Positions 1-64,000 of a DNA stretch of 64,000 nt are shown here, in pieces (position 1 is the stretch's first letter; the number at the start of each line of letters is the position of its first letter). The notes beneath the pieces were generated by a model. That model was given only the letters and a program-made list of their open reading frames with translations. It was not told the DNA's origin and did not search any database. A program made the translations under genes and the position numbers. The DNA comes from Candidatus Poribacteria bacterium (GTDB lineage: Bacteria > Poribacteria > WGA-4E > WGA-3G). Where the stretch lies: the NCBI GenBank assembly GCA_022828145.1, contig JAJEJA010000030.1, positions 1-64,000 on the forward strand, written 5' to 3'.

Positions 1-773
1 ATAATCTCACCCATCTGCAATTCGAGAGATTTTAACATTGTTGCCAATTGGGCAATATCAATATAACCTGTGTTTGTATCGTTTTCATAACTCTCCTGAA
101 TTGCTTCTTTCTTGGGGTGATTGACGAGGAAATGACTTTTCTTGCTACCATAGATGTCAATCACTTCAGCCAATAGCAGTGGATTCAGACTTAACATACC
201 GATCTTACCGATGAAAGTATAACTGAAGTCGAGAGGAAATCCCGTAATCGTGTTGATCGTAAATCCCTCATATTCGGTCTGAATGCGTTCGTATCGTGGA
301 TCAATTGCTTCTGTTGCTGTAATTGCTTCTATTGCCAGTTTTTCTTTCCCGCCTACCTCTGTAATGAGTAGAAATGCGAGTTCACCTTCACGTTCGTAGA
401 GTGCTAAAATTGCCTCTTTGCCGAAATGTCCGTCGAATGCCGTTAAATCGAGTCTTGCCCCCATTTCGTATTCCCAAAATTGCTTTTGATAGACTAATTC
501 TCTCCACCAGAGTTGTTTCTTGATGTGGCTTAGAATCGGCATTTTTGCAGCCTGTTTACCAAATTCGCTCCTATTAAATGTCTTTATGACACCTTTCAAG
601 TCTTTGAACGTCAGATAACATATCGGTGAATCGGGAAGTAAGGTTATTAGACTCTGTTCAGGTTTCCACAAGGATGTCTGATGATAGATAACGCTAAACA
701 GGACGATGGCAAGTACTAATATCGCAAGAATTAGAAAGATTAGTTTTTTTCTTGAGAGTTCCATTAATTTCAT
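1..773 (-). CDS. Hypothetical membrane-anchored protein, C-terminally truncated by the window edge
   Basis: Not in the ORF track because it runs off the left edge. Reverse-strand reading from ATG at 773 stays open to base 1: MKLMELSRKKLIFLILAILVLAIVLFSVIYHQTSLWKPEQSLITLLPDSPICYLTFKDLKG... with one N-terminal TM segment. Confidence 0.8.
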   Translation of the reverse strand, partial: MKLMELSRKKLIFLILAILVLAIVLFSVIYHQTSLWKPEQSLITLLPDSPICYLTFKDLKGVIKTFNRSEFGKQAAKMPILSHIKKQLWWRELVYQKQFWEYEMGARLDLTAFDGHFGKEAILALYEREGELAFLLITEVGGKEKLAIEAITATEAIDPRYERIQTEYEGFTINTITGFPLDFSYTFIGKIGMLSLNPLLLAEVIDIYGSKKSHFLVNHPKKEAIQESYENDTNTGYIDIAQLATMLKSLELQMGEI

Positions 774-840
774 TTGATTAGTATATCAATTGATAGTTGT
801 GAAGTCAAAGAAAATAAAGGGTATGTAAAGTTCTGGTTAC

Positions 841-1078
841 TTGTCTGAACCAGGATTTTCAGGATTTTCAGATTTCCAGGATAAGATTCCCCGATTAGAT
901 GACCCGTAAAATGTTGACTTTTCAGAAGAATAGAATACGAGAAGATGCCTCTTATCCTGAACCTGAAAATCCTATAATCCTATAAATCCCGGTTCAGACA
1001 AGGATGCATTCCATCCTATCCATCTGATAGCACCAAAAACCTCTTATCCTGGAAATCCTATAATCCTGGTTCAGACAA
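841..1078. repeat. Intergenic inverted-repeat element (TTGTCTGAACCAGG ... CCTGGTTCAGACAA) with internal AATCCTATAATCCT copies
   Basis: TTGTCTGAACCAGG at 841-854 is the exact reverse complement of CCTGGTTCAGACAA at 1065-1078. A near copy (cccggttcagacaagg) lies at about 988-1003. Confidence 0.75.
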
Positions 1079-1182
1079 ATAGAGTGCCAAAACTTTGCAC
1101 ACCCATTTTTAGAAAAAAGTTTGACATTCATAGAAATTTAATGAATAATTGGGAATTAAGTTAGTTATTTGAGGAGGTACTA

Positions 1183-1581
1183 ATGTGTTTTGTACTTGAA
1201 TTCATACCAGAAGGCGACGAGTTCCCTCTGGTGCTTCTATCGGATTCTACACCAGAGAAAGCTGAAAAGTTATCCCAAGCGTTAACCCCTCTGGCTACAG
1301 ACAATAATGCAGTCGTAGATATACACACTTTGCCTTTTGTCTCGCCAGTTGACGGGTGCAGACTATCAGCAAAAGTTAGTGATGAAGATATTTGTGCAGT
1401 TCTGATAGAAAATACAAAAAATCATTTGACGTGGGAGTTGACCCATCAAGGTTGGGAATGGGTATTAGCGTTATTAGGTCGTTTTGCCGAACCAGATTGC
1501 TTTGGTTATCAATACCTTTACCCTGATGATGTAACAGGTGATATCTTCGTTATACTTTCATCATATTATAGGTACTGGTGA
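1183..1581 (+). CDS. Hypothetical protein (132 aa)
   Basis: AGGAGG Shine-Dalgarno just upstream. TTGACA-17-AATAAT promoter-like sequence at about 1121-1149. No recognised domain. Confidence 0.65.
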   Translation: MCFVLEFIPEGDEFPLVLLSDSTPEKAEKLSQALTPLATDNNAVVDIHTLPFVSPVDGCRLSAKVSDEDICAVLIENTKNHLTWELTHQGWEWVLALLGRFAEPDCFGYQYLYPDDVTGDIFVILSSYYRYW

Positions 1582-1764
1582 TGCTACATTTGAATTAGTT
1601 TCAGCAGTCTGCCCGCTCTTATATTTTAGCGTATCAACGAAATAATGATACTGGGACTATAATTTCAATTGCGTTTCTATTTGATTATAGCATATCTCCT
1701 ACCAGTTTTACAAAGTAAAGAAAGTTATGTAACTCATGATTCTGTAGTAAAATATCCAGTAGTT

Positions 1765-3666
1765 ATGCAACACGTCAAAATCAATTCAGATAAGACTCTC
1801 AAAATCCGACCCTTCTCTATCCTTCTAATTTGTATACTCATCCCTTTAAACTGTTGGTGGGTTGCTGCATCAATTCTACGGGGTGGTGGCAGTCCAACGC
1901 AGGTATCCCTCTTTTACAACGCGGTTGTTACAATTTTAGTATTATTGGGAATTGGTTTATTATTACGACGTTTTAGTCGTATTCTCGAATTAAACCGCGC
2001 AGAATTACTTGTAATCTACACCTGTATTTCAATCGGTGCTGGACTTGCAGGTGTAGATAGGTTTCTCGTTCTGATGCCACTGATTGGGCACGCTCACTGG
2101 TTTGCAACACCAGAAAACGACTGGATAAATCTGTTTCATCTACACATTCCCTCATGGTTAGTTGTTAGTCAGAAACGTGCACTTGAAGGATATTTCTACG
2201 GTTTTTCAAGTATCTACGAAACACATAACCTTCTTGTATGGATACCAAGAATTATCTGGTGGACACTTTTTATCGTTGCAGTTCACCTTGTCATGTTGTG
2301 CTTGAGTCTAATTTTTCGTAAGCAGTGGGTTGAATCAGAACGACTGAGTTACCCCATAATTCAACTCCCGTATGAAATGACTGCGCCGAAAGGTAAATTC
2401 TTCAAATCACCTTGGTTGTGGTTAGGATTAGCAATTGGTATGTCCATTGACATAATTAATGGGTTGAATTTCCTGTTTCCTGCCGTTCCAAGTTTAGGTG
2501 GAAAATTATATGACCTACGCAGAATATTCACAGAACGACCTTGGAGTGGTATAGGATGGAGCCCAATTGGTGTATTCCCTTTTGGGGTGGGACTCTCGTT
2601 CTTCATACCACTTGATCTGTCATTTTCCTGTTGGGCTTTCTGGTTAATATGGCGAGCAGAAAGGTTAATTGGGACAATGGCAGGGTGGCGCGGATTACCA
2701 CGTTTCCCTTATGAAGCAGAACAGTCACATGGTGCATATCTTGGATTATGTGTCCTCGCAATCTGGATGAGCAGACGCTACCTAAAACAGATTGCTGTAA
2801 ACATGTTTCATTCTGAAAGAAGCAGAGACGATCCCATTTCATATCGACTTATTTCGTTTTCACTGCTTTGTGGTATCGGCTTTATTATAGGTTTCTGTCT
2901 AAAAATGGGAATGAGTCTTTGGATAATCATACTATATTTCGCAATCTGGTTTGCAATAGCAATCGCAATAACCCGGTTACGGGCAGAACTCGGTTCACCT
3001 GTACATGATCTTCACTTCATCGGTCCAGATGAAATGTTACCCAGATTAATGGGAATTCGACGCATTGGTGCTGTGAACCTAACAGGTTTCTCTTATCTCT
3101 ACTTTCTTAATCGTGCACATCGTTCACATGCTATGCCGCATCAACTTGAGGGTTTCAAGCTGGCAGAAGGCGCAAACATACCCATTCCCAGATTTGCAAT
3201 GCTCATGATGTTAGCATCTTTATTGGGAGCACTCGGATCATTCTGGGTATTTCTTTCTATGTATTACGCAGAGGGTGGAGGTCCAGGTTTTGGAAGGGAA
3301 TCCTTTGGAAGATTAGAATCATGGCTTACCTATGCAGCACCACCTGATGTGCCTGCCATAAGTTTTGCATCATTCGGTTTTGTCATTACCCTCATTCTGG
3401 CAGCAATGCGGATGCGGTTTATATGGTGGAATCTGCATCCCGTAGGATATGCAATTTCAGGAAGCTGGGCAATTAACCCAATGATCGGTTCCATTTTTGT
3501 GGGATGGTTACTCAAATGGCTTGTGCTGAAATACGGCGGAATCCGCATGCACAGAAAAGCAATACCCTTTTTTCTCGGAATCGTATTAGGTGAATTTGTC
3601 ATAGGGGCTTTCTGGAGTCTATTAGCCGTCACACTTGATCAACCGATGTACCGCTTCCTGTTCTAA
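1765..3666 (+). CDS. Large polytopic membrane protein of unknown function (DUF6785/DUF6784-like), paralog 1
   Basis: Many TM helices. Shares RLSYPIIQLP, PLDLSFSCW.FW and ITRLRAE.G.P.H motifs with the ORF at 10029-11948. The ORF track extends to a TTG at 1669; the ATG at 1765 (MQHVKINSDK) looks more likely. Confidence 0.75.
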   Translation: MQHVKINSDKTLKIRPFSILLICILIPLNCWWVAASILRGGGSPTQVSLFYNAVVTILVLLGIGLLLRRFSRILELNRAELLVIYTCISIGAGLAGVDRFLVLMPLIGHAHWFATPENDWINLFHLHIPSWLVVSQKRALEGYFYGFSSIYETHNLLVWIPRIIWWTLFIVAVHLVMLCLSLIFRKQWVESERLSYPIIQLPYEMTAPKGKFFKSPWLWLGLAIGMSIDIINGLNFLFPAVPSLGGKLYDLRRIFTERPWSGIGWSPIGVFPFGVGLSFFIPLDLSFSCWAFWLIWRAERLIGTMAGWRGLPRFPYEAEQSHGAYLGLCVLAIWMSRRYLKQIAVNMFHSERSRDDPISYRLISFSLLCGIGFIIGFCLKMGMSLWIIILYFAIWFAIAIAITRLRAELGSPVHDLHFIGPDEMLPRLMGIRRIGAVNLTGFSYLYFLNRAHRSHAMPHQLEGFKLAEGANIPIPRFAMLMMLASLLGALGSFWVFLSMYYAEGGGPGFGRESFGRLESWLTYAAPPDVPAISFASFGFVITLILAAMRMRFIWWNLHPVGYAISGSWAINPMIGSIFVGWLLKWLVLKYGGIRMHRKAIPFFLGIVLGEFVIGAFWSLLAVTLDQPMYRFLF

Positions 3667-3736
3667 ATTAAAGCACAATTGATTTGCTATTTTCTGTCAA
3701 TCTGATATAATATTCAAAAAAGAGGATATCGGAAAA

Positions 3737-4405
3737 ATGGATATACAACAGAAAACAGCACTTATATCAGATACGCTTGAGAATATGTTCGGCACACCAA
3801 AATGGAGTGGTGCTGAAGATGTCTTGGCTTGTCTTATAGAGACGATCCTATCTCAAAATACGACTGATGTAAGTCGTGATAAAGGCTATGCACGGCTAAA
3901 AGAGCAATTCCCAACATGGGAAGATGTCATGCAGGCAGATGTAAAAGCAGTAGAAGAATCAATCAAGATAGTTGGTTTAGGTAATCAGAAAGCGACAACA
4001 ATCAAAAACTTCCTCTCTTGGCTCAAAGCAGAATACGGCGAATTGTCATTAGAGTTCGTTCACGACCTGAAAACTGAAGACGCATTAGAATTACTCTGCC
4101 AACACAAAGGAATCGGTATTAAGACAGCTTCAGTTACACTCTCCTTTGCTTGTGGTAGAGAGGTCTTTCCCGTTGATACGCATATCTTGCGGATTTCAAA
4201 ACGACTGGCGTTAATCCCACAGAACTGTAGTGCTGACAAAGCACATGCTGAACTCCCAAAGATTATCCCCAAAGGTAAATCCTATCCATTCCACATGAAC
4301 CTAATCTATTTTGGCAGAAGAATCTGTAATGCAAGAAAACCCTTGTGTGAACAGTGTCCATTCACGCAACACTGCCTCTATTTTGAAGAGAACTCAGAAC
4401 CATAG
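3737..4405 (+). CDS. nth: Endonuclease III-like DNA glycosylase/AP lyase with FeS cluster
   Basis: HhH motif KGIGIKTAS with catalytic-type Lys, VDTHILR Asp, and C-terminal C-x6-C-x2-C-x5-C (CNARKPLCEQCPFTQHC). Confidence 0.9.
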   Translation: MDIQQKTALISDTLENMFGTPKWSGAEDVLACLIETILSQNTTDVSRDKGYARLKEQFPTWEDVMQADVKAVEESIKIVGLGNQKATTIKNFLSWLKAEYGELSLEFVHDLKTEDALELLCQHKGIGIKTASVTLSFACGREVFPVDTHILRISKRLALIPQNCSADKAHAELPKIIPKGKSYPFHMNLIYFGRRICNARKPLCEQCPFTQHCLYFEENSEP

Positions 4406-4428
4406 ACGACACATTTCGGTGATATACG

Positions 4429-6588
4429 ATGTTTGATTGGAGAAAGTTAAATTGGAAGCACTTGTTCGCTTTCCTGTTGATGTTGCATCTCCTACCAATC
4501 TGGATATTCGGTTACTTTCCATCTCAAGATGGTGCAAGTCATGTCTATAACGCATTGGTACTGAAGGAATATACTCAACATGAAAACTTCAAGATGCGTG
4601 ATGCGTGGAAGTTGAACATAACCATCTTCCCAAATTGGTTGTCTCACATCTCCCTGGCAGCACTGCTTTATGTATTTCCTCCTGTCATAGCGGAGAAGGT
4701 ATTTTTGACGTTTGCCATTGGGTTGATCCCAGTCTCCTTCTTCTATTTCCTAAATACCATACACAGAGGTAAACAAGGCAGATATCTATTCGCATGGCTC
4801 GGATTCCCTTTTGCATACAACTATCTGCTTTACATGGGGTTTTATAACTTTACGCTTAGTATATCATTTTTCTTTTTCAGCTTCGGTTTCTGGTGGAAAC
4901 ATAAAGATGACATACAGGTAAAACATCTGTGTATACTTTATGTGCTGTTATTACTCACCTATCTGTCACACATCGTGTCCTACGGTTTAGTCGTGTTAGC
5001 GATGTCGATTGCAGCAGCTTGTATATGGGGGTCAGAAACGCTTGTTGAAACGTGGCGCATTCGCAAAAGACATTTATCCGATGTATTTAACCAATTCAAA
5101 CTTACGATCAAACCGTTCTTCTACTTCTTACTCTATATGGTACCGATCTATTTCGTGCTGATGGAGTACTATTTACAGAGCATAAAACGGCATCAGGAAG
5201 GTAGTCATAGAGGGATGGAGTGGATAAGTGATTACTTCTGGGGAGTGAAATCAATCGTTTATTTTTCGGATTGGAATATTCCGCTCAATCATTTCTTACT
5301 TTTCATTTTAGGATTTACAATACTTATTTCAATAGGTTATCGGATTTACCGAAAGCAGAAGATAGAAAAGACAGATGTATTCTTAGCAATAGCAATTGTC
5401 TTTACCTATATGTTTATCAAAGCACCGTGGGGGTATGGTCCTGGTGGATGGATAAATGACCGAATTCATATTTATATTCTGCTGATGTTAGCACCGTGGT
5501 TGATTATTGATATGCACAAGTATTTTCGTCATACAATTACAACGTTACTTGTAATATTCACATTAGCACATTGCGCTGAAACAGCGGTTCACCATGGTCG
5601 CATTTCAGGTGAAATTGCTGAACTTGTGTCAGGCGCGAAGATGATTGAACCGCATTCAACATTCACACATCGTTCAGCGGGATGGCATAGATCCAAATAC
5701 TTGTACGGTCATTATGATAAGACTAAGAATAAAATGGTAATGAGAAATGAGATAAATGACGTCACACCTTTTGTGCATTCTACTGCTTTCTACGGTGTTT
5801 ACGCTGATGACGTAGTACACATGGCAAACTATGAAGCGAATTACTACTACTTTCCAGTCAACCGAAACAATAAGGACAGTGTAGGATTTGATTATATTCG
5901 TGCGGATTATGTGATCGCTTGGTTCTATCCTGAAACTGAACCTTTTGCCGACCTTATACCCAATTATGACATCATCCATGAAACGAAAAATTTGAAACTA
6001 TTTCAAAGAAAAACTACTAAAGAATCAGTAGACACTATATGGGACGAAACAGAGGAAGGTAGTCCAATAATCCGATTTGATATACAGGCTGATAGCCATC
6101 CTGTAGAGGAGAACTTCCATATCGTTGCGCCAAAAACAATGTATGTTGACGGTAAATACGGATGGGATACTGAATGGAATCCGAGAGATCCGTTGAACAA
6201 GAGTAATTGGAGAATCACACCGAGACAAACATTTCTGGGTCCTGAAAATCAACCACCACTTGTAAGGGATGGAATCTTTGGCACAGAGGATGCAGCGTTT
6301 AGACTGGATTTACCCAATGGCAAATATCGCATAACAAACATATTTCAGACCCCAGAAGGGGCAACACACGAAGTCAATATGTTAGCAAATGGTAAACACA
6401 TTATTAAAAAACTAACTGTACCAATGCACAACGAAAGGGTTGAAGAAGTTGATACTGTTGATGTAGATAATGGATATCTCATCTTAGTAATCTATACATC
6501 AAAGAAACGGATAAAAACTGGCACCAAACATTCACACTGGGTATGGAATGGATGTATTGTTGAACAGATCGCTACAGATGAAGAGTAG
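4429..6588 (+). CDS. Multi-TM (GT-C-like) membrane protein with C-terminal extracytoplasmic domain
   Basis: 719 aa; about 10 hydrophobic segments, then a soluble beta-rich C-terminal region. The family assignment is weak. Confidence 0.6.
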   Translation: MFDWRKLNWKHLFAFLLMLHLLPIWIFGYFPSQDGASHVYNALVLKEYTQHENFKMRDAWKLNITIFPNWLSHISLAALLYVFPPVIAEKVFLTFAIGLIPVSFFYFLNTIHRGKQGRYLFAWLGFPFAYNYLLYMGFYNFTLSISFFFFSFGFWWKHKDDIQVKHLCILYVLLLLTYLSHIVSYGLVVLAMSIAAACIWGSETLVETWRIRKRHLSDVFNQFKLTIKPFFYFLLYMVPIYFVLMEYYLQSIKRHQEGSHRGMEWISDYFWGVKSIVYFSDWNIPLNHFLLFILGFTILISIGYRIYRKQKIEKTDVFLAIAIVFTYMFIKAPWGYGPGGWINDRIHIYILLMLAPWLIIDMHKYFRHTITTLLVIFTLAHCAETAVHHGRISGEIAELVSGAKMIEPHSTFTHRSAGWHRSKYLYGHYDKTKNKMVMRNEINDVTPFVHSTAFYGVYADDVVHMANYEANYYYFPVNRNNKDSVGFDYIRADYVIAWFYPETEPFADLIPNYDIIHETKNLKLFQRKTTKESVDTIWDETEEGSPIIRFDIQADSHPVEENFHIVAPKTMYVDGKYGWDTEWNPRDPLNKSNWRITPRQTFLGPENQPPLVRDGIFGTEDAAFRLDLPNGKYRITNIFQTPEGATHEVNMLANGKHIIKKLTVPMHNERVEEVDTVDVDNGYLILVIYTSKKRIKTGTKHSHWVWNGCIVEQIATDEE

Positions 6589-6604
6589 AAAAAGTTGTAA
6601 ACAC

Positions 6605-6680
6605 CCTCTTCAGTCCCGACAAATGCCAAACGCGCATTTGGCGTTGATTTGGTAAGGACGATATGTTTATAATTCAAACC
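6605..6680. repeat. Intergenic palindrome plus GACGATATGTTTATA repeat tail
   Basis: AATGCCAAACGCGCATTTGGCGTT near-palindrome followed by ggacgatatgtttataa. The tail recurs at about 50600 and, as a variant, at about 57560 and 57610. Confidence 0.6.
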
Positions 6681-6743
6681 AATAACTTTGAAAACAACAA
6701 AAACTAACATCAGTCGTAAATATTGGACTATAAGGAGAATTAA

Positions 6744-7940
6744 ATGATTAAACCGCATGGAGCCGAAACCTTAACACCGCTTTATGTAGCGGATGATGCA
6801 CAACGCTCCGAATTGTATAAGGAAGCGGAACAGCTTCCATCAGTTTTACTCACTTCAGGGGCGGCTGCATCAGCCGTTATGCTCGCTGCTGGATACTTTA
6901 CGCCACTTACAGGCTATATGAATGTCGCAGAAGCAATAAGTGTTGCTTCTGATATGAAACTACGCAACGGACTTTTTTGGCCTGTTCCTATACTTAACAT
7001 GGTTCCCTCGGATCAGATAACAGGTGCTGTGAAAAACGCAGATAGCATCGCGCTACGTGATCCAAATGTTGATGGTAATCCAGTGCTTGCAGTAATGAAG
7101 GTATCGGCAATTGAGACACTTACTTCAGAGCAGAAACAACATATTATTGAAAAAACGTTCGGCACTACTGACCCAGAACACCCTGGTGTCCCTGCTTATG
7201 CAGATGCCGGGGACAACATTATCTCTGGACAGATACAAGTTTTAAATTACTCATACTTTCCTGAGGATTTCCCCGACACGTTTAGAACAGCATCAGAAAT
7301 CCGTGATGATATTGTGTCGCGTGGTTGGAAAAATGTTGTGGCATTTCAGACGCGAAACCCAATGCACCGTGCTCATGAAGCACTCTGCAAGATAGCACAA
7401 GAAGAAGTTAACGCAGATGGCATCCTTATTCACATGCTACTTGGTAAACTAAAGCCGGGTGATATCCCTGCTGCTGTCCGTGATGCATCTATACGGGCAA
7501 TGGTTAAACACTACTTTCCAAAAAACACAGTATCTATCACGGGTTACGGGTTTGATATGCTGTATGCCGGTCCGCGTGAGGCACTCTTACACGCAGTGTT
7601 TAGACAGAATTGCGGCGCATCACATTTCATTGTCGGACGGGACCACGCCGGTGCAGGAGATTACTACGATGCCTTTGATGCACAAGAGATATTTGATACA
7701 ATTCCTGATGATGCTCTGGAAATTGGGATTTTTCGCGGAGATTTTACAACGTGGTGCAAAAAATGCAATGAAATCGTGATGATGAAGGATTGTCCGCACG
7801 ATGGGGATGACTATTTCGGTATTTCCGGAACAAAACTCCGTGAAATACTCGCTGCAGGTGAAACCCCTCCACCCGAAATTTCAAGACCTGAAGTCGCAGA
7901 GATTCTGATGAAATACTACCAATCTGAGGAGAGTATTTAA
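6744..7940 (+). CDS. sat: Sulfate adenylyltransferase (ATP sulfurylase)
   Basis: QTRNPMHRAHE and GRDHAGAGDYYD nucleotide-binding motifs; full length 398 aa. Confidence 0.93.
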   Translation: MIKPHGAETLTPLYVADDAQRSELYKEAEQLPSVLLTSGAAASAVMLAAGYFTPLTGYMNVAEAISVASDMKLRNGLFWPVPILNMVPSDQITGAVKNADSIALRDPNVDGNPVLAVMKVSAIETLTSEQKQHIIEKTFGTTDPEHPGVPAYADAGDNIISGQIQVLNYSYFPEDFPDTFRTASEIRDDIVSRGWKNVVAFQTRNPMHRAHEALCKIAQEEVNADGILIHMLLGKLKPGDIPAAVRDASIRAMVKHYFPKNTVSITGYGFDMLYAGPREALLHAVFRQNCGASHFIVGRDHAGAGDYYDAFDAQEIFDTIPDDALEIGIFRGDFTTWCKKCNEIVMMKDCPHDGDDYFGISGTKLREILAAGETPPPEISRPEVAEILMKYYQSEESI

Positions 7941-7950
7941 GACAATTACA

Positions 7951-9177
7951 GTGAAAGCTATCCTTTACACCAAAAGCATCCCACGTTATCTCACAATGCG
8001 CTACCTTGGAAAAAAATGGGGTAACCTCTATACATCCCCACTTTCAAGTGTGCGCTTGGTTGAGATGAAAGAACCGCAACTTCCCACACAGCAATGGGTG
8101 AAAATAAAGACACGGCTCAGCGGAATCTGTGGGTCTGACCTGTCAACAATAACAGCGAAGGGGAGTCCGTATTTCTCACCTTTCACATCTACACCTTTTG
8201 TCCTCGGACACGAAATCGTCGGAGATATTGTTGCAGTAGGGGATGCGGTAGAAGAGGTGTCAATAGGGGAGCGTGTGGTGATCGAACCCGCACTCTCATG
8301 TAGGGTGCGCGAGATAGACCCTCCCTGCTACCAGTGTCAGAATAACCGCTTCTCAAATTGTGTAAACATCACACGTGGCAGTATTTCAGCCGGTGTTCAA
8401 ACCGGGTATTGTCGAGATACGGGTGGAGGTTGGAGTGAATATGTCCTGGCACATCAAACGCAAATCCATGCCGTCCCAGATGAAATCTCAGATGAATTAG
8501 CAGTCCTACTTGAACCCTTTGCTTGTTCCCTCCACGGTGTATTTCAAGCGGAAGTTCACGGTAAAAAGGATATCTGCGTGATTGGGGGTGGAACGATCGG
8601 ATTACTCACCATTGCAGCACTGAGAATGATCGGATATGAAAACAGAATCATTGTCTTCGCAAAACACCCACATCAACAGAAACTATCGGAGACTTTAGGT
8701 GCTGATGTCGTCCTACCTGCAGGCAGAGGACGATATGAGGCGTTCTGTGAATTAACAGATGCAGAACCGTTTCAACCAGAATTGGGTCAGCAAGTGTTGT
8801 TAGGGGGTGTTGATGTAACTTTTGATTGCGTAGGTTCAAGCACGTCAATTGACGATGCACTACGTTTTACACAAGCAGGAGGAGAGGTAATTCTACTGGG
8901 AATGCCGGGTATACCAAAGAATGTAGACTGGACATCTATTTGGTATAAACAGTTGCGTGTAAAAGGAGCATATACTTACGGCTTAGAAGCATACCAAAAT
9001 GAGATGATACATACATTTCAACTCGGTCTCCGTTTCTTACAAGAGCATGGAGAGAGCCTGCTCCCTTTGATCGGTGAACCCTTTACACTTCAGCACTATA
9101 GACGTGCAATACAGACCGCACTAAACACCGGATTAACTTCATCTGTCAAAACCGTTTTTGATTTACGCAAAGAATAG
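7951..9177 (+). CDS. Zinc-dependent alcohol/threonine dehydrogenase family protein
   Basis: GICGSDLS, GHEIVGDIVAVGD, structural-Zn-type Cys cluster and Rossmann GGGTIG. GTG start. The stop TAG lies in an intergenic repeat. Confidence 0.85.
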   Translation: MKAILYTKSIPRYLTMRYLGKKWGNLYTSPLSSVRLVEMKEPQLPTQQWVKIKTRLSGICGSDLSTITAKGSPYFSPFTSTPFVLGHEIVGDIVAVGDAVEEVSIGERVVIEPALSCRVREIDPPCYQCQNNRFSNCVNITRGSISAGVQTGYCRDTGGGWSEYVLAHQTQIHAVPDEISDELAVLLEPFACSLHGVFQAEVHGKKDICVIGGGTIGLLTIAALRMIGYENRIIVFAKHPHQQKLSETLGADVVLPAGRGRYEAFCELTDAEPFQPELGQQVLLGGVDVTFDCVGSSTSIDDALRFTQAGGEVILLGMPGIPKNVDWTSIWYKQLRVKGAYTYGLEAYQNEMIHTFQLGLRFLQEHGESLLPLIGEPFTLQHYRRAIQTALNTGLTSSVKTVFDLRKE

Positions 9178-9258
9178 TAGTAGGCACACGCCGTGTGCCG
9201 TCTCTTAATAGTAGTAGACACACGCCGTGTGCCGTTCATAAAGTAGTACGCACACCGA
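9173..9258. repeat. Tandem copies of AATAGTAGTAGRCACACGCCGTGTGCCGT hairpin repeat
   Basis: Two near-identical copies (9173-9206 and 9207-9236), a third degenerate copy, and a further copy at 14107-14140. GGCACAC-GCC-GTGTGCC stem-loop. Confidence 0.85.
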
Positions 9259-9298
9259 ATTATGCTACTACAAACTATATACACATCTGGGTAAAAAA

Positions 9299-10036
9299 AT
9301 GAGCGATGTTCCAAAATCACATCCACGTTACCTTTCGCTGACATTAAGAGACAGAATTGTTAGCGGCGTAGAACAGGGAATTACATCTATCCACGGACTG
9401 ATAGCACATGGACGTGGCGAAGCTTACGATTATCTCATAAATGAAGCGACGCAACCTTTTGCACATAAAGCGATCCGTGCTGCTGCAGCCATGCTCAGTT
9501 TAGCACAACATCCTGTTATCTCTGTCAATGGAAATGTTGCAGCGTTAGTCTCTAAAGAGATCATTGAGCTCGGGCAGATACTGAATGCTCCTTTAGAGGT
9601 AAACATATTTCACACAGAAACCGGACGCGAACAGAAAATAAAAAAACATCTGCAGAAACATGGTGCGCAAAAAGTCCTAATGCCACCCAAAGATACGCAG
9701 CTCAGCTTCATAGACTCCAATCGCAAGTATGTAAACCCAGAAGGTATCTTTAAAGCAGATGTTGTGTTCGTCCCCCTTGAAGATGGTGATCGTTGTGAAG
9801 CACTACGGAAGATGGGGAAAGATGTCGTAACTGTCGACTTAAATCCTATGTCAAGAACCGCAAAACAGGCAAGTATTACTATCGTAGATAACGTCGTCCG
9901 CGCTTTACCGATATTATCTCAAGCCATTCAAACATTACCTAAAGGCACTGACTCCCAAGAAATAGTCCAGCAATTTAACAACGAGAAGATACTAAAGGAG
10001 GCATTGCAATATATTAGCAGGAGTACAAATGCCTAA
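9299..10036 (+). CDS. Archaeal-type 4-phosphopantoate--beta-alanine ligase (phosphopantothenate synthetase)
   Basis: IPKSHPRY-like start, GLIAHGRGEAYDYL, HPVISVNGNVAAL, ADVVFVPLEDGDRCEALRKMGK and DLNPMSRTA...ITIVDNVVRA: recognisable COG1701/DUF137 signature motifs. Confidence 0.88.
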   Translation: MSDVPKSHPRYLSLTLRDRIVSGVEQGITSIHGLIAHGRGEAYDYLINEATQPFAHKAIRAAAAMLSLAQHPVISVNGNVAALVSKEIIELGQILNAPLEVNIFHTETGREQKIKKHLQKHGAQKVLMPPKDTQLSFIDSNRKYVNPEGIFKADVVFVPLEDGDRCEALRKMGKDVVTVDLNPMSRTAKQASITIVDNVVRALPILSQAIQTLPKGTDSQEIVQQFNNEKILKEALQYISRSTNA

Positions 10037-11948
10037 TGGTAGACGACAAAGTGTAAAACCACATATACTTCTCATCGGATTAGTACTGGTAGCATTTAAT
10101 AGTTACTGGTGTCTAATGGGGACAGAGGTATGGCATTCTACGCAATTGACAATTGCTTCGCTCTTCTTCAATGCAGTTTTTACACTCCTTGTATTTGTTC
10201 TGCTAAATCTACTCTTCCAACGTTTTATCCCTAAACTTGCTATGTCCCAAGCGGACTTACAGACCATCTATGTGATGATCGTCATGGTAACAACTATCAG
10301 TGGTCATACAATGATGGGATATCTTATTCCTGTCTTGGCACACACCTTCCACTTCGCTACACCTGAAAATGAATGGATTTCTCTCTTTGGGAACAACATC
10401 CCCAATTGGATTGCTGTCAAAAGTCCACGCATATTAGAAGGTTTCTACAACGGGGATTCTACACTCTACAGTTCATCTACATTAACCGCATGGATACAAC
10501 CCGTACTTGCATGGTCAAGTTTCGTCATAGCCTTATGGTTATCGTTATTGGCAGTAACAGTATTTCTCCGTAAGCAGTGGACAGAAAACGAACGTCTGAA
10601 CTATCCCATCGTTCAACTTCCATTAGCATTGACAAACAATCCGAAACGATTCTTTAGTTCACCATGGATGTGGATTGGGTTTGCAATAGCAGGAAGTGTT
10701 GAATTACTCAACGGTCTGAGTTTTCTGTTTCCTGAAATTCCCTCACTACCGATCAGAAATAAGAGACTCGGACAATTTGCTACTAAACCGTGGAGTGCTA
10801 TGGGACCGATAAACATCTCTTTCTATCCCTTTAGCATCGGTTTGATGTTTTTCACACCATTGGATCTCTCGTTTTCTTGCTGGTTCTTCTGGATTCTCAC
10901 CCGTGTTCAGTTAGTAGTAACAGATATGTTCGGCTCGCGAAATATCTATAACCTTGAACAGCAGACAGGTGCTTGGTTAGCATTCGGCTGTATACCACTC
11001 TGGATGGGAAGACGATACTATGGACGCATCATAAGAAAGGTATTCGGCATATCCCAACGAAAGGGTGTGTCACCACCAGACGATTCAGGGGAACCGATGC
11101 GTTACCGATCAGCAGCTGGATTGTTCTCCGCGGGTATGGTATTCCTGTTCATCTTCTGTTTTCAGATGGGGATGACATTTTGGGCGATTGGACTTTTCTT
11201 CTTACTCTACTTCCCAATGATACTCGGTATAACACGCATACGAGCAGAGATCGGTCCACCATTACATCAACTCATCCTTGTTGATCCGGGTAGGACTATG
11301 GTGTTAGGATTAGGGACCCGCCGATTAGGTTTAGGTAATTTAACAGGCCTGACATTTCTGTATCCATTCGTCCGATGCTTCCGTGCCCATCCTACCCCAA
11401 GCGAATTAGAAGCGTTTCGTTTAGCAGAACGCAGCCGCATCGGCTATCGACAACTGCTCATCGGTATGATATTAGCCATCGTATTTGGAATTCTGATAAC
11501 TTTCTGGGCATATCTGCATGTACTATACGATATGGGAGCTGGCAGCAAAGCACGAGGATGGATCGTGTATATGGGTTGGGAAACTTTCAACCGATTAAAT
11601 ACATGGTTAGTCAGTCCACGAGAGGCAGGTGTACCAGAAATGTCTGTTATCGGCAGCAGTTTTATGTTCACCATTTTCCTTATGATAATGAAGATCCGGT
11701 TCTTGTGGTGGCCCCTACATCCTGGCGGTTATGTATTAGTCAGCGGAACAGGAATGGGAAGGCTATGGTTTCCAATCTTCCTTAGTTGGTTAGCAAAAGC
11801 CACTGTTTTAAAAATCGGAGGCGTTAAGTTGTATAGACAAGCAGTTCCATTCTTCTTAGGATTAATCTTAGGAGATTATACACTCGGTTGTGTCTGGAGT
11901 CTTATCGGTTTAGCGCTAAAAATGCCAACCTATATCGTTTGGCATTAA
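10029..11948 (+). CDS. Large polytopic membrane protein (DUF6785/DUF6784-like), paralog 2
   Basis: Full-length similarity to the ORF at 1765-3666 (RLNYPIVQLPLAL, FFTPLDLSFSCWFFW, ITRIRAEIGPPLHQL). Overlaps the upstream CDS by 8 bp. Confidence 0.8.
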   Translation: MPNGRRQSVKPHILLIGLVLVAFNSYWCLMGTEVWHSTQLTIASLFFNAVFTLLVFVLLNLLFQRFIPKLAMSQADLQTIYVMIVMVTTISGHTMMGYLIPVLAHTFHFATPENEWISLFGNNIPNWIAVKSPRILEGFYNGDSTLYSSSTLTAWIQPVLAWSSFVIALWLSLLAVTVFLRKQWTENERLNYPIVQLPLALTNNPKRFFSSPWMWIGFAIAGSVELLNGLSFLFPEIPSLPIRNKRLGQFATKPWSAMGPINISFYPFSIGLMFFTPLDLSFSCWFFWILTRVQLVVTDMFGSRNIYNLEQQTGAWLAFGCIPLWMGRRYYGRIIRKVFGISQRKGVSPPDDSGEPMRYRSAAGLFSAGMVFLFIFCFQMGMTFWAIGLFFLLYFPMILGITRIRAEIGPPLHQLILVDPGRTMVLGLGTRRLGLGNLTGLTFLYPFVRCFRAHPTPSELEAFRLAERSRIGYRQLLIGMILAIVFGILITFWAYLHVLYDMGAGSKARGWIVYMGWETFNRLNTWLVSPREAGVPEMSVIGSSFMFTIFLMIMKIRFLWWPLHPGGYVLVSGTGMGRLWFPIFLSWLAKATVLKIGGVKLYRQAVPFFLGLILGDYTLGCVWSLIGLALKMPTYIVWH

Positions 11949-11951
11949 CGC

Positions 11952-13169
11952 TTAACCCTCCAAAACTGAACGCACCGTAACATCCCTTAGTCTCTCAGTT
12001 TCGGCTTCCTGAAGTTCTTGATACATCTTACGCAACTCAGGTGAACCCACCACTGCATCCGAAAGATGATTTTCTAAATCCCTATCAACAGATGCCACCA
12101 ACATATCCAATGTAATCGTGTCTAACGGACGAGCAGGGATATAACGCTTAGTCTCATCTTCTACTTCATAGATGAGTTTCGCATTCTTAAATCGTTCAAA
12201 CACATCTTGAACTAAAGATTCAGATACTTTGGCAGTTGCAGCGATATCAGCGGTGGAAGATGCTCCCTTTCCTTCATTGAAATGTTTTGCTAAAAGTAGA
12301 TATAGCGTAATAATTCCCGCTGCATTGATGATATAATTCGGACTATCATTGATCTGCGTTCCAAGTGGATGACCGGGATCAACGTATCTCTGAATAGCGT
12401 TTGTTATTTCAACACCGAGTAGAATAACTAACCAAGTAGCGTAAATCCATATCGCCAAGATAATTATCATTGCCAAAGTACCATAAATTGCGGTATAGTT
12501 TTGCCAGACCAATTCAAAGTAATTTGCAAATACGATACGAGCAACCTGAAACAGCGAACCAGCCAAAACTGCCGCAGAGAGTGCAGCTTTCCAGTTCACT
12601 GTCGTGTTCGGCAATGCAATATACATAAGAAAAAACAGACAGAATACGGAGACCCACGGGAAAAGGTGCGCAACTAAACCACTTGCTACAGTAGAGAACA
12701 CAAACCAAATTATAATGGGCCCAATCAACAACAGCATACAAAAAACCAAATACTTCTGAAACGCTCGTACCAGAGGTAATCTGCTACGACTACCCCAGAT
12801 ATGATTGAAATGTGTCTCAATGGACATAAACAGAATAATTGAGATAAACAGGAACAACAAAAAACCGCCGATACCGAGTCCAGCAAGATTTCTGTTTGTA
12901 AATTCGGTGATACCCGTTACAATCTCGTCCGCCCTATATTGTGGGAGGAAATTGTTTAGTGTGTCTATCAGAGGAGACTTCTCGTTTTCAACGACGCCAA
13001 AAGTCTTTAGCAGGAAGAGCGTAACAGCTGATAACGGCACCAGACTAAGCACAGTCGTAAACGCAAGTGAAGCAGCTTGATGCGCGCATTTGTGCATGCT
13101 GAATTGATGAAACACGTTCCTACCAATACCCAAAACATCGGCTTGAAGTGAACGCAGTAAGCGTAACAT
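11952..13169 (-). CDS. YihY/UPF0761 family inner-membrane protein (BrkB-like)
   Basis: AAsLAFtTvLSLVPL, IAIWIYATWLVILLGVEITNA; C-terminal winged-helix-like region. Confidence 0.85.
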   Translation of the reverse strand: MLRLLRSLQADVLGIGRNVFHQFSMHKCAHQAASLAFTTVLSLVPLSAVTLFLLKTFGVVENEKSPLIDTLNNFLPQYRADEIVTGITEFTNRNLAGLGIGGFLLFLFISIILFMSIETHFNHIWGSRSRLPLVRAFQKYLVFCMLLLIGPIIIWFVFSTVASGLVAHLFPWVSVFCLFFLMYIALPNTTVNWKAALSAAVLAGSLFQVARIVFANYFELVWQNYTAIYGTLAMIIILAIWIYATWLVILLGVEITNAIQRYVDPGHPLGTQINDSPNYIINAAGIITLYLLLAKHFNEGKGASSTADIAATAKVSESLVQDVFERFKNAKLIYEVEDETKRYIPARPLDTITLDMLVASVDRDLENHLSDAVVGSPELRKMYQELQEAETERLRDVTVRSVLEG

Positions 13170-13320
13170 TGGACATCCTCAATTAGTAATCAGCAAATTC
13201 TCTTATATCATGACAGGGATGTTATCTGATGTCAACTTTTTTGCGTTCCAGTAAACCCTAATAACTTGATTATTTCACAACATTAGTGTATCCTTGCAGA
13301 AAAAACAAAAAGGAAACCTT

Positions 13321-14154
13321 ATGAATGACATAGAAAGATTATCTGAAAATCTAAAATCACGTATCAACCAATATGCAGATGAGAAGAGAAAACTCTGGTT
13401 CGAAAATTACATCAAACACAACACAAAATATAGAGGCGTTACCACTCCTCAAATCACAACAACGTTAAAATCTTGGTATAAAGACGAAAGCGTTGACACA
13501 CTTCCACAGAATCAACAGTTGGAATTAGCACTTTCATTTTTCGCAGAGGAATATGCCGAGGATAAACTTGCAGGTATTCTACTCTTTCAACACTATCTAT
13601 ACAAAAAGTTTGACTACCAGGAACTGCTTCTAAGATTTGAGGAAATCTTCAGCAACGGATATATTTACGATTGGAGTGTCTGTGATTGGTTATGTACAAG
13701 GGTGTTAAGACACATGATAAAAGCAAACGGCATGAAATGTGCTAAAGCAATTTCAAAATGGAATACAGCAGAAAATGTGTGGCAGGCGAGATGTTCAGTT
13801 GTAGCATTTACCAATCTGACAAAAGACAATACCTATTATGAACTTATACGCCAATCAAGCACAGTGTTGATAAAGAGAGAAGACCGATTTGCCAAAACAG
13901 CAGTAGGATGGATATTGAGAGAAATCTCAAAAGTTGATAAGCAGATAGTCATAGACTTTATTTCAGAACATGCTATGTATTTCAGCCGTGAAAGTCTTGA
14001 AAATGCTATAAAGTATTTTGAGAAAAGTGAAAAGCAAGGATTAAGGGATTGGGTGCGTAAAGTTATTGGCACTATAAGCGTCAATTTTGGGAATTCATAC
14101 ACTCTTAATAGTAGTAGGCACTCTCCGTGTGCCGTCTCTTATGAAAAAAGCTAA
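13321..14154 (+). CDS. DNA alkylation repair protein (AlkD-like HEAT repeat)
   Basis: Motifs such as FFAEEYAEDKLAGILLFQ, YIYDWSVCDWLCTRVL and FAKTAVGWILREISK. The last residues (NSSRHSPCAVSYEKS) are encoded by an intergenic-type repeat. Confidence 0.8.
   Translation: MNDIERLSENLKSRINQYADEKRKLWFENYIKHNTKYRGVTTPQITTTLKSWYKDESVDTLPQNQQLELALSFFAEEYAEDKLAGILLFQHYLYKKFDYQELLLRFEEIFSNGYIYDWSVCDWLCTRVLRHMIKANGMKCAKAISKWNTAENVWQARCSVVAFTNLTKDNTYYELIRQSSTVLIKREDRFAKTAVGWILREISKVDKQIVIDFISEHAMYFSRESLENAIKYFEKSEKQGLRDWVRKVIGTISVNFGNSYTLNSSRHSPCAVSYEKS
14107..14140. repeat. Copy of the AATAGTAGTAGGCAC...GTGTGCCGTCTCTT repeat inside the 3' end of a CDS
   Basis: Differs from 9173-9206 only in CACTCT versus CACACG. 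Confidence 0.85.
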
Positions 14155-14188
14155 CAAAATACTTACACACCCAGAGAATGAATTAGAC

Positions 14189-14217
14189 TTGACTATGCAG
14201 CTAAATTGTAATATGAT
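14189..14217 (+). promoter_or_regulatory. Sigma70-like promoter TTGACT-17-TATGAT
   Basis: Boxes at 14189-14194 and 14212-14217; upstream of the CDS at 14276. Confidence 0.65.
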
Positions 14218-14275
14218 ACTATAATACTAAGATACACATAGCATCCACCATCAGCGTGAACACAGAGGAGAACAA

Positions 14276-15214
14276 ATGTCAACAGATCTACCGCAGCTAT
14301 TAGACAGCCTAAATTCTGTTACTGCAATTCCAATAATCCCCTTTAACGGGGACAAAATTGATTTTGCTGGACATGCAAAAAATATAGACTACTTGATGCA
14401 CAACAACTACCTTGATAATGATAGGAAACGCGTCATCGCAATTGCAGGTACAAGTCTAATACACCATATCGCAGAAAAGGAACAGTTAAGCCTTATTGAA
14501 AGAACAGGACTACTGATCGGAAACGATGGTGTCCTAATTTCTGGTATTGTTCCGAACCCAATAAAACAAGCAGGACAACTGATTGAAGCACAATCTAAAC
14601 TCAGCAGACCGCCAGATGCATATCTGATAATGCCACTAACAGGTATATCTAATCCTGAAGGTATGTATGAATTCTATATAAAATTCGCAGAACACTACGG
14701 AAGCAACTGCAATGCTCGGTTCATTTACTATCTCAGACAAAAAAGAGACTTAAAGGCGGTAATACGGTTATTGAATTATTCAGAACATTTTATCGGTGTG
14801 AAGATCGGTACCGATACGGATGATGTCCTGCCCCTTATTGATGGTATCGGTGATAACGGCATAGTGATGTGGGGTATAGGAGACAGATGCACACAAGCAG
14901 CACGGCTCGGAACAGAAGGACATACCTCTGGTATCGCTGTTGCTTATGCACGTGCCTCAGACGAAATAAATAATGCACAACGTCAAGGAGATTACGAAAC
15001 TTCTGAGCGGATTGAAGCAGAAATCGAAGCACTGGAAGAGATACGTTTTAGAAATGAAAGAGTATACAACTATTCTGCTGTGGTTGAGGCAATGATACAG
15101 AGCGGTTTTGAGGATATTGAAGCGGGTACAGGCGGTCCATTCAATCCCCGTGTTCCATCTGAAATAAAACAACAGGTTATTGAGGCAATCAAACATCTAA
15201 AGCCTTATCATTAA
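14276..15214 (+). CDS. DapA/NAL superfamily class I aldolase-like protein
   Basis: TIM-barrel family pattern with Schiff-base-type Lys FIGVKIGTD. The canonical GTTGE and YNxP motifs are altered (GTSLIHH, YYLRQK). Confidence 0.75.
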   Translation: MSTDLPQLLDSLNSVTAIPIIPFNGDKIDFAGHAKNIDYLMHNNYLDNDRKRVIAIAGTSLIHHIAEKEQLSLIERTGLLIGNDGVLISGIVPNPIKQAGQLIEAQSKLSRPPDAYLIMPLTGISNPEGMYEFYIKFAEHYGSNCNARFIYYLRQKRDLKAVIRLLNYSEHFIGVKIGTDTDDVLPLIDGIGDNGIVMWGIGDRCTQAARLGTEGHTSGIAVAYARASDEINNAQRQGDYETSERIEAEIEALEEIRFRNERVYNYSAVVEAMIQSGFEDIEAGTGGPFNPRVPSEIKQQVIEAIKHLKPYH

Positions 15215-15219
15215 AAACT

Positions 15220-16929
15220 ATGTCTTTTGATAGTCTAACCCTCCGCATCGTTGTGCATGAAATGTCTCAATCATTAATCGGCGGAACTATTCGTCATATT
15301 GAACAGACCAATCCCACAACCTTTTCCATCAAAATAAGTCAGAAAGCGAAAACACAGTGGATGGTTATTTCTGCGCATTCAGTGCATGCCCGTGCGCATC
15401 TGATCCAGAAACCGTCCCCCGGACAGAAACAATCCTATTTCGCAGATTTCCTCTCTACACATCTCAAACAAGGCATCATCACGGGAATCTCACAACTCGG
15501 ATGGGACCGTATCTTAAAAATATCTGTCCAACCAAAGTCAGATGATCATCTACAAACCAACAAAAAATCAATTATTGCAGAGATTATGGGTAAACACAGC
15601 AATATCATTTTGATGGATGATACCGACGACAGAATACTGGAGTGCCTCAAGCATATAGATGAGACTAAAAGTCGATATAGAGAGGTATTACCCGGTGAAA
15701 CTTACACTTTGCCGCCGCAACAAGAAAAGTTAGATCCGTTTGAAATCAATGAGTCTTCATTTTCTGATCTATTTCATTCAACAGATATAACTTGGAAATC
15801 ACTGTTTAACAAAATAGATGGGCTCAGTCCTACACTGGCAAAAGAGATAATAGCCCGTAGTGAAAAGACAGGATTGTATGACGCTTATCAACAAGTCATC
15901 GGATACTTTAATCCAGAAAATGTATCACCGCAACTGATCATAGACAGAGATGAAACGATTGCCGCATCACCGATGCCACTGCAACAGTATCCCGCATCGT
16001 CCATAGAAACATTTTCAACAATGAGTGAAACGTTATCAGCATATTACGAAGGAATTACAGAAAAAGAGAAAAAGGACTCTGAACTACGTTCGCTTAAGCA
16101 GGTGCTGCAAGCACAGAAAAATCAATTGAAACGAAAGACAAAAGCACTTCAGAAAGACTTAGAAAACGCTGAGAGAGCTGATGATTACCGGATACAAGGT
16201 GAACTCATTCTGGCGAATTTGCACAACATAAAACGTGGACAAAAGGAAGCTAAACTGCAAAACTACTATAGTGAAGAACTTGAAACCTTGACGATTGCGC
16301 TGAACCCAGAACGCAACCCATCAGAAAATGCACAGACTTATTTCAAGAAATACACAAAAGCAAAACGGGGATATTCTCAAATTCAACAACGACTCGCTGA
16401 ACTTGAAGCAGAGAAAGAAATCCTCTATACATATCAAAACAGGATAGAAACCGCAGCCACACTTGAGGAACTTCAACGAATCCGTAAGGATTTCATAGAG
16501 AACGGTTTAATCATAACCCAGCAAAAGAGAAAATCGCAACAGCAGATAAGTGAAGGACCCTATCGAAAGTATACCTCTACCAACGGTTTTCAGATATATG
16601 TCGGACGCAATAGTCAGGCAAATGACCTGCTTTTGAGACAGATTGCCAAACCCCGAGATATGTGGTTACATGCAAAGCAGATTCACGGTTCACATGTCCT
16701 CATCCGCAATCCAGAACACCGTCAAGACATACCAATGCCTACCCTATTACAAGCTGCACAACTCGCGGCGTACTACAGCAAGGCACACCATTCCAGTCTT
16801 GTACCGGTAGATTATACGTGGGCGCGTTATGTCGTAAAACGCAAAGGCAACGCTGCAGGTTATGTGCATTACACACACGAAAAGACACTGTATGTTGAAC
16901 CATCAGTATTTACGAAAGATGCAAATTAA
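15220..16929 (+). CDS. rqcH: NFACT family protein (RqcH / Rqc2 homolog)
   Basis: NFACT-N start, central coiled coil, and NFACT-R signature KYTSTNGFQIYVGRNSQANDLLLRQIAKPRDMWLHAKQIHGSHVLIRN. Confidence 0.88.
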   Translation: MSFDSLTLRIVVHEMSQSLIGGTIRHIEQTNPTTFSIKISQKAKTQWMVISAHSVHARAHLIQKPSPGQKQSYFADFLSTHLKQGIITGISQLGWDRILKISVQPKSDDHLQTNKKSIIAEIMGKHSNIILMDDTDDRILECLKHIDETKSRYREVLPGETYTLPPQQEKLDPFEINESSFSDLFHSTDITWKSLFNKIDGLSPTLAKEIIARSEKTGLYDAYQQVIGYFNPENVSPQLIIDRDETIAASPMPLQQYPASSIETFSTMSETLSAYYEGITEKEKKDSELRSLKQVLQAQKNQLKRKTKALQKDLENAERADDYRIQGELILANLHNIKRGQKEAKLQNYYSEELETLTIALNPERNPSENAQTYFKKYTKAKRGYSQIQQRLAELEAEKEILYTYQNRIETAATLEELQRIRKDFIENGLIITQQKRKSQQQISEGPYRKYTSTNGFQIYVGRNSQANDLLLRQIAKPRDMWLHAKQIHGSHVLIRNPEHRQDIPMPTLLQAAQLAAYYSKAHHSSLVPVDYTWARYVVKRKGNAAGYVHYTHEKTLYVEPSVFTKDAN

Positions 16930-16939
16930 TCATTGCAAT

Positions 16940-16967
16940 TTGACAAAAAAGTGAATTGTGTTATACT
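16940..16967 (+). promoter_or_regulatory. Sigma70-like promoter TTGACA-16-TATACT
   Basis: Boxes at 16940-16945 and 16962-16967; upstream of the CDS at 17004. Confidence 0.65.
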
Positions 16968-17003
16968 GCACCCAAATATAATCTAACAACGGAGAAGAAC
17001 GTT

Positions 17004-17726
17004 ATGAAAACAGTTATGTTATGTCTATCAATTGCCGTATTGTGTTTGGTTTCGTTATTTTATGTTGGGCAAACACAGGCATTAGAGGAATTTATCCATG
17101 TTGACATTGAACCCTATTCTAATACGAAATTAGTGGGGCACGAATGGTGGACTCTTAATCCAGGAGACAATACCTACTCCCTTCTTCCAATAGGTGAAAT
17201 TGGTGAATTTGAGGGGCCTGACAAAAAGGTAAAGTTCAAAATTATAGACGGTGGGATTGTACTCTTCGGCACTAACCAAGAGAAATGGCCAAAGGCTGTT
17301 AACGATATTATAGTCGGTGGCACTGCAAAGGCTATCTATTTCTTTCATGCAACAGGATGGGAAGCAAATGGGGTGACCAGCTATAAATTCGTTATGAATT
17401 ATCGTGGTGGTACTTCAGAAGAACTTGAGATGATTTCAGGTTTCAACTCAGATGACTGGTGCCACGAAGAGAATCCACTTCCCGATGAAAACTCTGTGTG
17501 GGGGTGGAAGGCAAAAGAGAAACCCGCTTGCAACCATGCAGGGTTAATCACCACAAAATGGGTCAATCCACATCCGAACAAGGAAATCGCTACCATAGAT
17601 GCAATCTCTTTAGAAACCGGGGCAGTTCCGATCATCACAGCGATTACATTAGGCGAAGCATCACTTGATGTGCATCCAATAGAAAAGTTGTCGCTTACAT
17701 GGGGTAGTTTGAAACAACTGTATTGA
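17004..17726 (+). CDS. Secreted protein with C-terminal TW motif (PIEKLSLTWGSLK)
   Basis: Signal peptide MKTVMLCLSIAVLCLVSLFYVGQTQA; start at 17004 preferred over 16956. Ends in a motif shared with three other ORFs. Confidence 0.75.
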   Translation: MKTVMLCLSIAVLCLVSLFYVGQTQALEEFIHVDIEPYSNTKLVGHEWWTLNPGDNTYSLLPIGEIGEFEGPDKKVKFKIIDGGIVLFGTNQEKWPKAVNDIIVGGTAKAIYFFHATGWEANGVTSYKFVMNYRGGTSEELEMISGFNSDDWCHEENPLPDENSVWGWKAKEKPACNHAGLITTKWVNPHPNKEIATIDAISLETGAVPIITAITLGEASLDVHPIEKLSLTWGSLKQLY

Positions 17727-17828
17727 TCTATTAGACTGTCAACTCTTACATTGTAGGTCGGGTAGAGTAAGGCGAAACCGGGCCTACATCAATCGGTTCT
17801 TTTTCAAGCTATAAATCTCAGTCCGGTA

Positions 17829-17850
17829 GGTTCGGTTTCCTAACCGAACC
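17829..17850. repeat. GGTTCGGTT-TCCT-AACCGAACC palindromic repeat
   Basis: Perfect 9-bp stem; recurs as a longer version at 47036-47067. Confidence 0.75.
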
Positions 17851-17943
17851 GGCTGCGAATAGAGACCTATTTTTATCGCTTCCATAACCTATCAAAAACA
17901 ATCTACTGTTAGGTTATTTCCCCAACATCATTATCTAAATTAA

Positions 17944-17972
17944 TTGACTTTACACATCTTACATGTTATAAT
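17944..17972 (+). promoter_or_regulatory. Sigma70-like promoter TTGACT-17-TATAAT upstream of groEL
   Basis: Boxes at 17944-17949 and 17967-17972, 17-bp spacer. Confidence 0.75.
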
Positions 17973-18009
17973 TATTTCATGTCGTTTACATAGACACAGA
18001 CTATTTTAA

Positions 18010-19662
<1,653 letters not shown>

Positions 19663-19687
19663 TCTAAGGTAGCTTAGTTGTATAAGG

Positions 19688-19723
19688 AAAGGGAGCGTGT
19701 CGTTCTAAAACACGCTCCCTTTT
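19688..19723 (+). terminator. Rho-independent terminator after groEL
   Basis: AAAGGGAGCGTGT-CGTTCTAAA-ACACGCTCCCTTTT hairpin with T run; also lies at the 3' end of the convergent gene at 19726. Confidence 0.85.
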
Positions 19724-19725
19724 CG

Positions 19726-20208
19726 TTATACACGATAACGCGCAACCATACCACTATCCCAATCGCAATCTAAACAGAACATCTCTGTAGGACCAAGATA
19801 TTGTATATTATGACGATGACATTTTGGACATTCGGTGATTTTTTGCTCCGTCTCTGCACTTTCTGAACGTTGGAATATATTTAGATGATATACTTTCAGA
19901 ATACCTGAATAACGGTGACCCAGCGGACATCTAATCAGATTTGACTCCTCATTCTCAAATCGCTCAATTAATTCTCTAAGAAACTTTAACGGATGATGGC
20001 AAATCGGACAAGGATTCGGCACCAATTCCTTCACAACAACAATGTCTGTATCATCTGATCGGACAGAAACAGGCAAACCAAGTTGTTGCTCAAGTGTTGA
20101 TATCTTTTCACTCTCATCCTGCAGAGATTCAAGATATTCTACCTCAACAACAGTGTAACTCTTGGGACTCAATATTACAGATGTTGGTACCATAGTACCA
20201 CCCTTCAA
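19726..20208 (-). CDS. Zinc-ribbon protein of unknown function
   Basis: Cys-rich motifs NPCPICHHP, RCPLGHRY, ECPKCHRHNIQYLGPTEMFCLDCDWDSG. Confidence 0.7.
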   Translation of the reverse strand: MKGGTMVPTSVILSPKSYTVVEVEYLESLQDESEKISTLEQQLGLPVSVRSDDTDIVVVKELVPNPCPICHHPLKFLRELIERFENEESNLIRCPLGHRYSGILKVYHLNIFQRSESAETEQKITECPKCHRHNIQYLGPTEMFCLDCDWDSGMVARYRV

Positions 20209-20340
20209 ACTAGAGATGAGTCTGTGGATACGTTCTAAAATGGTATGATACCTCCTCGCCTAAAATAACAAATAAGACACATCAGGAATGACTTACATTA
20301 TCCATCTGTCCCCAAAATTGCTCCTTACTAAAGTCTTATT

Positions 20341-20724
20341 CTAATCTGGAACCGCTTGACGACCAATCTGACTCTCTGCAGATAGCAATTCTTCACGTGT
20401 TCGTGCTAAAGATGTAGTACCTCTCTGGGTTTTATAAGCCTCTACGGGTTGATTCCTGATAATAACAATATTGTCATCATCACGTTCAATAATATCACCC
20501 GCCATCAAAGGTGTTTCTAATTTTCTCATACTGGTAATGAAGTTTACTATCACTCGTCCCGAACCGAGTATGTTGATAGTCCAACCATTTTCTGTATTGA
20601 TACGATTAAACGCCTGTGGAATATCTATGGATTGAACTTGCTTGAAGTTCAAGATCACACCACTTTCAGGAGTATCTGATTCTGTTTCTTCAGTAGTTTC
20701 TTCCATTAAATTTTCTTCTGTCAT
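20341..20724 (-). CDS. Hypothetical protein (127 aa)
   Basis: Open frame with acidic N-terminus. No recognised domain. Confidence 0.6.
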   Translation of the reverse strand: MTEENLMEETTEETESDTPESGVILNFKQVQSIDIPQAFNRINTENGWTINILGSGRVIVNFITSMRKLETPLMAGDIIERDDDNIVIIRNQPVEAYKTQRGTTSLARTREELLSAESQIGRQAVPD

Positions 20725-20830
20725 TTTGTCCCTCCAAAGGAAAATAGACTTTTCTATAATTTTACCTAAGCAAAGCGATGTTTGTCAACCTATTTTATTA
20801 TTAGGACACCCAATCACCCAATTCCTATAT

Positions 20831-20859
20831 TTGACTTAAACCCTAAATCATGATATAAT
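20831..20859 (+). promoter_or_regulatory. Sigma70-like promoter TTGACT-17-TATAAT upstream of hemA
   Basis: Boxes at 20831-20836 and 20854-20859, 17-bp spacer. Confidence 0.75.
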
Positions 20860-20899
20860 ATTTTATTAGTGATCCGTAGAAAGCACTAGATTTCATTGG

Positions 20900-22204
20900 A
20901 TGAGAACTATGAATCAGATTGTATCTATTGGTACAAGCCACCATGTTGCACCTGTTGAATTTAGGGAAAAGTTGGCTTTTTCCGATGAACAGCTTATTGA
21001 ATCCCTCCATCACCTTCGTGATTCTTACAGACTTCAAGAAGCAGTGATCCTCTCCACCTGCAACCGGGTTGAGGTATACGCCGTAGCGAACCCTCAACAG
21101 ATAACGGAATCACCTGTCAAAAGTCTGCTTGACTTTCTTGCCCAATACCACAGAATCGGTTCAGATAGCATAAAAAAGTGGAGTTATAGACATCATAACC
21201 TTGACACTATTTTGCACCTATTCAGAGTGACGTCAAGCCTTGACTCAATGGTAGTCGGAGAGTCCCAAATACTTGGACAGGTTAAAGAGGCTTATGATCT
21301 TTCACGTACTGCTGGAGGGGCTGGTACTATCCTGAATAGATTATTTAATAAGGCATTCAGTGTTGGTAAACGTATCCGATCAGAAACGACTATTGCTGCT
21401 GGAGCCGTATCAATCAGTTATGCAGCAGTTGAATTGGCAAAGAAAATATTCAGTACATTAGAGGATAAAACTGTCGCCATCATTGGGGCAGGTGAGATGA
21501 GTGAACTGACAGCGAAACACCTCGTCTCAAATGGTGTTTCTAAGGTCATTGTTGCAAATCGTACTTATGAACGCGCTGTCAAAATAGCCGAAAAATTCAA
21601 AGGAACTCCTGTATCCTTCGAGAATGATCTCGGTTTTCTCATTGATGCGGATATAGTCATTAGCTCTACCGATGCACCACACTACCTAATAGAACGCCAA
21701 CCGTTAGCAGAAATTATGCGAAAGCGAAAACATCGGTATATGTTTCTGATTGATATTTCTGTACCAAGAGATATTGAACCCGATGTCAGCAAAATAAATC
21801 ATGCATTCCTCTATAACATAGATGATTTAGAGGCAGTTGTTGCTTCAAACCTAAAAGAACGAGAACAGGAAGCTGTCCGAGCAGAACAGATCGTCATTGA
21901 AGAGGCAAAAAGGTTCCACGACCAATTACAAGTTCTTGAGGTTAGTCCTACTATAAAATCACTGCATCAGCAGTTCCAACAGATCGCTGAAACGGAACTT
22001 CAGACATACCTCAAACAGAACTCCTTATCTGATGCAGAAGAAACTGCTATAAAGTCCATGACACAAGCTATTGTCAAAAAAATATTGCATCAACCCATTG
22101 ATAACCTCCGTCAAGCTGTTAATGATGGCAATGCTGACCACGGAAAATATGTACAGGCGATACAAGAACTGTTCGCATTAGATCAAGTTGACAATAAGGA
22201 ATAA
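20900..22204 (+). CDS. hemA: Glutamyl-tRNA reductase
   Basis: LSTCNRVEVYAV, VVGESQILGQVKEAY, GAGEMSELTAKHL. Confidence 0.95.
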   Translation: MRTMNQIVSIGTSHHVAPVEFREKLAFSDEQLIESLHHLRDSYRLQEAVILSTCNRVEVYAVANPQQITESPVKSLLDFLAQYHRIGSDSIKKWSYRHHNLDTILHLFRVTSSLDSMVVGESQILGQVKEAYDLSRTAGGAGTILNRLFNKAFSVGKRIRSETTIAAGAVSISYAAVELAKKIFSTLEDKTVAIIGAGEMSELTAKHLVSNGVSKVIVANRTYERAVKIAEKFKGTPVSFENDLGFLIDADIVISSTDAPHYLIERQPLAEIMRKRKHRYMFLIDISVPRDIEPDVSKINHAFLYNIDDLEAVVASNLKEREQEAVRAEQIVIEEAKRFHDQLQVLEVSPTIKSLHQQFQQIAETELQTYLKQNSLSDAEETAIKSMTQAIVKKILHQPIDNLRQAVNDGNADHGKYVQAIQELFALDQVDNKE

Positions 22205-22206
22205 GA

Positions 22207-23118
22207 ATGAAGCATACCGTTACGGTCGGAACACGCGGCAGTCAACTTGCACTTTGGCAAGCTTCTTATGTAAAACAGCAGTTCTTCCACTACCATCCCG
22301 ATGTCCAAATAGAACTTAAAATCATTAAAACAACTGGTGACACAATCCAGAATAGAACCTTAGTTGGACTTGGGAAGGGTGTTTTTACCAAAGAGATTGA
22401 AATTGCATTGCTGAATGAAAATATTGACCTTGCCGTCCATAGTCTTAAAGACCTGCCAACAGAATTACCGGATGGATTATGTATTGCTGCGATCCCAACC
22501 CGTGAAGATCCGCGTGATGTATTGATTTCATCTACACGTCTTCCATTGCATGAGCTTACCAACGAGGCAAAAATTGGAACGACAAGTCCGCGTAGAAAAG
22601 CACAACTCCTATACATCCGACCAGACTTACATGTGGTTGATGTTAGAGGAAATGTTGATACACGTCTAAGAAAACTTCAAGAAACGGAGCTTGATGGAAT
22701 TATCCTTGCTGCTGCTGGACTGAAACGTCTACAGAAGGAAGATTTAATAACAGAGTATTTTGCGCCTGATAAGTTCGTGCCAGCAGTTGGACAAGGGGCT
22801 TTGGCTATTGAAACTCGCGTGGAAGATAGTCGTACACAGCAGCTGCTCTCTCCATTAAACGATAGCATGACTACGACTGAAATTACTGCTGAGAGAACTC
22901 TGCTGGAGTCCCTCGGTGGTGGGTGTCAACTGCCGATTGGTGCTTATGCAAAACAGCACAACGAAAAACTCTCTCTCATCGGAACGGTATGTCATCCACT
23001 TGGTAAAAAACGTATAGTAGAACAAGCGACAGAAGATATTGATAACCCCCAAGAATTAGGAAGACTCGTTGCTGAGAAACTACGAAAAAACGGTGCACAC
23101 GAATTGATGCATACGTAA
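22207..23118 (+). CDS. hemC: Porphobilinogen deaminase (hydroxymethylbilane synthase)
   Basis: GTRGSQLALWQA, AVHSLKDLPTELP, GGGCQLPIGAYA cofactor Cys. Confidence 0.95.
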   Translation: MKHTVTVGTRGSQLALWQASYVKQQFFHYHPDVQIELKIIKTTGDTIQNRTLVGLGKGVFTKEIEIALLNENIDLAVHSLKDLPTELPDGLCIAAIPTREDPRDVLISSTRLPLHELTNEAKIGTTSPRRKAQLLYIRPDLHVVDVRGNVDTRLRKLQETELDGIILAAAGLKRLQKEDLITEYFAPDKFVPAVGQGALAIETRVEDSRTQQLLSPLNDSMTTTEITAERTLLESLGGGCQLPIGAYAKQHNEKLSLIGTVCHPLGKKRIVEQATEDIDNPQELGRLVAEKLRKNGAHELMHT

Positions 23119-23138
23119 TTTGAGCAAAGGTATCCTGT

Positions 23139-24662
23139 ATGAGCACAGAGAAAAATGGAATCGTCTACATAGTCGGTGCAGGACCTGGTGATAAAAAACT
23201 GATAACCGTAAAAGGGATGGCGTGTCTACAGAAAGCTGATGTCGTCATATATGATCTGCTTCTGAATGACTCTCTGCTTGAATATTGTCCTGAACACACA
23301 CTGAAAATCAAAGCACCAGACCCGAGAATACGTTCAACGCGTCAGGATGAACTGAACCGGTTGCTTATAGAACATGCAAAAACTGGTAAAGTCGTTGTAC
23401 GTCTTAAAGGAGGGGATCCGTTCATATTCGGTCGCGGAGGGGAGGAAGCAACGGTTCTTGTGCAAGAAGGAATACCATTTGAAATTGTGCCCGGTGTCAC
23501 CTCTGGGATTGCTGCATCTGCTTATGCTGGGATCCCTGTTACACATCGTGATTTCGCATCATCAGTCGCATTTGTCACGGGACATTCAGCGGCGATGCAT
23601 GCTGACTCCAATATCAATTGGTCACAACTCGCGACTGCAGTTGATACACTGATTGTTTATATGGGAGTCGCACATCTGTCAGAAATTGTGGATCGTTTGA
23701 TTTCAAGCGGTAGAGATAGACACACACCTGTGAGTTTAGTCAGAGTCGGAACGACCCCACAACAGACTGTGGCGCAAGGCACACTTGAGAGCATAGTTGA
23801 AAAAGTGGAAGCAGTTCAAATGAGCAGTCCAGCGATAATCATTGTGGGACAAGTGAACAACTTACGAGAACACCTGAGATGGTTTGATACGAAACCGCTC
23901 TTTGGTAAACGGATACTTATCACCCGTGCCCGCGCACAAGCAAGTGAATTTGCTGAACGCTTAGAGGCAGAAGGCGCTGAAGTTATACAGTTTCCAACAA
24001 TAGAGATCCAACCTATTGCATTAAAGGTTGAAGATATACCAACCCCTGACACGTACAGTTGGGTGATCTTTACAAGTGTCAATGCGGTTGAGATATATTA
24101 TAGTTTACTAAATAGTATTGGCTTAGACACAAGATCATTTCTGACGTGCCAAGTCTGTGCTGTAGGTCCAAAGACGATTGAAGCACTTAATGGTATCGGT
24201 ATAAATCCTGACTTCGTTCCAACGCATTCAAGCGGAAACGTTATTGCTAAAGAATTGAAAAATGTAGAAGGCAAGAATATACTGCTACCAAGAGCGAAAA
24301 TCGCTACTGCTGATTTACCTAAAGGTTTGCGAAAAAGAGGTGCAAATGTCCATGACGTGGCGATTTATGATACCCTTAAAGTTGAAAGTGAATGCAAGGA
24401 TGTAATCCTTAAAGATCTGTTAGAAGGATCAATAGACGTCGTTACTTTTACGAGCTCTTCTACTGTGAGGAACTTCCTTGAAATGTTCCCCGAACAAAAT
24501 CCTAAGGATTTATTGTCACATGTCCGTGTAGCAGTCATCGGTCCAACAACAGAAGCGACTGCCAGTAAGCATGGGCTGCGAATTGATATTAGAGCCAAAA
24601 ATGCCACGATAGAGAGTTTAACACAGGCGGTCGTCTCAGATAAGAGCATAATGCAACATTAA
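23139..24662 (+). CDS. cobA-hemD: Fused uroporphyrinogen-III C-methyltransferase / uroporphyrinogen-III synthase
   Basis: N-terminal SUMT (VYIVGAGPGDKKLITVKG, RLKGGDPFIFGRGGEE) followed by a HemD domain (KRILITRARAQASEFAERLEAEGAEV). Confidence 0.92.
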   Translation: MSTEKNGIVYIVGAGPGDKKLITVKGMACLQKADVVIYDLLLNDSLLEYCPEHTLKIKAPDPRIRSTRQDELNRLLIEHAKTGKVVVRLKGGDPFIFGRGGEEATVLVQEGIPFEIVPGVTSGIAASAYAGIPVTHRDFASSVAFVTGHSAAMHADSNINWSQLATAVDTLIVYMGVAHLSEIVDRLISSGRDRHTPVSLVRVGTTPQQTVAQGTLESIVEKVEAVQMSSPAIIIVGQVNNLREHLRWFDTKPLFGKRILITRARAQASEFAERLEAEGAEVIQFPTIEIQPIALKVEDIPTPDTYSWVIFTSVNAVEIYYSLLNSIGLDTRSFLTCQVCAVGPKTIEALNGIGINPDFVPTHSSGNVIAKELKNVEGKNILLPRAKIATADLPKGLRKRGANVHDVAIYDTLKVESECKDVILKDLLEGSIDVVTFTSSSTVRNFLEMFPEQNPKDLLSHVRVAVIGPTTEATASKHGLRIDIRAKNATIESLTQAVVSDKSIMQH

Positions 24663-24684
24663 ATCATTTATGCACACCCCTCAA

Positions 24685-26181
24685 TTAAAATATCGGTAGG
24701 ATGAATGGCACAATCAGTCTTTGAATAACTGTGATGGTGCCGAAAATTGCGTAGAATCCTGCACACAAGAGCAAACCGAGCTGTTTCCATATCGGTGGTT
24801 GAATCTCTTTCGGCAAGAATTTTCGGTTGACATAAAGCGTATGTAATGCAGTAATCACGAGTTGATATCCACCTATCGTGGCAGAGACAAGTATCATCAA
24901 GAAGGGGCGTCCTAAGTACATGGCAATCACACCCCATAGCACATATACTAACAGGATCGGATAATAGATCCATTTTGCGTTCTGCTCTTCCATTTTGCGT
25001 GCGCTTCTAAATCCTGTCCATATAATATCCGTAAATCGCCGTGGAACGCTGTCTACTTGACCGAGTTGTGTTGAAAAAAGCACCCAGAAACCACATAACA
25101 GTGTCAGATGCCACATGATGGGGTATCCTGATTTGTCTGCAAGCCCCTCTGCTTGAAATGCAGCTGCTGACCACTGATCCATTTCTGTTCCTGTTTCTAC
25201 AAAGGCTAATGTTAACATTGCGGGGAGTGCTAAACCGATAAAACACCCAATAAGCCAGATATAGTATTGTTCAAATCGGACATATTTCCACCATTCTTTA
25301 AAACGTTGAATACTATCCGGCGTAATTCTAAATACCTTTCCAAAGTGCGATAATGTTACTTTCTGTCCACCGATGATTGAAGGAATCGCACCGACTAAAC
25401 TACTCATGCCCCAACCTTTATCTCTGACGTAGTTTGATATTGTAATATTGCCTAATCCTCCACTACCCGCATAAGCAGCAAATGCACCGAGGAGTAGCCA
25501 ATCAAAGTTGCCTGTCTTTACCTCATCTGGCAATGCGCCAAAACTGAAAAACCCCTTAATGACTGTCCACCATACTTCGGGGGGAACAAAGAAAAGGTCA
25601 ATAACAACCAGATAACCGATTATCCAGACAACCATGAACAGCTGTACTTTTTCAAGAGCATTGTATATCTTTCCGCCAAACATAACAATTGCCAGACAGG
25701 CAAAGAAAATCAAGAAGGCAAAGATTCTCACAGTATTTTGGTCTGTATCTGTTGGCATTTTTCCTAACCATGCGGCACCGAGTGCAGTTGCTGCAGTCAT
25801 TGCCCAGGCAGGCCAAATGGTAAAAAAGTCACCGCCAGTATAGAAGATTGCCCAGAATCGGGGTCCAGGTTTACATCGCATATATCCACTGAGCATCGGT
25901 TCACCAGAATAGATAGTGTACCGTATCGCCTCTGTGTTAAGGATAGATTGAAGTACAATTGCTATTGTTGCGATCCATAGAAGAGTCCCGCCATATTGTG
26001 CAGTGATTGCTGGACCTAACAACCATTCCCCACTCCCAATTGATGCACCCAGTGCGATAATACCGGGACCTAAAATACCTCTAAAAGCCTTGCCAAATTT
26101 ATATTTGGGCGGATCAGGTAATTCCGCCGTCTCCCAATCTGGCAGTGTGCCACCATCAACACGTTCATCAGTTTCTGTCAT
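24685..26181 (-). CDS. Nramp-like multi-TM transporter
   Basis: GPGIIALGASIGSGEWLLGPA N-terminal signature and many TM helices. Confidence 0.75.
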   Translation of the reverse strand: MTETDERVDGGTLPDWETAELPDPPKYKFGKAFRGILGPGIIALGASIGSGEWLLGPAITAQYGGTLLWIATIAIVLQSILNTEAIRYTIYSGEPMLSGYMRCKPGPRFWAIFYTGGDFFTIWPAWAMTAATALGAAWLGKMPTDTDQNTVRIFAFLIFFACLAIVMFGGKIYNALEKVQLFMVVWIIGYLVVIDLFFVPPEVWWTVIKGFFSFGALPDEVKTGNFDWLLLGAFAAYAGSGGLGNITISNYVRDKGWGMSSLVGAIPSIIGGQKVTLSHFGKVFRITPDSIQRFKEWWKYVRFEQYYIWLIGCFIGLALPAMLTLAFVETGTEMDQWSAAAFQAEGLADKSGYPIMWHLTLLCGFWVLFSTQLGQVDSVPRRFTDIIWTGFRSARKMEEQNAKWIYYPILLVYVLWGVIAMYLGRPFLMILVSATIGGYQLVITALHTLYVNRKFLPKEIQPPIWKQLGLLLCAGFYAIFGTITVIQRLIVPFILPIF

Positions 26182-26433
26182 AATACCACTCCCACAATAT
26201 ATCTATAGCTAATTTCTTTGTCATATTTCTTCTACTTCGTAATTGCCTTGCCGCTACGACTATTTCTTGCATATCTCGTTCACAGTTAGGATAGTTGTGT
26301 AGGCATTCTAACAAACATTTTATTCTCAATCAAGTACTAATTATGGATTGGTATAATCATGCCTTGACATATCGCCTCTTTAAATGTTAAACTTTTTCTA
26401 ATTATGTTACGTAACTAAGGAAGGGGGTACAAA

Positions 26434-27012
26434 ATGAAAACAGTGAACCTAACTCCGAAATACCATCAAGTTATAATACCCTATAAATGTGTAATTTTTT
26501 CAGTTCATTTTCTCATCCTACTGTCTTTGCTTTTTCTTTCTGCATGTAGTAATCCCTTAGAACCTGTTGACAGTGTTGAGGAAACAGATGTAAAATCTGA
26601 ATTAAGGGATCGGTCTTTTCGTCAATTTGATCCTGAGAAAGATGCTGCTAAACGGAAGGCAGTCATTATTGATTTTTATGATGATACAGAAGGCAATATC
26701 ATAAGCATGTGGGCACAATATGCTGAAGCTGGATACGCATTGAAAGAATGGGAAATATTTGCTAAAGACTATAGAATTGAAAAAGGTGGATCAGAATATA
26801 GACTGTATTTTATAGCACCCCATTCACACCAAAACATACCTTCAGAATGTGATGATTGTATTGAAACCAAAGGGGTCTCCATCTCTATACGAAATCTATA
26901 CGATAAAGACAAAATACAATTCAAGATAAATGACGAGAATAAGAGTTTACCTGCTCCATTTCCCGTGTTCAAATCTTGGACAAACTTCAATGAAGACGAA
27001 TATTTTGATTGA
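26434..27012 (+). CDS. Putative lipoprotein
   Basis: Long hydrophobic N-terminus ending in lipobox-like LSAC. Confidence 0.65.
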   Translation: MKTVNLTPKYHQVIIPYKCVIFSVHFLILLSLLFLSACSNPLEPVDSVEETDVKSELRDRSFRQFDPEKDAAKRKAVIIDFYDDTEGNIISMWAQYAEAGYALKEWEIFAKDYRIEKGGSEYRLYFIAPHSHQNIPSECDDCIETKGVSISIRNLYDKDKIQFKINDENKSLPAPFPVFKSWTNFNEDEYFD

Positions 27013-27068
27013 AATATCACCAGACAATTCAATAAACTTACACGTGCCACAAGTTCAGTAGGGACGAG

Positions 27069-27112
27069 GTATCCTCGCCCGTTGAGGAACGTATCCTCAC
27101 CCGTTGAGGAAC
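27069..27112. repeat. Tandem duplication of 22 bp (GTATCCTCRCCCGTTGAGGAAC x2)
   Basis: Adjacent copies at 27069-27090 and 27091-27112 with one mismatch. Confidence 0.9.
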
Positions 27113-27142
27113 GTTTCATTAATTGTAAATTCCACTATAGAA

Positions 27143-29212
27143 ATGAAAACCCTTATTCCTCTATCAATCCTTTTCATACTACTGATCGGTTGTTCACCAC
27201 CCGAACCAGTGGAGTTTCCAGACCCGAACTTAGCTGCTGTTGTTAGGGAAAGACTACGACTTAGTCCACTCGATCCAATCACAGCGAAAGATCTCAAGGG
27301 ATTAGACTACTTACATGTATATGATCAGACCATTAGCAACTTAACAGGTTTAGAGATGGCAACAAATTTGAGCACTCTTGTATGTAACGAGAGTTTCATC
27401 GCAGATATTTCTCCATTGACTAAGTTAACAAAACTAACTAAACTTGATTTGGCTTACAGTCAAATCACTGACATCAGTCCCATCAACGCATTAAGAGAAC
27501 TGAAACATTTAAACTTATACAGTAACCTGATTACAGATATTACGCCACTTGCTGATTTAAAGCAATTGAACTATATCAATCTCGGAATGAATAGAATTCG
27601 CGATATTACCCCTCTCAGCGAGTTATCCCAACTCAATAGGTTAGATCTGCATAATAATCAGATTAGTGACGTAACGTCATTAACCAATCTAAAGTTTTTA
27701 ACTGAACTATACCTAAAAAATAATGAGATCCACAATATTACCCCACTTTCTGGATTGACAAACCTTAAGACCTTACACATTGAAAATAACCACATCAAAG
27801 ACATTAGACCAATTGGTGGATTACAGCAACTAAAGGATTTAAGACATAAAGATAATCTTATCATAGATAGGACTGCTGTAGATAAATATAGCTTCCGTCG
27901 TTCTGCCCGTCCCACGGGAACAACGCAAGCAACAGAAAAAGTAAACAATAAAGAGGATGTTAAGACAGCAAAGGCAGTCCATTCTCCATTAATACCTGAT
28001 CCTAACCTTGCAGCAGCTGTTCGCGAGGAGATTGGTATAAATTCAGATGAACCCATTTTGACAGAAAAACTATCTAAGATATATGGTCTCAACCTTTTGG
28101 ATCAAGACATAAAAGACTTAACGGGTTTAGAAAAAATGACAAGTCTGGTGTACTTAACAATTGAGGATAATGATATTGAAGATATTTCACCCTTATCCAA
28201 TCTGACAGAGCTGAAGTACTTAGAACTTGGTGGTAATAGAATCACTGATATTTCACCGCTAAGTGAATTGACTAAACTAAGGACATTAAAACTAAGGTCC
28301 CAATTTAACTATAACAGTCAAGAAAACAACATAAAGGACTTGACACCTCTAAAGGATAAGATACATTTAGAGCAGCTATCAATTTCTGGTAAAGAAATAG
28401 ATGATATTAGTTCATTAAAAGAATCAAAAAAGTTAATTTGGTTATCAATTAGAAATACACAAGTAAGTGATATTTCGCCGTTAGCAGAAATGGTGCATCT
28501 CAGTCATCTATATCTCAGAAATTGTCAAATTCGGGATATCTCACCATTGGCAGACTTAAAACAACTTGATATACTATGGCTTTACGGGAATAATATCTCA
28601 GACGTTAAACCATTATCAGGACTATTACATCTTAAAAATTTGGGTCTTGAGGACAATGATATTAGTGACATAACACCACTTGTCGGATTGATAAGATTGA
28701 CAGATTTAAGCATCGGTGGAAACAGAATCCGTGACCTTAGACAATCAGTGAATGTCCTCTCTAAACTGAAGCACCTGACAGAACTGTCGCTTAACGAAAA
28801 CGAAATCCAGGATATTGCTCCCTTAGTTGAATTAAGAAATCTGACCATCTTAAGACTCGTCAACAACCAGATTAGCAATATAGAGCCACTGGCAAATTTG
28901 ACGGATTTACACTATTTGATGCTTACGAACAATAAAATCAAAGATGTATCTCCTCTTGCTGATTTAAAGAGATTAAGGCTGCTTAGACTTGGTCAGAATC
29001 AGATCCAAGACATAACACCGCTTGCAGACTTAAAAGAGATGACGCATCTTGAACTACATGAAAACCAGATAAGGGATTTCAGTGTTGTTGAAAACTATCC
29101 ACATATCAGAACTTTAAGCATTAAGGATAACCCAATTCAGGACCTGACACCGATTACAAATCTCCGCATCCGTTTTCCTGATGTGCAGCTGGATAATCAT
29201 GCAAGGCAATAA
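27143..29212 (+). CDS. Leucine-rich repeat lipoprotein (internalin-type LRRs), two LRR blocks
   Basis: Lipobox LIGC; many N.I.DI.PL..L..L..L repeats. The PDPNLAAxVRE module occurs twice. Confidence 0.9.
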   Translation: MKTLIPLSILFILLIGCSPPEPVEFPDPNLAAVVRERLRLSPLDPITAKDLKGLDYLHVYDQTISNLTGLEMATNLSTLVCNESFIADISPLTKLTKLTKLDLAYSQITDISPINALRELKHLNLYSNLITDITPLADLKQLNYINLGMNRIRDITPLSELSQLNRLDLHNNQISDVTSLTNLKFLTELYLKNNEIHNITPLSGLTNLKTLHIENNHIKDIRPIGGLQQLKDLRHKDNLIIDRTAVDKYSFRRSARPTGTTQATEKVNNKEDVKTAKAVHSPLIPDPNLAAAVREEIGINSDEPILTEKLSKIYGLNLLDQDIKDLTGLEKMTSLVYLTIEDNDIEDISPLSNLTELKYLELGGNRITDISPLSELTKLRTLKLRSQFNYNSQENNIKDLTPLKDKIHLEQLSISGKEIDDISSLKESKKLIWLSIRNTQVSDISPLAEMVHLSHLYLRNCQIRDISPLADLKQLDILWLYGNNISDVKPLSGLLHLKNLGLEDNDISDITPLVGLIRLTDLSIGGNRIRDLRQSVNVLSKLKHLTELSLNENEIQDIAPLVELRNLTILRLVNNQISNIEPLANLTDLHYLMLTNNKIKDVSPLADLKRLRLLRLGQNQIQDITPLADLKEMTHLELHENQIRDFSVVENYPHIRTLSIKDNPIQDLTPITNLRIRFPDVQLDNHARQ

Positions 29213-29357
29213 TAGCATCTATACACATTTTGCTTATAGTGAAATTATAAAAAACTCATCAAAAATTGAATTAAATATCTTGACAAAACATCAGATTTTA
29301 ACGTAATATTTTTAAAGAGTCACAAATCTAACTTCATTCTATATTAAGGAGTTTAAT

Positions 29358-30140
29358 ATGCTCACGCAAGATCAGGTAGACTTTTATAATGAGAACGGAT
29401 ATCTCAAAGTTGATCAACTTTTCACGACAGAGGAAACGGAAGAACTGGCATCAGATATGGTGAAGATCATAAACAATTGGGGACAGGAAACAATCGGGTG
29501 GCCCGGCCCGTGGCGAACAAAATACCTAAATGAGGAAGATCAGCAAACCACTAAGGCAGTCTTCATGCATAATCCACACTTCTATTCTGCTGCATGGGGA
29601 CGGGTGATTTTCCATGAACGCTTAACAGGGGCTGTTCAATCGCTTATTGGCGATAGAGTCCAGTGGCACCATACGGTCCTACACGCAAAACCACCTGAAA
29701 AAGGTACACCGTTTCCGATGCATCAGGACTATCCTTTTTACCCACACGATGGACTTGATTTCGTAGATTGTCTTGTACATCTTGATGACGCACCTTATGA
29801 AAGCGGGGCACTTAGAGTCGTGCCCGGTAGTCATAAAGAGGGACCAAGAGAACATATCACCGGTGAAGGAACCGCACCACACTTGCCAACTGATAAATTC
29901 CATCCAGACTTCATCGACTCAATACCAGTTCCAGCAAAAGCTGGAGATGTTATCTTTTTCAGCTATTGTCTCATACATTGGTCTGAAGTCAATAGAACTG
30001 AAGAATGGCGAAAAGCAGTGCGATTCGGTTATCATACACCAGAAATGCGTCCTGTTGGCAGAGACCCAAATGAACCTTACAACAACATAATAGCAGGCGG
30101 CTTCAAACAGAATCCATCTGCAGGAGAAATACTCGCTTAA
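29358..30140 (+). CDS. Phytanoyl-CoA dioxygenase (PhyH) family protein
   Basis: HQD...SGALRVVPGSHKEGP...H 2OG-Fe(II) motifs; N-terminal YNENGYLKVDQLFT. Confidence 0.9.
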   Translation: MLTQDQVDFYNENGYLKVDQLFTTEETEELASDMVKIINNWGQETIGWPGPWRTKYLNEEDQQTTKAVFMHNPHFYSAAWGRVIFHERLTGAVQSLIGDRVQWHHTVLHAKPPEKGTPFPMHQDYPFYPHDGLDFVDCLVHLDDAPYESGALRVVPGSHKEGPREHITGEGTAPHLPTDKFHPDFIDSIPVPAKAGDVIFFSYCLIHWSEVNRTEEWRKAVRFGYHTPEMRPVGRDPNEPYNNIIAGGFKQNPSAGEILA

Positions 30141-30183
30141 GATTCTCAATTTTCCGAATTTCCTGCAGGCTCCGAACCCGTAG

Positions 30184-30202
30184 GGGCGGGGGCTCCCCGC
30201 CC
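30184..30202. repeat. GC-rich hairpin GGGCGGGG-GCT-CCCCGCCC
   Basis: Perfect 8-bp stem in the gap between CDSs. Confidence 0.7.
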
Positions 30203-30270
30203 ATCACCATTGTGCAACCTACATCTTTAACATTTAAACTTACTTAATCCCTGATTTAGGAGAAATTGTT

Positions 30271-31656
30271 ATGTATTCACATCATCAAACCAAGAAAATT
30301 ATCTCTCTACCTAAACTCCTGTTAACAGTCATCTTTCTATCTACGTTTCTTTCATATTCATTTCTGACGTTCAATTCAGAGAGCCAGGAGCAGACCCCTG
30401 CAGATAACCAGGAACAGACCCCTTCAGAGAGCCAGGAACAGACCCCTTCACTGGCAGAAAAGGTTTTTGAAAAATATCAAACTTTTCTTCAACGAGAAGA
30501 CATTAAAGCACTATTACCTGTAGTCTTGGTGGAGATCAAAAGACCTGAGAATCAAGCACTTTTAATACCTGAAACAATAAATCTCGTCGTAGATAATCCA
30601 AACCTACTCAAAACTTTTGCCCCTGATATAGATGATGAGTTTATTACTTTGCTAGAGGAAGATGAAGAGATAAAAACGTTCCTGAGAGACCCTGATGTTC
30701 AGTCTTTACTGCAGGACATTGATGCCATTGATGAGCTTACAGAGTTACTGAGACTTGCTGAACTTTCACTCGCTGAACGAGTTGCTGAAACACATGCTGC
30801 GGTGTTTGAAAGAGAGGATATAAGGGAACTTCTTCCATCCATCCTTGCTACGTTGAGAAAACAGGGTATTCAAGATCAAATTACGCCTGAACTACTCAAA
30901 TCGGTGGTAACGAATCCTGATACATTGAAAACAATCATACCTAATATTGATGAACGATTCATAACACTCCTGAAGGAAGATATGGATGTAATGACATTTA
31001 TTGGCAATGCAGAAGTTCAACTCCTGCTTCAAGACCGTGAAGCAATTGATGAACTTGCAATTATTCTTAATTTTAATTTAGTTCTTCCTGTTACAGTCAA
31101 GATTTCACCGGCATCTGTAGAGTCTCCAAGGCGAGGGGAACAACTCACTATTACTGTTGATATTGTTGATGGACAGGACGTACAGGGATATGAAGGTGTT
31201 CTAAGTTTTGATTCAACAGCACTCCGCTTTGTATCCTTAGAACATGGTACTTACTTACAAGGTGAACTTCTATCCGTACCAACTCCTGAAGTGACAGATA
31301 TGGTCAGATTTGCACAGATATCTGTAGATACGCCAGCACCCACAGCAGATGGCACGCTTGTCACCATCACATTTGAAGTTCTTTCTGCCAAAGCATCAGA
31401 ACTTCTGTTGACTGACGTGATAATTTCAAAGGCTGCAGGTGTTCAGTTACCAGTGATTATTGAAAACGCCGAAATCACTGAACCCGCAATAGGACCGTGG
31501 GACGTAAACAGAGATGGGAATGTCAATATTTTAGACTTAACCTTTGTGGCGTCTCATATCGGTAATGACAACGCACCACCTGAAGCTGATGTTAATGGGG
31601 ACGGAACCGTAAATATCTTGGATCTGACCTTAGTAGCAAGTCATTTCGGTGAGTAA
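30271..31656 (+). CDS. Secreted cohesin-dockerin protein with duplicated ~105-aa N-terminal module
   Basis: Signal-like N-terminus; cohesin-like region VKISPASVESPRRGEQLTITVDI...GYEGVLSFD; dockerin repeats DVNRDGNVNILDLTFVASHIG and DVNGDGTVNILDLTLVASHFG. Confidence 0.85.
   Translation: MYSHHQTKKIISLPKLLLTVIFLSTFLSYSFLTFNSESQEQTPADNQEQTPSESQEQTPSLAEKVFEKYQTFLQREDIKALLPVVLVEIKRPENQALLIPETINLVVDNPNLLKTFAPDIDDEFITLLEEDEEIKTFLRDPDVQSLLQDIDAIDELTELLRLAELSLAERVAETHAAVFEREDIRELLPSILATLRKQGIQDQITPELLKSVVTNPDTLKTIIPNIDERFITLLKEDMDVMTFIGNAEVQLLLQDREAIDELAIILNFNLVLPVTVKISPASVESPRRGEQLTITVDIVDGQDVQGYEGVLSFDSTALRFVSLEHGTYLQGELLSVPTPEVTDMVRFAQISVDTPAPTADGTLVTITFEVLSAKASELLLTDVIISKAAGVQLPVIIENAEITEPAIGPWDVNRDGNVNILDLTFVASHIGNDNAPPEADVNGDGTVNILDLTLVASHFGE
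30376..30447. repeat. 24-bp x3 in-frame tandem repeat (SESQEQTP / ADNQEQTP / SESQEQTP)
   Basis: Three contiguous 24-bp units. Confidence 0.9.
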
Positions 31657-31688
31657 AGTATTGCAGAAAAAATAGGTGAGAGAACTGA

Positions 31689-31729
31689 GATATTCGGACA
31701 GGCAACCCTCAGTTTCCTGTCCGAATATC
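31689..31729. terminator. Perfect 14-bp inverted repeat between convergent genes, candidate bidirectional terminator
   Basis: GATATTCGGACAGG - 13 nt - CCTGTCCGAATATC. No strong T run. Confidence 0.55.
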
Positions 31730-31742
31730 AATCATCATACTA

Positions 31743-32735
31743 TTATGCTTTATAGAACTCGACAGTTGTTCCCGCCATGTCAGCGACTTTGTCGATAAGC
31801 TTTCTCTTTTCTTGTTCATCCATACCTATAAACTTCTTTGCGATATCTATTTTCTCTTGCATCTGTGCAGCGTCATCAGGTCCTGTAACAAGTGTACTGA
31901 CAGGAAATGACCACACAAAACGGATTGCTTCTTGAATGCTTGCACGATTCGGTACTACTCTCGGATTCGTACCGTGTTTTCCATGTCTGGTTCCTCCGAA
32001 AAATCCACCATTTGCCAAGGACTTCATGCCTATTACACCGATGTTCTTTTCAACAAGCGTTGGTATAACACCTTCAATGAAACTCTCATAGCTGATGTCC
32101 GCAATGTTAACTGGCAATTGACAAGCATCAAAGATGTCTGATTTTTCTAATACCCGTTTATGTGCGGATGGACTGGTATGACCCGTGAATCCGATAAAAC
32201 GGGCTTTGCCAGACTCCTTTGCTTCTGTCATGACATCAAAGACACCATTGTCAATCCTTGCATCAACATCTTCTGGGTTACGGATGGCGTGTACCTGCCA
32301 CAGATCGAGATGATCCGTATTGAGACGTTTGAGTGAACCTTCCAGATGCTTTCTGGCATTGTCTGCATCGCGAGCAGTTGACTTACTCATTATGAAAACA
32401 TCATCCCGATATTTTGGCACAAGGAGCTTCCCTAAACGTTTTTCACTACCACCCGCTTGGTATGATTCTGCGGAGTCAAAGAAACGGACGCCTCCTGCCA
32501 ATGCGGCTTCAATAGTTTTCTGCGCTTCAGTCTCTGCCATTTCACCGATATGCCACCCGCCGACACCCAGCATTGTTACATTTTCTCCTGTCCTCCCAAA
32601 CTTTCTTAACGGTAATAATGTCCCAAGACGGTCGTTAGTAGCCTTTACTTCCTGACCTTCTACATGTGATGACGATATCATGATACCAGCAGTTAATCCT
32701 GCCAATGATTTTAAGAACGAACGTCGATCGATCAT
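31743..32735 (-). CDS. Aldo/keto reductase family oxidoreductase, Tat-type signal
   Basis: DRRSFLKSL Tat motif; GVGGWHIGEM, FFDSAESYQ, DLWQVHAI. Confidence 0.88.
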   Translation of the reverse strand: MIDRRSFLKSLAGLTAGIMISSSHVEGQEVKATNDRLGTLLPLRKFGRTGENVTMLGVGGWHIGEMAETEAQKTIEAALAGGVRFFDSAESYQAGGSEKRLGKLLVPKYRDDVFIMSKSTARDADNARKHLEGSLKRLNTDHLDLWQVHAIRNPEDVDARIDNGVFDVMTEAKESGKARFIGFTGHTSPSAHKRVLEKSDIFDACQLPVNIADISYESFIEGVIPTLVEKNIGVIGMKSLANGGFFGGTRHGKHGTNPRVVPNRASIQEAIRFVWSFPVSTLVTGPDDAAQMQEKIDIAKKFIGMDEQEKRKLIDKVADMAGTTVEFYKA

Positions 32736-32817
32736 CTTTTTTACCTCCTAATGTATCTTACATCGGACATGTTTTTGTGTCAAGTGTTTTGTATTTCAAG
32801 TCTCACTTGGAATTTAC

Positions 32818-32846
32818 TTGAAATATACCTGTTTTTGTTGTATACT
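32818..32846 (+). promoter_or_regulatory. Sigma70-like promoter TTGAAA-17-TATACT
   Basis: Boxes at 32818-32823 and 32841-32846; upstream of the PAP2 gene. Confidence 0.55.
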
Positions 32847-32919
32847 AATATGGCATTTTTATTTACTATTATCGCATTTTTAATTGCAACGTTTTTTATA
32901 TATATAAAATTATTTACCA

Positions 32920-33459
32920 ATGCTAAAACAACTGACAAATAACGTAACTCGATGGGACACACTGTTATTCCACCGTATCTTTGGCTGGGGTGACAGAAGA
33001 TTTCTCAGCCGCTTTTTTCGTATTACCTCTTGGAGTGCCAATGGTTATTTATATCCATTGATTACACTATACATATATATCTACTGTGATACATCAATCA
33101 GCAAACCGTTTGTGTATGCAGCCTTTATAGCATTTCCGATTGAAAGACTGCTCTATCACTTTTTGAAGCAAGCGATGAAACGGGATAGACCTTTTGAAAA
33201 AATTGATGATATTGAGTTTCGTGTCAGACCCCCCGATGAATTTAGTTTTCCATCCGGACATACGACATCTGCATTTCTCATGATGACTCTCCTCACAAGT
33301 TTTTTTCATAGTCCAAGTATACAGATTGGTGTATTTTGCTGGGCATCAATAGTTGGTTTAGCACGCGTGTATCTTGGTGTACACTATCCTACAGATGTTC
33401 TTGCTGGTGCTCTGATCGGTATTTTAACAGCACATATAGGTATGTGGTTTGTTTTGTAG
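32920..33459 (+). CDS. PAP2 superfamily phosphatase
   Basis: KQAMKRDRP, PSGHTTS, ARVYLGVHYPTDV triad motifs. Confidence 0.88.
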   Translation: MLKQLTNNVTRWDTLLFHRIFGWGDRRFLSRFFRITSWSANGYLYPLITLYIYIYCDTSISKPFVYAAFIAFPIERLLYHFLKQAMKRDRPFEKIDDIEFRVRPPDEFSFPSGHTTSAFLMMTLLTSFFHSPSIQIGVFCWASIVGLARVYLGVHYPTDVLAGALIGILTAHIGMWFVL

Positions 33460-33542
33460 CATAACCATTTCTCCTCAGTGTGAATCTCCTTTATGGTAAA
33501 TTATAAAAATAAGTTGACATTTTCGCCACCGGTAGGCGAGGC

Positions 33543-33597
33543 GGGGAATGCCTAAATGGCATTCATACCCGGGGAATGACTAAATGGCATTCATACC
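33543..33597. repeat. Tandem 28/27-bp repeat containing palindrome GAATGCC-TAAAT-GGCATTC
   Basis: ggggaatgcctaaatggcattcataccc / ggggaatgactaaatggcattcatacc. Confidence 0.9.
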
Positions 33598-33660
33598 GTT
33601 GATTTCTTGATTTCTTCCTAACCTCGCCGATGTAGAGTGTCTAAATAATTCTAAAATCTA

Positions 33661-34536
33661 CTATAGTTGAAACATCTGTGGCGGAGGACTTTGTTTTCCG
33701 TAGGATGACATATCAACAACTTCTTTAACATAAGCAAAATGAATATCATTCTCTTTTGAAAAGAGATGAAAAAGCCGATCAACAATTATTGTGGTTATTA
33801 ATGGACGTTCAACAGCAACAACATGATACCTTAACTTACCAACCACACCAGACGGTATGAATTCGAAGCGAACATAAGGTTTTTCACCTATCTCTTCACA
33901 AATAGCAGATGTCACCTCAGCTGCCTCTCTACACATAATCTGTTCAGCTTTCGTTATATTTGATTGATATGTTAACCGTATAATCACCTCATCAAGTATG
34001 TATTTTTCATCCCGTGTGTAGTTTACAACAGTCCAACTGAAAAGATGCAGGTTTGCAACCAATACACTTCTACCTGACCTTTCTTCACTACTCACTGTGC
34101 CACCAACCTGATCAAGTATGGTATGCATCACTGTTATTTTTTTTACATCTCCGATTAATTGTCCGAGTATCACTCTATCGCCAATTCGGTACGGTCTTTT
34201 TAATATAATTAGCAACCATGCTGCCAGATTCGTAATGGGGTTGCGCATCCCCCAACTCAGAACTGTCATGATGAAACCGATCGACAAACCGAGTAACCCG
34301 AATGTGTCTGAAAACAGAAAAATGATAACAGCTGCCATGGTAAACATGAAGGAATATCGCCAAATAAAAAAGAATCTGTCTGAATTTTCAGGTTTATAGG
34401 CACGTTTGTCAACATACTTACGCATTTGCAATGAAATATATGTGTAGATAATGATAGTACAAATTGTTATTCCAACGACCCATACCACAGAGATATATTT
34501 AAAATTCAGTATCGTATTCAAAAGGTTATTTAACAT
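33661..34536 (-). CDS. Mechanosensitive ion channel MscS family protein (paralog A)
   Basis: MscS-type RPYRIGDRVILGQLIGDVKKITVMHTIL; similar to the neighbouring ORF. Confidence 0.82.
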   Translation of the reverse strand: MLNNLLNTILNFKYISVVWVVGITICTIIIYTYISLQMRKYVDKRAYKPENSDRFFFIWRYSFMFTMAAVIIFLFSDTFGLLGLSIGFIMTVLSWGMRNPITNLAAWLLIILKRPYRIGDRVILGQLIGDVKKITVMHTILDQVGGTVSSEERSGRSVLVANLHLFSWTVVNYTRDEKYILDEVIIRLTYQSNITKAEQIMCREAAEVTSAICEEIGEKPYVRFEFIPSGVVGKLRYHVVAVERPLITTIIVDRLFHLFSKENDIHFAYVKEVVDMSSYGKQSPPPQMFQL

Positions 34537-34559
34537 TGATATATTCCACCTATTCTGAT

Positions 34560-35444
34560 TTATTCAGGCTTCAACATCGCTTGGTCTTTCCATGAATATA
34601 TGATTTCTGTGTGTGCATAACAGAATTCAACATTATCATTGATAGAGAACTCATGAAAGACTATCTTGACAATATCACTTAGGCTGCTTGCTCTATCAAC
34701 GGGTCGGCATTTGTATCGAAGTCTCATCATGACCCCGGCATCAAACAATTCAGCTCTTATAAACGGTTCTTCGTTAATATCCGCGATCACCTCAGCAGTC
34801 ACCTCTTTTGCTGCATTTACCAGAATTCGTTCAGCTTCCTGCCAGTTAGATTCGAAAGTGATACGGACAGGAACTTCTACCAGTATGTATTCTTCCTCAA
34901 GCGTGAAATTTGTAATAGTTTGACCAAATAGAATTGCGTTTGGGATAAGTATTCCCCTTCCCGACCGTTCTTCACTTGACACTGTTCCACCGACCTGATT
35001 AAGGATGACATGTGTTAACGTAATATCCATAACATCTCCAGTAATCCCAGCAATAATGACCCTATCTCCAATTTTGAAAGGTCTTTTAAGAATGAGCATT
35101 AACCAAGCTGCGATACCGGTTACGGGTGCTTGTAACGACCAACCTAAGACCATTCCCAGGAAACCAGCGGAAATACCGAGTGTTTTAAGCGAACCACTTA
35201 AACTTATTATTCCAAAAATCGCTATAATAGCTGTCCAGACATACCCCCAGACTGCCATGAAGTTTTGTGCATTTGTTTCAATTTGGGCATGTTTATACAC
35301 ATATTTTTTGACGAAATGTCCAGTAATCGCCTTGAGGATCACTAAGGTAATGATCGTAATCGCACTGAGCAGAATTCCTCTAAATGGAGATTCAATAATC
35401 GCCTTTAAATAGTTCCCCAACTGGGTAAAAAAATCAAGTAACAT
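34560..35444 (-). CDS. Mechanosensitive ion channel MscS family protein (paralog B)
   Basis: RPFKIGDRVIIAGITGDVMDITLTHVILNQ...IPNAILFGQTITNFT. Confidence 0.88.
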   Translation of the reverse strand: MLLDFFTQLGNYLKAIIESPFRGILLSAITIITLVILKAITGHFVKKYVYKHAQIETNAQNFMAVWGYVWTAIIAIFGIISLSGSLKTLGISAGFLGMVLGWSLQAPVTGIAAWLMLILKRPFKIGDRVIIAGITGDVMDITLTHVILNQVGGTVSSEERSGRGILIPNAILFGQTITNFTLEEEYILVEVPVRITFESNWQEAERILVNAAKEVTAEVIADINEEPFIRAELFDAGVMMRLRYKCRPVDRASSLSDIVKIVFHEFSINDNVEFCYAHTEIIYSWKDQAMLKPE

Positions 35445-35650
35445 CTAATCTATCCCTTCCTATTTTTTTATATCTCGTAGAACATTATATTTCATTTAGC
35501 GCACAACTTGCAGCTAACTTAGAAATAGTATAACATCTTGTCAAGAACATCAAGTTTTATCTTTGTATTTAAAAGTTGTAGAAAGAAGCACAATCAAGGA
35601 TGAATGTGCTACATCCCTGTGCTTGGGAAATGACTGAATTGACGCGTAAG

Positions 35651-35675
35651 GCAGAATACGCGTGTGGTATTCTGC
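35651..35675. repeat. Inverted repeat GCAGAATAC-GCGTGTG-GTATTCTGC
   Basis: Perfect 9-bp stem, 7-nt loop. Confidence 0.7.
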
Positions 35676-35711
35676 ATTGATAAGGATATCGCTCCTACCA
35701 GCCTGGATGTA

Positions 35712-37193
35712 CTATTGTAAAGCGATGTTTCCTGATAGGGAATAGAAGATATTTAGAAAACCGATGAAAATCGTGGGTATAACAAATACAGTCAGAAGCA
35801 CTAATGCACTCTTTGTAGAGTAGAAACTCTCTGTCTCGTCAGCAGATTCAAAATACATTGCTTTGATAATACGAGCGTAGTAATAGAGAGAGATGACACT
35901 GTTTAGCAATCCGATAAACGCTAACCAATAGAAACCGCTGTCAATGTCAATGACTGCCTTGAACAGAAAGAATTTACCGAAAAAACCAGCAAAGGGTGGA
36001 ATGCCAGTTAGCGAAATAAGGAAAATCATCATCGCACTGGCGATTAACGGGGACCGAGACGAGAGACCACGAAATCCCTCAATCATTTCACTACCTGAAT
36101 CGTTTGCGACAAGGATTACAACGTAAAATGCGCCTAAGTTCATAAAGAGATAAACTATAAGGTAGAAAAGAATTGCACTGAGTCCATCAGAAGTCAGTAG
36201 CACACCCCCCATCAATAGATATCCCCCGTGTGCTATGCTCGAATACGCTAACAGACGTTTTACATTACGTTGCGGAAGCGCAGCAAGGTTCCCGACAGTC
36301 ATTGTGAGTGCCGAGACGACTGCCAATAATAAGCCCCAATCAACTGAATCCAGAATTCCCGGTGCCTTAAACCCTGAATAAAAGAATCTGAGGAAAAGTG
36401 CGAATCCAGCGGCTTTTGAAGCAACAGATAGGAATGCTGTTATAGGGATAGGTGCGCCTTCATAAACATCGGGGGACCACATGTGAAAGGGAACAGAAGC
36501 AATTTTGTATCCGATACCTGCGAGTATAAATGTTATCGCGATGAGAAGACCGAGGGCAGTTACTTCACCTGAAGCGAGGACTTCGGGTAGTCGCTCACCA
36601 ATTTCTGCGAGATCCCCTGTTCCTGTCATACCGAAAATCAAGGAGAGTCCAAAAAGCATTGTTCCTGATGCTACAGCACCATAAGTAATGTATTTGAATG
36701 CTGCTTCACTCGAACGCGGACTATGCGTTAAGAATCCTGCAAGGATATAGGAGGTAAGACTTACCGTTTCTAAAGAGATGAATATCATCAGCAGATTGGT
36801 TGACGATGCCATCAGGAACATCCCGAAGGTAACAGCTAACAGCAATGCAAAATACTCACCCTTTAGTTTCACATCAAGTTCTTCAGAACGGAGCGAGAAA
36901 AGAATAGTTGCGGAGGTCGCTAATATCAGGAGAATCTTGAAAAAAATCGCGAATTCATCCAACCGAATCATCCCAAAGAAAAGGTTTCTCGGTTCATCAG
37001 TACCGATTATAGAATTTGTGATGAGGATAGCCAATAAGGAGCATCCGAGTCCGACAAGTGCCAGATATGCGACTTTATCACTTTCACGGTCTTTTACGAT
37101 GAGATCAAAGATAATAACAGCAGCAGCGAAGACGACGAGAAGTATCTCCGGTATGAAATAGAGAAGGCTTTCAATGTTCTTTAAACTATCCAC
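35712..37193 (-). CDS. nuoN: NADH-quinone oxidoreductase subunit N
   Basis: Proton-channel family; GGYLLMGG, FMNLGAF. Confidence 0.93.
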   Translation of the reverse strand: MDSLKNIESLLYFIPEILLVVFAAAVIIFDLIVKDRESDKVAYLALVGLGCSLLAILITNSIIGTDEPRNLFFGMIRLDEFAIFFKILLILATSATILFSLRSEELDVKLKGEYFALLLAVTFGMFLMASSTNLLMIFISLETVSLTSYILAGFLTHSPRSSEAAFKYITYGAVASGTMLFGLSLIFGMTGTGDLAEIGERLPEVLASGEVTALGLLIAITFILAGIGYKIASVPFHMWSPDVYEGAPIPITAFLSVASKAAGFALFLRFFYSGFKAPGILDSVDWGLLLAVVSALTMTVGNLAALPQRNVKRLLAYSSIAHGGYLLMGGVLLTSDGLSAILFYLIVYLFMNLGAFYVVILVANDSGSEMIEGFRGLSSRSPLIASAMMIFLISLTGIPPFAGFFGKFFLFKAVIDIDSGFYWLAFIGLLNSVISLYYYARIIKAMYFESADETESFYSTKSALVLLTVFVIPTIFIGFLNIFYSLSGNIALQ

Positions 37194-37202
37194 ACATTTC
37201 TC

Positions 37203-38732
37203 CTATAGACCTGCCTGCAGTATACCCGACATCTTCGTGGTCAAGTTTACGACTGATTCGCTGAACATTTCAATTGCAAAATGGGGCCAAATACCGAGGA
37301 CAATGACTAATATTCCGAGTGGTACCAAAGTCAATATCTCGCGTCCGTTGATTTCTGGTAGTTCTTCATATTTTGGATTGAGTGTTCCTAAGAAAACCCT
37401 TTGAAGTGTCCATAGGAAATATGCTGCACCGACAACAATCCCTATCGTAGATAGAATAGTCAACATCGGGAAACTTTCAAAAGCACCGATCAGAGAAAAT
37501 GCTTCGCCTATGAATCCGCTTAATCCGGGTAATCCCAAGGATGCCATGAAAGCGAGCGTAGTAATACCGGTATAAACAGGCATTCTACTTCCTAATCCAC
37601 CGAAGCCATTGATTTCACGGTGGTGTGCACGGTCATAGAGTACACCGACAAGCAGGAATAGCATAGCACTGATGACACCGTGATTAAACATCTGTAATAT
37701 TGCGCCAGTAATACCCAATTCATTACCTGCGGCAAGCCCCAAGATAACAAATCCCATGTGTCCAATACTGGAATATGCGACCAACTTCTTGAAATCTGTC
37801 TGTGCCAATGCACAGAATGATCCGTAAACGATATTTACAAATCCGAGAATAGCCAAACTATTACCTACTATACCATCTCCATTAGCGAAGACTGCCATGC
37901 CTTCAGGGAACATATCCATATTAATACGGACTAACCCGTAAGTTCCCATTTTTAGGAGGACTCCTGCAAGGATAACACTAATCGCTGTTGGTGCTTCAAC
38001 GTGTGCGTCGGGTAGCCATGTATGAAATGGAAAGATCGGTACTTTGACAGCAAACCCGATAAAGAAACCGATAAATACCCACATCTGGAATGTTGAATCA
38101 GCGAGGGCGTGTCCTGGGTCACTTGCCAATCTTATGAGTTCGGGAATTTCAAATGTACGTGCCCCTGGGTCTCCACTCTTGAGATAGACTGCAATCAATG
38201 CAACCAGCATCAGCACACTACCGAATAAGGTATAGAGAAAGAACTTGATTGCTGCATATTCTCTACGCGGTCCACCCCACACACCGATAAGGAAATACAT
38301 CGGTAGCAGTGTCAACTCAAAAAAGACAAAGAATAGGAAGAGGTCCAACGCAGCAAAAAAGCCTAACATCCCTGTTTCAAGCAACAGGAACAACGCCATA
38401 TACGCTTTTATACCCTTATCTATGTTTCGCCAAGAGGCAAGCACACAAATTGGACCTAAAAGGGCAGTAAGGAGCATTAGCGTTACGCTTAAACCGTCAA
38501 TACCGACAAAATACTGGATATTGAATGCCTCAATCCAAGGAACAGGACCGTGTCTGAACTGTTTACCGGCGATTGTACGGTCATAGTCAATAAATAGGTA
38601 CACTGCAATAATCAGCGGTACAAGTGTAAAAACGAGCGCAACGCGTTTTATCATTTCTTCCGATTCTCTCGGGAGAAGTAAAACAACGATCATCCCAATC
38701 AACGGGACAAAAATCATTAGGGATAATAACAT
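37203..38732 (-). CDS. nuoM: NADH-quinone oxidoreductase subunit M
   Basis: FPFHTWLPDAHVEAPTAISVILAGVLLKMGTYG. Confidence 0.95.
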   Translation of the reverse strand: MLLSLMIFVPLIGMIVVLLLPRESEEMIKRVALVFTLVPLIIAVYLFIDYDRTIAGKQFRHGPVPWIEAFNIQYFVGIDGLSVTLMLLTALLGPICVLASWRNIDKGIKAYMALFLLLETGMLGFFAALDLFLFFVFFELTLLPMYFLIGVWGGPRREYAAIKFFLYTLFGSVLMLVALIAVYLKSGDPGARTFEIPELIRLASDPGHALADSTFQMWVFIGFFIGFAVKVPIFPFHTWLPDAHVEAPTAISVILAGVLLKMGTYGLVRINMDMFPEGMAVFANGDGIVGNSLAILGFVNIVYGSFCALAQTDFKKLVAYSSIGHMGFVILGLAAGNELGITGAILQMFNHGVISAMLFLLVGVLYDRAHHREINGFGGLGSRMPVYTGITTLAFMASLGLPGLSGFIGEAFSLIGAFESFPMLTILSTIGIVVGAAYFLWTLQRVFLGTLNPKYEELPEINGREILTLVPLGILVIVLGIWPHFAIEMFSESVVNLTTKMSGILQAGL

Positions 38733-38800
38733 TTAGTGGGAATCCTCCTTATCCCATCGGGTCTGTATTTTTATGCCTGTATTTCATATATTGAAGGCAA

Positions 38801-41044
38801 CTACAATGCCCTGAAAATCAAAATTATTAACACTATCCCACCGATAACGACAAAGAGATAGGTTTGAATTGCTCCTGTTTGTATTCTACGTATTCTGCCA
38901 CCAGCTGCCCAGGTAACCTCAGCAACTCGGTTGACGATTCCATCCACCACACGTCTATCAAAATAGCCGATAATTGCGGCGAAGACCCTACGTGTTGCGA
39001 AACCTACACCGTTGACGATACCATCAATGACAGATAGATCAAAACGTGCAAAGAGTCGAGATTTCCAAACCGTGAGTGCAACTAATACGCCGTCGTAGAA
39101 TTCATCAAAATAGTACTTATGCCAGAATAGGTTGTAGACAGGACGGAAAGTCGTTGCGACAGATTCTGCCGAGAACCTTCGTCTATGGTAGAACAACCAA
39201 GACAGCAGTATACCTAAACCCGCAACAAAGATGGATAACGCCATAGCGATATTATGTGCTCGTTTGTAAATGTAATATGCAGCATCTGCTTTTTCACCGT
39301 TTTTTCCACCCACTTCATCAGCTGCTTGTGCCTCGGAAACACCGAAGAATGAGAAACCAAACTTTGCATCACCTGTTTTAGTATCAGGGGAAACGGAAGC
39401 ATGTTGCGGGGCATGAAGATGGGGTTGTTTAGGCGGTATTACATAATCTTTGTTAAACCAGATTGTATTAACAACGGGAAAACTCAAGACAGCCAATATA
39501 ATTAACGGTGCTGCCATCACCCACGGTGATTCGTGTGCCATGTTGTGCATCTCTTTGTTGCGGGGTTCACCGAAGAATGTCATAAAGATGAGTCTAAACA
39601 TGTAAAAGGCAGTGATAAACGCTGCGCAGAGTGCCAGTCCAAACAGAATGTAGTGATGTATAGAGTTCCATTCCATTGCGCGTCCAAGTACACCCGCTAA
39701 TATTTTATCCTTACTCCAGAAGCCTGAAAAGATGAACGGTACGCCAGAAATTGACAAGGTTGCGATGAGCATTGTAATAAAGGTGATCGGCATTTTCTGT
39801 CTGAGTCCACCCATATTCCGCATATCTTGATCCGGTGGGATTTCGGAACCGTGTTCGTGAACTAAATTTTCGTGTACTAAACTGAGGTCGTCGTGTTCAT
39901 GTGCTTCGTCATCCGCATGTGCTTCATCATGCCCATGGGTATGTTGACTGTGTGAATGCATTGCGTGGAAGGCATGGATAACACTGCCAGAACCGAGGAA
40001 CAGCAACGCTTTGAAAAAGGCATGCGTTGTAAGATGGAATAGTCCTGCAACATAACTTCCTGCACCAATTGCTAACATCATATAACCGAGTTGACTGACC
40101 GTAGAGTATGCCAACACGCGCTTAATGTCAAAACGGACGATAGCAATAGTAGCGGCGACGATTGCGGTAATCCCGCCAACATAAGCGATAACCAAAGATG
40201 AAGGAAATGTCAAGATTGGGAACATCCGAGCAGTGAGATATACGCCTGCAGCAACCATAGTCGCTGCGTGGATTAACGCACTGACAGGTGTTGGACCTTC
40301 CATCGCGTCTGGTAGCCACGTATGCAACGGTACTTGGGCAGATTTTCCAATCGCACCACAGAAGATGAGAATACCTGCTATTGAAAGCCAGACTATGTCT
40401 CCAGTGGCTAATTCTGCTGCTGCACGCGTAAAGATGCCATCTTGTGCACCATCAAATAGTGAAAATGTTTTGAATTTTGTGAATAACATCATCATGCCGA
40501 TGAACATGCCTATGTCACCGACGCGAGTTGTTAGGAATGCTTTCTTACACGCATTCGCAGCGGAATTCTTTTCAAACCAGAAACCGATGAGAAGATAGGA
40601 ACAGAGACCGACGAGTTCCCAACCGATATAGATACCGAGCAGGTTATCTGATACCACCAAGAATAGCATTGAAAAAGAAAAGAGCGATAGATAGGCGAAG
40701 AACCTTGGATAACGCGGGTCCCCATGCATATAACCTATTGAGAAGATATGCACAAGACTACTGACCAGTGTGACAACGATTAGCATTATCACAGTTACGC
40801 TGTCAAGGTAGAACCCCATTGAGATGGTGATTTCACCGATAGATATCCAATCAACTGCTAACGGTTCTGGTTCGGGGACGACATCCCGCAATAGAATGAA
40901 AGAGCAGATAAGTGCGATAAGCATTGCCGCCGTTGACAGCAGGTCTTGACGAGGAAAAGTCCGTTTTGCTATACCTGATAGCGCGAAGATCGCAAAGGCA
41001 ACAAGCGGTGCAAGTAAGATGATGCTAATTAAGGGAACGACCAT
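38801..41044 (-). CDS. nuoL: NADH-quinone oxidoreductase subunit L with His-rich insertion
   Basis: AQVPLHTWLPDAMEGPTPVSALIHAATMVAAGVYL; His/Asp/Glu insertion HAMHSHSQHTHGHDEAHADDEAHEHDD. Confidence 0.95.
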   Translation of the reverse strand: MVVPLISIILLAPLVAFAIFALSGIAKRTFPRQDLLSTAAMLIALICSFILLRDVVPEPEPLAVDWISIGEITISMGFYLDSVTVIMLIVVTLVSSLVHIFSIGYMHGDPRYPRFFAYLSLFSFSMLFLVVSDNLLGIYIGWELVGLCSYLLIGFWFEKNSAANACKKAFLTTRVGDIGMFIGMMMLFTKFKTFSLFDGAQDGIFTRAAAELATGDIVWLSIAGILIFCGAIGKSAQVPLHTWLPDAMEGPTPVSALIHAATMVAAGVYLTARMFPILTFPSSLVIAYVGGITAIVAATIAIVRFDIKRVLAYSTVSQLGYMMLAIGAGSYVAGLFHLTTHAFFKALLFLGSGSVIHAFHAMHSHSQHTHGHDEAHADDEAHEHDDLSLVHENLVHEHGSEIPPDQDMRNMGGLRQKMPITFITMLIATLSISGVPFIFSGFWSKDKILAGVLGRAMEWNSIHHYILFGLALCAAFITAFYMFRLIFMTFFGEPRNKEMHNMAHESPWVMAAPLIILAVLSFPVVNTIWFNKDYVIPPKQPHLHAPQHASVSPDTKTGDAKFGFSFFGVSEAQAADEVGGKNGEKADAAYYIYKRAHNIAMALSIFVAGLGILLSWLFYHRRRFSAESVATTFRPVYNLFWHKYYFDEFYDGVLVALTVWKSRLFARFDLSVIDGIVNGVGFATRRVFAAIIGYFDRRVVDGIVNRVAEVTWAAGGRIRRIQTGAIQTYLFVVIGGIVLIILIFRAL

Positions 41045-41056
41045 ACTATTATGTTA

Positions 41057-41374
41057 TTAACCTTTCAAGGTATCCACTTCATCTGGACGTATGCTACCGA
41101 ATTCACGGTAGATTGCGAGAATAATTGCAAGAAACACGGCTGCTTCGGCTGCAGCAAGCACAATACCGAAGATGGCGATTATCTGTCCATCAATGTTATT
41201 TGGGTTGTCTGGTATTGAAACAAAGCGAGAAAATGCTACGAAATTCAGATTACAAGAATTAAGAATAAGTTCAATCCCCATCAAAATGCTGATGGCGTTT
41301 TTGCGGGTTAGCACTGCAAATATACCGAGTGAGAATAGAATTGCACTGATGACCAGATAGTGTTGTAACGTCAT
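41057..41374 (-). CDS. nuoK: NADH-quinone oxidoreductase subunit K
   Basis: MGIELILNSCNLNFVAF; AEAAVFLAIILAIYR. Confidence 0.93.
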   Translation of the reverse strand: MTLQHYLVISAILFSLGIFAVLTRKNAISILMGIELILNSCNLNFVAFSRFVSIPDNPNNIDGQIIAIFGIVLAAAEAAVFLAIILAIYREFGSIRPDEVDTLKG

Positions 41375-41402
41375 AATGTGTTATCCTACAGATACAATAG
41401 AA

Positions 41403-41924
41403 TTAGTCCCTAATTTCCTTTCGAGAAATGAGCGCAGCTCCGATTAATGCAACTAACAATAACACAGATGCCACTTCAAAAGGCAGCAAGAACTTCCCAT
41501 CCAGAATTAACTTACCGATACGTTCCGTTGTTGGTTGCAGTTGTGTTCCATCATCCGTTAGGTTTTCCCATTTGGGTGTATTGGCAATGACCGTCAGGAG
41601 CAACATCAGCAGTGCCAGCGAAATACCGCCACCTAACAGGAGCTGACCGCGCTGTATGTGGATACGCATCTCTAATCGTCCACTCGTCATCATAACACCG
41701 AAAAGGATAAGCACCAGTATACCACCGACATATACAATTACTTGTGTTGCGGCGAGGAAGTCTGCTTGTAGAAATACATAAAGACCAGCAACACCGAAAA
41801 GCGTAACCATTAACGCAAACGCTGCATGTACGATATTTCGAACACTGACCACAGCAAAAGCGGAAGCAATTGTTATCAGCGCAAATCCATAGAAAACAAA
41901 TGTTTTTAGCGATAATTCTTCCAT
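41403..41924 (-). CDS. nuoJ: NADH-quinone oxidoreductase subunit J
   Basis: NIVHAAFALMVTLFGVAGLYVFLQADFLAATQVIVYVGGILVLILFGVMMT. Confidence 0.93.
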   Translation of the reverse strand: MEELSLKTFVFYGFALITIASAFAVVSVRNIVHAAFALMVTLFGVAGLYVFLQADFLAATQVIVYVGGILVLILFGVMMTSGRLEMRIHIQRGQLLLGGGISLALLMLLLTVIANTPKWENLTDDGTQLQPTTERIGKLILDGKFLLPFEVASVLLLVALIGAALISRKEIRD

Positions 41925-41945
41925 GTAAAGTTATCCTCGCTCCCT

Positions 41946-42668
41946 TTATGCTTCAACAACCTCTGTGTTTTCTGCATCGTCTTTTTTGTACATCTCCTGC
42001 TTGTCAAAATTGAAGATTAAATCTGTCCGATCAAAGCTTGAATACTCGATACCTTCAAGTGAATCCTTCATAACAAGACATTGTGTCGGACAAACCTCTG
42101 TACAGAGACCACAATACATACAGAGGGACATATCAATATCAAACTGGTCAAGATAGAACACAACGGGGTTTCGTGTAACGACGCGCGATACTTCCTCTGT
42201 AGAAAGGGTTTCGGTTCGGTTTTCATCTCCCGATGCTTCCAGACGATCAATGACTTCTTGTGGACCTAATCGGGTTGTGATATTTGTGATTGTCATTGCG
42301 TCCTCTGACATAATCTTTTTGTCGTCACCTTCAATAATACCGATGACTTCGCGTCCATCCTTGAGATGCACCACGTTCATGCTATCCCAGAGTTGTTCAC
42401 CTTTCGGAAGTTTGTCGCCTATAATCGTAATACAGTCCACAGGACAAATCAACTCACACTTCTTGCATCCGATGCAATCCTCTATCCTGTTGTAGAGTTG
42501 ACCACGATACCCTTTTGGTATTTCTCGGACGTTCTGTTTCTTCTCAAAATCGTGTTCGTAAGGGTATTGGTGCGTCACATTCGGTTCAAAGAACTGCCGA
42601 ATTGTGATACGCATCCCAACGAGGACGGTATAAACACCTTTGTATATGTTACGTATGTATTTGTCCAT
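41946..42668 (-). CDS. nuoI: NADH-quinone oxidoreductase subunit I with long insertion between the two 4Fe-4S motifs
   Basis: CIGCKKCELICP and CMYCGLCTEVCP motifs. Confidence 0.93.
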   Translation of the reverse strand: MDKYIRNIYKGVYTVLVGMRITIRQFFEPNVTHQYPYEHDFEKKQNVREIPKGYRGQLYNRIEDCIGCKKCELICPVDCITIIGDKLPKGEQLWDSMNVVHLKDGREVIGIIEGDDKKIMSEDAMTITNITTRLGPQEVIDRLEASGDENRTETLSTEEVSRVVTRNPVVFYLDQFDIDMSLCMYCGLCTEVCPTQCLVMKDSLEGIEYSSFDRTDLIFNFDKQEMYKKDDAENTEVVEA

Positions 42669-42683
42669 GATTCAATGTTCCTT

Positions 42684-43925
42684 TCATGCAGAACTGGTTT
42701 GCGGTTCAGGTCTTCGTGCAAGGTTTCTCCCTGCAACTGCGTATACTCCGATGAGACAGACATAAATAATCGCACAACTGATTCCCATACTCCATACATC
42801 ATCATCTTTAAAAATCAATCCCCAAATCCCAGTACCTAATATGTTAAAGAATGAGATCGGTATAAAATATTTCCAGCAGAGATTCATCAGTTGATCGACG
42901 CGTAGTCGTGGCAGTGTCCATCTCAACCACATCATAACAAAAACGAGTCCTAAAGTCTTGAGAACGAATCCGGGTAATCCGCCGAGAAAATCGTAACCTG
43001 GCAATATACCCTCGTATCCTCCGAGAAAAAGCGTCACACCAATGGCACTGACTGCAAACATATTCGCATATTCAGCGATGAAGAACAGCGCAAAACGCAT
43101 ACCGCTATATTCGGTATGGAATCCCGCGACGATTTCAGATTCCGCTTCCGGCAGATCAAATGGTGTTCGGTTCACTTCAGCAATAGCAGAAATAAAAAAG
43201 ACGAAGAATGCAATAAAGGTAAAAGGTGTACGAAAGATTAGCCAGGTGAAGATACCACCAGATTGATTTTCCACAATCTCACGCATTCCCAAACTTTCAA
43301 CCAACATGATCACTGTTAATATAGATAAACCGAGTGGAATTTCGTAACTTACAATCTGTGCCGCAGAACGTAAAGACCCCAAAAGCGACCACTTACTATT
43401 TGAGGACCAACCCGCCATAATCACACCCATCACTATCACGGAGGAGATCGCCATGATATAAAAGATACCGATATTAAAATCGCTCACCAAGATGTTTTGA
43501 CCAAACGGGATTGCAGCAAAGACTGCAAAAGAACAAGCAAACATGATATAGGGGGCAAGTCGGAAGAGCAGTTTATCCCCTTGCTGTGGAATAAAGTCTT
43601 CTTTGAAGATCAGCTTTATGCCGTCTGCTAACGTTTGTAACGTCCCCCAAGGACCGACACGCATAGGACCTGTCCGGTTTTGAAAACGTGCAGCGACTTT
43701 CCGTTCTGCCAAAACTAAAACCAATGGGAGTAACGGTACAACAGCAACAAAAATACCAGCACAAACTAACATCGCGAGGACAGTTCCTAACTCCATAGGA
43801 AAATCCGGAAAAATCGGGTTGATGACATTTCCCTTAATATATGACACCAAATTTCCGGTTTCTTCTTGTATATTTTCTTGTATATTAAAATTGTGAAAAA
43901 AACTTTCAGACAAAAAATCTGACAT
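42684..43925 (-). CDS. nuoH: NADH-quinone oxidoreductase subunit H
   Basis: AERKVAARFQNRTGPMRVGPWGTLQTLADGIKLIFKED; EVNRTPFDLPEAESEIVAGFHTEYSGMRFALFF. Confidence 0.95.
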   Translation of the reverse strand: MSDFLSESFFHNFNIQENIQEETGNLVSYIKGNVINPIFPDFPMELGTVLAMLVCAGIFVAVVPLLPLVLVLAERKVAARFQNRTGPMRVGPWGTLQTLADGIKLIFKEDFIPQQGDKLLFRLAPYIMFACSFAVFAAIPFGQNILVSDFNIGIFYIMAISSVIVMGVIMAGWSSNSKWSLLGSLRSAAQIVSYEIPLGLSILTVIMLVESLGMREIVENQSGGIFTWLIFRTPFTFIAFFVFFISAIAEVNRTPFDLPEAESEIVAGFHTEYSGMRFALFFIAEYANMFAVSAIGVTLFLGGYEGILPGYDFLGGLPGFVLKTLGLVFVMMWLRWTLPRLRVDQLMNLCWKYFIPISFFNILGTGIWGLIFKDDDVWSMGISCAIIYVCLIGVYAVAGRNLARRPEPQTSSA

Positions 43926-43965
43926 TTAACATCCTTATATGGTAGATCTCCTATAACTGGATTAG

Positions 43966-45171
43966 TTATCGGTCTACCTCTCCCATCACAATATCAATAC
44001 TACCGATAATTGCGATAATATCTGCCACCATTAAACCTCTGCTCAATTCTTGTAAGGCACTCAATGCACTGAAACACGGAGAACGCCCTTTGACACGTAC
44101 CGGCTTCGGTGTCCCATCACTGACAATGTAAAATCCCAGTTCTCCCCGTGGTGCTTCACTCCGAAAATAGATTTCGCCTTTGGGGGGACGTACCGCTTTC
44201 ATATCAGCCATGACAGGCCCATCGGGTAGACCTTCTGCTAAGATCTGCCTGACGATGCACACGGATTGTCTCATTTCATCCATGCGTACTTTGTAGCGAC
44301 TCCAGCAATCTCCAACAACAGCACCTAACTCAGGAATATCTTTTGCTACAGGCACTTCATAATCAAACCGATCATAGATAGAATAGGGTTCGTCTCGTCT
44401 TAAATCCCAGTCAACACCAGAACCGCGTAAATTTGGACCGGTAGCACCGTAACTCAGTGCCATCTCTGCTGACATAACAGCGACTCCCATAGTCCGTTCA
44501 GAGAAAATGCTGTTTGATGTCAGTAGATCGTTATATTCGTCAATTTTTGGTTCAAAATAATCCAGAAATCCTTCTATTTCGTCTAAAAAATCTTGTTCAT
44601 CAATTGAACCAGGTTCCATTGGAATGATCTCTGAGACACCACCAATACGGATATAGTTATAGGTCAGACGTGCACCACATACCTTCTCAAAAAGCAGGAG
44701 TAGTCTTTCGCGATCTCGAAATGCGTAGAGAAACGGTGTAAATGCCCCAAGGTCCATCCCATACGTGCCGAAAGATAACAGATGACTGGCAATGCGATTC
44801 AATTCACAGATAAGCACACGCAGATACTCCGCACGTTCAGGAACAGCAAAATCCTTTTTCTCATCTGCTGCCATGAGTTTTTCAACAGCAAGACAGAATC
44901 CCCAATTCTGATTCATCGCTGCTACATAATCCATTCGATCGGTAAACGGTATAATTTGCGGATAAGAGAGATTCTCTGAATGTTTCTCAAAACAACGGTG
45001 TAGGTACCCGATATGTGGAATTGCCTCCCGTACAACTTCTCCATCCAATCTCAACTCAAGACGTAACACGCCGTGCGTGCTTGGGTGCTGGGGCCCCATG
45101 TTCACAACCATCTCGTCTGTGAACGGCTTAAGCTCTATCATCTTTGATTCTGTCTGTTGTGTTGTTTCCAT
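43966..45171 (-). CDS. nuoD: NADH-quinone oxidoreductase subunit D
   Basis: MGPQHPSTHGVLRLELRLDGE; RRDEPYSIYDRFDYEVP. Confidence 0.95.
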   Translation of the reverse strand: METTQQTESKMIELKPFTDEMVVNMGPQHPSTHGVLRLELRLDGEVVREAIPHIGYLHRCFEKHSENLSYPQIIPFTDRMDYVAAMNQNWGFCLAVEKLMAADEKKDFAVPERAEYLRVLICELNRIASHLLSFGTYGMDLGAFTPFLYAFRDRERLLLLFEKVCGARLTYNYIRIGGVSEIIPMEPGSIDEQDFLDEIEGFLDYFEPKIDEYNDLLTSNSIFSERTMGVAVMSAEMALSYGATGPNLRGSGVDWDLRRDEPYSIYDRFDYEVPVAKDIPELGAVVGDCWSRYKVRMDEMRQSVCIVRQILAEGLPDGPVMADMKAVRPPKGEIYFRSEAPRGELGFYIVSDGTPKPVRVKGRSPCFSALSALQELSRGLMVADIIAIIGSIDIVMGEVDR

Positions 45172-45220
45172 AGTGTGATTTGAGATATGTATTATTTAGA
45201 ATATATATTGGTGTTATTAG

Positions 45221-45706
45221 TTAATACGGCACACGCATCCCACGGTAAAAGTCGGGTTCCTTGTAATCCTTTCGTAGTGGGTATCCTTCCCAATCATCTG
45301 GGAGTAAAATGCGGCGAAGATCAGCATGTCCTTCAAAGACGATGCCATATAGGTCATAAGCTTCGCGTTCGTGCCAGTCCGCAGTTTTCCAGATGTGTGC
45401 GACGGTTGGAAGGTGTGGGTCTGTTTTCGGTACGGATGTTTTCAACACAACACTATGGCGATGTTGCATCGCATATAAATGATAAACAACGGAGAATTCC
45501 TCCTCCTTCACACCCAAATCAAGGCCACTGAGACACATCAGAGAATCAAAAGCAAGGGATCCATTTTCTGAAAGATATTGACAGACTTCAGCAATCGCAG
45601 ACGGTGTAATATTGATGCTTGCGTCTCCAGCCAATTCTGTGTCAAGACCGAGTATTGAGTCCCCAAACTTATCGGATAGGTTCTTGTAAATTTCTTCTGG
45701 TGTCAC
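45221..45706 (-). CDS. nuoC: NADH-quinone oxidoreductase subunit C
   Basis: [37 protein letters not shown]. Confidence 0.93.
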
Positions 45707-46359
45707 GTAGTTTCACTCCGGACTGTTTGTTCTGTAGCCTCAACGTTCGCACCTTCAGCAATCAGCACGTCTTCATCGGTTGCAGGTGTTTCTGTTTCTG
45801 CATTTGCTTTTTCATTTTTCTCGTGTTCGTACCATTCTGTCTTTGTAAATAGCCGTTTTAAGAAGGGAACATGTGTCCGCTTTGCGACGGTTTGGGTTTT
45901 TATTTTCTCTTGCAGCTTCAAAAGACCTTCAATTAAAGCTTCTGGTCGGGGAGGACAGCCCGGCACATAAACGTCAACCGGTATGATTCTGTCAACACCC
46001 TTTAGGACGTGGTATCCGTGCTGCCAATAGGGACCGCCGCTCGTTGCGCAGCTACCCATTGAGATGACATATTTCGGCTCAGGCATCTGTTCGTAGAGAC
46101 GCCTAATGCGTGTTGCCATTTTGAGCGTGACTGTCCCAGAGATAACCATCAGATCAGACTGGCGCGGCGTTGCACGCGGCACACCTGCTCCAAACCTATC
46201 TAAGTCATAGTTAGAAGCGGCGGCAGCCATAAACTCAATAGCACAGCAAGCAAGTCCGAATGTCATTGGCCACAGTGCAGAAGATCGTGCCCAGTTTGCT
46301 ACGGCATCAACGGATGTAACGATTAAGTTCTTGTCTAATTTGTCATCAATTATCATCAT
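45703..46359 (-). CDS. nuoB: NADH-quinone oxidoreductase subunit B
   Basis: [62 protein letters not shown]. Confidence 0.95.
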
Positions 46360-46756
46360 TTTCCTCCCTTTGGAAGGACTGTACTTCTAACTGTGTAGAA
46401 CGTATCCATTCCAGATCACCTTTTGCCCATACATAAGCAAGTCCTACTAACAAAATAGATATAAATACGAGCATTTCTACAAAAGCAAAAAGACCAAATT
46501 CACGAAAAACAACCGCCCACGGGAGCAGGAATACGACCTCTACATCAAAAATGAGGAAAATCAGAGCGATAACGTAAAAACGTGAGTTGAACTTTATCCT
46601 GGTATCGCCTATCGGGTCTTCCCCACATTCATAGGGAATATATTTTTCACCAGAGAACAACTTTGTATGTAGGAGACGTGAGACAGTAAGGTTGAGAACG
46701 ACGAATAGACAACCGACAATCAAAAAAATCAGTACATTCCCAAAATTTAAATGCAT
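46346..46756 (-). CDS. nuoA: NADH-quinone oxidoreductase subunit A
   Basis: [41 protein letters not shown]. The ATG at 46756 ([12 protein letters not shown]) fits better than the extended ORF start at 46828. Confidence 0.92.
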
Positions 46757-47035
46757 CTTATCCTCACCTATCTCGTAAACAACGTTTCTTACAATAGTTT
46801 TTGGCAGTATGCGTCTGTTTTTCCTCACGTAAAGTCTATAAAGTATATCTTAAGTAGGAACGAATTTGCAAGGAAAAAAAGTGTTACTCACGTATTTCCG
46901 TTATCTATGGTAGAATACAGAATATATACATATTCCATTAAAGACCGATTTTTGTTGCAATACATCTAAAAGTCTGCAATAATTTCATTAGATGAAGATT
47001 AAGTTGTTAAACGGGTAATATAATCTTCCCAAACT

Positions 47036-47067
47036 CGGTAGGTGCGGTTTCCTAACCGAACCTACCG
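47036..47067. repeat. CGGTAGGTGCGGTT-TCCT-AACCGAACCTACCG palindromic repeat
   Basis: 14-bp stem with one mismatch; same core as 17829-17850. Confidence 0.8.
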
Positions 47068-47105
47068 GGGAGTACGTAAGTCCTGATAGGTTAAAGGAGT
47101 TTGAA

Positions 47106-47876
47106 ATGATTAAGTGTGATTATCATATCCATACACAACTTTCTGGATGTGCTAACAACGACTTGAGCATAGAAAAAATAATTCAGATTCAGCAACAAAA
47201 TGATATGAAAATCATCGGTATCACTGACCATGATTATAGTTATCAGTCAAAAGTGGAAAGGATACAAGCCGCGCAACAGACCATAAAAGAGGTTGACCCA
47301 TCAATTGAGGTGCACTTTGGTGTGGAGGCACAGATGCTGGAGTATCAAGCTACTTCAATCTCAATTCGACTGGCATCCTATTTTGATTACGTCTTGATGG
47401 CTCCTAATCATTACCATCTCCGAGGCGTTGCACAACCCAGAAATTTCCGTGATCCGCGCCGAGTAGCACTGCACGAAATATATATGTTTGAGGCAGCAAT
47501 TGCATGTCCAATTACAGATGCAGTCGTCCATCCATTTCTGCTGGCTCCAGATGTTTTTCAGTTTTCCCCAGAGGAACTGGCTGCCTTTGGTCAGGAGATG
47601 ATGCACAACATTGAACAGAAACGATTGATATATCAACTTGATCTGGCATCCCAACGCGGCATCGGAATAGAAATCAGTCCAAAAATGGTCCGATACAATC
47701 AACGCCACCTCATCGCGTTCTATCAACTCTGTTTAGAACGGGATGTGAAGTTGCTTATCGGGAGCGATGCACATAACGTAAAACAGTTGGATGAGATTTC
47801 GCTGCTTATACCAATTTTGGAAGAATTGGGTGTTGTAGATGGACAACTTTGGCATCCAAAGGACAGACTTCTTTAA
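47106..47876 (+). CDS. PHP-domain metal-dependent phosphoesterase
   Basis: DYHIHTQLSG, ITDHDYSY, IGSDAHNVKQL. Confidence 0.85.
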   Translation: MIKCDYHIHTQLSGCANNDLSIEKIIQIQQQNDMKIIGITDHDYSYQSKVERIQAAQQTIKEVDPSIEVHFGVEAQMLEYQATSISIRLASYFDYVLMAPNHYHLRGVAQPRNFRDPRRVALHEIYMFEAAIACPITDAVVHPFLLAPDVFQFSPEELAAFGQEMMHNIEQKRLIYQLDLASQRGIGIEISPKMVRYNQRHLIAFYQLCLERDVKLLIGSDAHNVKQLDEISLLIPILEELGVVDGQLWHPKDRLL

Positions 47877-47881
47877 ATTAT

Positions 47882-48628
47882 TTAGTCTATGGTTAGAGAT
47901 ATGACATTGGATTCAAGAGTCGCTTTGCCTCTACGTGATTTGAGTGGTAGATAGATATCTTGCAGTTCGTCCTTATATTTCTCCTTTATAATATCAATTT
48001 GTCCTTGCGTATATTCAATTGCAGTCTTTTTTACTTCGGGAGTAAACTGTGGATTCGTATTATTCTGAATTCTCATTATTTCACGTTCTAACTCAATAAT
48101 TTGGGGATGTTGATCTTGCATGAACTCTTTGTATACCTCTAATTCCAACGTCAACTTTACTGTGTACTCACCCGCTCCGAGTTGATAATATGTCTGCAAA
48201 TTGTCTAAAGAAGCCTTCTGAGATGTCTCAGCTTTCATGTCTAATCCCTTAATACACCTGACAGATTTTCCCTCCTTATAGAGTGTCTTGAGCGTATTTC
48301 CTAACGGCATAATTTTTTTTGCCTTTATCACCTCACCGTTGCTATCTGTAACAGTCAACTGTTTGAATGCTCTGAGCGACGTTACAGTGGAAATTGGTAC
48401 AAGCAGATCGAACTTTCCATTTTGTACAGTCAGTTCAAGCGGGATTGCTTCTTCTGCCGAATACGATTCTTTGATTGTTGAAAGTTCAAGGGATGCGATT
48501 CCCTGAGACGCATCTGTTTCAACAGTCGCTGTTTCTGGTTCAGTAGTTTGTGTTGCAGATTTTTGACTCCCTAAACAGCCATAGATAAACGTCGTGAATA
48601 GTATTGAAAAAATAGCCATGTATCTCAT
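47882..48628 (-). CDS. Putative lipoprotein
   Basis: Signal and lipobox FIYGCLGSQ. No known domain identified. Confidence 0.7.
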   Translation of the reverse strand: MRYMAIFSILFTTFIYGCLGSQKSATQTTEPETATVETDASQGIASLELSTIKESYSAEEAIPLELTVQNGKFDLLVPISTVTSLRAFKQLTVTDSNGEVIKAKKIMPLGNTLKTLYKEGKSVRCIKGLDMKAETSQKASLDNLQTYYQLGAGEYTVKLTLELEVYKEFMQDQHPQIIELEREIMRIQNNTNPQFTPEVKKTAIEYTQGQIDIIKEKYKDELQDIYLPLKSRRGKATLESNVISLTID

Positions 48629-48652
48629 AAGTCTTGTTCCTCAATAGATTAT

Positions 48653-49750
48653 CTACAAAGAACTCCGTGCTATTCCCAAACCGGTTCTTGTAGTAAGTTC
48701 AATGAAACCGTTGTTAATTTTCTCAGGTGGGTCAACCAATTGACTGCGCCAATCGACTTCACCCCATGCGTATTCAAGGATGCCGAAGTTCTGTATACTC
48801 GCCATACATTGGACACTAGCAGCCGTAGCAACAGGACCACTTGGATTATGTGGTGTTACTTTAACATTCGTCGTTTCTGCCAGCGTTGCGATCTTCTTCA
48901 AACCCAACACCCCACCGACATGTTTGACATCTGGCAATATGTAGTCAACACGTCCGTGCTTTAGTAATCTTTCAAAATCTGTCAGTGTCCGAAGCCGTTC
49001 ACCAGTTGCAATCGGCATAGATGTTGACCGACTCACATGTGCAACTGCATCAAGGTCAGTCAACGGTACAGGGTCTTCAACCCAGAAAAGATTCAGGTCA
49101 TCTAACGCTTTAGCTGTCTGAATGATAAGTCCAACATTAAACCGGCTATGACAATCAACCATGAGGTCAACATCAGGACCAATTACGGATCGGACTGCAC
49201 GAATCCTGTCAACACCGAGATAGATAGCAGCATTAAGGGATCCTTTTGAAATATCTGATGCCGAGACACCATCAAAGGGTGCACACTTTATCGCGCTAAA
49301 ACCGGCTGACACCGCCTTCTCAGCATTAATAGCGAAACCTTGAGGACTACGATCTACCGTAACACGATTTATGTTCGCATATAGCCGAATCCGATTACGA
49401 CACTTCCCTCCCAGCAATTGATAAATCGGAACACCTATAGACTTACCAGCAATATCCCACAATGCATGTTCAATACCACTAATAGCAGTATGATAGGTGT
49501 GTCCTTCACTGTCCCGGAAGAAACGGTGTCGGTATGATTCTAAGTCAAACACGTTTAATCCGATGAGTGATGGTTTTAAGTATTCAATAATCTCCGTTAT
49601 GCGTGCATCATCTCTACCGTGTGATGCTTCACCGATACCGGTTGTTCCATCTTCTGCAAGTATGCTAACGAAAATCCAGTTGCCACGGTGGTTTACATGA
49701 ACGGTCTCGGTTTCTATGGATTTTATTTTTAATGTGTGCATATCTGACAT
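48653..49750 (-). CDS. Mandelate racemase / muconate lactonizing enzyme family protein (enolase superfamily)
   Basis: SAIKCAPFDG, DLMVDCHSRF, FWVEDPV, IATGERL, VTPHNPSGPVATAAS. Confidence 0.9.
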   Translation of the reverse strand: MSDMHTLKIKSIETETVHVNHRGNWIFVSILAEDGTTGIGEASHGRDDARITEIIEYLKPSLIGLNVFDLESYRHRFFRDSEGHTYHTAISGIEHALWDIAGKSIGVPIYQLLGGKCRNRIRLYANINRVTVDRSPQGFAINAEKAVSAGFSAIKCAPFDGVSASDISKGSLNAAIYLGVDRIRAVRSVIGPDVDLMVDCHSRFNVGLIIQTAKALDDLNLFWVEDPVPLTDLDAVAHVSRSTSMPIATGERLRTLTDFERLLKHGRVDYILPDVKHVGGVLGLKKIATLAETTNVKVTPHNPSGPVATAASVQCMASIQNFGILEYAWGEVDWRSQLVDPPEKINNGFIELTTRTGLGIARSSL

Positions 49751-49760
49751 GACGTTTTTG

Positions 49761-50408
49761 TTAGGAATTCGCTGCCCATATCACACCTTGTGTAAGGAAT
49801 TTCTGCATCCCAGATCGTTCAAAAGTCCCCGGTCCATGTCCCAACGTAGTATAAAAGACGCGTCCTGAACCGTAAGTTTTAACCCAAGCCATAGGATGTG
49901 CTCTTCCGAACCATTCCGCTGATGCCAAGATGTGTATATGTGGGTCATAGGCTGAGATGTAGATTTCATCTTCAACATCGAAATCAGAGACACCTTGTGT
50001 TGTTGGGTGTTCTGTATCTTCAATACGCACAGTGAAGGTAGAACCGGGAGGGTGCCAGTTTGAATGTCCACCGATGAGATCAACTGCTCTTCCTCCAATC
50101 CACCACGCTGTCCCGTGTATACCCACCAATCCTTTACCATTCTCAACGAATTGGAACAGACCGTCTTCTTGTGATGGTGTTAAATCCGGTACCCGTTTGG
50201 AAGTGCCATCTTCTTGTCGTTCGGAGCGTGTGAAACCGGTACCGAAGACACATGCATCGTAAGAATTGAGATCATTCGAAACTAATATGTCTTTGTCATC
50301 CGTTAGAGTTGCGTTTATTTCAGCATCCTCATCAAGAAAACTGTGGATAACACTTGCACTTGCATTGAAACGATGGTTTTCACCTGATAGTACGAGTATA
50401 TTTGACAT
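49761..50408 (-). CDS. ThuA-like domain protein
   Basis: GKGLVGIHGTAWWIGG...DLIGGHSNWHPPG; VFYTTLGHGPGTFE. Confidence 0.88.
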   Translation of the reverse strand: MSNILVLSGENHRFNASASVIHSFLDEDAEINATLTDDKDILVSNDLNSYDACVFGTGFTRSERQEDGTSKRVPDLTPSQEDGLFQFVENGKGLVGIHGTAWWIGGRAVDLIGGHSNWHPPGSTFTVRIEDTEHPTTQGVSDFDVEDEIYISAYDPHIHILASAEWFGRAHPMAWVKTYGSGRVFYTTLGHGPGTFERSGMQKFLTQGVIWAANS

Positions 50409-50580
50409 TGTAATCTCCTTGCGTACTGGTTGTTGGTAACTTCGGTTACCATGTATAGACCCATGTTAATTTTCAGTAGTTATAGTGTAATTGAAAATAG
50501 TATTTGTGTCAATATAATTGACAGCGTGTGTAGAGTTTTGTCACTAATAGGTGTCAATTTTGGGATTATCTGAGAGTTAG

Positions 50581-50690
50581 GAACTCTCTTTAGTCCCGTA
50601 GGAACGATATGTTTATAAATACCGTCTTCATTAGGAACTAAAGAGAACAAAAGTTTGTGCTTCTGTGCAAAAACTTTACACACCCCAATT
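50581..50690. repeat. Composite repeat: CTCTTTAGTCCCGTAGGAACGATATGTTTATAA ... GGAACTAAAGAG, followed by AAAAACTTTACACACCC
   Basis: The 17-mer at 50669-50685 is the exact reverse complement of two copies at 57466 and 57500; the hairpin arm is shared with 57733-57775. Confidence 0.75.
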
Positions 50691-50697
50691 ATATTAA

Positions 50698-50836
50698 ATA
50701 ACCCAAGTTGCCACCTAATGTAGCACATTCTGTTAGATTGTGCATAAGAGGGCATAAACTGGATGCGGACGCTACAATATTGCCCAAAAGAGGATGGTTC
50801 CAGACCTAAGTCTTGATAGGTAGCAACTTGGGTTAT
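50698..50836. mobile_element. MITE-like 139-bp element with 20-bp terminal inverted repeats
   Basis: ATAACCCAAGTTGCCACCTA (50698-50717) and TAGGTAGCAACTTGGGTTAT (50817-50836) are inverted repeats with one mismatch. No ORF inside. Confidence 0.6.
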
Positions 50837-50847
50837 ATTATAATAAG

Positions 50848-50876
50848 TTGACATCCAAACAAAAATTCTATATAAT
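50848..50876 (+). promoter_or_regulatory. Consensus sigma70 promoter TTGACA-17-TATAAT
   Basis: Boxes at 50848-50853 and 50871-50876; upstream of the Gfo/Idh/MocA gene and directly next to the MITE-like element. Confidence 0.8.
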
Positions 50877-51008
50877 TCACATTTAGATTATCTCACAATA
50901 TTAATCTAACATTGGATTAGTTATATATTGGTGTTTAGAGACGTAATTAGAGAGACTTGAAAATGCATACCTTCTTCAAATGTATTACAATTGCCTAAGG
51001 AGGCATTC

Positions 51009-52181
51009 ATGGCAGACAGAATAAAAATGGGACTGGTCGGATGCGGTGGTATGTCCGGTGCCCACATGAACGGTTACAAAGAACTGTGGTCAAAAGAGGT
51101 TAGAGATTTTGATATTATCGCTGCATGTGATATAGACAAAGGCAGAGCCGAGGCAAGGGCAAATCAGGCACACGAGTTCCAAGGTGGAACAAAACCTGCA
51201 GTTTACACCGAGATTGACGAAATGCTTGATAAGCACCCTGATTTAGATTGTGTAGACATCTGTGCATTGCATAGTGCACACCATGTTCTTGCAGTGCCAG
51301 CACTTGAGGCAGGTAAACATGTCATCATCGAAAAACCTTTCGGGATCACTATGCGCGCTTGCAAACTGATGATGGAAGCAGCTGAAAAGAACAATAGAAT
51401 CATTTCTGTTGCAGAAAATTATCGCCTGAGTCGTATGGAACGGACACGCAGTTGGGCGATTGCACAAGGTCGCATCGGTGAACCCCGCATGTTTTTCTGG
51501 ATAGAAGTCGGCGAGGCAATGGGGAAATGGGGATGGCGCAACTTCAAAATGGATGCTGGCGGTGGTTGGGCATTAGATGGCGGTGTGCATTTTACCGACC
51601 TGATGCGTTATATACTCGGTTTGGAAGCTGAGGAAGTTTATGCTATTAATAAAGCGTATGAACCCTACCGATATGATAACCCTGGCGCCCGTGAAGGTGG
51701 ATATGACGTTGATGTAGAAGACGCATTGATCGCTACGATTAAGTTTGAACAAGGTGTTACGGCACAGTGGACATGGGTCGGTTCCGCACCCGCTCACGGT
51801 TTCGGCACCAAGGTTATATACGGTAGTGAAGGGGCACTTGAGTGGGGCAGAGGCTTAGTACCACGCGGGGGTGAACCAATTTCAAACGATGACCTACAGA
51901 AAGAATTCACCGATAGCCTAAGTGATGATGAGAAGGAGTATTTCTTTCCTTCAGGTATCGGTAATACCGTAGCAATAGAGTTGAAATACTTCGCAGATGC
52001 AATCAGAACGGGTGGAAAACCAGAGGTAGATGCCGTGGAAGGTTTGAGATCTCAAGCTATCTGTATGGCAGCCTACGAATCCGGCTACTTTGGCCGGCCC
52101 GTAACTATAGCAGAGATTGAAAGCTGCGAATTGGAAGGCTATCAGAAAGAGATAAATGATCACATAGGAATCGGCTCTTAA
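51009..52181 (+). CDS. Gfo/Idh/MocA family oxidoreductase
   Basis: KMGLVGCGGMSGAHMNGY Rossmann; IEKPFGITMRACKLMMEAA. ATG at 51009 preferred over TTG at 50991. Confidence 0.92.
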   Translation: MADRIKMGLVGCGGMSGAHMNGYKELWSKEVRDFDIIAACDIDKGRAEARANQAHEFQGGTKPAVYTEIDEMLDKHPDLDCVDICALHSAHHVLAVPALEAGKHVIIEKPFGITMRACKLMMEAAEKNNRIISVAENYRLSRMERTRSWAIAQGRIGEPRMFFWIEVGEAMGKWGWRNFKMDAGGGWALDGGVHFTDLMRYILGLEAEEVYAINKAYEPYRYDNPGAREGGYDVDVEDALIATIKFEQGVTAQWTWVGSAPAHGFGTKVIYGSEGALEWGRGLVPRGGEPISNDDLQKEFTDSLSDDEKEYFFPSGIGNTVAIELKYFADAIRTGGKPEVDAVEGLRSQAICMAAYESGYFGRPVTIAEIESCELEGYQKEINDHIGIGS

Positions 52182-52199
52182 CTTAAGACAATAGATTGT

Positions 52200-52268
52200 A
52201 GGTTAGGTAAAAAAGTGTAAAGTAATGCATCACACATTGAGTTTGCTGCTTTACACTTTACCTGACCT
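52200..52268. repeat. Inverted repeat AGGTTAGGTAAAAAAGTGTAAAG ... CTTTACACTTTACCTGACCT
   Basis: About 20-bp arms with a short bulge, between two co-directional genes. Confidence 0.7.
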
Positions 52269-52304
52269 ATGATCTTTCACTTTTTATCTGGAAAACAAAA
52301 TAAC

Positions 52305-53657
52305 ATGCCAAAACCGACAGATATTCGTATCATTGATGTACAGTACGATTTTGAGGAACACCGATACAGAACACCACTAAAATTCGGCGGTGTACCGACA
52401 GATCACTGTATACTCTTTAACGTGCAGATAAATGTTCAAACATTAGGCGGTAAAAAAGCCACAGGATACGGTTCCATGCCACTCGGAAATGTATGGGCAT
52501 TTCCGCCAAAATACGTTCCATTTGATCAAAGCCTCGCTGCTATGAAGGAACTTGCGGACTTAGCAGTTAAATCTACGCGTAATTGTAATTTGTGTGCACA
52601 TCCTCTGGAACTATCAGATGTGCTTGAGTCTGAATTCTTACAACTTGCTGAAGGTCTATCCGAAAGAATGGTACTATCTACACCGATACCGAAACTGTGT
52701 ACCGCCGTAACGACAAGTCCCATTGATGCCGCATTACATGATGGATTTGGTAAGGCAAACGGTATCAAAAGCTACAACGGTTTGGACGAGGATTATGTCA
52801 CTACTGACCTCGGACATTTTCTGGATAGTAGTTTTTCAGGGAAGTACCTTGATCAATATACAACCCGACATCCGAAACCGGATATGCCACTTTATCACCT
52901 AATCGGTGCTTTGGATCCGCTCACGGAAACCGATATAACTTCTCGTCTTAACGATGGGTTGCCAGAAACGTTGTCAGAATGGATTGATGCTGATGGGTTG
53001 ACACATCTAAAAATAAAACTGAACGGGAACGACTTGGAGTGGGATGTGTCGCGAGTTCTGGCTATTGACAGAATTACTGCTGAAACACAAGCAGCCCGTG
53101 GTGTAAAGACATGGTACTATTCTGCGGATTTTAATGAAACATGTGAGAATGTAGAATATTTACTGGAATTTCTGAATCGTATCCAGGAGGAGGGTAGACA
53201 AGCCTTCGATCGACTCGCTTATATTGAACAACCGACTGATCGTGATTTAGAAGCACATCCAGAAAATAAGATGCACAAAGCCGCCGAGATTAAACCTGTT
53301 GTAATTGATGAATCTCTGACCGATTATAATACATTTCTGCTTGCCCGTGATCAGGGGTATTCTGGTGTTGCAATTAAGGCATGCAAAGGTCAATCCCAAG
53401 CATTACTGATGGGTGCGGCTGCCCAAGAATTCGGCATGTTCCTCGCGGTCCAAGACTTGACATGTCCTGGTGCTTCATTTTTACAATCAGCAGGATTGGC
53501 ATCACACATTCGGGGTGTCACCGCTATTGAAGGGAATGCACGTCAATTCTGTCCGAGTGCAAATGACGGTTGGCGCGATGAATATCCTTCTATTTTTAAT
53601 ATTACCAACGGTACTGTTGGTACACAGATCCTTACGGGACCTGGTCTTGGGTATTAG
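52305..53657 (+). CDS. Enolase-superfamily (mandelate racemase/MLE-like) protein
   Basis: HLKIKLNGN, YYSADFNE, YIEQPTDRD, VIDESLTD, GVAIKACKGQSQ. The extended ORF start at 52269 lies in an inverted repeat; ATG at 52305 preferred. Confidence 0.85.
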   Translation: MPKPTDIRIIDVQYDFEEHRYRTPLKFGGVPTDHCILFNVQINVQTLGGKKATGYGSMPLGNVWAFPPKYVPFDQSLAAMKELADLAVKSTRNCNLCAHPLELSDVLESEFLQLAEGLSERMVLSTPIPKLCTAVTTSPIDAALHDGFGKANGIKSYNGLDEDYVTTDLGHFLDSSFSGKYLDQYTTRHPKPDMPLYHLIGALDPLTETDITSRLNDGLPETLSEWIDADGLTHLKIKLNGNDLEWDVSRVLAIDRITAETQAARGVKTWYYSADFNETCENVEYLLEFLNRIQEEGRQAFDRLAYIEQPTDRDLEAHPENKMHKAAEIKPVVIDESLTDYNTFLLARDQGYSGVAIKACKGQSQALLMGAAAQEFGMFLAVQDLTCPGASFLQSAGLASHIRGVTAIEGNARQFCPSANDGWRDEYPSIFNITNGTVGTQILTGPGLGY

Positions 53658-53988
53658 AGTGTTCAACCTTTAGAATTGCATCCGCATAAGTGATATTGGT
53701 AACCACATTCCTTTGTTCTGGGTGGCGAACTGGAAAGTCCTTTATCACCTCATCTATAAACTCTCTTATTAATGTTTTAACGCTATCAAAAGGGATACAT
53801 TCTAAGACTATGATAGCACGATGTTTTGAAGGTGCAATATTGTAATCCAACCCGTATTGAATTCCTAAAGCAATCAACTGTGGTTCAACGTTGATAGTAA
53901 CCTCTCTCCGTTCTTGTTCAGTGATGAAATAACTATCAACGATATAGTGTGTGTGAATCCAAGCTTCTTTTTGTTCAACAATCTTCAT
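53632..53988 (-). CDS. Hypothetical protein (118 aa), 3' overlap with the convergent gene
   Basis: Well-composed ORF, convergent 26-bp overlap. Confidence 0.5.
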   Translation of the reverse strand: MKIVEQKEAWIHTHYIVDSYFITEQERREVTINVEPQLIALGIQYGLDYNIAPSKHRAIIVLECIPFDSVKTLIREFIDEVIKDFPVRHPEQRNVVTNITYADAILKVEHSNTQDQVP

Positions 53989-54252
53989 AAGTTACATATT
54001 CTAACATGGGTGGCAGCGAGAGTCAACGTTGTGAGATCGTAATTACCAACGTATTTTATTATGACAGAGAATGACGCAATGCGTATATACAGACGTCTTT
54101 CGCGCATGTCGTGATTCATTCAAAAAGCAGAACATCAGAACATAAAAGTGCTTGCTATTCTTATCATTTCTCAGATATAATTAACAAAAAATGTCTCCAC
54201 GGTTCAAGTATCAACAATATTCTCACGTATTTGACTAAAAGGAGAAAAACAG

Positions 54253-54963
54253 ATGACAGACTCTACAGATGAGCGGAAAATATCTTCTGTTCCAGCAGAC
54301 ACACATATATATTACCCAGACACGGATGGTAAACCCATGGCGGTAAGCGACCTTCACAGAGATATCCTCTTCGGCACCATAGAAACACTTAAGGCACATT
54401 TCAAACAGCAGCCAGATGTCTACGTCTCTGGAGATATACTGATGTATTACGTGAAAGGAGACCCGCGTCAATCGGTTGCACCGGACGTATTAGTCTCTTT
54501 CGGATTAGGTAAAAAACGCCGGAACACATATCTTGTTTGGGTTGAAGGTAAAACTCCTGATTTTGCGATGGAATTCAGTAGCAAAACCACTTATACTGAC
54601 GATTTAGGACCTAAAAAGGATCTTTATGCTTCTTTAGGCATCCAAGATTACTTCTTATATGATGCGTTAGGCATATACTTACCAAAACCACTGATGGGTT
54701 TTACATTAGTTGATGGTGGGTATGTTCCGATTTCCGAAGATGAAGATGAAGATGAGGGTCTACATTCTGATGTTCTAAGTTTAGATTTCCATGTGGACGA
54801 TGAAGGTTTAGGAATTTATGATCCTGTTGCGGGTGCGTGGCTGCAGACCCCTACCGAATCAGCCGAAGCACGCGCTGAGACAGCTGAAACACGCGTTGAG
54901 CAGCTTGAAACTGAAGTCGCACAACTCCGAGAACAAGTGGAACGTTTACAAACACGCAGCTAA
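54253..54963 (+). CDS. Uma2/DUF820 family putative endonuclease with C-terminal coiled coil
   Basis: YVSGDILMYYVKGDPRQSVAPDVLVSFG...WVEGKTPDFAMEFSSKTT; heptad-rich AEARAETAETRVEQLETEVAQLREQVERLQ. Confidence 0.85.
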   Translation: MTDSTDERKISSVPADTHIYYPDTDGKPMAVSDLHRDILFGTIETLKAHFKQQPDVYVSGDILMYYVKGDPRQSVAPDVLVSFGLGKKRRNTYLVWVEGKTPDFAMEFSSKTTYTDDLGPKKDLYASLGIQDYFLYDALGIYLPKPLMGFTLVDGGYVPISEDEDEDEGLHSDVLSLDFHVDDEGLGIYDPVAGAWLQTPTESAEARAETAETRVEQLETEVAQLREQVERLQTRS

Positions 54964-54991
54964 CCAAAAGTCATTGAAATGGAGACACGTC

Positions 54992-55705
54992 ATGAATACT
55001 ATAAAATATTTGATTTTCACTACACGTTTCGCTGTATTTATTCTGTTAGCTTGTCAGTTGTTTATATTCAGTAGTTGCGATGAGTATGAGCAATGGACAA
55101 ACGATCCACCTGAAATCAATACATTCACTATACCAGCCGAAGTGCGGTATGGCGAAACAGTTGAACTTAAGATTGGTGTGACCGATCCTGAGAATGACGA
55201 TTTAACCTATATATGGGAAGTATCTGCTGGCACACTGATTATAGGTGAAGGCGCGCAAGTACAGTGGACAGCTCCCGAACTGACTGATTCAGAAATCGCA
55301 CCTGATGAGATAGTTACGGTTCACGTAACTATCAGAGATAAGGGTGAGGATACTGTCGTAAAGTCTGCTTCAATTGTCGTCTATTCAAAGTCATTCAGAG
55401 TCGCAAAAGCACTTAGTGGTACCTATGAACTCGTCCGCGCTCAGGCTGATGGTGAGACAACGGAAGCCTTCGGGGCAATGCGATTAACAACATCAACATT
55501 TTCCAGAGATTATCAAGAGGATGGATCTTTTTTCTACGGATCCTATAGGTTGATTGAACCGTTTGATGCGCGTAAAGGTATAATCTATTGGCTATCAGAT
55601 GGGAGCACCGAACCCGTAGTGAGTAATTATACATGGGATGGTGAATTGTTAGTCCTATATTGGACAGCTACCGCTACAGGACATGTTTACCAGAAGTTGA
55701 AATAA
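54992..55705 (+). CDS. Putative lipoprotein with PKD/Ig-like domain
   Basis: Start MNTIKYLIFTTRFAVFILLACQLFIFSSC; PPEINTFTIPAEVRYGETVELKIGVTDPENDDLTYIWEVSAG. The ORF-track start at 54818 overlaps the Uma2 gene and is probably wrong. Confidence 0.75.
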   Translation: MNTIKYLIFTTRFAVFILLACQLFIFSSCDEYEQWTNDPPEINTFTIPAEVRYGETVELKIGVTDPENDDLTYIWEVSAGTLIIGEGAQVQWTAPELTDSEIAPDEIVTVHVTIRDKGEDTVVKSASIVVYSKSFRVAKALSGTYELVRAQADGETTEAFGAMRLTTSTFSRDYQEDGSFFYGSYRLIEPFDARKGIIYWLSDGSTEPVVSNYTWDGELLVLYWTATATGHVYQKLK

Positions 55706-55763
55706 GGGTGTGATGTATCTACAAATTAGGGTTAATTAGGATCACAGCAAATGGGGGAAGATA

Positions 55764-56273
55764 GTGAAAAGAAAAGAGCATTATTATATTTTCGCAATTT
55801 CTATATTTGTATTTATCATTGGATCAAATCTATTAGTGTTTTGTGAGGAACAGGAGCGGATCACATTTGAGAATAATGGAAAGACGAAAAGATACGATGT
55901 TATTGAAACTAAACGATATGAGATCGTTGAGGTAGAGGAGCCGGTAGTTTCCCCTGATCGCCTGGAGGACGTTGCTGAACAAGCGGTCAAGGATGCTGAA
56001 AAAGACGCAAAATATCATCTCAATCCAACTTTATGGTTTTCAACCGGCTGTTTTTTGTCTTTTGTGGGTCCTGTTTTTTCGCAGCGTTACCAACCCTTTA
56101 TGCCGACTGGACGCGTTCTTGGAAAATCACCACAATATGTCGCTTTTTACTATGATGCGTATAAGGTGAAAACGAAAAAACTTCAGTTTAATTGGGCATT
56201 GGGGGGGTGTCTCGTCGGAACACCTATCGGAGGGTACTTGATTAGTGTTATCTATAGGGCGCGCCGGAATTAG
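55764..56273 (+). CDS. Hypothetical membrane protein
   Basis: N-terminal TM/signal, two further hydrophobic segments. Confidence 0.6.
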   Translation: MKRKEHYYIFAISIFVFIIGSNLLVFCEEQERITFENNGKTKRYDVIETKRYEIVEVEEPVVSPDRLEDVAEQAVKDAEKDAKYHLNPTLWFSTGCFLSFVGPVFSQRYQPFMPTGRVLGKSPQYVAFYYDAYKVKTKKLQFNWALGGCLVGTPIGGYLISVIYRARRN

Positions 56274-56297
56274 GAGATATACTGTATTTTGAACTCG

Positions 56298-56786
56298 TTA
56301 TTTTTTGATTTCTGGGCTCGGACGCACAACACGAAATCCAATTGTGTGTGTTGAATCCAGAGGATAATACTTGAATCGTAAGCTTGAACGTAGGAAGGCA
56401 CTGCCAACGTCCCAAGCACCACCCCGAATGACTCTTGCGCGTAGAATATCTCGAAAGCGTAGGTTTAGCGGATTACGTGTTGTCTTGTTGCTATCTTGAC
56501 TGTAGAGAGCGGGGTCATATTCATCAAGACACCATTCCCAGACGTTGCCTGCAAGGTCGGCAATTCCGTTGGGAGAGAAACCTTCTGAAAACTGTCCTAC
56601 AGGTGTGGTTTTATTATATCTGCGAGCAAAATTTGCGTGCCGTCGTGCTTTAGGCGGTGCATTACCCCACGGGTACATACGAGCATGCGTTCCTCGTGCG
56701 GCGCGTTCCCATTGTGCTTCTGTCGGTAGACTTCCACCGATCCATTCGGCAAAAGCTTGTGCATCAAACCACGTTACACCGACCAC
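56298..56786 (-). pseudogene. N-terminally truncated formylglycine-generating enzyme (SUMF1)-domain gene
   Basis: VVGVTWFDAQAFAEWIGGSLPTEAQWERAARG...GNVWEWCLDEYDP...RVIRGGAWDV. The frame just upstream of the GTG reads *IWNAAYRSTFRA, so the usual N-terminal half is missing. Confidence 0.6.
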
Positions 56787-56858
56787 AGCACGAAAAGTAG
56801 ACCTATATGCCGCATTCCAGATTTATCCTTCACAGGTTGTTGTAGAACGAAATATAGA

Positions 56859-56892
56859 GTAGTTGATGGAATTTGAGAATTTCATCAACTAC
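56859..56892. repeat. Hairpin GTAGTTGATGGAATT-TGAG-AATTTCATCAACTAC
   Basis: 15-bp stem with a single G.T position. Confidence 0.8.
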
Positions 56893-56912
56893 CGTAGAAT
56901 ACAGATATGTAA

Positions 56913-57413
56913 TTACCGGTCTTTTAATTCTCCCCAAGTTACAGTTAACCTATCTTGCGGGTCGACCGGTGTTGGAGCGGAAGCTTCACGGAAGTAGTCA
57001 AAACTGACCGTCAATCGTCCTGGAGGACCACCATCTGCGACACCTGCATAAATGCCGACTTCAAGAGGTTCTTGAAGTTCATTGGTTACTTTTCCGACAG
57101 GGATCCAATCGCCTTCAGCATTGGGTTTGAACCAAGATTCATACACATTACCTTCCCGTTTAAGACGCATTTCTATAGGGAGAACACCTTGCGCTGGATT
57201 GTATCCTGGTTGTACACCGACATATCCTAATGCAGCAGCATCGTTTTGCCTCCGTTGATATTGTAGAACGGCGTTGTTCCCTTGGGCAGCGCCACGTCCC
57301 CATAACTTTAAGGTTACCCATTCCCCATCACGATTTTGGCTATCCTTTGTTCCAGCTGAATAGACTATGAGACCCGTGACGATAGAACCATCGGCGTAGT
57401 CAGCTATCACCAT
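56913..57413 (-). CDS. DUF1349/concanavalin-like protein fragment with C-terminal TW motif (PQDRLTVTWGELK)
   Basis: Coherent in-frame sequence (SVTLNSCYKSAYM...) continues upstream of the ATG until a TAA, suggesting 5' truncation. Confidence 0.6.
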   Translation of the reverse strand: MVIADYADGSIVTGLIVYSAGTKDSQNRDGEWVTLKLWGRGAAQGNNAVLQYQRRQNDAAALGYVGVQPGYNPAQGVLPIEMRLKREGNVYESWFKPNAEGDWIPVGKVTNELQEPLEVGIYAGVADGGPPGRLTVSFDYFREASAPTPVDPQDRLTVTWGELKDR

Positions 57414-57465
57414 ATATGCAGATTTATAGCAAGAATTGAGTGTTACCGATTATAACCTATTACAC

Positions 57466-57516
57466 GGGTGTGTAAAGTTTTTTAGAAACAGTGGTGTGTG
57501 GGTGTGTAAAGTTTTT
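57466..57516. repeat. Two copies of the 17-mer GGGTGTGTAAAGTTTTT
   Basis: 57466-57482 and 57500-57516. Confidence 0.85.
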
Positions 57517-57547
57517 GTCCCTTAAGAAAAAGGATCGCTGAACCCTT

Positions 57548-57627
57548 GCTCCAGCGGAGCAATATGTCTATAGAAAAAGGATTGTCAACGGACTGCACTC
57601 CAGCGGAGTGCTATGTCTATAGAATCA
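57548..57627. repeat. Two copies of palindrome plus ATGTCTATAGAA unit
   Basis: GCTCC-AGC-GGAGC aatATGTCTATAGAA and GCACTCC-AGC-GGAGTGC tATGTCTATAGAA. Confidence 0.85.
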
Positions 57628-57722
57628 GATAGAAACCGCAACACATACCAAGTCTCCCTAATCCGCGTTATCCGCGCAAATTCTTGATTGTGCTACCAAT
57701 ACCCCCAATCAAGGATGCATGT

Positions 57723-57785
57723 GGTTGTACGGGTTGTCTTCTCTTTAGTCCTGTAGGGACTAAAGAGAAGACAACCTGTATAACC
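57723..57785. repeat. Long hairpin GGTTGTACGGGTTGTCTTCTCTTTAGTCC-TGTAG-GGACTAAAGAGAAGACAACCTGTATAACC
   Basis: 20 perfect bp at 57732-57751/57757-57776, extending to 29 bp with G.T pairs. Confidence 0.9.
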
Positions 57786-57882
57786 ATAAGGATTTTGGCT
57801 GGAAAAAGAAAACAGCGGACACCGAACCGAAGTCCGCCGTCCACTGTTGTGTTAGGTTAGTTAGATTTTCCCTGAATTAACC

Positions 57883-60800
57883 TCATCGTGAACTTTTCAA
57901 TTCGCTCCACGTCGTTGCCAGTTTGTTTTGCGGAGAAAGTAAACCTTTCAGACGTGTAGTGGCAAGCACTTGACGCTCACCCGCAAAAGATACATCTTCA
58001 ATTTGGTAATAGTAAATGACACCCTGTTTCGCAGTCGTATCTACCCATTTATAGGTTTGGCGTTCACCGGTTGTGCCAGCACCTCGTATCAACTGCCCGT
58101 TGACCTGTTCGAACTCACCATTCCGAGTATCACTGCGAAGGATATTAAATCCTGCATTATCCAATTCAGACTCAGTTGTCCAACGGATAACGACCTTACC
58201 ATCTTCTAAAGTTGGTCGGAAGAAGGATAAGGTGACAGGGAGCGGTGTGCCTTTGATATATCCAGGTGTGCCGATGTCAGAGTCGTCTCCATACCATATA
58301 TTTCTTGGGACTCTCCTGAATGCGGTATCAACAGCGTGTACCCACGCATATCCAGCAGGACGTTCTCTTTTTATCCCCATCGGTAGCACAGCACCTGTCA
58401 AATCACCTTCAATCGAACGATCCGGCACAGCGGGGCGAGGGCGACCGTCTGAATCTCTCAGACGAATCAAAGACGTGCGGTGACCGTCTTCTGTCAAGGC
58501 TGTCGACCAGTTCCAACTGAACGGGTCATCCAATCCAATACCTTGACGTAGATTAGCTGCTTGCCCATCAAGATTACCGACCTCATCGGATACAGATCCA
58601 TCACCATCAACGATACTGATGTAGAAACCGCCTTCCGCATTTAGGATGAGGTCTTTCCTGTTTGCCATACTAAATGCATTTGCTTTCTTCTCATAGATAC
58701 CGGAGACCCGTGTCGGCGGGAAATAATTCCTTTCTGAATTTCGATCTTCCGTAGAAACAATGAGCACCGTCTGATTGGGTGGAATGTAGCTAAACAGGTC
58801 TTTTAAGTTTATCGTAATGTTCAGGTTACGCTTAGATTCTTTCCATGAACCGGAGTCATGGTTCTCTATTATGATTTGCCATCCTGTTTTTGGATCGCTG
58901 GTATCAGCCGCGAGGTCAATCCCTCGTGTTTTAGAGGTATTGTAGAGTTCAATCCATTGCGCTGAACTTCTGGTACCGGTAGAAAGCATCAACTCACTGA
59001 CAATCAGTCTACCGCCATCAAGTTGCGGTAGTTTGCCTTTAGCGATATTGTTGTCGTACCCTGGCGTTCCGCTGTTTTGATCGTTTTTTCGGACCCTACG
59101 GTCATAACCGATTCCTGTAAATATAGCTTTCGACCAAGCGTCTTTGAGGAATCCCTGTATATTTGCGTCACGGATCCACACTGTACCGTCAGTGTTCAAG
59201 CGATCACCTTGAAGGAAATCAGCATCAGCTTGCGTATTTCCGTTGAGCGGGTAAACCTTTGTTTGCCAGATATCGCCCTGCGGTTGACCATCGTCTTTCT
59301 TTTCGTATGTCGGGGCAGGTGAATCGAGATCTAACACAGTGAAATCTGCATGAAGTGCCCCGGGCCCAGCAACATCTTGAACTTGGAAACCTGTTTCGTA
59401 TACATTTCTTCCTTCGCCAACATCCCACGGTTTATCATTGCGTAGGATCAGCAACCATCTATCATTACCCGGAATTGCAAGTTTGTTGTTATCCACAGTA
59501 AGGTATTGATGAGGGGCGGCACCAAGTACTTGACCATCAGCATCTAAAGTGATATCTTGCCCAGCAGCAAGCGGTGTTCGTAGGGGATCTTGATTGACCA
59601 ATAACAAATAGCCGCGCGCTGGGATGGATTCGTTGGGAAAACGAATGATTTCAGTTTCATTGCCGACACCGGTCGTGATCGTCAAAGCCCAGTCTTGAAG
59701 AGATTGATCAGAACCTGTCACATTACGCAGTTCAATCCAATCTAATGTGTCATCAGCGAGGTTACCGATTTCGTTGATAATGATTCTGTTTTTGGCTGGC
59801 GTATCTCTGCTCGGTGCTGTTCGTGGTGCGCGCACGCGGGTTGTACTATTTTCTCTACCGGGTGTGCCGAAAAAATTCCGTAGATACTGACTGGTCGCTG
59901 TACTCCAATGATTCGCATGCCAGCCATCATCATAGTTAACACGTTGCATTGTTTTGAACTCGCGTCGCGGGTTACCACTACTACCGTGCTGTCCTCTACC
60001 GATAATATCCCACGTAATCGTATAAGAAGGGATATTGCTCAATCTATCGGTTTCAGCAGGGGGTCCGGGATCCTGTTTTGACGTAATGAGTCTAATATCA
60101 GAAAACGCTGTCGGTGTAGTGGTTCTATTGTAAAGTTCAATCCACTGCTCTCTAAACAGGTTGTCAGTTGTGCCAAGGAAGTTTTCATCGTGTGCCCACA
60201 TCATTTCATTGATAACAACTTGGCGTTGGTTGCGATTTGTGTTATCATCATAACTGTCATCTTCCAGTTGGCTCCCCAATCTATTCGTTGTGCCGGGGAC
60301 GTTCACGCGTAAGTTAAGAGTGCCGCCATCTGCGAAAAGCGCGTAGAGATCCGGCATCAATGCTTCATCCGACACAGTACTCCATTCCACTTTGATAATC
60401 GTATCGGGTGCACGTAGTGCTGGCAGTGTTGGATAAACACCAGTTCCAAGAGCATCGTCATTTCCAGCAATAATCGCATATCCTAACCCCGCAAGGTAAT
60501 TGGTAGCGTGCGTCAGTTTCTGTCCCGAAAATTCAAGTGTTGTTGAATCTATAAGATTACTCACAACGAAGTTTTGATACCCTGTTAAAGTAAAGTCTAT
60601 AGAGGTTGAATCAGTCACGTTTGTCCACGTTATTTGGTATGTCTTGGGATTATTATCATCTCCCTCACTAAACGTAACGTCCGTGGATGGGGTCAGCACA
60701 ACTAAATCATCTACTGTCGGTTGCGGGTCAGGTGTGACATTGTACGTTAATGTTATAACCGTTGATGAATCGTCAGCTGTCGTTATTGGATCGTCAGTTG

Positions 60801-60900
60801 TATGCACACCATCAACTGTTATTTCTACAATTGCTTTTACAGGCGTTGCAACAAAAGCAAACGCTACGATGAGTAAAAGACTTAAGACAACTTTTTTCAT
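57883..60900 (-). CDS. Large secreted lamin-tail-domain protein with C-terminal TW motif (PQNKLATTWSELK)
   Basis: Signal peptide MKKVVLSLLLIVAFAFVATPVKA; at least three LTD-like segments (INEMMWAHDENF..WIELYN, INEIGNLADDTLDWIELRN, VSELMLSTGTRSSAQWIELYN); C-terminal WTTESELDNAGFNILRS module. Confidence 0.88.
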   Translation of the reverse strand: MKKVVLSLLLIVAFAFVATPVKAIVEITVDGVHTTDDPITTADDSSTVITLTYNVTPDPQPTVDDLVVLTPSTDVTFSEGDDNNPKTYQITWTNVTDSTSIDFTLTGYQNFVVSNLIDSTTLEFSGQKLTHATNYLAGLGYAIIAGNDDALGTGVYPTLPALRAPDTIIKVEWSTVSDEALMPDLYALFADGGTLNLRVNVPGTTNRLGSQLEDDSYDDNTNRNQRQVVINEMMWAHDENFLGTTDNLFREQWIELYNRTTTPTAFSDIRLITSKQDPGPPAETDRLSNIPSYTITWDIIGRGQHGSSGNPRREFKTMQRVNYDDGWHANHWSTATSQYLRNFFGTPGRENSTTRVRAPRTAPSRDTPAKNRIIINEIGNLADDTLDWIELRNVTGSDQSLQDWALTITTGVGNETEIIRFPNESIPARGYLLLVNQDPLRTPLAAGQDITLDADGQVLGAAPHQYLTVDNNKLAIPGNDRWLLILRNDKPWDVGEGRNVYETGFQVQDVAGPGALHADFTVLDLDSPAPTYEKKDDGQPQGDIWQTKVYPLNGNTQADADFLQGDRLNTDGTVWIRDANIQGFLKDAWSKAIFTGIGYDRRVRKNDQNSGTPGYDNNIAKGKLPQLDGGRLIVSELMLSTGTRSSAQWIELYNTSKTRGIDLAADTSDPKTGWQIIIENHDSGSWKESKRNLNITINLKDLFSYIPPNQTVLIVSTEDRNSERNYFPPTRVSGIYEKKANAFSMANRKDLILNAEGGFYISIVDGDGSVSDEVGNLDGQAANLRQGIGLDDPFSWNWSTALTEDGHRTSLIRLRDSDGRPRPAVPDRSIEGDLTGAVLPMGIKRERPAGYAWVHAVDTAFRRVPRNIWYGDDSDIGTPGYIKGTPLPVTLSFFRPTLEDGKVVIRWTTESELDNAGFNILRSDTRNGEFEQVNGQLIRGAGTTGERQTYKWVDTTAKQGVIYYYQIEDVSFAGERQVLATTRLKGLLSPQNKLATTWSELKSSR

Positions 60901-60977
60901 TTTCTTCTCCTTAGACATTATAGTAAACCAATAGTTATCTTGACACTACGGTAGGTAATGAATTACGCGAATACAAT

Positions 60978-63900
60978 TTACTCTGGACTTTTGATAGAAG
61001 CCCATCTTGTTATAACTTTATTGTTAGGTGAAAAGAAACCTTTAACTTTTTGTGTTGCCAGGATTGCCCGTTTGCCCGCAAAGTCTACTTCTTCAATACG
61101 ATAATAGTAGGAAACATTCGGTTTTACGGTTGTATCAATGAATTGATAGGTGCTTTTTTGCCCGGTTGTACCTGCTCCTTTTATGAGCTTTGTATTGATG
61201 CGGCGGAAGTTCCGTGTTCTTGAGGTGCTACGGTAAATGTTGAAGCCGGCATTATTGAGTTCAGATTCCGTTGTCCAGTTGATAACGATTTCACCTTCAA
61301 CAAGCCGCGGTGAGAACTCGGAAAGTTCGACCGGTAACGGTTTACCACGCCGATATCCGGGCGTACCTAAATCGGTCTTATGCCCATAGTAAAGACCGAC
61401 AGGAAGCCGTTTGACAACATTAGCAGCTATCCACCCGTTACGTTTTGTGCCGGTGCGCGGTATCCCTTTATCAAAACGGCGTATCAGAGAAGCACGCACA
61501 TTGTCAATCAAACAGGTTGGAAGTTTCCATACTTCGCCCAAGATGTTAAGTGTTCCAATGTGGTCCACGAGTGTCCCTTGCGTATTCTGGAGTTTCAGCG
61601 AGAACCCATCATGGTTTATCAAACTTGTGGTATCAACTTCAGCTTGTAAGAGTTCTTCCGCATGCAAACTAATCAGTGAATACACGTCTTCATTCGAGAG
61701 TTTGCTCCCGCCGGAATGTCTATCGAAAGTGGACACTATAAGTCGACACTGCTGACTCGGTATAGTGAAGTCCTCTTTAAGCGTTATTGTTAATTCCACT
61801 GGCGTGGGTTTCATCTGTTCCCACTGAAGTTGCCAGCCACGCAGGTTGACTGCTGCGGTGCTGTTGTTATACAGTTCAATCCATAGCGGCAGTTCGTCTG
61901 CGCCACCTGTAGTCTCAAACATAAACTCGGTGATAATAACAGATTGTGTTGTTTCTTCTATAACAACATTCTCAGGATCCTCATCCGTAACAACAGTTTG
62001 AAATGTAAGTTCAGCGATCTGTGTGGGATCCCCTTCAGAGCTTGCTTTGACAGTGAGTCTATAGGTGCGTTGCTCGGTGAGTGCCCTGCGTGGAATCGTC
62101 ACCGGCACATCCTGAGCGACATCCGAACCAAGTTCCATGGAGGTTTGGCTCAAAACGATACCCGTAACATCACCTAACATCTCAAGATTTATGGTGTCTG
62201 CCACGGTACCGCTGTTTGTCACACGTAAAGTGTACGTTACATCATCAGTGGAATCTGGGGCAATAATCTGCGACTTGCTCCCGACCTCTTTGAGTGTCAA
62301 ACCGTACCGCAATGCCGAGATTTCCGAAGCAAACGTATCTACGATATTCAGGAAAAAGTATGATTCAACGTTTCCAACGCCGCCATCGGTTGCATATACA
62401 GTGTCTTCCCCCACACCCATACTTAGCGTTATCGGCAGTCTTCCCAAAATGGCTCTCGGCATCGACAGCAACACGCGATATGCACTACTGCTGCCCGCAA
62501 CCCGTTGAACGCTCTCTAATGTGATACCGTGTAAAGTGATGAGCCGCCCATCAATAACATCTCTTGCCTCTACTATTGTTAGTTCTGAGAGCGAAAAACT
62601 TTGGGCAGTCGGATCGGTTTTACTGCTGCTGACACTTTCTCCGAAATCAATTTTAAACAGCGCATACCCGTTTGGATCAGAATGAATGTCTACCAATTGT
62701 TCTAACAAAGGTGATGCCAGTTTTAATGCGTCATCCTCGTTAGAATAGATGCGAACCGCCGTTTCCGGCAAGTACTCATAATATGCAGGCGTTGCTGTCG
62801 GACGGTCTGAAGCACCTTTAACAATGACTATAACAGTGGCAGATGTCGTAACAGAAGTGTCAGGATCCGTTGTTGTCGGTGTTGCTGTGACAGTGATGAC
62901 ATAACGACCCGGGTTTGTGAGTGCTGTGCGCGGGACTGTCAAAGTGACATCTTGTGTCCCTCCTGCGCTGAGTGTAAAAGAACTGGTAGATAACGTCGCT
63001 GCACTAATATCGCCTGAGACAGCTAATGCTATATTCCAGTCGGGTGCCGTAGGAGTACTACAAAACAACGGCGGGGGCGGAAACGGATTTGGGAAACAGA
63101 CCGGTTCCAGATTTAACGCTGCTGAAAAGTACTCTTCTGCCTCTAAATCAAATGTTATATCTCCAGTATCACCCACTAAAGTCGTCCTCGTTGGACCATT
63201 AGCATCATCCACCAGAAGCGTGATCGCAGCACTTGGATCTTTGGTAACTGTAGTGGTCGTCGTAACTTGAATCGATTGTGTGATGCCGTGTCGGGAGGTC
63301 GCTGTAACGTAGATTACGTACGTGCCGGGAAGCTCTATCGCGTGTCGGGGGATCGTCAAGGTTACGTCTGTTGTCGCGCCCCCTGCAAGTGTTACCTCGT
63401 CTTCACTGAACGTTGCCTGACCAGATACATCGATCTTATCCTCCGTTGTATCCCCTGTTTTTGACAAGATAATCGTATCTTCAGCCTTACCTGGGTTTTT
63501 CACATATAAATTATAAGTTACATCGTCTGTGTCAGTCGTAAGGATCGCCTGTGTGTTGGTCCTATAAAGATTATAGAGTGTTTTACCTCGGACCTCTAAC
63601 ATATTGGTGTCCTCAACGATAACAGTCAGCGTAATGGAGCCTGGTGTAACCGTAACATTGGGGGGTGAGGTAACGGTTGCTGTAGCAGTAATTTCATACG
63701 TACCAACATCTGTGAGTGCTGTCCGCGGCACCGTTACCGTCAATAACCCGGGTGTGTCTGACCCTGCAAGCCAGGATTCTGTCGTCGGGCTAATTGTCGC
63801 ACTTGCCCCCGAAATCGTATACGTAAGGCCTATAGTATGTGTGAAGTCTCTGGTCGCACGCAGTTGAAAGGTTATATCGTTCGTATCAATCGTGCGTGTC

Positions 63901-64000
63901 GTGTATGTTATCGCTGGACTATCTGTGTCGGCTTCGAGCCCAACAGCCAACCCCCAACTAGTGCCGTGTAATCCAAAGATAGCTAAGAAAATGAAGCATA
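60978..64000 (-). CDS. Large secreted lamin-tail-domain protein with C-terminal TW motif (PNNKVITRWASIK), N-terminus beyond the right edge
   Basis: The reverse frame stays open past the track's TTG start at 63950 to the edge, reading CFIFLAIFGLHGTSWGLAVGLEADTD (signal-peptide core). LTD segment ITEFMFETTGGADELPLWIELYN; C-terminal module homologous to the neighbouring CDS. Confidence 0.88.
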   Translation of the reverse strand, partial: CFIFLAIFGLHGTSWGLAVGLEADTDSPAITYTTRTIDTNDITFQLRATRDFTHTIGLTYTISGASATISPTTESWLAGSDTPGLLTVTVPRTALTDVGTYEITATATVTSPPNVTVTPGSITLTVIVEDTNMLEVRGKTLYNLYRTNTQAILTTDTDDVTYNLYVKNPGKAEDTIILSKTGDTTEDKIDVSGQATFSEDEVTLAGGATTDVTLTIPRHAIELPGTYVIYVTATSRHGITQSIQVTTTTTVTKDPSAAITLLVDDANGPTRTTLVGDTGDITFDLEAEEYFSAALNLEPVCFPNPFPPPPLFCSTPTAPDWNIALAVSGDISAATLSTSSFTLSAGGTQDVTLTVPRTALTNPGRYVITVTATPTTTDPDTSVTTSATVIVIVKGASDRPTATPAYYEYLPETAVRIYSNEDDALKLASPLLEQLVDIHSDPNGYALFKIDFGESVSSSKTDPTAQSFSLSELTIVEARDVIDGRLITLHGITLESVQRVAGSSSAYRVLLSMPRAILGRLPITLSMGVGEDTVYATDGGVGNVESYFFLNIVDTFASEISALRYGLTLKEVGSKSQIIAPDSTDDVTYTLRVTNSGTVADTINLEMLGDVTGIVLSQTSMELGSDVAQDVPVTIPRRALTEQRTYRLTVKASSEGDPTQIAELTFQTVVTDEDPENVVIEETTQSVIITEFMFETTGGADELPLWIELYNNSTAAVNLRGWQLQWEQMKPTPVELTITLKEDFTIPSQQCRLIVSTFDRHSGGSKLSNEDVYSLISLHAEELLQAEVDTTSLINHDGFSLKLQNTQGTLVDHIGTLNILGEVWKLPTCLIDNVRASLIRRFDKGIPRTGTKRNGWIAANVVKRLPVGLYYGHKTDLGTPGYRRGKPLPVELSEFSPRLVEGEIVINWTTESELNNAGFNIYRSTSRTRNFRRINTKLIKGAGTTGQKSTYQFIDTTVKPNVSYYYRIEEVDFAGKRAILATQKVKGFFSPNNKVITRWASIKSPE

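Follow-up and report, generated by a model that had tools for sequence, protein, structure and literature searches.

A lineage-restricted insertion, predicted to fold as an Sm-like small beta-barrel, between the two iron-sulfur motifs of NuoI in Poribacteria

Introduction

Complex I-like enzymes of 11 subunits, encoded as nuoABCDHIJKLMN without nuoE, nuoF and nuoG, occur for example in Desulfitobacterium hafniense (PMC11238625). The direct electron donor of these bacterial enzymes is an open question (PMC11238625), and according to a proposal by Moparthi and Hagerhall (cited in PMC11238625) they serve as platforms on which various donors dock. The NDH-1 complex of cyanobacteria and plastids, which is also without NuoEFG, offers a view of such docking. 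In the cryo-EM structure of the T. elongatus complex, Lys86, Lys89 and Lys91 of NdhI touch ferredoxin, and the NdhI-bound N6a is the cluster that ferredoxin reduces (PMC7021789). Close to this electron entry a separate subunit, the SH3-like small beta-barrel NdhS, occupies a groove of NdhI; the authors regard it as a foothold for NdhV, not as a direct binder of ferredoxin (PMC7021789). Lineage-specific insertions in subunits of the peripheral arm have a precedent in the G-loop of E. coli NuoG, a stretch of 94 residues with only two helical turns that steadies the contact with NuoEFG (PMC8357420).

Here we analyse a nuoI gene from a window of 64,000 nucleotides (positions 1 to 64,000 of contig JAJEJA010000030.1, assembly GCA_022828145.1, Candidatus Poribacteria bacterium). 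Like NuoI/NdhI (Nqo9, TYKY) in general, the encoded protein has two CxxCxxCxxxC motifs and its gene lies between nuoH and nuoJ, yet unlike them it carries about 67 extra residues, with a predicted barrel, between the two motifs. This insert is apparently not described in the literature searched.

Results

A NuoI with a lengthened inter-cluster region

The nuoI gene is part of an 11-gene cluster without nuoE, nuoF and nuoG (Table 1), and its reading frame (42668 to 41946) is intact, with zero internal stops. The insert splits the match of the NCBIfam NuoI model TIGR01971, so that the protein scores 85.5 bits, below the cut-off of 113.05, and automatic annotation may miss it. Despite this score the protein clearly belongs to NuoI, given that the eight cysteines of the two 4Fe-4S motifs are present in the NuoI arrangement (C65-x2-C-x2-C-x3-C75 and C183-x2-C-x2-C-x3-C193) and that the gene holds the NuoI position in the nuo cluster. 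Downstream of nuoN lie two neighbouring genes for MscS-like channels (291 and 294 aa, 33661-35444) that look like a tandem duplication. In some relatives the 11-gene cluster contains an additional open reading frame of 516-618 aa, located either between nuoB and nuoC or between nuoC and nuoD (L033:2850, L041:12069, L043:3553, L044:3890).

Between C75 and C183 lie 107 residues, the count of the original prediction, which the 240-aa frame gave again on re-examination. Measured from first cysteine to first cysteine the spacing is 118. T. elongatus NdhI has 40 (C63 to C103; 6hum_I), the second, canonical Poribacteria NuoI 43-48, and the closest relatives without the insert 51. The net insertion thus amounts to about 67 residues relative to the closest relatives and about 78 relative to cyanobacterial NdhI. 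An insertion of about 75 residues, as originally proposed, falls inside this range, although the 88-residue string quoted for it holds some 20 residues of an ancestral hairpin. It is at the tip of this hairpin, which follows the first cluster motif and reads for example KVPKGTDLGSTSNGTLKRLLVPRFDID in insert-less relatives, that the extra residues begin. The ferredoxin-contacting lysines of NdhI fall in the same inter-cluster loop (positions verified on 6hum_I) and are not kept in insert-bearing NuoI.

Table 1. Features of the nuoI locus, in window coordinates
Feature	Position	Strand	Size or residues	Basis
nuoABCDHIJKLMN cluster, without nuoE, nuoF, nuoG	35712..46828	minus		gene order and profile matches
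nuoI with inserted domain	41946..42668	minus	240 aa	TIGR01971 match in two pieces
First 4Fe-4S motif, CIGCKKCELIC	42444..42476	minus	residues 65-75	cysteines invariant in alignment
Lengthened inter-cluster region, about 67 extra residues relative to nearest insert-less NuoI	42159..42422	minus	residues 83-170	sequence comparison
Sm/LSm-like small beta-barrel (predicted)	42171..42383	minus	residues 96-166	AlphaFold2, Foldseek, weak Pfam LSM
Strand 3-4 loop, about 18 residues longer in family f1 and genus g11	42225..42278	minus	residues 131-148	alignment
Second 4Fe-4S motif, CMYCGLCTEVC	42090..42122	minus	residues 183-193	cysteines invariant in alignment

The insert is predicted to fold as an Sm-like barrel

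An AlphaFold2 model of full-length NuoI is of low overall confidence (mean pLDDT 50), with the insert among its better parts (strand blocks 65-77). Modelled alone, in the compact version of family f4 and with a 35-sequence alignment, the insert reaches a pLDDT of 65, most strands lying at 72-82, and displays five strands with a short turn ahead of the last. Foldseek matches the full-length model to Sm/LSm/Hfq proteins and the domain model to YgdR/DUF903 and Hfq (probability 1.00, E 0.005-0.04), with target-normalised TM-scores of up to 0.75 and no E-value below 0.001. The Pfam LSM profile yields weak matches, short of its cut-off, in 5 of 35 members (best E 0.0027), and the stretch VVHLKDGREVIGIIEGDD resembles, by eye, an Sm1 motif. 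Alignment by hhalign to YgdR and to an archaeal Sm protein gives weak matches in a sensible register, and alignment to Hfq none; these matches serve as leads. Searches by Pfam, against PDB sequences and with DUF903 returned no significant homologue of the insert, and DUF903 itself was not found in the source genome. Nor did we find in that genome a second copy of the insert, which speaks against its recruitment from a protein encoded there.

Given the models, the structural matches, the order of strands and the weak Sm1-like motif, we consider it likely that the insert is a five-stranded small beta-barrel of the Sm type. The likeness to Sm/LSm/Hfq and YgdR/DUF903 proteins lies in the predicted five-strand topology and in a hydrophobic-x-K-D-G/x...G pattern; unlike these proteins, the Poribacteria barrel stays below Pfam cut-offs and is inserted in an iron-sulfur protein.

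The insert is genuine and under purifying selection

We find the insert in frame in 64 independent contigs, among them the finished chromosomes OY282386.1, OX638316.1, OX638352.1 and OY282444.1. A frameshift, chimera or assembly artefact, the refutation foreseen by the original prediction, has thus a negligible probability, as dozens of independent assemblies keep an open frame with the same boundaries and as the insert itself bears a signature of selection. Comparing the window with members of its own family, we obtain a dN/dS of about 0.05-0.14 for the insert as against 0.005-0.04 for the core, some of the synonymous distances being saturated; the insert is clearly under purifying selection, though it evolves faster than the core. 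K103, D104, G110, G114 and K118 are invariant. Hairpin tips accept insertions, and the length of the strand 3-4 loop varies, as would be expected if the insert were a tolerated ornament that arose by chance and has no specific role. Such a reading is unlikely, however, in view of these invariant residues, of the low dN/dS and of the fact that, once gained, the insert was lost from none of the lineages sampled.

Conservation peaks in the stem and in strands 1-2, the parts beside the NuoI core, and is lowest in the strand 3-4 loop. The net charge of the insert varies between -7 and +5. The acidity to which attention had been drawn is confined to the family of the window, other families being neutral or positive. 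Since charge is unconserved, acidity should carry no weight, and a conserved acidic docking surface is excluded. A pattern of this kind would suit a structural brace or cap, in which the barrel packs on NuoI, NuoC, NuoD or NuoB, binds no donor, and protects or steadies the tip of the peripheral arm that the missing NuoG leaves exposed. This is a serious rival, because conservation is highest beside the core and because an insertion in E. coli NuoG is documented to brace the arm (PMC8357420). The two insertions differ in subunit, site and structure, and the NuoEFG contact that the G-loop steadies is missing from the Poribacteria 11-gene cluster. Against a brace, the attachment point is a donor-contact loop and not a subunit seam known from NDH-1, and some complexes of the same gene type, described below, do without the barrel; we regard a brace as possible but somewhat doubtful.

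A probable single gain within Poribacteria

The insert is present in 73 of 85 Poribacteria genomes, finished chromosomes included: 57 of family f1, 2 of f2, 3 of f3, 9 of f4 and 1 each of f7 and f8. Part of the f1 count is defined by an uninterrupted match across the insert, its residues not being read individually, and one counted f4 gene (G046) is cut within the insert by the contig end. Most of f2, f3, f4, f7 and f8 have a spacing of 99-104 from first cysteine to first cysteine; a single f3 genome reaches 112, and f1, like genus g11 within f4, shows 117-118. The NuoI of one f8 genome (L130) has a further insertion ahead of the first cluster motif, around RNIFLNEQKVKAKWGQHRTVSN.

In a maximum-likelihood tree of NuoD all insert-bearing genomes lie on one side of a single branch (90/93), with f5 outside, and g11 adjoins f1 (support 86/83). 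In the simplest history a compact domain was gained once, and one of its loops expanded once thereafter. The sister family f5 combines a homologous, insert-less NuoI (spacing 51) with a complex of the 11-gene type; likewise, in the bacterium L131 the 11-gene cluster itself carries an insert-less NuoI with a spacing of 51. The insert is therefore not required, and the idea that it is obligatory for complexes without NuoEFG is ruled out. Co-occurrence with the loss of nuoEFG, by which the original prediction was to be checked, fails on the same two cases. The f5 nuoI is separate from the 11-gene-type cluster and in several genomes has a further nuoI-like gene and thiC- and moaA-like genes in its vicinity (L053-L057).

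Canonical NuoI of the same genomes and relatives in other phyla are without the insert. In a wider scan with NuoI patterns, which favour close relatives, the insert was seen only in Poribacteria among the best 80 of 222 stretches. In a search of 149 genomes from the phylum of G085, all NuoI matches listed skip the insert, splitting around it. In 198 genomes from the phylum of G087 (a Bernardetia MAG), a search without a positive control for cysteine motifs 70-90 residues apart gave no match. These searches of two further phyla argue against a wide spread of the insert outside Poribacteria. In sum, the insert is a real, conserved and lineage-restricted variant of a known enzyme.

A second complex I in the same genome

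The description of a complex lacking NuoEFG is correct for the cluster; the source genome (5.06 Mb), however, has nuoE, nuoF and nuoG in a second complex I operon on contig C39. The insert-bearing complex is thus an additional one and does not signify loss of the NADH input of the cell. The stretch of C39 that was read (G000:C39:30000-49000, L172) contains no nuoI, and a canonical, insert-less nuoI stands alone on contig C117 (L059:8657-9199). This unlinked NuoI probably serves the second, canonical complex; in the f4 genome G038 the canonical nuoI is located within the second operon.

The operon on C39 is broken up by unrelated genes that were identified by eye: a Cu/Zn superoxide dismutase-like gene separates nuoC and nuoD, a glyoxalase-like gene nuoD and nuoE, and a DNA methyltransferase-like gene nuoE and nuoF. 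In the genus of the window the lone canonical nuoI (C117; L060-L066) adjoins IMP dehydrogenase-like and MT-A70-like methyltransferase genes.

The source genome also encodes, on contig C11, a NuoE-NuoF fusion of 558 aa (L173:7057-8730) with 2Fe-2S thioredoxin-like, FMN-binding, SLBB and 4Fe-4S domains, solitary and with no obvious partner gene nearby. Most f1-f4 genomes searched keep this fusion (G000:C11) at no less than 64% identity, which makes it a weak candidate for a partner of the insert-bearing complex: docked by the barrel, it would give a complex fed by NADH without NuoG. That is very improbable, considering that no close orthologue was found in the f5, f7 and f8 genomes searched, f7 and f8 being bearers of the insert, that in most genomes the fusion gene is unlinked to the cluster, and that the fusion could serve another enzyme.

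Discussion

What does a barrel do between the two clusters of NuoI? Our preferred reading, to which we give a little less than an even chance, is that of an accessory domain that shapes the access of a soluble donor, either directly or as a foothold. Because the hairpin corresponds to the ferredoxin-contact loop of cyanobacterial NDH-1 and because the NuoEFG cap is missing, the barrel would be placed at an exposed electron-entry face around N6a. Such a built-in domain may select the donor that docks, be it ferredoxin or another reductase, and electrons would then pass from the donor through N6a, N6b and N2 to quinone. By analogy, the barrel may take on the task of the separate subunit NdhS. 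NdhS is a small beta-barrel close to the electron entry at NdhI, and the insert is predicted to form one at that of NuoI, each in a complex without NuoEFG, but NdhS is SH3-like and a protein of its own, whereas the Poribacteria barrel is predicted to be Sm-like and lies within nuoI in one open frame; NdhS is accordingly an analogue of the barrel rather than a demonstrated relative.

An accessory domain is consistent with the conservation of the insert in 73 of 85 genomes, with purifying selection, with a NuoD tree that fits one gain (90/93), with the location in the loop and with the probable use of an insert-less NuoI by the canonical complex. Against it stand the insert-less complexes of f5 and L131; a net charge of -7 to +5, hence no conserved charged docking patch; a conservation centred on the stem and on strands 1-2, as would be seen with docking but equally with packing against the complex; and the moderate pLDDT (means of 50 and 65), with no Foldseek E-value below 0.001. 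Of the docking of an alternative donor, as first put forward, the premises stand, namely a folded-looking insert in the ferredoxin-contact loop and a cluster without nuoEFG; docking itself is a plausible, partly supported reading that we infer from these premises.

It is improbable that the barrel is a receptor for one specific partner other than ferredoxin, such as the stand-alone NuoE-NuoF fusion. Were this so, Poribacteria would run two proton pumps whose electron inputs differ and are encoded by domains. If the predicted fold holds, it points to a repeated origin of small barrels next to NuoI/NdhI, in cyanobacteria as the subunit NdhS and in Poribacteria as an in-frame insertion. The insert, lying in the donor-contact loop, provides a defined handle on the search for the electron donor of these pumps in sponge-associated and marine Poribacteria.
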